Shown in pieces: positions 1-33,179 of a stretch of DNA of 33,179 nucleotides (its first letter is position 1; the number at the start of each line of letters is the position of its first letter). The DNA is from Reyranella sp. Lineage in GTDB: Bacteria; Pseudomonadota; Alphaproteobacteria; Reyranellales; Reyranellaceae. Both the position numbers and the translations under genes were made by a program. The stretch is from positions 1-33,179 of the forward strand of contig JAQSDW010000127.1 of NCBI GenBank assembly GCA_029946105.1, read 5' to 3'. Below the pieces are notes generated by a model. It ran no database searches. It saw only the letters and a list, made by a program, of their open reading frames with translations, and had not been told where the DNA came from.

Positions 1-119
1 CCGGTGAAGACGACCAGCGACATCACGCGCGGCTTCAGGAGATCGATGTAGTCGCGCACGCGCGCGGGCGCGGCGGCGCTGCCGATGCTGCCTGTGAAAG
101 TGTGCGCGGTATCGCTCAT
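1..119 (-). CDS. ctaB: Protoheme IX farnesyltransferase (heme O synthase), N-terminal part only
   Basis: The reading frame starts at an ATG at 119 and runs off the left edge, so only the first 39 codons are present. The visible end of the peptide reads DYIDLLKPRVMSLVVFT, which is the conserved opening of heme O synthases: a short soluble N-terminus leading into the first membrane helix with the LKPRV motif. CtaB farnesylates heme B to heme O, the precursor of heme A needed by the oxidase subunit I encoded just upstream. It lies 60 bp downstream of ctaD on the same strand, so it is probably the third gene of a ctaC-ctaD-ctaB operon. Function is inferred from motif and context; the catalytic DxxxD region lies outside the window. 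Confidence 0.88.
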   Translation of the reverse strand, partial: MSDTAHTFTGSIGSAAAPARVRDYIDLLKPRVMSLVVFT

Positions 120-179
120 GTGCCCTTCAAGGCGAAGGCACCTCCCTCTGATTCCGGGGGGGGCGCCTCCGCTCCGGTC

Positions 180-1808
180 CTAGTGGTGTGCCGTCGGCGA
201 GATATGCGGCAGTTCCTCGAACGTGTGGAACGGCGGCGGCGAATCGACCGTCCATTCCAGCGTCGTGGCGCCCTCGCCCCAGTAGTTGGCGCCGACCTTA
301 CGACCGTACATCATTCCGCCGAACACGACGAAAACCAGCCAGAAGATCGTCGCGCCGAAGGACAGGAACGCGCCCATCGACGAGACGTAATTCCAATGCG
401 ACATCGCGTCGGGATAGTCGAGGTAATGGCGCGGCATGCCGGCAAGACCGGAGAAATGCATCGGGAAGAACGTCAGGTTCACGCCGATGAAGGTCGCCCA
501 GAAATGGATCTGGCCGGCCCACTCGGGATACTGCCGGCCGGTCATCTTGCCGAACCAGTAGTAGAAGCCCGCGAACATGCCGAACACGGCACCGAGCGAC
601 AGCACGTAGTGGAAGTGCGCGATCACGTAGTAGGTGTTGTGCATCGAGTAGTCGACGCCGGCATTGGCCAGCACGACGCCGGTGACGCCGCCCACCGTGA
701 ACAGGAAGATGAAGCCGATCGCCCACAGCATCGGGACTTCGAGTTTGATCGAGCCGCCCCACATTGTGGCGATCCAGCTGAAGATCTTCACGCCCGTCGG
801 CACCGCGATCACCATCGTGGCGGCCACGAAGTAGGCGCGGGTGTCGACGTTCATACCGACCGTGTACATGTGGTGCGCCCACACGACGAAGCCCACGACG
901 CCGATCGCCACCATCGCGTAAGCCATCCCGAGGTAGCCGAAGATCGGCTTCTTCGAGAAGGTCGAGATGATGTGGCTGACGATGCCGAAGGCCGGCAGGA
1001 TCATGATGTAGACTTCGGGATGACCGAAGAACCAGAACAGGTGCAGGAAAAGTGTCGGGTCGCCGCCGCCGGCCGGATCGAAGAAGTGGGTGCCGAAGTT
1101 GCGATCGGTCAGCAGCATCGTGATGGCGCCGGCCAGCACCGGCAGGGCCAGCAGCAGCAGGAACGCCGTCACCAGGATCGACCAGGCAAACAGCGGCATG
1201 CGATGCAGGGTCATGCCCGGCGCGCGCATGTTCAGGATGGTCGTGATGAAGTTGATGGCACCCAGGATCGACGAGGCACCGGCGATGTGCAGCGAGAAGA
1301 TCGCGAGGTCCATGCCCGCACCCTGGCTGACCGAGAGCGGCACGTAGATCGTCCAGCCGGTGCCGACGCCGCCGCCGATGAGGGCCGAGAGCAGCAGCAG
1401 CAGGAAGGCCGGCGGCAGCAGCCAGAAGCTGATGTTGTTCATGCGCGGGAACGCCATGTCGGGCGCCCCGATCATCAACGGCACGAACCAGTTGCCGAAG
1501 CCGCCGATCAGGCCGGGCATCACCACGAAGAACACCATGATCAGGCCATGGGCCGTCACGATCGTGTTCCAGAAATGACCGTTCGGCGTGCCGTCCGGGC
1601 CGTTGAAGAACTGCACGCCGGGCTGCAACAGCTCCATGCGCATATAGACCGAGAACGACGCGCCGATCAGGGCGGCGAAGATCGAAAACACAAGGTACAT
1701 CGTGCCGATGTCCTTGTGGTTCGTGCTGTAAACATAGCGCCGCCAGCCGGTCGGGGTGTGGTGGTCGTCGTGGCTATGGTCGTGTGTGGCGCCGTGCGCG
1801 GTGGCCAT
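180..1808 (-). CDS. ctaD: Cytochrome c oxidase subunit I (aa3-type)
   Basis: A 542-residue, twelve-helix membrane protein of usual length for subunit I. It carries heme a, heme a3 and CuB and is the site of oxygen reduction and proton pumping. Visible landmarks are a heme a ligand His87 in the TAHG motif, the GHPEVY motif at 262-267 holding the CuB ligand His263, the D-channel Glu265 and the His-crosslinked Tyr267, and a late HFHYV motif with the a3 and second heme a histidines. GHPEVY marks the A1 class of heme-copper oxidases. The N-terminus is His-rich (residues 5-17), an elaboration before the first helix. It lies 24 bp downstream of ctaC and is very likely co-transcribed with it and with ctaB. 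Confidence 0.98.
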
Positions 1809-1832
1809 TTCGTGTCTCCTGCGGCGAAGCGC

Positions 1833-2699
1833 TTAGCGGTTGGCTGGAGTGGTAGCGGAAGCGACGTCGGTCGTGGGCAGCAGCCCGGCCGCCTTCTTCT
1901 TCTGCGCGACCCATTGGTCGAACACGTCCTTGGAGACGACGCGCACGCCGATCGGCATATAAGAGTGATTGTCGCCGCAAATCTGCGAGCACTGACCGAA
2001 GTAGTAGCCCTCGTTGGTGACGTTGATCCAACCCTCGTTGAGGCGGCCCGGGATCACGGTCTTCTTGATGCCGAAGCCCGGAACGGTCCAGCCGTGCATG
2101 GAGTTTCCCACCGCCGTGCCGATGATGCGGATCGTGGTCCCCTTGGGGATCACCATCTCCTCATCGACTGCAAGCATGCGCGGCATGTTGGGCTTCTGCT
2201 TGACGCGATCGGCCTCGGCCAGGATCCGGCTCTCGACCGTGAAGTCGCCCTGGTCCGGGTAGTTGTAGCTCCAGTACCACTGGTTGCCGGTGACCTTGAT
2301 GGTGAAGGCGGCATCCGTCGCCTTGTCGCCGTAATAGAGCAGCCGGAACGACGGAATCGCGATGATCACGAGGATAAGGATCGGGATGATCGTCCAGGCG
2401 ATCTCGAGGACCGTATTGTGCGTGGTCGTGGTCGACGTCGGGTTGCGCGAAACGTGGAATCGCCACATCGCGTAGATCAGCAGAAACAGCACGAACAGGG
2501 AGATCACGGTAATGATCACCAGCAGAATATCGTGCAGCGAGGCGACCTTCTCCATCAACGGCGTATAGGCAGCCGGAAAGTTCATTTGCCATTCGTGCGG
2601 CACGCCGACGACTGGCTGCGCGCTGGCACCCGTGGCGATGCCCAGACCGGCAACCGCCGAAAGAATTCCCAGAACGCCCAACACGCGTTTACCGATCAT
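1833..2699 (-). CDS. ctaC: Cytochrome c oxidase subunit II
   Basis: A 288-residue protein with an N-terminal signal peptide (cleavage likely after the ASA near residue 27), two membrane helices (about 55-80 and 95-120) and a periplasmic cupredoxin domain that takes electrons from cytochrome c through the binuclear CuA centre. The aromatic WYWSY electron-entry patch is present. The CuA loop reads GQCSQICG, with ligands Cys237, Cys241, His245 and Met248. The residue between the two cysteines is Gln239 (codon CAG), where the common form is Glu. The C-terminal tail after the cupredoxin domain is short and carries no fused cytochrome c. It is the first gene of the cta operon. A palindrome lies about 70-100 bp upstream. 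Confidence 0.97.
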   Translation of the reverse strand: MIGKRVLGVLGILSAVAGLGIATGASAQPVVGVPHEWQMNFPAAYTPLMEKVASLHDILLVIITVISLFVLFLLIYAMWRFHVSRNPTSTTTTHNTVLEIAWTIIPILILVIIAIPSFRLLYYGDKATDAAFTIKVTGNQWYWSYNYPDQGDFTVESRILAEADRVKQKPNMPRMLAVDEEMVIPKGTTIRIIGTAVGNSMHGWTVPGFGIKKTVIPGRLNEGWINVTNEGYYFGQCSQICGDNHSYMPIGVRVVSKDVFDQWVAQKKKAAGLLPTTDVASATTPANR

Positions 2700-2769
2700 G
2701 CATCCGTCCCCTCAAGCGGCCCCGAATCTCGCGGATTCCGAACCGCAAAATCCCCCGCATTTCACAGCG

Positions 2770-2800
2770 GTTAGTACCAGATATAGCTCTGGTAGGTAAC
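2770..2800. promoter_or_regulatory. Operator-like palindrome in the ctaC/cyclophilin divergent region
   Basis: Perfect 7-bp arms TACCAGA (2775-2781) and TCTGGTA (2788-2794) flank the 6-bp core TATAGC. The dyad extends outward with GTTA (2770-2773) and TAAC (2797-2800), offset by one base. It lies in the 294-bp space between the divergent ctaC and cyclophilin genes, closer to ctaC. The symmetry and AT core suggest a site for a dimeric regulator or overlap with a promoter. The regulator is unknown. Confidence 0.45.
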
Positions 2801-2993
2801 GGGTTTTCATCCCTACTCGGTATGTGGCGGCCGGTCGCAGTCGCGATACGAAAGCAGCCGGCAGCGGAGGCCACCCAGGGTCGTTCGACGTCGAGAATCG
2901 GCACGCCTCCGCCCCACTTGTGTTTCGGCCGCCGGCCAGTAATGTCCGCGCGCCCGCCATATCAAGGGCGCGGCTCAACTCGAGGATTTCGTC

Positions 2994-3539
2994 ATGCGTT
3001 TGGCGCTGACGCCGATTTTTGTCGCTGTCTTTCTCATGTTCGCAGGAGCGAGCTTCGCCATGGACAAGGAAAACACCCTCTACATCGACCTCAAGGACGG
3101 CCGCGTCGTCATCGAGATGCGCCCCGACCTCGCGCCCAAGCATGTCGCCCAGATCAAGAAGCTCGCGCGCGAAGGCAAATATGACGGCGTCGTCTTCCAC
3201 CGTGTCATCGAGGGCTTCATGGCCCAGACCGGCGACCCCCAGGGCACCGGCAGCGGCGGCATGGGCGAACTGCTGAATGCCGAGTTCTCCAAGGAGCCGC
3301 ATGTCCGCGGCACCGTCTCGATGGCCCGCACCAGCGACCCGAACAGCGCGCGCAGCCAGTTCTTCATTGTGTTCAAGGACTCGAACTTCCTCGACGGCCA
3401 GTACACCGTGTGGGGCAAGGTCACCTCGGGCATGGAGTTCGTCGACAAGATCAAGCGCGGCGTGGGCCAGGGCGGCACGGTCCCGGCACCGGCCGACAAG
3501 ATGGTCAAGGTCCAGGTCGCCGCCGACGCCAAGAACTGA
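2994..3539 (+). CDS. Exported cyclophilin-type peptidyl-prolyl cis-trans isomerase
   Basis: A 181-residue protein. Residues 1-22 form a Sec-type signal peptide ending SFA, so the mature enzyme of about 159 residues acts in the periplasm. The cyclophilin core shows the catalytic FHRVIEGFMAQTGDP motif with its active-site Arg, and a later SARSQFFI motif that lines the proline pocket. It catalyses cis-trans isomerisation of X-Pro bonds during folding of exported proteins. The ATG at 2994 has a GAGG Shine-Dalgarno eight bases upstream. It is divergent from the cta operon and ends at a strong hairpin terminator, so it is probably monocistronic. The exact subtype (PpiA-like) is not certain. Confidence 0.95.
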   Translation: MRLALTPIFVAVFLMFAGASFAMDKENTLYIDLKDGRVVIEMRPDLAPKHVAQIKKLAREGKYDGVVFHRVIEGFMAQTGDPQGTGSGGMGELLNAEFSKEPHVRGTVSMARTSDPNSARSQFFIVFKDSNFLDGQYTVWGKVTSGMEFVDKIKRGVGQGGTVPAPADKMVKVQVAADAKN

Positions 3540-3553
3540 CGCCAAGAGCTGGC

Positions 3554-3583
3554 GCCGTCGGGCACTGCCCGACGGCCGTTTTT
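3554..3583 (+). terminator. Rho-independent terminator of the cyclophilin gene
   Basis: A perfect 10-bp GC-rich stem, GCCGTCGGGC (3554-3563) with GCCCGACGGC (3567-3576), closes a 3-nt loop. A run of five T follows at 3579-3583. It begins 14 bp after the stop codon. Confidence 0.93.
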
Positions 3584-3908
3584 GGCACACCTCCCAGTGC
3601 CACGCGGTGTTCGCTTGATTGTGCCAAAAAAGCCGATCAAGTCCTTGGTTGGGCAGGGAAATCTCTCCCTGATCAACTGTGCCTCCGGGGTCGACCACTG
3701 CGAAGGATCGGTGTTCGGCCGAAGCGCCCCGATCGGCACCCTGGATAGGCATTCGAAAACCGCTCGGCGGATTGATCCACCGGACGTCGAGGCGGGGGCT
3801 GCAATGCCCTCTATAGGATAAATCCTACCTCAATTCGGCTGAACCTGCAAAATCCGCAGTGCGATCCTGGACTGCCCCCGGTGCATGGCTGCGGACGGTC
3901 CGTCCGGG
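3584..3908. other. Intergenic stretch between convergent genes, no gene seen
   Basis: About 325 bp between the cyclophilin terminator and the minus-strand NTF2-like gene. It holds a nested dyad: GATCGG (3706-3711) pairs with CCGATC (3729-3734), and the perfect palindrome TTCGGCCGAA (3714-3723) lies inside it. An AGGAT/ATCCT dyad lies near 3818-3829. A 79-codon frame at 3582-3821 has no ribosome site or recognisable motif and is not called. I see no further structure. Confidence 0.6.
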
Positions 3909-4289
3909 TCAGCCCTCGCGCGTCACGGTGTGGTAGGCCTTCGAGATGACCTGCCAGCGGCCATCCACTTTCAGCAGCGTCAGATAGTCCGTGAAGTAGC
4001 GCGGCGGGATCTGGCATTCGACCTTGGCGAAAGCCGTGGCCGGGCCGGAGAAGTCGATCGACACGATGCGATCGGCGCGCGGACTGCCCTTGGATTTGGC
4101 CGACGGGCGGCTTTCCACCATCTTGAACCAGTCGGCACGCGGCATGTCCGCGGCCTTGCCCTTGTCGTCGGCAGCATAGAGATGCGAGGCGGGATGGAAC
4201 GCCTCGCCCAGCTTCTTCGTGTCGCCCTCGTGGAGACCGTCGAAATAGACTTGTAGTACCTTCTCGATCGCCGCGACGTCGGAACTCAT
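3909..4289 (-). CDS. NTF2-like fold protein, putative lumazine-binding family
   Basis: A 126-residue soluble protein with the cone-shaped NTF2/SnoaL pattern: an N-terminal helix (about 3-20) leading into YFDGLHEGD, a HPASH segment, and C-terminal strands ending with DGRWQVISKAYH. The length and this ending resemble the putative lumazine-binding NTF2-like group. Members of that group rarely have known substrates. The ATG at 4289 has an AAGGAG Shine-Dalgarno about eight bases upstream. It follows the oxidoreductase gene by 30 bp on the same strand, so the two are probably one operon. Its role is not known; binding of a small hydrophobic molecule or an isomerase-like role is possible. Confidence 0.85.
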   Translation of the reverse strand: MSSDVAAIEKVLQVYFDGLHEGDTKKLGEAFHPASHLYAADDKGKAADMPRADWFKMVESRPSAKSKGSPRADRIVSIDFSGPATAFAKVECQIPPRYFTDYLTLLKVDGRWQVISKAYHTVTREG

Positions 4290-4319
4290 TCTTCATTCTC
4301 CTTCGTTCAAATCGCCCAC

Positions 4320-5309
4320 TCAAATCGCGGAGTTGGGGCTCACCAGGATCTTGCCATTGCGCCCGCCCTTGTCGGCGTGCGCCAGCGCTTCCTTGATCTT
4401 GTCGATCGGATAGACCGTGTCCACCGGCGCACTGAGTTTGCCGGCCAGGACCTGGCCCGCAAGACCGGCATAGATCGCGCGGATCTGTTCCGGGCTGCGC
4501 TTGGCCAGGAACCGGCCCAGCATGAATCCGGTGACCCTGACGCCGCGATAAATGAAGTTGGAGCGCCCGATCCTGGGGTCCTCGCCGCTCATCGAGCCGT
4601 AATGCACGACCGTGGCATCGGTCGCCACGCAGTCGACGATGCGGCCGGTCGCAGCGCCGCCGATCGCCTCGACGCCGAGCCTGATTGCGTCGCCGCCGGT
4701 GGCCTTCGCGACCCGTGATGCGAGATCGTCGCCATCGACCACCACGATATCGGCGCCGAGCCCCTGCAGCTCGCCGGCGAGGTCGGCACGGCGCACGACA
4801 TTGACCGTGCGCAGGCCGCGTTGCCCGGCCAGCACGATCAGCAGCCGGCCGACCGCCGAATTGGCGACATTCTGGATGACCCAATCGCCGGCTTTGAGAT
4901 CGACGAAATCCGACAGCATGAGCTGCGCGGTCGGCGGATTGATCCGCACCATGGCAGCTTGCCGGAGGTCGATGCCGGCCGGCAGTGGGATGGCATCGTC
5001 GCCTTTCACACGCCGGCGCTGCGTCCAGTTCTCGCGCTGCAGGTTGATGACGAGGTCGCCTGTCTTCACATGCTTGACGCCGGCGCCGACCGCAACGACC
5101 CGACCGACGCATTCGGCGCCCGGTGTCGCCGGCAGCGGTGGCTTCAGCCGGTAGGTCCCTTTGCAGAACCCCATGTCCGCGGGATTGATCGGAAAGGCCA
5201 GGACGTCGAAGACGACTTCGTCAGGATCAGGATCGCCGACATCCGGCACCTCGGCGCAGCGTGCGACGTCCCAAGGCGTTCCGTACCGGTCGAGCAGTAC
5301 CTGCTTCAC
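4320..5309 (-). CDS. Medium-chain reductase, ETR/MECR-like (zinc-independent) oxidoreductase
   Basis: A 329-residue two-domain protein: an N-terminal GroES-like domain (about 1-125) and a Rossmann NADPH domain (about 130-270). INPADMGFCKGTY followed by LPATPGAECVG, and the NVANSAVGR nucleotide-binding segment, resemble the 2-enoyl-ACP/CoA reductases ETR1 and MECR rather than zinc alcohol dehydrogenases. The structural-zinc cysteines are absent. The likely reaction is NADPH-dependent reduction of a carbon-carbon double bond, possibly an enoyl thioester. The start is GTG at 5309, set by GGAGG six bases upstream. It is the first gene of a two-gene unit with the NTF2-like protein. Substrate is not deducible. 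Confidence 0.85.
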   Translation of the reverse strand: MKQVLLDRYGTPWDVARCAEVPDVGDPDPDEVVFDVLAFPINPADMGFCKGTYRLKPPLPATPGAECVGRVVAVGAGVKHVKTGDLVINLQRENWTQRRRVKGDDAIPLPAGIDLRQAAMVRINPPTAQLMLSDFVDLKAGDWVIQNVANSAVGRLLIVLAGQRGLRTVNVVRRADLAGELQGLGADIVVVDGDDLASRVAKATGGDAIRLGVEAIGGAATGRIVDCVATDATVVHYGSMSGEDPRIGRSNFIYRGVRVTGFMLGRFLAKRSPEQIRAIYAGLAGQVLAGKLSAPVDTVYPIDKIKEALAHADKGGRNGKILVSPNSAI

Positions 5310-5409
5310 GCCGTTCCTCCGTGAGATTTCGCCGGAGCCTCTTTGTTGGCCCCTACTTGTTGGCTCGGGGATTGCTTATAAGATGATTCGATAAGGGGTG
5401 AAATGCCGG

Positions 5410-6897
5410 ATGGCCGCAAAGGCATTTGACGAGATGAACTCCGGGACATCGGGCCCGGGAGGAACGGACTCGGTCCGTGCGCCCTATCGCGGCGTCGCCA
5501 ACTGGCTCGCACGCACGTCGCCCGAGCGGGTCGCAGCGACACGACATGAAGTCGACCTGTTCTATCGCCGCCATGGCATCACCTTCGGCGCCTATGGCGC
5601 CGTCGATGGCCACGAGGCGACGATCCCCTTCGACATCATTCCGCGGGTCATGGCCTGGGACGAGTGGGAGTACCTGAGCAAGGGACTGGTGCAGCGCGTG
5701 CAGGCGCTCAATGCCTTCCTCTCCGATGCCTACGGCGCGCGGGAGATCTGTCGCGCCGGCGTGGTTCCCGAAAGCCAGATCCTGATGAACGGCGAGTTCG
5801 CGGCGATGGCGCAGGGCCTCGCCCTGCCGGGCGGTGTGCATGCCCACATCGCCGGGATCGATCTCGTGCGCGTGGGCGAAAAGGACTTCTACGTTCTCGA
5901 GGACAATGTTCGCACGCCATCAGGCGTCTCCTACGTCCTGGAGAATCGCGAAGTCATGATGAGGCTGGCGCCCGAACTGTTCTCGGCCATGCGCGTTCTG
6001 CCGGTCGCCAATTATTCCGACGAACTCCTGGCGACGCTGCGGTCGGTGTCGTTCAGCGACGATGCCGAACCCAACGTCGTGCTGCTGACACCGGGCCACT
6101 TCAACAGTGCCTATTTCGAGCATGCGTTCCTGGCCGACGAAATGGGAATCGAGCTGTGCGAAGGCGCGGACCTGTTCGTCGACGAAGGTCGCGTCTACAT
6201 GCGCACCCCGCGCGGGCCGCAGAGGGTCGATGTCATCTATCGCCGTGTCGACGATGCCTTTCTCGATCCGCTGGCGATGCGGCCTGACTCCTTTCTCGGC
6301 GTCGCCGGCCTTCTGGGTGCGCTCCGCGCCGGTCGGGTCAACATCGTGAATGCGCTGGGCAACGGCGTGGCCGACGACAAGTCGACCTACACATACGTGC
6401 CCGAGATGATCCGCTTCTATCTCGGCGAAGAGCCGATCCTGTCGAATGTGCCGACCTGGCGCTGCGACCAGCCCGACGAGTTCAAGTACGTTCTCGAACA
6501 CTTGGCCGAGCTGGTCGTCAAGGAAGTGCACGGTTCCGGCGGCAAGGGCATGCTGGTCGGGCCGACCTCGAGCAAGGCCGAGATCGAGGCCTTCGCCGAT
6601 TTCGTGCGGGCGCGGCCGGACAACTACATCGCCCAGCCGACCCTGGCGCTTTCGACCTGCCCGACCTTCGTCGGCCAGGGCGTGGCACCGCGCCATGTCG
6701 ATCTCCGCCCCTTCGTGCTGTCAGGCCGCAAAGTCACCATCATCCCCGGCGGCCTCACGCGTGTGGCCCTGAAGGAAGGATCGCTGGTCGTCAATTCGAG
6801 CCAGGGCGGCGGCACCAAGGACACCTGGGTGCTCGCCCCTGAAAACCCTCCCCATTCAAATGGGGAGGTGCCCGCGCAGCGGGCGGAGGGGTCATGA
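5410..6897 (+). CDS. Circularly permuted ATP-grasp protein (DUF404/DUF407 type)
   Basis: A 495-residue protein of the circularly permuted ATP-grasp family, a predicted amide- or peptide-bond ligase. Characteristic segments are [19 protein letters not shown] (about 165-183), [37 protein letters not shown] (an ATP-binding Lys and Gly-rich loop) and a conserved end [13 protein letters not shown]. An upstream GTG at 5398 abuts the AAGGGG ribosome site; ATG 5410 lies about 11 bases after it and is preferred. The family normally stops soon after DTWVL. Here about 18 further residues are encoded by a palindromic repeat (see 6846-6967). The next two genes are its usual partners, alpha-E and a transglutaminase-like protein. 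Substrate is unknown. Confidence 0.92.
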
Positions 6898-6967
6898 GCC
6901 TCAGTCCTGCCGCGTGGCCCATGACCCCTCCGGCCCTTCGGGCCACCTCCCCATTTGAATGGCGAGG
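6846..6967. repeat. Compound palindromic repeat spanning a gene junction
   Basis: Two inverted arms about 120 bp apart end to end. The left arm holds the palindrome CCTCCCCATT-CA-AATGGGGAGG (6847-6868), a small GC hairpin and GGAGGGGTCATG. The right arm mirrors it with CATGACCCCTCC, another GC hairpin and CCTCCCCATT-TG-AATGGCGAGG (6946-6967, one mismatch). The element encodes the last 18 or so codons and the stop of the ATP-grasp gene and reaches the ribosome site of the alpha-E gene. The form is that of dispersed intergenic palindromes common in alphaproteobacteria. No second copy is seen in this window. Confidence 0.85.
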
Positions 6968-6979
6968 AAGGCTCTTCGC

Positions 6980-7912
6980 ATGCTGAGCAGCACCGCCAAG
7001 AACCTCTACTGGATGGGCCGCTACCTGCAGCGCGCCAAGTCGACGGCGCGGCTCATCGAGGCGACGCAGCGCATGGCGCTGCAATCGCGCGGCGAAGAGG
7101 CGGCGGGGGTGGCCGCGATCTTCGGCATGGAAGACGAATTCCGCCAGACCCAGCAGCAAGACGGACGCCTCGCCAGCCTCATCGACTTCCTGGTACTCGA
7201 CGAGGGCAACCCCTCGTCGATCGTGAGTTCGATCGCCGCTGCCCGCAGCAACGCGCGCGAGGAACGCAACAACATCACGGTCGATGTCTGGGAGAGCCTC
7301 AATGCCTTGTGGCTGGAGCTGAGTTCACGGCTGCGCGCCGACCGCGCCACGCTCGACCGCGGCGCCTTGATCGAATCGGTGAAGAAACAGGCGGTGATGA
7401 TCTTTGGCGCCGCACAGGTGACGCTGCTGCGTGACGAGGCCTATCACTTCCTCCAGCTCGGCGCATTCCTCGAACGGGCCGACAATACTGCCCGCATCGT
7501 CGACGTGAAGTTTCACCTGCTGCGACCAGACGGCGATCCACATGCCGACAAAACAGACTATTTCGCATGGTCGGAAGTGCTCGCCTGCATCGGCGCGGTC
7601 CGCACCTACCGCCGCATCTATCGCAGCGCGCTGGATCCTCTGAAGGTCGCCGAACTGATGATGCTGCGCCGCGACGTGCCGCGCTCGGTCCATCATTGCC
7701 TGTGGATGGTCGACCTCAACATGCGCGAACTCGCCGATACCTATGGCACGCGCGGCGAGGCCGACCGGATGGCGGGCGAACTGCATGCACGAATGCGCTA
7801 TGCGCGGGTCGAGAAGATCTTCGAGATCGGCCTGGCCAGGTTTCTGGGCGGCGTGCGCGACAACATCTCGGCACTGTCCGACGAAATCGGCCGCCAGTTC
7901 CTGCTGGATTGA
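6980..7912 (+). CDS. Alpha-E domain protein (DUF403)
   Basis: A 310-residue, almost entirely helical protein with the family opening MLSSTAKNLYWMGRYLQRA and later segments typical of alpha-E: ERADNTARIVDVKFHLL, and PRSVHHCLWMVDLN. Alpha-E proteins are found beside permuted ATP-grasp proteins and are thought to form part of the same peptide-modifying system, possibly binding or presenting the substrate. No reaction has been shown that I can cite. ATG 6980 is chosen because GAGGAAGG lies eight bases upstream and the family begins here. An in-frame ATG at 6959 lies inside the palindromic repeat and is rejected. The gene is followed after 6 bp by the transglutaminase-like gene. Confidence 0.92.
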   Translation: MLSSTAKNLYWMGRYLQRAKSTARLIEATQRMALQSRGEEAAGVAAIFGMEDEFRQTQQQDGRLASLIDFLVLDEGNPSSIVSSIAAARSNAREERNNITVDVWESLNALWLELSSRLRADRATLDRGALIESVKKQAVMIFGAAQVTLLRDEAYHFLQLGAFLERADNTARIVDVKFHLLRPDGDPHADKTDYFAWSEVLACIGAVRTYRRIYRSALDPLKVAELMMLRRDVPRSVHHCLWMVDLNMRELADTYGTRGEADRMAGELHARMRYARVEKIFEIGLARFLGGVRDNISALSDEIGRQFLLD

Positions 7913-7918
7913 TCGACC

Positions 7919-8737
7919 ATGCGATTCGCCATCGAACACACCACACGCTTCCAGTTCAACCAGCCGTCGGGGCATTCGATCCACGACGTGCGGCTCACCC
8001 CCAAACCGGCGGCCGGTCAGCGCATCGTGGCGTGGTGCATCGACGGACCGGGCAAACGTTCCGAATGGATCGACGGCCACGGCAACCAGGTGACGACCTT
8101 TTCGGCGGCCTACCGGCACGACAGCGTCGAAATCACGGTCCAGGGCATCTACGAGTACAGCGGCGCCGACCAGTGGCTGCGCTATGTCGAGACGCCGACG
8201 CTTCCGGCGCCATTCTGGCTGCGCAACACCGGCCTCGCCCGCCACGACGCGAGCTTCGATCCCGTGATCGAGGATCTGGCCGAGCGTGCGGCCGACCCCA
8301 GCCATCGGGTCGCGGCGTTGCACGAGGTGATGGAGCGCATTGCCAAGCGCATCGCCTACAAGACCGGCGTCTCCACCGTCGACACCACCGCCGCCGAAGC
8401 GCTGGCCCGTGGCGCCGGCGTGGCCCAGGATGATGCCCATGTCTTCATTGCCTGTTGCCGCCGGCTCGGCGTGCCGGCGCGCTATGTGAGCGGCTATTTG
8501 CGCAACGACGACCCCGAATTGCATGTCGGCCGCACCAGCCACTCCTGGGCCGAGGCCTGGATTCCCGGCCTCGAATGGGTGGGTTTCGACCCCGCCAACA
8601 ACATCAGCCCACACGGCGACAGCCTCAGGGTGGCGGTCGGCCTCGACTATCACGACGCCGCCCCGGTCAGTGGCCGGCGCGTCGGCTTCGGCGGCGCCAA
8701 GATGACCGTGGATGCCTCGGTGCGCACCGTCGACTGA
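7919..8737 (+). CDS. Transglutaminase-like protein with Ala in place of the catalytic Cys
   Basis: A 272-residue protein with an N-terminal beta domain (about 1-90, opening with a pattern common to bacterial transglutaminase-like proteins) and a transglutaminase core (about 140-235). The core motif reads GAGVAQDDAHVFIACC. Active relatives have Cys where this protein has Ala169 (codon GCC at 8423-8425). The other two members of the triad remain: His208 in SHSWAEAW and Asp224 in GFDPANN. Cys179 and Cys180 lie one helix turn further on and are not at the catalytic site. The protein is therefore probably not a cysteine peptidase or transglutaminase and may bind substrate only. It closes the ATP-grasp, alpha-E operon. 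Confidence 0.92.
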   Translation: MRFAIEHTTRFQFNQPSGHSIHDVRLTPKPAAGQRIVAWCIDGPGKRSEWIDGHGNQVTTFSAAYRHDSVEITVQGIYEYSGADQWLRYVETPTLPAPFWLRNTGLARHDASFDPVIEDLAERAADPSHRVAALHEVMERIAKRIAYKTGVSTVDTTAAEALARGAGVAQDDAHVFIACCRRLGVPARYVSGYLRNDDPELHVGRTSHSWAEAWIPGLEWVGFDPANNISPHGDSLRVAVGLDYHDAAPVSGRRVGFGGAKMTVDASVRTVD

Positions 8738-8789
8738 GGCTTGTCGACCGAGACTTAACGCCGGTACGGCGCGAGCTTACGAGAAATAG

Positions 8790-10114
<1,325 letters not shown>

Positions 10115-10132
10115 AGGCACTCGATTTTTCTT

Positions 10133-10166
10133 CCCCCGCCGGCAGTTTGACTCCCCCCGGCGGGGG
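10133..10166. repeat. GC-rich inverted repeat in the aatA / EF-G-like gap
   Basis: CCCCCGCCGG (10133-10142) and CCGGCGGGGG (10157-10166) form a perfect 10-bp stem with a 14-nt loop. No T-run follows on either strand, so it is not a standard terminator, though it may still serve as the 3' end structure of the aminotransferase mRNA. The rest of the 257-bp gap (10092-10348) contains no gene and looks like intergenic repeat-type sequence. Confidence 0.6.
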
Positions 10167-10348
10167 TGAAACGATTTCCACGACAAAGGGCTTCGCTCCG
10201 ATCGCGGCGTCGCGGGTTTCCTCCGCGTTCGTCTGACGGCCGAGAGTTCAAGTGAGAGCGACCGTTCGCGGACGCTGGGGCTGCCCGTCCTTCCGGAGAC
10301 GCCATCCGGAGCTTCTATGCGCATTTTCGCAAGAGGGAGGACGTTGTC

Positions 10349-12436
10349 ATGGCCGATCTCAAGACAGAAACCATCACCGGCGGCAGGCCAGGTAGCGGCG
10401 CGCATCGCGTGGTGGCGCTGTGCGGGCCGTATCTTTCGGGCAAGACCAGCCTGCTCGAAAGCATTCTCTACGCCACGGGGGCCATCGGCCGGCGCGGTTC
10501 GACGCGCGCAGGCACCTCGATCGGCGATGCCGCCGCCGAATCGCGCAAGCGCGGCATGGGCACCGAGATCAACGTCGCCTCGGTGGATTATCTCGGCGAT
10601 CAATGGACCTTCCTCGACGTCCCCGGTTCGATCGAGTTCCAGCACGATGCCTTCGCGGCCCTTGCGGTATGCGACGTGGCCGTCGTGGTGTGCGAACCCT
10701 CGCCCGAGCGCGTCGTGGCGCTGGCGCCACTGCTGAAATGCATAGAAGACCGCCACATCCCGCACATCATCTTCGTCAACAAGATCGATTCGGCGGAAGC
10801 GCGCGTGCGCGACATGCTGGCGGCCCTGCAGTCGGTGTCGACGCGCAAGCTGGTGTTGCGCCAGGTACCGATCCGCCGGCCGACCAACAATGGCGGCGAG
10901 GAGATGGTGGGTTACGTCGACCTCGTGAGCGAGCGCGCCTACCGGTACAAGAGCAGCGGCGCTTCCGATCTGATCGAGATGCCGGCCGAGATCCTGCCGC
11001 GCGAATCAGAGGCCCGCCGCGAGCTTCTGGAAACGCTCTCCGAGTTCGACGACACGCTGCTGGAGCAGCTCATCGAGGACGTCGCGCCGGAGAAATCCCT
11101 GATCTACCGCGACCTCCACGATGAATTCGGCGCCGACCAGATCGTGCCGGTGCTGCTGGGCGCCGGCGACCGCGAGAACGGCGTCCGCCGGCTCCTGAAG
11201 GCGTTGCGCCACGACACGCCGTTCGCGGCCGAGACCGCGAAGCGCCGGTCTTTCGGCGGCAATGGCGTCATCAAAGGTACCGCCGTCGCGGAATGCTTCA
11301 AGGTCGTGCACCAGTCGCATGCCGGCAAGCTCTCGCTCTGCCGGGTCTGGTCCGGAACGCTGAGCGAAGGCCAAGCCCTGGGTGGCCATCGCATCGGCAC
11401 GCTCCTGCGGCCTTTCGGCCAACGCCTCGACAAGATCCCCGAGGCCCGGAGCGGCGAGATCGTGGCGCTCGCCAAGGTGGATGTGCTGTCGGGCGGCCAT
11501 GTGCTGGGCGCGACCGGAATCGCCCCGTCGGCCGATTTTCCGGCAGCTCCGCCCGCGGTGTTCGTCCAGTCGCTCGCGGCCAAGAACCGCAACGACGAGG
11601 TCAAGCTTTCGGGCGCCCTGCACAAGATCGTCGAGGAGGATCCGTCGCTCACCTTCGAAGCGCGCGGCGAGACCCACGAACTACTGATCAAGGGCCAGGG
11701 CGAAATGCATCTCAAGGTCGCGGTCGACAAGCTCGCCGGCCGCTACAATGTGGCCGTCGAGACCGCGGTGCCGCGCGTGGCCTACCGCGAGACCATCCAG
11801 GCCGGCGCTCAGCAGCACGCCCGCTACAAGCGCCAGACCGGCGGCCACGGCCAGTTCGCCGACATCAAGATCGAGATCCGGCCGCTGCCGCGTGGTTCGG
11901 GCTTCCGCTTCGTCGACAAGATCGTGGGCGGCGTGGTGCCACGCAACTTCATCCCCGCCGTCGAGGAAGGCCTGATCGACTACCTGAAGGAAGGGCCGCT
12001 CGGCCAACCGGTCGTCGATATCGAGGTCACCCTGTTCGACGGCCAATACCATGCCGTCGACAGTTCCGAGATGTCGTTCAAGATGGCGGCCCGCATCGCC
12101 ATGAGCGAGGCGATGCCGAAATGCCGCCCGGTGCTGCTCGAGCCGATCCTCAAAGTGACGGTGGCCGGGCCCAGCGAATCGACGCCGCGCCTGCAGCGGC
12201 TGATCTCCGGCCGGCGCGGCCAGTTGCTGGGCTACGATACTCGCCCCGGCTGGGACGGTTGGGACGAAGTCTCGGCGCTGATGCCAGAGGCCGAGATCGT
12301 CGACATGATCGTGGAGATCCGCTCGGTGACGCAGGGTGTCGGCACCTTCCGCACCGAGTTCGACCATCTCCAGGAACTGGCGGGGCGCACCGCCGAGCGC
12401 ATTGTCGAGGAAGCCAAAAAGCACCAGGCGGCGTGA
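10349..12436 (+). CDS. EF-G-like translational GTPase with altered switch II
   Basis: A 695-residue protein with EF-G domain order: G domain (about 18-270), domain II (about 295-385), III, IV (about 470-590) and V (to about 680). G1 is GPYLSGKT (26-33) and G4 is NKID from Asn144. G3 reads DVPGS (90-94), where canonical EF-G has DTPGH; the His that activates water for GTP hydrolysis is replaced by Ser94. Switch I is also degenerate. It is a paralogue (EF-G2-like group), not the housekeeping fusA, which would lie with the str operon. AGAGGGAGG eight bases upstream fixes the ATG. Its role is uncertain; ribosome binding is likely, normal GTP turnover is doubtful. Confidence 0.88.
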   Translation: MADLKTETITGGRPGSGAHRVVALCGPYLSGKTSLLESILYATGAIGRRGSTRAGTSIGDAAAESRKRGMGTEINVASVDYLGDQWTFLDVPGSIEFQHDAFAALAVCDVAVVVCEPSPERVVALAPLLKCIEDRHIPHIIFVNKIDSAEARVRDMLAALQSVSTRKLVLRQVPIRRPTNNGGEEMVGYVDLVSERAYRYKSSGASDLIEMPAEILPRESEARRELLETLSEFDDTLLEQLIEDVAPEKSLIYRDLHDEFGADQIVPVLLGAGDRENGVRRLLKALRHDTPFAAETAKRRSFGGNGVIKGTAVAECFKVVHQSHAGKLSLCRVWSGTLSEGQALGGHRIGTLLRPFGQRLDKIPEARSGEIVALAKVDVLSGGHVLGATGIAPSADFPAAPPAVFVQSLAAKNRNDEVKLSGALHKIVEEDPSLTFEARGETHELLIKGQGEMHLKVAVDKLAGRYNVAVETAVPRVAYRETIQAGAQQHARYKRQTGGHGQFADIKIEIRPLPRGSGFRFVDKIVGGVVPRNFIPAVEEGLIDYLKEGPLGQPVVDIEVTLFDGQYHAVDSSEMSFKMAARIAMSEAMPKCRPVLLEPILKVTVAGPSESTPRLQRLISGRRGQLLGYDTRPGWDGWDEVSALMPEAEIVDMIVEIRSVTQGVGTFRTEFDHLQELAGRTAERIVEEAKKHQAA

Positions 12437-12547
12437 CGCCCACACGGTCGTTCACAAGCCGGTGACTCCGCAGCAGCGTGCCTTCTCCGGCGGGCGGGTT
12501 TCTATCACACTGGCCTTGTGGAGCAGTTCCACGAGGAGAATGTCACA

Positions 12548-12982
12548 ATGTTCAGCAGACGGTCTCTGATGGTGGGCGGCCTGGTGATGGCAGCCGCACC
12601 GTCTTTGGCCCGCGTCGCGCAAGCCCAGGCTGGGCGTCCGACGCTGGTGTTTGTCGGTCACGAACTTTGAGGCGGCTGCAAGATCTGGCGTGCCCAGTCT
12701 GAGCCTGTGCTTCTGGCGTCCGACGCCTACAAGAAACTCGACTACCGCGTCGTCCATCCAGCGGACCTGTCGCTGATCCTCAAGGAAGAAAGCTGGCCGG
12801 CCGATGCGCGCCGGGTTCGGACCGCCTTTCTCACGAGCGACGAAGGCATGAAAAACCCCAATGCCACACCGCGCTTCATCCTGGCACAGGACGGCAAGAT
12901 CATCTTCACAGCCACCGGCAATGCCGGCTGGAAGGAAAAGATGTGGCCCAAGGTGTTGGAAGTGACCGGGACCAGCGCCTAG
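12548..12982 (+). CDS. Candidate selenoprotein: Tat-exported thioredoxin-like protein with a U-G-G-C motif (in-frame TGA at codon 41)
   Basis: 145 codons from ATG 12548 (GAGGAG nine bases upstream) to TAG 12980-12982, with one internal TGA at 12668-12670. Residues 1-28 form a Tat signal peptide (SRRSLMVGG, cleavage near AQA). The mature part looks like a thioredoxin fold: strand TLVFVG, then H-E-L-U-G-G-C with Sec41 and Cys44 where thioredoxins have CxxC, and a cis-Pro candidate at TPRFIL (Pro108). It aligns without a gap over all 144 residues to the tandem paralogue, which has Ser41 and Cys44, and the code downstream of the TGA is conserved. A SECIS-like hairpin follows the TGA at canonical spacing. 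The alternative is a recent nonsense-mutated pseudogene. No selA/B/C/D gene is visible here. Next genes: paralogue and msrP. Confidence 0.78.
12671..12705 (+). promoter_or_regulatory. Bacterial SECIS-like hairpin directly after the in-frame TGA
   Basis: Counting U of UGA as 1: lower stem GGCU (7-10) with AGCC (35-38), an internal loop, AGA (14-16) with UCU (31-33), a bulged U17, then CUGG (18-21) with CCAG (27-30) and a 5-nt loop C-G23-U24-G-C. In E. coli fdhF the SelB contacts are also a bulged U17 and loop G23 and U24, with four base pairs between bulge and loop. The loop here is one base larger. The paralogue's matching stretch does not form this structure. Predicted by hand; no energy calculation was run. 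Confidence 0.75.
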
Positions 12983-13013
12983 TCGTCTTCACCTCCAGGC
13001 TGGCTTGCTTCAT

Positions 13014-13045
13014 ATTGCCCCAGTGGGACATCTCATGGGGGCAAT
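13014..13045 (+). promoter_or_regulatory. Inverted repeat covering the ribosome site of the thioredoxin-like paralogue
   Basis: ATTGCCCC (13014-13021) and GGGGCAAT (13038-13045) are perfect 8-bp arms with a 16-nt loop, ending 5 bp before the ATG at 13051. The right arm is the G-rich stretch that would act as Shine-Dalgarno, so folding would mask it. It could equally be an operator. It lies in the 68-bp gap between the two paralogues. Confidence 0.5.
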
Positions 13046-13050
13046 TGCGT

Positions 13051-13485
13051 ATGTTCGATAGGCGATCACTGGTGATGGGCGCCGCGGCGATGGCGGCAAC
13101 AGCATCTCTTGCCGAGCGGGCCGTGGCCCAAGCCGGCCGCCCGATGCTGATCTTCGTCGGCGATCAGACGTCGGAGGAGTGTAAGATCTGGCGCACGCAG
13201 TGGGAGCCGATCTTCGTCGCCGCCCCTGTTTACAAGAAGCTCGACTACCGGGTGGTCTACCCCGCCAAGTCGTCCGATCTCGCCAAGCCACAGAGCTGGC
13301 CCGCCGATCTGCGCTGGGTTCTCGACGTTTTCCTGATGAGCCAGGTCGGCGTCCAGGAAGGCTTCGAGGTTCCGCGCTTCTTCCTGGTACAAAATAGGCA
13401 GGTCACCTTTTCCACCTCCGGCAACAGCGGTTGGCGGGAAGTGATGTGGCCCACCCTTCTGGATGTGACGAACTCGATGCCTTAA
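13051..13485 (+). CDS. Tat-exported thioredoxin-like protein, SxxC paralogue of the candidate selenoprotein
   Basis: 144 residues, exactly the length of the upstream gene and alignable without gaps. Residues 1-28 are a Tat signal (DRRSLVMG, cleavage near AQA). The mature part has the strand MLIFVG, then S-E-E-C with Ser41 and Cys44 at the positions of Sec41 and Cys44 upstream, KIWRTQWEP, a shared YKKLDYRVV block and Pro108 before the next strand. One conserved thiol and no CxxC suggests it is not a standard dithiol oxidoreductase; it may be a partner or a binding variant. The frame is open further upstream, but ATG 13051 matches the paralogue's start. A GGGGG ribosome site lies within an inverted repeat. 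Function unknown. Confidence 0.85.
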   Translation: MFDRRSLVMGAAAMAATASLAERAVAQAGRPMLIFVGDQTSEECKIWRTQWEPIFVAAPVYKKLDYRVVYPAKSSDLAKPQSWPADLRWVLDVFLMSQVGVQEGFEVPRFFLVQNRQVTFSTSGNSGWREVMWPTLLDVTNSMP

Positions 13486-13582
13486 AGGCCTTACTGACGT
13501 CACGGTCCGGTGAGCAAGGTTGATTTGCGAAGGTCCCTACGCCGCGTCATGACGGTGCCGGGGCGAAACAGGAGTTCGACCA

Positions 13583-14545
13583 ATGCTGATCAAACGTACG
13601 CGCGGCTGGGAATTGCCCGAGCGCCTGGCGACCCCGGAAGATCACTATTTGCAGCGCCGGACAATGGTGCGCGCGATGGGCCTGGGTGCGGCTTCTCTGG
13701 CGCTGCCCGCGACGTCGTTCGCCCAGGACAAGTCGACCGATCCGTCGTCCGGCCTCTATCCGGCCAAGCGCAACGACAAGTATGGCGTGCCGACGCCGAT
13801 GACGGCGGAACGACAGGCTACGACCTACAACAACTTCTACGAGTTCGGGACCGACAAGAGCATCTGGCGCGACGCGCAGAAGCTCGAGGTCCGGCCGTGG
13901 ACGATCAAGGTTGGCGGCATGGTCGAGAAGCCGTTCGAGATGGGTATCGACGACCTGCTGGCCAAGGTGCAGCTCGAGGAGCGCGTCTACCGTCACCGTT
14001 GCGTAGAAACCTGGTCGATGATCGTGCCGTGGAGCGGCTTTCCGGTCCGCTCACTGGTCGAGGTCTGCAAGCCGCTGAGCGGCGCCAGGTTCATCGTCAT
14101 GAAGACGCTGTCGAAACCCTCGGTGATGCGCGAGCAGCGCGATCTGCTTTATCCCTGGCCCTACACCGAAGGGCTGGCGATGGACGAGGCCATGAACGAT
14201 CTCGCGTTCATCGCCACCGGGCTCTACGGCAAACCGATCCACAAGCAGAACGGCGCGCCGCTGCGCCTCGTGGCACCGTGGAAGTACGGGTTCAAGAACG
14301 TGAAATCGATCGTCAGCGTCGATTTCACCGACAAGCGCCCGGTCACCTTCTGGGAGAAGCTGCAGTCCAGCGAATATGGCTTCTGGGCCAACGTGAACCC
14401 CGAGGTCGCCCATCCACGCTGGAGCCAGGCGACGGAGAAGCCGCTGGGCAGCGATGGCCGCATCCCGACCCTGCTCTACAACGGCTACGCCGAGTTCGTG
14501 TCCGGCCTCTACACCGACCGCAAAGCGGAAAAGCTGTTCATGTAG
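13583..14545 (+). CDS. msrP: Periplasmic protein-methionine-sulfoxide reductase, molybdopterin catalytic subunit
   Basis: A 320-residue protein of the sulfite oxidase fold family, formerly YedY. The N-terminus carries a Tat signal (LQRRTMVRAMG, cleavage near SFA at about 48), as expected for a cofactor-loaded export substrate. The molybdenum-ligating Cys140 sits in the RCVETWSM segment, and the WPYTEGL and KYGFKNVKS stretches are typical of MsrP. The enzyme reduces methionine sulfoxide in oxidised periplasmic proteins, drawing electrons from quinol through the membrane haem protein MsrQ, which is not adjacent here. GGAG eight bases upstream supports ATG 13583. The two thioredoxin-like genes precede it by 97 bp on the same strand, pointing to a periplasmic redox-repair theme. 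Confidence 0.94.
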   Translation: MLIKRTRGWELPERLATPEDHYLQRRTMVRAMGLGAASLALPATSFAQDKSTDPSSGLYPAKRNDKYGVPTPMTAERQATTYNNFYEFGTDKSIWRDAQKLEVRPWTIKVGGMVEKPFEMGIDDLLAKVQLEERVYRHRCVETWSMIVPWSGFPVRSLVEVCKPLSGARFIVMKTLSKPSVMREQRDLLYPWPYTEGLAMDEAMNDLAFIATGLYGKPIHKQNGAPLRLVAPWKYGFKNVKSIVSVDFTDKRPVTFWEKLQSSEYGFWANVNPEVAHPRWSQATEKPLGSDGRIPTLLYNGYAEFVSGLYTDRKAEKLFM

Positions 14546-14614
14546 CCACCTTTGCCTCGCCGCGCCGGCCCGCTACAACGGGCACCGGTCGGCGAGGCCA
14601 AAGGGAGGTTCTGC

Positions 14615-15592
14615 GTGAAGATCAACCGGCGTAAGACGCTTGTAGGAGCCGTGGCGGCGTCGACAACGGGATTGTCGATGACCCGATGGGCAGCGGCGCA
14701 GGATTTTCCGAACAAGCCGATCAAGATCGTCGTGCCCTTCGCTGCCGGCAGCGCCACCGACCTCACGGCGCGCGGCCTCGGAGCCAAGCTGCAGGACATC
14801 CTCAAGCAGCCGATCGTGATCGAGAACAAGCCGGGCGCCTCGGGCCAGCTCGGCGCCCAAGCCGTCGCGACCGCGCCGGCCGATGGCTACACGCTGCTGA
14901 TGGGCACCAACACGACCAATTCCGCCAACGGCGCCCTGTTCAAGAAGCTGTCCTACGATCCCGACAAGGATTTCGCCCCGGTCATCCGCTGCGTCACCGG
15001 CGTCAATGCGCTGGTCGTGAACAACGACGTGCCGGTGAAGACCGTGGCCGAGCTGATCGCCTACGCCAAGAAGAACCCGGGCAAGCTCAACTTTGCCGAA
15101 GCCAGCGCCTCGCAGCGCCTGTCCGGCGAAATGTTCAACCAGCTGGCCGGCGTGAAGATCGAGCGCGTGCCCTACAAGGCGAGCCCTCAGGCGCTGGGCG
15201 ACGTGGCGTCAGGCCAGGTGCAGGTCATGTTTCCCGACCTGCCGCAGGCACTGACCCAGATCGAGGCGGGCCGCGTCCGCGGTCTCGCCGTTACTGGTGC
15301 CAAGCGCACGACCGTGGCGCCCGATCTGCCGGCGATCGCCGAGACCGTGACCGATTATGTGCTGGTCTACTGGCTGGCGGTGTTCGCGCCGGCGGCGACG
15401 CCCAAGCCGATCCTCAAGACCTTGCATGACGCCATTGCCGAGGCGCTCAAGGACCCGGCTACGGCCAAGGCCATGACGCAGGGTCGCATGGAAATCTCGC
15501 CCCTCGGGCTCGATGCGTTCGATGCCTTCGTGAAGAGCGAGACCGTGTGGTGGGCCAAGTCCATCAAGGCCGCTGGAATCGAGCCGGAGTGA
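14615..15592 (+). CDS. Bug/TctC-family extracytoplasmic solute-binding protein
   Basis: 325 residues from GTG 14615, chosen because AGGGAGGT lies five bases upstream and the resulting N-terminus is a proper signal peptide with twin Arg (INRRKTLVG, cleavage near AAA at about 27). The mature start DFPNKPIKIVVPFAAGSATD is hallmark Bug (tripartite tricarboxylate transporter receptor) sequence, followed by the PGASG and ADGYTLLMG ligand-pocket loops. These proteins bind carboxylates or related small acids in the periplasm. No TctA/TctB membrane genes are adjacent, which is usual for this expanded family. It leads a tight operon of CoA-ester catabolism genes (8 bp to the next), so the ligand may be the acid degraded by that pathway. 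Confidence 0.92.
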   Translation: MKINRRKTLVGAVAASTTGLSMTRWAAAQDFPNKPIKIVVPFAAGSATDLTARGLGAKLQDILKQPIVIENKPGASGQLGAQAVATAPADGYTLLMGTNTTNSANGALFKKLSYDPDKDFAPVIRCVTGVNALVVNNDVPVKTVAELIAYAKKNPGKLNFAEASASQRLSGEMFNQLAGVKIERVPYKASPQALGDVASGQVQVMFPDLPQALTQIEAGRVRGLAVTGAKRTTVAPDLPAIAETVTDYVLVYWLAVFAPAATPKPILKTLHDAIAEALKDPATAKAMTQGRMEISPLGLDAFDAFVKSETVWWAKSIKAAGIEPE

Positions 15593-15600
15593 GCAGCACC

Positions 15601-16362
15601 ATGAGCAAAGTCATCGTCGAGAAGAACGGCCCGGTCAAAACCGTCTGGATGAACCGGCCGGAGAAGAAGAACGCGCTCGACAGCGAGCTGTTGGGCAACA
15701 TGATCGACGCCCTGCAGGCGCCGGTCGCGGCCGACGACCGCGTGCTCGTGATCCGCGGCAAGGGCGACGTGTTCTGCGCCGGGCTCGATATGGCCGAGCG
15801 CAGCAAGAGCGCCGGCGACGGCAAGGCGAGCGGCATAGAAATCATGCTGCGGGCCATAGAACTCTGCCCGCTGCCGGTCGTGGCCGTGGTGCACGGTGAC
15901 GCGATCGCCGGAGGCAACGAGCTGGCGCTGCATTGCGACCTCGTTGTAGCGAGCCAGAAGGCGCGCTTCGGCATGTCGCTGGCCCAGGTCGGCCTGGCGC
16001 CCAACTGGTTCCTGGCCAAGAAGCTGATGGAAGTGCTGGGCCCAGTGACAACGCGCGAAATGCTGCTGCTGGGCGATCCCCTGCCCTCGACCAAGCTCCA
16101 TGCGCTGGGCCTGATCGCCCGCTGCGTGCCGGCCGACCAGCTGGAAGCCGAGGCGGCGAAAGTGATCGACCGGCTGGCCGCAAATGCCCCGCTGTCGCTC
16201 AAGGCCATGAAGGCACTGACGGTGCGCCAGCTCGAGTTCCGCGACGCCATCCCGCACGACGATGTGGATGCCGCCGTCCGGACGGCGATGCAGAGCCAGG
16301 ACGCCCAGGAGGGCATGAAGGCGCGGCTGGAGAAGCGCACCGCCAAGTTCCAGGGCAGGTAG
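15601..16362 (+). CDS. Enoyl-CoA hydratase/isomerase (crotonase) family protein
   Basis: A 253-residue crotonase-fold protein that would act on an acyl-CoA thioester in the cytosol. Visible motifs: NRPEKKNALD near the N-terminus, the first oxyanion-hole segment GDVFCAGLDM (about 53-62), the second oxyanion-hole segment HGDAIAGGNELALHCD, and a region with GMSLAQVGLAP. The second catalytic Glu position of true hydratases is not preserved unambiguously, so an isomerase, hydrolase or lyase role is possible. ATG 15601 lies 8 bp after the binding-protein stop; a longer upstream frame overlaps that gene and is not used. The next start follows the stop after one base, so translation is probably coupled. 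Confidence 0.9.
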   Translation: MSKVIVEKNGPVKTVWMNRPEKKNALDSELLGNMIDALQAPVAADDRVLVIRGKGDVFCAGLDMAERSKSAGDGKASGIEIMLRAIELCPLPVVAVVHGDAIAGGNELALHCDLVVASQKARFGMSLAQVGLAPNWFLAKKLMEVLGPVTTREMLLLGDPLPSTKLHALGLIARCVPADQLEAEAAKVIDRLAANAPLSLKAMKALTVRQLEFRDAIPHDDVDAAVRTAMQSQDAQEGMKARLEKRTAKFQGR

Positions 16363-16363
16363 C

Positions 16364-16702
16364 GTGTCGGTCCGGCTCCGCCTCGACAAACCATGGCGGC
16401 CGCTGACGCCGGAAGAAGCCGCACGGCTGCCGGGTCAGCTCGGCGTCTACCAGATCGCCGATGCCGAGGGCGCCATTCTCTATATCGGCCAGGCCGGCGG
16501 CCGCTCGCCGTTCGGCCTGCGCAGCGAACTCGTGCGCGAGGCAGAGGAACGCGGCCCGGGCCGGCAGTTCCGTGTCGAAGTGAACATGCAATATCGCAGC
16601 CGCTGGTTCGAACTGCTGATGGTCCACAAGGCCGACCACGGCGAGCTGCCGCCCGACAACGCCAAGAACCCGCCGCCGCTGGGACGATTGAGCCCGGCCT
16701 GA
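16364..16702 (+). CDS. Small GIY-YIG-like domain protein
   Basis: 112 residues. The GIY-YIG beta hairpin is visible as GVY (27-29) and YIG (40-42) with ten residues between, followed by a helix with the family Arg53 in FGLRSEL, and a later WFELL helix that may hold the metal-binding Glu. It is about the size of one bare nuclease domain with no DNA-binding extension. The start is GTG 16364, one base after the preceding stop. Its position inside an acyl-CoA operon, directly before the acyl-CoA dehydrogenase, gives no hint of a DNA target. It may be a nuclease, or a domain used for another purpose. Function unknown. Confidence 0.8.
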   Translation: MSVRLRLDKPWRPLTPEEAARLPGQLGVYQIADAEGAILYIGQAGGRSPFGLRSELVREAEERGPGRQFRVEVNMQYRSRWFELLMVHKADHGELPPDNAKNPPPLGRLSPA

Positions 16703-16711
16703 GAGAGAGCC

Positions 16712-17878
16712 ATGGATTTCGAACCGAGCGAAGAACAGCAACTGCTGATCGACCAGGTCCGCCGCTTTGTGCGGGAAGAGATCATCCCGCTCGAGGCCAA
16801 GCTCGACCCTGACGCGGCGGAACTCGATCCCGCCGATCACGCCAGGCTGGTCGAGAAGACCAAGGCGATGGGACTGTTCGGCATCGACATCCCGAAGGAA
16901 TACGGCGGTCCCGACATCGACATCGTGACCCGCGTGCTGCTGGCCATCGAGATGGCGCAGCATCGCGCCGGCCTCTACGTGCCATGCTACGGCACCTTCG
17001 GCGGCGCGGGCCTGGCCCAGATCTTCGAAGCCAACGAGGACCAGAAGGAGCGCTACCTCTATCCGACGCTGCGCGGCGAGAAGAAGGCCTTCTTCGGCCT
17101 CACCGAACCGTCGGGCGGCAGCGATCCGGCGCGCGCCATCCAGACCAAGGCTGAGCGCAAGGACAACGGCTGGCTGCTGAACGGCGCCAAGATCTTCATC
17201 TCCAATGCCGACCGCGCGCAGTATGGCATCGTGTTTGCCCGCACCGACGCCTCGAAGGGCCGGGCCGGCATAACCTGCTTCCTCATCGATTCCGACACGC
17301 CGGGCTTTCACGTGCGCCGCGTCGTGCACACGCTGCGCTCCTCGCACTACGCGACCGAGCTCGAGTTCAAGGATTGCTGGGTCTCCGACCATCAGGTGCT
17401 GGGCGAGGTCAACAAGGGCTTCGCCGTCGCCAACGACCGCCTCACACGCCAGCGCATCCCCTACGCCGCGGGTTGTATCGGCGTCGCCATCGCCGCCCAC
17501 GAGATGGCGATCGAATGGGCCAAGATGCGCAACACCTTCGGCGAGAAGCTGGCCAATCGCCAAGCCGTCCAATGGATGCTGGTCGACAACGAGATCGACA
17601 TTCGGACGGCCAAACACTTCACCCTGGAAGCCGCCGAGAAGGCGCGCCGCGGGCTACCGTTCCGCATCGAAGCCTCGATCGCCAAGCTCACGGCCTCGGA
17701 AGGCGGTGGTCGCGTCGTCGACCGCTCGATGCAAATTCATGGCGGCATGGGTATGACCAAGGACCTGCCGCTGGAGCGCTGGTATCGCGAGATGCGCATC
17801 CGGCGCGTCGGCGAAGGCCCGAGCGAGGTTCAGCGCATGGTGATCGCGCGCGAGATCCTGGGCAGCAACCTGCGATGA
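16712..17878 (+). CDS. Acyl-CoA dehydrogenase
   Basis: A 388-residue FAD enzyme of standard length. N-terminal helical domain (about 1-118), middle beta domain (about 120-215) with the FAD/substrate segments FFGLTEPSGGSDP and KIFISNADRAQ, and a C-terminal four-helix domain with RQAVQWMLVDNEID, MQIHGGMGMTKDLP and the terminal RRVGEGPSEVQR segment that carries the catalytic-base Glu in the medium-chain-type group. It would oxidise an acyl-CoA to the 2-enoyl-CoA, passing electrons to ETF. Together with the upstream crotonase and downstream CoA transferase this forms a catabolic cassette for one carboxylic acid. Its stop overlaps the next start by four bases. Confidence 0.95.
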   Translation: MDFEPSEEQQLLIDQVRRFVREEIIPLEAKLDPDAAELDPADHARLVEKTKAMGLFGIDIPKEYGGPDIDIVTRVLLAIEMAQHRAGLYVPCYGTFGGAGLAQIFEANEDQKERYLYPTLRGEKKAFFGLTEPSGGSDPARAIQTKAERKDNGWLLNGAKIFISNADRAQYGIVFARTDASKGRAGITCFLIDSDTPGFHVRRVVHTLRSSHYATELEFKDCWVSDHQVLGEVNKGFAVANDRLTRQRIPYAAGCIGVAIAAHEMAIEWAKMRNTFGEKLANRQAVQWMLVDNEIDIRTAKHFTLEAAEKARRGLPFRIEASIAKLTASEGGGRVVDRSMQIHGGMGMTKDLPLERWYREMRIRRVGEGPSEVQRMVIAREILGSNLR

Positions 17879-18996
17879 GCGCGGGACCTCTCGCCGGCCT
17901 CAAGGTCGTCGAATTCGGCCAGAATCTGGCCGGCCCCTACTGTGGCCAGATCCTGGCCTTCCTCGGCGCCGAGGTGATCAAGGTCGAGCGACCGGAAGGC
18001 GACGATGCGCGCAAATGGGGGCCTCCGTTCGTCGAAGGCGATGCCACAGGCTTCATCGCCCTCAACCGCGGCAAGAAATCGATCACCTGCGATCTCGGCG
18101 ACTCAAAGCAGCGCGAGGCCCTGATCGAGCGCATCGGAACGGCCGACATCTTCGTGCACAATTTGCGAGCCGACGTGCCGGGCAAGTTCGGCTTCGATGG
18201 CCCCACGCTCACCAAACGCTTCCCGCGCCTGATCTATGCCGACCTTGGCGCCTTCGGCCACCTCGGGCCATGGAAGGAGCGACCCGGGTACGAGCCGATC
18301 ATCCAGGCGGTCGCCGGACTGATCTCGCTGAACGGTGATCCGTCGGGACCCGAGGCACGCATCGGCGTCTCGATCATCGACCTGTCGACCGGCATGTGGA
18401 CGGCGATCGGCGTGTTGGCCGCGCTGGCCAAGCGTACGGCGACCGGCCAAGGCAGTCTGGTGAACACCTCGCTGTTCGAGAGCGGCCTGATGTGGACGTC
18501 GAACCATGTCGCCGGCTGGTCGGTGACGGACAAGATGCCGCCGCGGCAAGGCACCGGCCATCCCTCGCTCACGCCTTACCAGGCGTTCGAATGCAGCGAC
18601 GGGCCGCTGATGATCTGCCCCGGCAACGACCGGCTGTGGCGCAAGTTCGCCGAAGCGCTGGGCCATCCCGAGTGGCCAGACGAAGCCCGCTTCGAGACCA
18701 ACGTGCAGCGCGCCGAGCAACGCGAGATGCTGCTGGGCATGATCTCCGAGATCATGAAGAAGGAAAGCCGAGCCTACTGGTCGGCCAAGCTCGACGCGCT
18801 GGGCGTGCCCAACGGGCCGCTGAATTCGGTCCCGCAGGTGATGGAACTGGCACAAGTGGCGGCACTTGCCATGTTCAGCCGGCCCTATGCCGGCTCGAAC
18901 GCCCTGTTCCATGGCCTGCCGCTCAGCATCGACGGCAAACGCGCCGGGGCTACGGCGAAGGCGCCGAAAATCGGCGAGCACGACGGCAAAATCTGA
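17875..18996 (+). CDS. Family III CoA transferase (CaiB/BaiF type)
   Basis: 373 residues from ATG 17875, which overlaps the acyl-CoA dehydrogenase stop (ATGA). The N-terminus GLKVVEFGQNLAGPYCGQIL and KVERPEGDDAR are classic for CaiB/BaiF proteins. The predicted nucleophile Asp169 (in SIIDLSTG) sits exactly where formyl-CoA transferase has its catalytic Asp. These enzymes move CoA between carboxylic acids, often from succinyl-CoA. The frame is open far upstream over the preceding gene, but that part is a shadow. It is the last gene of the operon; the next gene is convergent and begins 3 bp away, so there is no room for a terminator between them. Confidence 0.94.
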   Translation: MSAGPLAGLKVVEFGQNLAGPYCGQILAFLGAEVIKVERPEGDDARKWGPPFVEGDATGFIALNRGKKSITCDLGDSKQREALIERIGTADIFVHNLRADVPGKFGFDGPTLTKRFPRLIYADLGAFGHLGPWKERPGYEPIIQAVAGLISLNGDPSGPEARIGVSIIDLSTGMWTAIGVLAALAKRTATGQGSLVNTSLFESGLMWTSNHVAGWSVTDKMPPRQGTGHPSLTPYQAFECSDGPLMICPGNDRLWRKFAEALGHPEWPDEARFETNVQRAEQREMLLGMISEIMKKESRAYWSAKLDALGVPNGPLNSVPQVMELAQVAALAMFSRPYAGSNALFHGLPLSIDGKRAGATAKAPKIGEHDGKI

Positions 18997-18999
18997 GCG

Positions 19000-19878
19000 T
19001 CAGCCGGCGAAGCTCAGGCAGTACTCGCGCACGCGTTCGATGGGAATGCGGGCGTGACTTTGGACGATGATGAACTTGCCGCCGGGATCCTTGCCATTGG
19101 GCAACAGCACCTTCCGCTCGAAGTCGTCGGCGGCCCAGACGCAGGACTTTCTCGAGAACAGCTGCGTGTCGGCATAGTAGCAAGGGTCCCAGTGCGCGTG
19201 ATAGTCGAACAAATTGCCCTTGAGTTCGGCTACGCTGGTGTAGAGCGAATACTCCGTCCACGGCACCGTCTTGATCTTGCGGCCCAGCCAATAGCAAAGC
19301 GACGTGATCCCGTCGAAGGGCCCGAAGCGGAGATGTCGAAGGGTCTGGGCGGTCAGATCACCGTGGAGGATGTTCGGCGTCACCGATAGGCCATGTGCCT
19401 CGGCATCGAAAGGAACGCCCACTATCTTGGAGACATGGCGCCACCAGTCATGATGCGCCTTCGGCTCCCAGCGCGATATCGCCAGCCGATTCTTGATGAA
19501 GGTCGTTTCATCGAAGTCGCCGACACAGCAGACGTCCGAATCCAGAGTCAGGAAGCCGCCGAAACCCAGCATCGACGGAACCTGGAGCTTCACGATCTGC
19601 TGCCGATACCACCCCGTCATCAAGTAGAAGCTGCTGCCCATGGCAAAGAAGTCGCTCTCCGGGCGCACCGAGACGTCGAGGTTCGGAAAGCGCGGCAGGC
19701 TGTTGCGCAGTTCTTGAGCGTCCCGGCGTGGTGCAACAATCAGAAGCTCGAAGGGGGCCCGGCCACGCCAGTGGCGGGCCAACGACTCGATCAGGAGGCC
19801 GGCACGCCCAAGGTCATCCCGGCGCTTCATACGTCGCAGAGCGAGGGGAAGAATGGCTTGGCGAACTTCGGTGAACAT
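19000..19878 (-). CDS. DUF6492-like protein, possible glycosyltransferase fold
   Basis: 292 residues, soluble, no signal peptide. Strand-like segment ELLIVAP near residue 44, a long helical and strand middle, and TLDSDVCCVGDFD at about 110-122, which looks like the DxD metal/nucleotide-sugar motif of GT-A glycosyltransferases. The general pattern (LLIESL, then an LDSD motif, later FDYHAHWDP and FIIVQSH) resembles DUF6492 proteins, which are thought to be glycosyltransferase-related; I cannot confirm this by search. The ATG at 19878 has only a weak AGGG upstream. It is convergent with the CoA-transferase gene and has no clear functional partner; a small-RNA terminator lies about 120 bp upstream of its start. 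Confidence 0.8.
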   Translation of the reverse strand: MFTEVRQAILPLALRRMKRRDDLGRAGLLIESLARHWRGRAPFELLIVAPRRDAQELRNSLPRFPNLDVSVRPESDFFAMGSSFYLMTGWYRQQIVKLQVPSMLGFGGFLTLDSDVCCVGDFDETTFIKNRLAISRWEPKAHHDWWRHVSKIVGVPFDAEAHGLSVTPNILHGDLTAQTLRHLRFGPFDGITSLCYWLGRKIKTVPWTEYSLYTSVAELKGNLFDYHAHWDPCYYADTQLFSRKSCVWAADDFERKVLLPNGKDPGGKFIIVQSHARIPIERVREYCLSFAG

Positions 19879-19998
19879 CGGCCCTGTCGGGTTGGAAACT
19901 ACAGAAGGCGTGTGCCCACATCTACGTGAATTGGTGTCGGGGGCTCCCGTTTACCCCAACCAGCGGCATTTCGCCCGGATCGCAGGCGCCGCCGGGAC

Positions 19999-20027
19999 AA
20001 AAAAACGCCGGGCCAAAAGGCCCGGCG
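19999..20027 (-). terminator. Strong rho-independent terminator
   Basis: Perfect 9-bp stem CGCCGGGCC (20006-20014) with GGCCCGGCG (20019-20027), 4-nt loop, followed on the minus strand by seven T (19999-20005 read as A on plus). It ends the candidate small RNA and insulates the DUF6492-like gene from upstream transcription. Confidence 0.93.
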
Positions 20028-20096
20028 AGTTAAACAGGGAGGCTTCACGTCTGGGAGACGTGGGATCAAACGGATCCCGAGTTTCGATGACGATCA
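19999..20096 (-). ncRNA. Candidate trans-acting small RNA (about 98 nt)
   Basis: Read on the minus strand, 5' to 3': hairpin GGGATC/GATCCC with 5-nt loop (20078-20062), hairpin CACGTCT/AGACGTG with loop CCC (20062-20046), a single-stranded linker with CCTCCC (20042-20037), then the terminator stem and seven U. CCTCCC is complementary to Shine-Dalgarno sequences and recurs in known alphaproteobacterial trans-acting sRNAs. An EcfG-like promoter lies just upstream. The 5' end is estimated from that promoter. Seen directly: the hairpins, linker and terminator. Inferred: that it is an independent transcript rather than the LysR 3' UTR. Confidence 0.6.
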
Positions 20097-20101
20097 GAAC
20101 A

Positions 20102-20127
20102 AACCGTTCGTATCGAAGACCTGTTCC
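20102..20127 (-). promoter_or_regulatory. EcfG-like promoter for the candidate small RNA
   Basis: On the minus strand GGAAC (20127-20123) is followed by a 17-nt spacer and GGTT (20105-20102). The general-stress sigma EcfG of alphaproteobacteria recognises GGAAC, 16-17 nt, cGTT. One base of the -10 deviates. Start of transcription would be near 20096. Confidence 0.4.
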
Positions 20128-20231
20128 AAACCTATTCCTCGGCGAATGTATTGCTAGAGCCTATGTGTGGAATACAGGCATGCGAGGAGCGCATGCCTTT
20201 CACTGACTATGCAATCCTGCAAGTCTCATCG

Positions 20232-21122
20232 TCAGAATCGCGTCTCCGCGACCTTCCGCAGGAGGAAATCGCGGAACACCGCGATGCGTTTGGAGTGCCG
20301 CAGCTCCTCAGGGTAGGTGAAATACACATCGGTCGTACGGACATTAAGGTCCGGCAGGACGTTCTCGAGCTTCGTCGATTCCCGGGCGAGATAGTCCGGT
20401 AGCGAGGCGATGCCGAGACCCGATTCGACCGCCCGGAAGATGCCGTAGACGTTGTTGACGCGCAGCACGACGACCCGGGCCGAGGGGTCGACATTGCCTT
20501 CGCGCAGGAGCCAATTGACGTCCTGCACCGGTGCCCGGGCATCCTCGCCGAAGATTATCAGGCGATGCTGGTCGAGTTCCTCGACGGTCTTGGGCTTCCC
20601 GTATTTCTGGATGTAGCCATGCGAGGCGTAGACGTGGCTGCGCACGGTCAGCAGGTGCCGCTGAACGAGCCCTGGCTGGCGCGGCATGACCATGCGGATC
20701 GCCACGTCGGCTTCGCGCATGCCGAGATCGAGTTCGTTGTCGGAGAGCACCAGGCTGACGTCGATGTCGGGATACATCGCAATGAATTCGTGCATCTGGG
20801 CAGTGAGCCACGTCGAGCCGAAGCCGACCGCCGCCGTCACCTTCAGGCGACCGGCAGGCTTGTCCTGGTTGGCGCGCAACAGCGCCTCGGCGGTATTCAC
20901 CTTGGCGGCCATGTCGCGCGCGGTGCGATAGAGCAACTCACCCTGCTCGGTCAGGATGAGGCCACGCGCATGGCGGTGAAACAGCATGACGCCGAGCTGC
21001 TCCTCGAGCGCGCCGATCTGGCGCGAGATCGCCGACTGGCTGAGCTTCAGGGTCTCGCCGGCGTGCGTGAAGCTGCCGGCGTCGGCTACGGCCTGGAAAA
21101 TCCGCAGCTTGTCCCAGTCCAT
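20232..21122 (-). CDS. lsrB: LysR-family regulator, LsrB/VtlR-like
   Basis: 296 residues: winged helix-turn-helix at about 3-62 and a periplasmic-binding-protein-like effector domain at about 90-290. The N-terminus MDWDKLRIFQAVADAGSFTH with LSQSAISRQ and FHRHARGLILTEQGELLY closely matches LsrB of rhizobia and VtlR of Brucella, and in rhizobia lsrB also lies next to trxB, as here (60 bp downstream of trxB, same strand). LsrB-type proteins control oxidative-stress, envelope and symbiosis or virulence genes. This homologue contains no cysteine at all, so thiol-based sensing by the protein itself is excluded. Symbol assigned by N-terminal pattern and neighbourhood; the regulon is not deducible. 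Confidence 0.85.
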   Translation of the reverse strand: MDWDKLRIFQAVADAGSFTHAGETLKLSQSAISRQIGALEEQLGVMLFHRHARGLILTEQGELLYRTARDMAAKVNTAEALLRANQDKPAGRLKVTAAVGFGSTWLTAQMHEFIAMYPDIDVSLVLSDNELDLGMREADVAIRMVMPRQPGLVQRHLLTVRSHVYASHGYIQKYGKPKTVEELDQHRLIIFGEDARAPVQDVNWLLREGNVDPSARVVVLRVNNVYGIFRAVESGLGIASLPDYLARESTKLENVLPDLNVRTTDVYFTYPEELRHSKRIAVFRDFLLRKVAETRF

Positions 21123-21182
21123 GACATCGCCTCCCTAAGGCGTTTGGCGTTGCACGCCAAACGCTGAGCCCGCGCCACCTGC

Positions 21183-22154
21183 CTATTCGGCAGCCTGCGC
21201 GAGACGCGCCTCCCGGCCCGCCAACCACTTCTCCGCCTCGAGCGCGGCCATGCAGCCGGTGCCGGCCGCCGTGACGGCCTGGCGAAAGATCTTGTCCTGC
21301 ACGTCGCCTGCGGCGTAGACACCCTCGACATCGGTCGACGTCGAGTCCGGCTTGGTGATCAGGTAGCCTTCGCTGTCCATGGCCAGCTTGCCTTTGAACA
21401 GCTCTGTATTGGGCGAGTGGCCGATGGCGATGAACACGCCGTCGGTGGCGAGTTCCTGCTCGACGCCGGTCTTGACGTTGCGGGCCCGAACGCCCGTGAC
21501 CAGCGGCGCCGGCGTCTTCTCGCCCAGAATTTCCTGCACCGCGTGGTCCCACAGCACGGTGACCTTGGGATTGTTGAACAGCCGATCCTGCAGGATCTTC
21601 TCGGCGCGGAAAGAATTGCGGCGATGGACCAGAGTCACCTTCGAGGCGTGATGCGTGAGATAGAGCGCCTCCTCGACCGCAGTGTTGCCGCCACCCACGA
21701 CAACCACTTCCTTGCCCCGGAAGAAGAATCCGTCACAGGTCGCACACGCCGACACGCCGCCACCGCGGAACGTCTCCTCGGTCGGTAGCCCGAGCCATTT
21801 TGCAGTGGCGCCGGTGGATATGATGAGCGCATCGGCCTCGTAGCGATCGCCCGAGTCGCCGAGACAGACGAACGGCCGGCGACTGAGGTCGACCTCGACG
21901 ATGGTGTCGAAGAAAAGCTCGGTGCCGACGTGCTCGGCCTGCTTCTGCATCTGCTCCATCAACCAGGGACCCTGGATGACATCGGCGAAGCCCGGATAGT
22001 TTTCGACATCGGTCGTGATGGTGAGCTGGCCGCCTGGCTGAATGCCCTGCACCAGCATCGGCTTCAGGCTCGCCCGCGCCGCGTAGATCGCCGCCGTGTA
22101 GCCGGCGGGCCCTGACCCCAGAATAAGCACTTTGCTGCGATGAGTTGCTGCCAT
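21183..22154 (-). CDS. trxB: Thioredoxin-disulfide reductase
   Basis: 323 residues from ATG 22154. The FAD-binding GSGPAGYTAAIYAARA motif starts at about 13, the redox-active CATC is at 137-140, the NADPH motif VVGGGNTAVEEALYL follows, and the C-terminal FAD motif GVYAAGDVQDKIFRQ is complete. The enzyme reduces thioredoxin with NADPH in the cytosol. The frame is open 34 codons further upstream, with an alternative ATG at 22181; the family begins at MAATHRSKVLILG-like sequence, so 22154 is used. It is a low-molecular-weight enzyme with a normal Cys pair and no Sec. It is transcribed divergently from the Lrp-type gene and followed by the LsrB-like gene. Confidence 0.97.
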   Translation of the reverse strand: MAATHRSKVLILGSGPAGYTAAIYAARASLKPMLVQGIQPGGQLTITTDVENYPGFADVIQGPWLMEQMQKQAEHVGTELFFDTIVEVDLSRRPFVCLGDSGDRYEADALIISTGATAKWLGLPTEETFRGGGVSACATCDGFFFRGKEVVVVGGGNTAVEEALYLTHHASKVTLVHRRNSFRAEKILQDRLFNNPKVTVLWDHAVQEILGEKTPAPLVTGVRARNVKTGVEQELATDGVFIAIGHSPNTELFKGKLAMDSEGYLITKPDSTSTDVEGVYAAGDVQDKIFRQAVTAAGTGCMAALEAEKWLAGREARLAQAAE

Positions 22155-22177
22155 GTCCGTCCCGCATCCCGCCTTCC

Positions 22178-22198
22178 GCATATCTCTCACATATATGC
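22178..22198. promoter_or_regulatory. Dyad in the trxB/Lrp divergent region
   Basis: GCATAT (22178-22183) and ATATGC (22193-22198) are perfect arms around a 9-bp spacer. The site lies 24 bp upstream of the trxB start and 135 bp upstream of the Lrp-type gene. It could be an operator for the adjacent Lrp or LysR protein. It is weak evidence from symmetry only. Confidence 0.3.
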
Positions 22199-22277
22199 AA
22201 ACCTCGCCATCGTTGCACGGCCTAATGAGATTTGCGCGCAATTGTTCACGGTGCATGTGCTGATTCTCGCAACTTTA

Positions 22278-22306
22278 TTGCGCCGATGGCATGGTTCTGG
22301 CATAGA
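22278..22306 (+). promoter_or_regulatory. Possible sigma-70-type promoter of the Lrp-type gene
   Basis: TTGCGC (22278-22283), a 17-bp spacer and CATAGA (22301-22306) lie 27 bp before the ATG at 22333. The -35 fits well and the -10 poorly, as is common in alphaproteobacteria. Confidence 0.35.
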
Positions 22307-22332
22307 GCGCGGCCAACGGAGGAACGCATAAG

Positions 22333-22809
22333 ATGGCCCGCGCAAAGCTCGATCGAATCGACCGGCGCATTCTGAGCGACCTGCAGTCAAACGGTCGGAT
22401 GACCAATGTCGATCTGGCGGAACGCGCCGGCATTTCTGCACCGCCATGCTTGCGACGGGTCCGCGCCCTCGAACGTGCCGGCATCATCAAAGGCTATCAT
22501 GCTGAACTCAGCCCCGAGGCGCTGGGCTACAGCGTCTCCGTGTTCGCTCTGGTGGGGCTGAACAGCCAGGCCGAGGCCGATCTCAAGTCGTTCGAGGAGC
22601 TGATCGCCAAGTGGGACGAGGTCCGCGAGTGCCACATGCTCGCCGGCGAGGCCGACTTCCTGCTGAAGATCGTGGCGGAAACCTGGGATGAATATCAGAA
22701 ATTCCTGACGACCCGCCTCACCTCTGCCCCCAACGTCAGCCACGTGAAGTCGATGATGGTGTTCCGCACCGCCAAGCAGATGCCAGGGGTGCCTATCCCC
22801 GTCGAATGA
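22333..22809 (+). CDS. Lrp/AsnC-family transcriptional regulator
   Basis: 158 residues. The N-terminal helix-turn-helix shows LDRIDRRILSDLQSNGR, then SAPPCLRRVRALERAGII, and the C-terminal RAM domain (about 70-150) has the ligand-binding alpha-beta fold with CHMLAGEADFLLKI. Such proteins bind amino acids and act as octamers on many promoters, usually controlling a neighbouring gene and themselves. GGAGG ten bases before ATG 22333 supports the start. It is divergent from trxB and its stop overlaps an ATG of the next frame (ATGA), suggesting co-transcription with the NTF2-like gene. The effector is not deducible. Confidence 0.93.
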   Translation: MARAKLDRIDRRILSDLQSNGRMTNVDLAERAGISAPPCLRRVRALERAGIIKGYHAELSPEALGYSVSVFALVGLNSQAEADLKSFEELIAKWDEVRECHMLAGEADFLLKIVAETWDEYQKFLTTRLTSAPNVSHVKSMMVFRTAKQMPGVPIPVE

Positions 22810-22823
22810 GAAAAGGACAGACA

Positions 22824-23222
22824 ATGGACGGAACTGCCGCGCCCACTATGTCCCCCGATGTCACCTTCGAACGCTTGCATGAGATCGCTGACGCTTTTGC
22901 CCGTCACGACGTCGAAGGGATCATCAGCTTCTTCGCCGAGGACGGCGAGTTCCGGAATGCCAAGGGGCCTCACCATTGGGGCCAGAGCTTCAAGGGCAAG
23001 GCCGCCATCCGAAGCTACTTCGAGCCGCTGTTTGCGGGTACCAGCGACGTCAAATGGCAGCACACCAGCGAATTCATCTGCGGTAACCGGGCGGTCACGG
23101 AGTGGCACCGGACCGCCACGCTCGCCAGCGGCGAGCGCCAGGAATGGCTGGGCTGCGACCTCTACACCTTCCGCCGCAGCCTGATCGTGATGAAGGACAC
23201 TTACGTCAAAGTCGTCGTCTGA
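22824..23222 (+). CDS. SnoaL/NTF2-like protein
   Basis: 132 residues from ATG 22824, preferred because AAAAGGA lies about six bases upstream. An earlier ATG at 22806 overlaps the Lrp stop and adds six residues. The pattern is a SnoaL-like NTF2 fold: helix FERLHEIADAFARHD, then GIISFFAEDGEFRNAKG, KGKAAIRSYFEPLF, and strands with VTEWHRTATLASG and GCDLYTF. Members include limonene-epoxide hydrolase-like and ketosteroid-isomerase-like enzymes as well as proteins without known activity. It is unrelated in sequence detail to the other NTF2-like protein at 3909-4289. It is probably cotranscribed with the Lrp-type gene. Function unknown. Confidence 0.85.
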   Translation: MDGTAAPTMSPDVTFERLHEIADAFARHDVEGIISFFAEDGEFRNAKGPHHWGQSFKGKAAIRSYFEPLFAGTSDVKWQHTSEFICGNRAVTEWHRTATLASGERQEWLGCDLYTFRRSLIVMKDTYVKVVV

Positions 23223-23247
23223 TCCGAATTTCCTCTTGCGGGATACG

Positions 23248-23278
23248 CCGTGTATGGATAGCTTCCATAAATACACGG
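23248..23278. repeat. Inverted repeat upstream of the YciB-like gene
   Basis: CCGTGTAT (23248-23255) and ATACACGG (23271-23278) are perfect 8-bp arms; GGA (23256-23258) and TCC can extend the stem past a small bulge. No T-run follows. It lies between the NTF2-like stop and the YciB-like start and could be an operator or a weak mRNA 3' hairpin. Confidence 0.5.
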
Positions 23279-23311
23279 TGTAGCAATTAACCGCGGCGGA
23301 GGTCACGAGCC

Positions 23312-23881
23312 ATGAAGAATCTCTTCCAGGCGTCCCGGGTCCTGCTGCTCGACATGGCGTCGACGCTCCTCTTTCTCGCCGTTTATCTGGCGACCGGCAG
23401 CATCCTGCTGGCAGTGGCGCTCGGCATGGCGCTGGGGATCGGGCAGATCGCCTGGGAACTCGTGCGGAGGCGGCCCGTCGAGGCCCTGCAATGGTTGAGC
23501 CTGCTGATCATCCTGGTCTCGGGTACGGCGACCTTCTTCACCAACGATCCGGTCTTCGTGATGCTGAAGCCGACCGTGATCTACGTCATCGTGGGCATCG
23601 TGATGCTGCGACGCGGCTGGATGAACCGCTACCTGCCGCCGATCGCGCTGGCCACAGTGCCGGACCTCGGCATCACCTTTGGCTATGTCTGGGCAGGACT
23701 GATGTTCTTCTCGGCCGCCCTCAACATCGCGCTTGCCCTCACGCTCGATCCCTCGACCTGGGCGGCGGTAAAGTCGGTGTGGGCGATCGGCAGCAAGCTT
23801 GCATTGTTCGGGATTCAGTACGCCGTGATGAAGTCGACCGGCGTTCGTCGCGCACGGGCGATGATGGCCGCCGCTACTTGA
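23312..23881 (+). CDS. yciB: Inner-membrane protein of the YciB / intracellular septation protein A family
   Basis: 189 residues and almost wholly hydrophobic, with about five or six membrane helices (roughly 15-35, 38-50, 60-78, 86-100, 112-140, 155-175). The family signature is GTATFFTNDPVFVMLKPTVIY, matching the conserved loop before the KPT helix of YciB, and a later FSAALNIALAL and TWAAVKSVWAIG. YciB proteins are linked to cell-envelope synthesis and division; exact activity is not established. The gene ends convergent with greA, the two coding regions overlapping by eight bases at 23874-23881. GGCGGAGG lies about nine bases before ATG 23312. Confidence 0.88.
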   Translation: MKNLFQASRVLLLDMASTLLFLAVYLATGSILLAVALGMALGIGQIAWELVRRRPVEALQWLSLLIILVSGTATFFTNDPVFVMLKPTVIYVIVGIVMLRRGWMNRYLPPIALATVPDLGITFGYVWAGLMFFSAALNIALALTLDPSTWAAVKSVWAIGSKLALFGIQYAVMKSTGVRRARAMMAAAT

Positions 23882-24347
23882 ACTGAACGCCCACGACCTC
23901 GTAGGAACGTGCGCCACGCGGCGTCTGGACCTCGACCCTATCGCCGACGGTCTTGCCGATCAGCGCCCGGCCGATCGGCGACGTCACCGAGATGCGGCCC
24001 AGCTTGAGGTCGGCCTCATAGGGGCCGACGATCTGGTACTTCACCTTCTCGTCGGTGTCCTCGTCGGCCAACCGGACGGTCGCGCCAAACTTGACGATCT
24101 TGCCGGTGAGCTTGCTGAAGTCGATGACCTCGGCTCGCGAGACGATGCTCTCGACCTCGATGATGCGGCCTTCGATGAAGCTCTGGCGTTCGCGCGCCGA
24201 GGTATATTCGGCGTTCTCCGAAAGATCGCCATGCTCGCGCGCCGCCGCGATCGCCTTGATGATCGACGGCCGCTCCACGCTCTTCAGGTACTTCAATTCG
24301 TCCTCGAGGCTCTTCAGCCCCTCGGCCGTCGTCGGAACTCTTTCCAT
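23874..24347 (-). CDS. greA: Transcription elongation factor GreA
   Basis: 157 residues, normal length. An N-terminal coiled coil (about 8-75) carries the loop HGDLSENAEY, whose acidic tip enters the RNA polymerase secondary channel and stimulates cleavage of backtracked RNA. The C-terminal FKBP-like domain follows, with GPYEADLKLGRISVTSPIG and the ending TPRGARSYEVVGVQF. ATG 24347 has GAGGA about nine bases upstream; the open frame further upstream is not used. It lies 112 bp downstream of carB on the same strand and may be partly cotranscribed with it. Confidence 0.97.
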   Translation of the reverse strand: MERVPTTAEGLKSLEDELKYLKSVERPSIIKAIAAAREHGDLSENAEYTSARERQSFIEGRIIEVESIVSRAEVIDFSKLTGKIVKFGATVRLADEDTDEKVKYQIVGPYEADLKLGRISVTSPIGRALIGKTVGDRVEVQTPRGARSYEVVGVQFK

Positions 24348-24459
24348 TGTCGGATCGTCCTCAATGAATCGCGCGGCGTCAACGGCCAACGGCCCCCAAA
24401 CAAAGGACCCGTTGACCTCAGGTCAAGCCGAGTCGCCCGGCGGAAGGTCGGTGCGGTAG

Positions 24460-27705
<3,246 letters not shown>

Positions 27706-27712
27706 GGTGACT

Positions 27713-28897
27713 CTATTTGCCCTTGCTCTTGTCGATCATGTCGACGAACCGCTTGAAGAGATAGTGGCTGTCGGTCGGGCCGGGCGAGGCCTCGGGATGG
27801 TACTGCACCGAGAAGGCGGGCTTATCGGTGCAGCGGATGCCTTCGTTGATGCCGTCGAACAACGAGACGTGCGTGACCTCGGCGTTCGGCGGCAGCGTTT
27901 CAGGAATGACGCAGAAGCCGTGATTCTGCGATGTGATCTCGACCTTGCCGGTGGTGAGATCCTTCACCGGCTGATTGGCGCCGCGATGGCCGCGCTCCAT
28001 CTTGCGCGTCTTGCCGCCGATGGTGAGCGCCAGAAGCTGATGGCCGAGGCAGATACCGAACAGCGGCACCTTCTTGTCGAGCACGGCCTGGATAGCGGGC
28101 ACGGTGTAGCTCACCGTCGCGGCCGGATCACCGGGACCGTTGGACAGGAACACGCCGTCCGGCTTGTGGCGCAGGATGTCCTCGCCGGTCGCGGTCGCGG
28201 GCACCACCGTCACCCTGCAGCCGGCGTTGGCCAGGCAGCGCAGGATGTTGCGTTTGGCGCCATAGTCGACGGCCACCACGTGATATTTAGGCTTGTCGAG
28301 TTTGCCGTAGCCCTTGCCGAGTGCCCATGCGGTCTCGTCCCACGTGTAGCTCTGCTTGGTCGTGACTTCGATGGCGAGGTCCATGCCGTCGAGGCCAGGC
28401 CAATCCTGGGCAATCTTGCGCAGTTTCGGGATATCGAATTTGCCGTCGGGCGCGTGCACCACGACGCCATTGGGCGGGCCCTTGTCGCGGATGTGCCGCG
28501 TGATCGCCCGCGTATCGACGCCACAGATGCCCGGCAGATTGTAGCTCTTCAGCCAGTCGTCGAGCGGCTTGGCCGCGCGCCAGTTGGCGGGCTCGGTGAT
28601 CTCGCCGCGCATGACGACGCCACGCGCGAACGGCGTGATGGTCTCGATGTCCTCGAGATTGGTGCCGACATTGCCGATGTGCGGAAAAGTGAAAGTGATA
28701 ATCTGCCCGGCATAGGACGGATCTGTGATGATTTCCTGGTAGCCGGTCATCGAGGTGTTGAAACAGACTTCGCCCACGGCGTGGCCCGCAGCCCCGATTC
28801 CCTTACCCCAGAAAACCGCGCCATCAGCCAGCACCAGGGCGGCCGTGGCCCAACGCGGCGCGGCGTCTTTCGCGCCGGCGGTCTTGGTTGAAGTCAT
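27713..28897 (-). CDS. carA: Carbamoyl-phosphate synthase small subunit
   Basis: 394 residues from ATG 28897; the frame is open 31 codons upstream but the family opening ([15 protein letters not shown]) fits the later start. The N-terminal CPSase small-subunit domain (about 15-150) has [21 protein letters not shown]. The C-terminal class I glutamine amidotransferase domain (about 200-385) has the nucleophile Cys in [11 protein letters not shown], and His and Glu in [11 protein letters not shown]. It hydrolyses glutamine and channels ammonia to CarB, which lies seven bases downstream. It is divergent from the yqeY-dnaG-rpoD block across a 221-bp AT-richer gap. No tandem repressor site was recognised. 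Confidence 0.97.
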
Positions 28898-29013
28898 GAA
28901 TGCTTGCGTCCGTTCCGGCCCGCCCGGTGTCGCCCGGGGAGGCAACCTGCGAACCGCGCGGGTTGTAACCAAGCGGTCGCAGAGGGTCAAGGCGCGGGTG
29001 GCAGCTAATTCAC

Positions 29014-29031
29014 AAGCTATTTCAATAGCTT
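29014..29031. repeat. AT-rich hairpin in the carA / yqeY divergent gap
   Basis: AAGCTAT (29014-29020) and ATAGCTT (29025-29031) flank TTCA. It is the centre of a short AT-rich island in otherwise GC-rich DNA, between the divergent carA and yqeY-like starts, so it probably lies in the promoter region. No T-run follows on either strand. Confidence 0.45.
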
Positions 29032-29118
29032 ATTTGCTTTGCCAACAACGCCCGAGGCGATTAGTTTCCGCCGCTTAGCCATTGGGTGACCAATGGCGGA
29101 CCTGATGGGATCAAAGTG

Positions 29119-29577
29119 ATGCTGCGTGACAAATTGAACAACGCCATGAAAGAGGCCATGCGCGCCCGCGAGCAGGCCGCGCTGGGCACGATTCGCCTCA
29201 TTCTCGCGAAGCTCAAGGACGTCGATATCGCTGCCCGCACCGAGGCCAGCCGCGAAGGCGTGGCCGACGACAAGATCCTGTCGATGATGCAGGGCATGAT
29301 CAAACAGCGGAACGAATCGATCGCCCTCTACGAAAAGGGCAATCGCGCCGACCTGGCCGACAAGGAAAAGGCCGAGATCACCGTCATCGAGCGCTTCCTG
29401 CCGCAGCAGATGGACGAGGCGGAGGTCGAAGCCGCCGTCCGCGAGGCAGTGGCCGTCGCCGGCGCCACCACCGTCAAGGACATGGGCGGGGTCATGGCCG
29501 CCCTGAAGGCCAAGTATGCCGGCCAGATGGACTTCGCCAAGGCCTCGGCCGCCGTAAAGAAAGCTCTTACCGGCTGA
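29119..29577 (+). CDS. GatB/YqeY domain protein
   Basis: 152 residues from ATG 29119 (GGGA eight bases upstream). The whole protein is the helical YqeY domain: MLRDKLNNAMKEAMRAREQ, then TIRLILAKLKDVDI, a middle helix with SMMQGMIKQRNESIALYEKGNR, IERFLPQQMDE, and a C-terminal GGVMAALKAKY helix. The same domain forms the tail of GatB, where it helps recognise tRNA. Stand-alone YqeY is thought to bind tRNA or act in translation quality, but this is not established. It lies 63 bp before dnaG, the usual alphaproteobacterial order in place of rpsU. Confidence 0.93.
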   Translation: MLRDKLNNAMKEAMRAREQAALGTIRLILAKLKDVDIAARTEASREGVADDKILSMMQGMIKQRNESIALYEKGNRADLADKEKAEITVIERFLPQQMDEAEVEAAVREAVAVAGATTVKDMGGVMAALKAKYAGQMDFAKASAAVKKALTG

Positions 29578-29640
29578 CCATCCCCGTTTTCCCCCGCGTC
29601 GTCACTGGCGCGGCGGGGTCCGCATCGTCATTTTAGACGA

Positions 29641-31530
29641 ATGGCGTTTCCACCCGGCTTCCTCGACGAACTGCGCGCGCGCCTCAGCCTGTCCGACGTT
29701 GTCGGCCGCAAGGTGTCTCTGAAGCGCCGGTCAGGCAGCGAATATGCCGGCCTCTGCCCGTTTCACAACGAAAAGACGCCGTCCTTCACGGTCAACGACA
29801 AGAAGGGCTTTTATCATTGCTTCGGCTGCGGCGAGCATGGCGACGCGGTGGGCTTCGTGATGAAGACCGAGGGGCTTTCCTTCCCCGAGTCCGTGGAGAA
29901 GCTCGCGCGCGAAGTCAATCTGCCAGTCCCGCGCGCCACGCCGGCCGAACGCGAGCGGGCCGAACGCGCTTCCACCCTGCAGGAAGTCGTCGAATTGGCG
30001 GCACGCTGGTTCCAGAAGCAGTTGCGGCTACCGGTTGGACGCCACGGTCTCGATTATCTGCGTGGTCGGGGCCTCAGCGACGACACGATCGACGACTTTC
30101 GCCTGGGTTTCGCACCGGATACCCGCGACGGGCTCCTGGCAGCCCTGAAGCGCGAGAATGTCCCGATCGACAAGATCATCGAGGCGGGGCTGGCAATTCA
30201 GCCCGAGGAAAACCGCGAGCCCTACGATCGCTTCCGCGGTCGGGTGATGTTTCCCATCGCCGACCGGCGCGGCCGGGTAATCGCCTTCGGCGGACGGGTG
30301 ATGGGCACGGGCGAGCCGAAGTACCTCAATTCCCCCGAGACGCCGCTGTTCCACAAGGGCGCCAATCTCTATTGCCTCGATCGGGCACGGCAGGCTGTGA
30401 CCAAGGACCAGCCGGTGATCGTGGCCGAAGGCTACATGGACGTGATCGCCTTGCATGGTGCGGGATTCACGGGCTCTGTGGCACCCCTCGGCACCGCGCT
30501 CACCGAAGGCCAGCTCGGCGAACTGTGGAAGCTTGCCGACGAGCCCTTCCTCTGTTTCGACGGCGACAATGCCGGCAGGCGCGCGGCCTCGCGCGCCGCC
30601 GAACGGGCGCTGCCGCTTCTACGTGCCGGCAAGAGCCTTCGGTTTCTGGCGCTGCCCGCCGGCGAGGATCCCGACAGCGTAATCCGCGCCCGAGGCGCCG
30701 ATGCCATCCGGCGCGTGCTCGACCTCGCCCGGCCGCTGTCCGATGTCGTTTGGGAAATGGAGACCGAGGGCAGACCCGCAGACACGCCTGAGCGCCGCGC
30801 CAGTCTCCAGCGCGCGGTCGAGCTGCGGGTCGCCGAGATCGCCGACCCCATGGTCCGGGACTACTACAGGACGGACATGCGCAACCGGCTGAACCGGGTG
30901 CGCCGGCCGGAGGGACCGGCTTGGCGCCCCGGCGAGCGGCGCCCCTTCCGCCGGCCAGGGGATCCAGCCCCCAGCCCGTTTGCACCAGGTTCGGCCGCCC
31001 GCCAGTCGAACGCCGAAGCCGACGGGTCACGCCAGGAACGGGCACTTCTGGGTGCCCTGATCGAACGGCCCGCCCTCCTTCACGTCTTGGCCGAGGATTT
31101 GGCCGCCTTGCCGATCGCCAATCCAGACCTCTCCCGCCTGCGCAGCGGCCTGCTCGATGCCCTGTCCATGATCCCGCAGGGGGTCGACCCGGCGGCCGAC
31201 GAGGCTGTGGCGGAAGGCGCTGATGCCGATACCTCCCTTGAAGCAAGGCTGATCGAGGAGCATCTCCAGCGAACCGGCCTTGGCGGGCTGGCGGCAGCGG
31301 CCCGGGCGAAAGCCCGGGAGGTCTTCCGCGATGACCCGACCGATGCCGATGGCCGGGTCGGCCAATGGCGCCGGGCCGCCCGCCATATGAGCCAGCTCAC
31401 CGCCGATCCGGAGGAGCTGAAACGGGCCGAGGAAGCCTTGGCCGAAGACATGAGTGAGGAAAATCTGCGCCGCCTGCAGGCCGTTCTGGACCGGATGCGG
31501 AGAGAAAGTGTCGAATCCGGCGCCGGATAG
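29641..31530 (+). CDS. dnaG: DNA primase
   Basis: 629 residues. N-terminal CHC2 zinc-binding domain with Cys39, His42, Cys60 and Cys63 (CPFHNEKTPSF, then HCFGC). The RNA-polymerase core domain follows (about 110-430) with the TOPRIM motifs VAEGYMDVIALH and CFDGDNAGRRA that hold the catalytic metal-binding Glu and Asp residues. A C-terminal DnaB-binding helical domain completes the protein (about 455-629), after a proline-rich linker. It makes RNA primers at the replication fork. The ATG at 29641 has no clear Shine-Dalgarno, which may limit translation, as is typical for this scarce protein. rpoD follows 165 bp downstream: the macromolecular synthesis operon. Confidence 0.97.
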   Translation: MAFPPGFLDELRARLSLSDVVGRKVSLKRRSGSEYAGLCPFHNEKTPSFTVNDKKGFYHCFGCGEHGDAVGFVMKTEGLSFPESVEKLAREVNLPVPRATPAERERAERASTLQEVVELAARWFQKQLRLPVGRHGLDYLRGRGLSDDTIDDFRLGFAPDTRDGLLAALKRENVPIDKIIEAGLAIQPEENREPYDRFRGRVMFPIADRRGRVIAFGGRVMGTGEPKYLNSPETPLFHKGANLYCLDRARQAVTKDQPVIVAEGYMDVIALHGAGFTGSVAPLGTALTEGQLGELWKLADEPFLCFDGDNAGRRAASRAAERALPLLRAGKSLRFLALPAGEDPDSVIRARGADAIRRVLDLARPLSDVVWEMETEGRPADTPERRASLQRAVELRVAEIADPMVRDYYRTDMRNRLNRVRRPEGPAWRPGERRPFRRPGDPAPSPFAPGSAARQSNAEADGSRQERALLGALIERPALLHVLAEDLAALPIANPDLSRLRSGLLDALSMIPQGVDPAADEAVAEGADADTSLEARLIEEHLQRTGLGGLAAAARAKAREVFRDDPTDADGRVGQWRRAARHMSQLTADPEELKRAEEALAEDMSEENLRRLQAVLDRMRRESVESGAG

Positions 31531-31545
31531 CTGGCTTGCACGCGA

Positions 31546-31589
31546 ATATGGGGGGATACCCTATCGGCGCTTGAACTTAACCCCCATAT
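31546..31589. repeat. Inverted repeat between dnaG and rpoD
   Basis: ATATGGGGG (31546-31554) and CCCCCATAT (31581-31589) are perfect 9-bp arms with a 26-nt spacer. They lie 16 bp after the dnaG stop and about 107 bp before the rpoD start. It may be an operator, an RNA-processing hairpin or a weak attenuator between the two genes. The right arm runs into TATAGT, a possible -10, but no fitting -35 was found. Confidence 0.5.
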
Positions 31590-31695
31590 AGTAGAAGGGT
31601 AGTTTCAGCGGGATCGCCCCCCGCCTCCCCTTCTTGCAGCCAAATTCGCGGCCAGACCGGCCGTTGGACCCGTTTGTCGCACCTAAGGAACATTT

Positions 31696-33179
31696 ATGGC
31701 GACCAAAACCGCGACCGCAGCCCAGCCCGAAGCCACCGATACCCGTGACGAGGGGCCCGACGCCCCTCTGCTCGATACCCTTGGCGCAGAACTCAAGAAG
31801 CTCGTCCAGAAGGGCAAGGAGCGCGGCTACGTCACGTATGACGAGCTGAACGCCGCCCTGCCGCCCGACGAAGTGTCCTCCGAGCAGATCGAGGACACGA
31901 TGGCGATGCTGTCGGAAGCCGGCGTCAACGTGGTTGAAGCCGAGGAGCAGGAAGAGACCGCGACCGCCACCCCGGCTGAGCCCGCCAAGACCGCCGTGGT
32001 CGCGGCCGAAGCGACTGGCGAGGACGAGGAGCTCGGCCGCACCGACGACCCGGTCCGCATGTACCTGCGCGAGATGGGCAGCGTCGAGCTGCTGAGCCGC
32101 GAGGGCGAGATCGAGATCGCCAAGCGCATCGAGGCCGGCCAGGACAAGATGATCGGCGGCATCTGCGAAAGCCCGATGACGATCACGGCGCTGCTGGCGT
32201 GGCGCGACGCGATCAATGAAGGCCGCATCCTGCTGCGCGACGTGATCGACCTCGAGGCGACCCAGGGCGGTGCCCCCGGCGAGGCCAAGGCCGCGATGGC
32301 GGCCAACCCGCCGCCGCCGGCGATGCCGCGTCCGGCACTGCCCAAGCTCGTGCGACCGGCCGCCCCCGTGGTCAACGGTGCCGCCGCCGGCGCGCCCGGC
32401 GAACCCGCCGCCGAAGGCGCCGAGGACGACGAGGAGAACGCGCTGTCGCTGTCGGCGCTCGAGGAGAAGCTCAAGCCCGAGGTGCTGCGCAACCTCACCA
32501 AAATCGCCCGCGTCTATCTCGACATGTCGAAGGTGCAGAACCGACGCCTGTCGACGCTCAATCGTGGCCAGAAGCCCAGCCCCGAATTCGAGAAGAGCTA
32601 CGAAAAGCACCGCAAGAAGATCGTCGACCTGGTTCGCCAGATCCACATCAACGCCAACCGCATCGAGCAGCTCAAGCTCGCGCTCTACGATCTCAATCGC
32701 CGGCTGATGATGATCGAGGGCAAGCTCCTGCGTATGGCCGAAGGCTTCCGTATCCCGCGCCAGGACTTCCTCGACCACTACCTGACACACGAGATCGACC
32801 CCAACTGGCTCGAGAAGGTCGGCAAGCTGTCGGGCAAGGGCTGGAAGGACTTCGCCAAGAAGAAGGGCCCCGAGATCGAGAAGATGCGCGAAGAAATCCG
32901 CGTCATCTCCGACCACGCCGGCGCGCCGATCTTCGAATACCGCCGCATGGTCAAGACCGTGCAGGACGGCGAGCGCGAGATGATGCGCGCCAAGAAGGAG
33001 ATGATCGAGGCCAACCTGCGCCTCGTGATCTCGATCGCCAAGAAATACACCAACCGCGGCCTGCAGTTTCTGGATCTCATCCAGGAAGGCAACATCGGCC
33101 TGATGAAGGCGGTCGACAAGTTCGAGTACCGCCGCGGCTACAAGTTCTCGACCTACGCGACGTGGTGGATCCGTCAGGC
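31696..33179 (+). CDS. rpoD: RNA polymerase primary sigma factor, C-terminal part cut by the window edge
   Basis: 494 codons are present from ATG 31696 (TAAGGAA six bases upstream) to the right edge. Region 1.1 is at about 22-80 ([17 protein letters not shown]), region 1.2 at about 115-150 ([20 protein letters not shown]), a long non-conserved insert with a proline- and alanine-rich stretch (about 185-245), and region 2 starts near 430 with [18 protein letters not shown] and [20 protein letters not shown], ending at TWWIRQ. This is the housekeeping sigma-70, which directs core polymerase to -35/-10 promoters. Regions 3 and 4 lie outside the window. The spacing after dnaG suggests both operon transcription and a separate promoter in the gap. 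Confidence 0.97.

Follow-up and report, generated by a model that had tools for sequence, protein, structure and literature searches.

Within the window, by which we mean the whole stretch of 33,179 nucleotides analysed here (Reyranella sp., contig JAQSDW010000127.1), a gene interrupted by a single TGA lies between an EF-G-like GTPase gene and its own tandem paralogue, and the gene of MsrP follows on the same strand (Table 1). The interrupted frame starts with the ATG at 12548 and ends with the TAG at 12980–12982. No stop other than the TGA at codon 41 was found in its 145 codons, and the original prediction of a lone TGA in an otherwise intact frame was borne out by this reading. The relatives that carry the TGA fall into two branches: A, to which the present gene belongs, and B, which is described below.

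Table 1. Features of the predicted selenoprotein locus (positions in the window).
Feature	Position	Strand	Basis or remark
EF-G-like GTPase, upstream neighbour	10349..12436	+	NCBIfam NF009379, 953.4 bits, cut-off 513
Predicted selenoprotein gene	12548..12982	+	144 residues if TGA41 is read as Sec; ends with TAG
Predicted Tat signal peptide, RRSLMVGG...AQAQ	12548..12628	+	Sequence
TGA codon 41, predicted Sec	12668..12670	+	
Cys44, predicted resolving partner of Sec41 (UGGC)	12677..12679	+	
SECIS-like hairpin, GA-(bulged U 12684)-CUGG-CGUGC-CCAG-UC	12682..12699	+	Apical loop 12689–12693, 18 nt past TGA
Pro108 of PRF motif, expected cis-Pro	12869..12871	+	Invariant in 59/59 aligned members
Tandem paralogue, Ser (TCG) at the Sec position	13051..13485	+	No internal stop
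MsrP, periplasmic methionine-sulfoxide reductase catalytic subunit	13583..14545	+	NCBIfam NF003767 (equivalog), 414 bits, cut-off 207

Tat export of the product is predicted from its N-terminal sequence. Two adjacent arginines stand close to the N-terminus in 67/69 branch A loci, and TAT_signal, the only Pfam model to match the gene's own protein, scored 16.4 bits (E 0.0091), below its cut-off of 22.7 bits; NCBIfam gave no match to this protein. The structure model predicts a thioredoxin fold in which residues 41 and 44 lie at the active-site helix. In the model, the UxxC motif is placed at the start of the first such helix and Pro108 directly ahead of strand E109–114, where it is expected to be the cis-Pro. 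The positions given in advance for Cys44 and Pro108 agree with this, and the claim that UGGC takes the place of the thioredoxin CxxC finds its counterpart in the predicted fold. The nearest solved folds are mostly thioredoxins, including the periplasmic SoxS. Across branch A the motif is UGGC in 68/69 loci and UAAC in one, and in 65/69 there is a sole Cys besides the Sec.

The tandem paralogue aligns with the gene at 52% identity and carries an SxxC motif, since Ser and not Cys stands at the site. The alignment had been described as gapless over all 144 residues; it is indeed ungapped, and it extends over residues 1–142.

Conservation of the in-frame TGA

A whole-genome search of the same bacterial family gave a match in 75/75 genomes, and 68 of these have TGA at the aligned codon, far more than chance would give (67 genomes, each counted once through a full-length copy, and one genome whose copy is truncated at a contig end). 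Because it is kept in 68/75 family genomes, we regard the TGA as a predicted Sec codon and not as a mutation. Codon 41 was read in loci from 72 of the 75 genomes (G020, G062 and G078, with weak matches only, were left out) and in L032, a contig labelled Bradyrhizobium. The 126 reads comprise 78 TGA, 41 Ser (TCN) and 7 Cys (TGC) codons. Nine of the TGA reads belong to branch B and 69 to branch A, the latter made up of 67 family genomes, a second copy in one of them (L088) and L032. One further match, in G052, does not span codon 41; the gene of this genome (L141) is cut by contig ends and keeps the TGA, with W47 replaced by R and the stem reading CCGG instead of CUGG, 40 bases from the contig end. 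These changes may be sequencing error at the contig end or early decay. The other seven family genomes are G023, with Cys; G077 and G084, with the Ser copy only; G016, with a distant Cys relative; and the three with weak matches.

A public genome collection showed TGA in 15/15 loci (titled Reyranella, Rhodospirillales, Enhydrobacter and others); these titles suggest a Reyranella-type family, and many of the loci come from genomes already counted above under different handles. A class-wide search of 387 genomes found the gene in six, all of its own family; the Cys/Sec profile raised this to 8/387, the two additions being a Cys homologue in G125 and, at the end of a contig of G192, a fragment of the C-terminal part in which the site is not visible.

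Coding constraint is about equal on either side of the TGA: among 64 sequences the median dN/dS is 0.28 for codons 28–40 and 0.30 for codons 55–144. As in a selenoprotein, relatives thus keep an in-frame UGA, and coding is conserved before and after it. Decay of the frame downstream, which the original prediction had named as evidence against itself, was looked for over codons 55–144 and is not seen. A pseudogene, decayed recently or generally beside an intact paralogue, might be suspected from the neighbouring copy, which is intact and lacks the TGA. Against this stand the aligned TGA in 68/75 genomes, the frame at 12548–12982 free of any further stop, the downstream dN/dS of 0.30 and a synonymous conservation that peaks at the hairpin described below. 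For the family, these counts already refute decay, and for the present gene we give it next to no credence.

The gene callers take the TGA as a real stop, so that the conserved product would be a short downstream protein, mostly of 80–91 residues. Among 69 protein relatives in the databases, 60 begin after the TGA, three stop at residue 40 and six run through. The 60 truncated entries speak for the short protein; the loci themselves have no common internal start, as codon 54 is a start codon in 4/69 and the first possible start ranges from codon 54 to codon 132. Moreover, three conserved elements lie upstream of any such start (the signal peptide, the strand that precedes the TGA, and WRAQSEP), the dN/dS before the TGA is 0.28, and the short product would be missing two parts of the predicted fold, its first strand and its active-site helix. 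Translation that begins after the TGA is therefore a very improbable account of these genes.

A SECIS-like hairpin follows the TGA

Downstream of the TGA, CUGG-CGUGC-CCAG is identical in 67 of the 68 TGA-bearing family genomes. The hairpin was compared in 67/69 branch A loci (all but L088 and L032), 9/9 of branch B, 40/41 Ser copies (one cut short) and 7/7 Cys copies. The 13 bases CTGGCGTGCCCAG are identical in 67/67 of the branch A loci compared, and L088 and L032, outside that comparison, have them as well. All four stem pairs are formed in 67/67 loci of branch A, 8/9 of branch B, 9/40 Ser copies and 3/7 Cys copies, while the CGT loop is present in 67/67, 9/9 (with compensatory stem changes), 2/40 and 0/7, respectively. 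The Arg codon of the loop is CGT throughout branch A and mostly CGC in the Ser copies. Synonymous entropy (64 sequences) is 0.24 bits over codons 42–51 against 0.86 bits over codons 54–144, whereas the Ser copies (36 sequences) give 0.73 and 0.83 bits for the same two spans; synonymous conservation is maximal at the position of the hairpin.

A six-pair hairpin with a bulged base was read from the folds of 54 distinct sequences among the 78, and RNAalifold gave the identical structure. In it 97.8% of cells are paired, three pairs are changed on both sides (one of them UUGG/CCAA) and the covariation score is 0.144, compared with 0.069 for shuffled data. Sliding the partner strand left 9.6–51.2% paired, in a control that favours the structure because it was derived from these sequences. 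A SECIS-like hairpin, whose absence the original prediction had named as evidence against it, is thus found after the TGA, and it shows covariation.

Published limits for a bSECIS are a loop of 3–9 nt, a stem of 4–16 bp, a G in the first two loop positions, a distance of 16–37 nt from the UGA and an MFE of at most −7.5 (PMC13188914). The hairpin lies within them, with a loop of five (CGUGC), a stem of 4 bp plus two pairs past the bulged U, G in second place and a distance of 18 nt; the 45-nt stretch has an MFE of −13.9 kcal/mol, inside the limit and no better than that of shuffled sequences (z 0.30). In the fdhF element of E. coli a bulged U lies below a short stem and GU in the loop, and the present hairpin resembles it in both respects. 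Rfam SECIS_1 found nothing in the genome; this result is uninformative, since the control was likewise silent and the family describes a eukaryotic element. Rfam models run on 12500–13000 gave two matches below cut-off, which were taken as chance. When TGA plus hairpin was searched for in the own genome, the present gene and C84:18890 were returned. We attribute the latter to chance, because the reversed control pattern also yielded one match and because stops are numerous in its frame whereas a different frame is open. Viral contigs gave no match to the hairpin plus TGA.

Selenocysteine machinery

The genome encodes selB (454 bits, cut-off 242), with a tRNA-Sec beside it (71.4 bits; anticodon tca by ARAGORN), and a formate dehydrogenase alpha subunit with one TGA (1428 bits, G000:C203:2835-5885, L151). 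No selA above cut-off was found in this assembly, the best match being a fragment of 36.6 bits; selB begins at base 38 of the contig that carries it; in the relative L035, selA (563.7 bits) abuts selB. The search for Sec machinery proposed at the outset therefore succeeded for selB and tRNA-Sec and fell short for selA in this assembly. Within the family, selB is above cut-off in 72/75 genomes, so that its co-occurrence with the gene is non-discriminating. The TGA gene occurs with no selB match in G031, G047 and G057 (89, 60 and 96% complete), which is not decisive because these are draft assemblies. Of the 15 genomes behind L018–L032, 14 have selB above cut-off. The genome of L032 has none, yet its contig carries a branch A gene with the identical hairpin; perhaps this contig was wrongly binned.

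Relatives with other residues at the Sec site

The Ser copies (41 reads) are mostly tandem and usually keep Cys44. In a tree of 75 rows they form one separate clade (18 rows, 100/99). The Sec rows need at least three changes in this tree, of which the rooting is arbitrary, and the direction of the Sec/Cys change is unsettled: the Cys row L142 branches beside the whole of branch A, and long branches meet. Alternation of Sec and Cys at codon 41, proposed as a check at the outset, was indeed observed, with TGC in 7/126 reads, two of them from close relatives. L142 (G023, 3001–3423) reads FLGNDQCGFCKMWR and its frame is complete; the EF-G-like gene and MsrP flank it here too, although further genes lie in the interval. 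L089 reads NELCGQCKIWRAQSEP, with Cys, but a TAG comes later. A profile built from the Cys members, branch B and L142 matched 547 proteins, and Cys stands at the site in 120/120 distant relatives among the matches listed, mostly as DCPPC or DCQPC.

The six database proteins that run through have Trp, Ser, Asp, Asp, Asp and Ser at the site. The Asp copies (P0006, P0008 and P0030) have lost both redox residues, as Asp41 comes with His44. Sense codons other than Cys at this site in homologues, together with the lack of a SECIS, had been named as grounds for rejecting a selenoprotein; this objection holds in part, as Ser or Asp does occur in some homologues. The protein with Trp, P0003, is a full-length relative from a metagenome contig of 966 bases, and its Trp may be a table-4 translation of TGA by the gene caller. 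It is the one observation in favour of TGA being read as another amino acid, such as Trp, through near-cognate or suppressor decoding. TGG was seen in 0/126 codon-41 reads, where the sense alternatives are Cys and Ser; TGA also terminates 24/69 of the same genes, and the hairpin and the Sec machinery would be left without a role. We consider insertion of an amino acid other than Sec highly unlikely. Since the stop is kept in 68/75 genomes and a conserved predicted hairpin follows it, a selenium-containing, thioredoxin-shaped protein is therefore predicted, and Sec coding appears about as sure as sequence alone allows.

Branch B comprises nine genes, L079–L087 (G081, G029, G058, G076, G063, G083 and G022), eight with UGPC and one with UDPC. 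At six branch B loci, flanks reaching at most about 3 kb gave no match to MsrP or the EF-G-like gene, and a scan of ten proteins encoded nearby revealed nothing in common. Downstream of the branch B gene of G058, a pair of genes for an Xre-like antitoxin and a RES-domain protein was observed (L171:4039-5335).

Gene neighbourhood and MsrP

In branch A, MsrP is found downstream in 62/67 loci; where 1,500 bases or more of sequence are available, the count is 30/32. Upstream, the EF-G-like gene is present in 62/67. Between the Ser copy and MsrP of L143 there is a gene of the Mpo1-like (2-hydroxy-palmitic acid dioxygenase) family (3445–3957; 67 bits, cut-off 24), with a similar arrangement in L144 and L142. 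Another contig of the own genome carries a likely MsrQ, whose 125.4 bits fall slightly short of the cut-off of 130. MsrP therefore probably keeps its usual partner and could do without the present protein. The protein as electron donor of MsrP was set aside for this reason. A function shared with MsrP is suggested by the neighbourhood alone.

Comparison with known systems

Known thioredoxin-fold UxxC selenoproteins include thioredoxin (PF00085), the thiol:disulfide interchange family PF13098, SaoT (NF040730), the HUIPC-motif family NF047660 and GOS_C (NF045500). In such proteins Sec replaces the attacking Cys of CxxC, according to Table 1 of PMC13188914. The present family is predicted to have this replacement and the thioredoxin fold in common with them. 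It differs in lacking a convincing sequence match: the best E values for 59 members were 0.0083 in Pfam and 0.012 in NCBIfam, the best Pfam thioredoxin match was Thioredoxin_7 (E 0.009), and the one NCBIfam selenoprotein model listed, trx7_PDZ_seleno, appeared in 1/59 members with E 0.15. Predicted Tat export and the tandem Ser copy are further differences. SoxS of Paracoccus pantotrophus (3dml, 3d4t), a periplasmic thioredoxin not known to be a selenoprotein, has 18% identity to the protein and is absent from its sequence-profile matches. MsrP of the MsrPQ repair system for periplasmic methionine sulfoxide is a constant downstream neighbour, yet the protein matches no MsrP or MsrQ model. The formate dehydrogenases FDH-N/O are exported selenoproteins that combine Sec with Tat export, but they are molybdoenzymes with a fold unrelated to that of the present protein, and the stretch after the TGA of the organism's own FDH alpha differs in sequence.

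A 2026 catalogue of 119 selenoprotein families contains none that resembles the present one (PMC13188914), and we recognized no prior description of the family in the openly licensed papers searched. The suspicion that this is not one of the well-known selenoprotein families thus holds for the Pfam and NCBIfam models and for that catalogue. Many thioredoxin-fold selenoproteins have been described, so the kind of protein is already known; what looks new is the family, along with its second branch and the tandem Ser copy.

Proposed mechanism and implications

The best explanation, to which we assign a probability of about 0.92, is an intact gene for a predicted thioredoxin-fold selenoprotein with predicted Tat export that likely reduces oxidized cysteines in the periplasm. 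By analogy with the known bacterial mechanism, SelB with Sec-tRNA-Sec would be expected to bind the hairpin starting 11 nt past the UGA, and Sec41 to be inserted in competition with release factor 2. The folded protein would then exit through Tat. The selenolate, placed where the active-site helix begins and next to the expected cis-Pro108, would attack either a disulfide or a sulfenic acid; Cys44 would resolve the intermediate to a U41–C44 selenenylsulfide, and a membrane thiol carrier similar to DsbD/CcdA would re-reduce the protein. The tandem Ser copy has lost this attacking residue, and the second Cys is usually kept.

Sec-based thiol reduction in the envelope is the likely role as judged from these sequences. 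The UxxC motif with one other Cys (65/69), the fold, the predicted Tat signal and the nearby MsrP lead us to propose that the protein is a periplasmic thiol reductase and its locus one of oxidative repair. From the constancy of MsrP as a neighbour, we suggest a division of labour in the envelope: MsrP would repair methionine and the present protein thiols. It is also conceivable, if clearly less probable, that this selenoprotein is peroxidase-like or handles metal or selenium, with MsrP nearby only incidentally. The likely MsrQ elsewhere and the six branch B loci that showed neither MsrP nor the EF-G-like gene within about 3 kb fit that alternative; the second Cys three residues on in UGGC and UGPC, the expected cis-Pro and the nearest solved folds, mostly thioredoxins such as periplasmic SoxS, favour the thiol reductase. 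More speculatively, and in our estimate unlikely, the UGGC and UGPC branches would together form an undescribed selenoprotein superfamily for Sec-dependent envelope repair with MsrP, the Ser copy serving as a non-catalytic partner or client trap. If this were true, annotation would have concealed the UGGC branch, which would occur in almost every member of one alphaproteobacterial family.

The locus adds a well-supported predicted selenoprotein family that standard annotation cuts in two. It occurs in a Sec form that has a Ser copy next to it, and one genome has a Cys form in the same neighbourhood; the locus therefore offers an unusually good setting for the question of Sec versus Cys. For this alphaproteobacterial lineage, it would mean that the use of Sec extends beyond formate dehydrogenase and is nearly universal.
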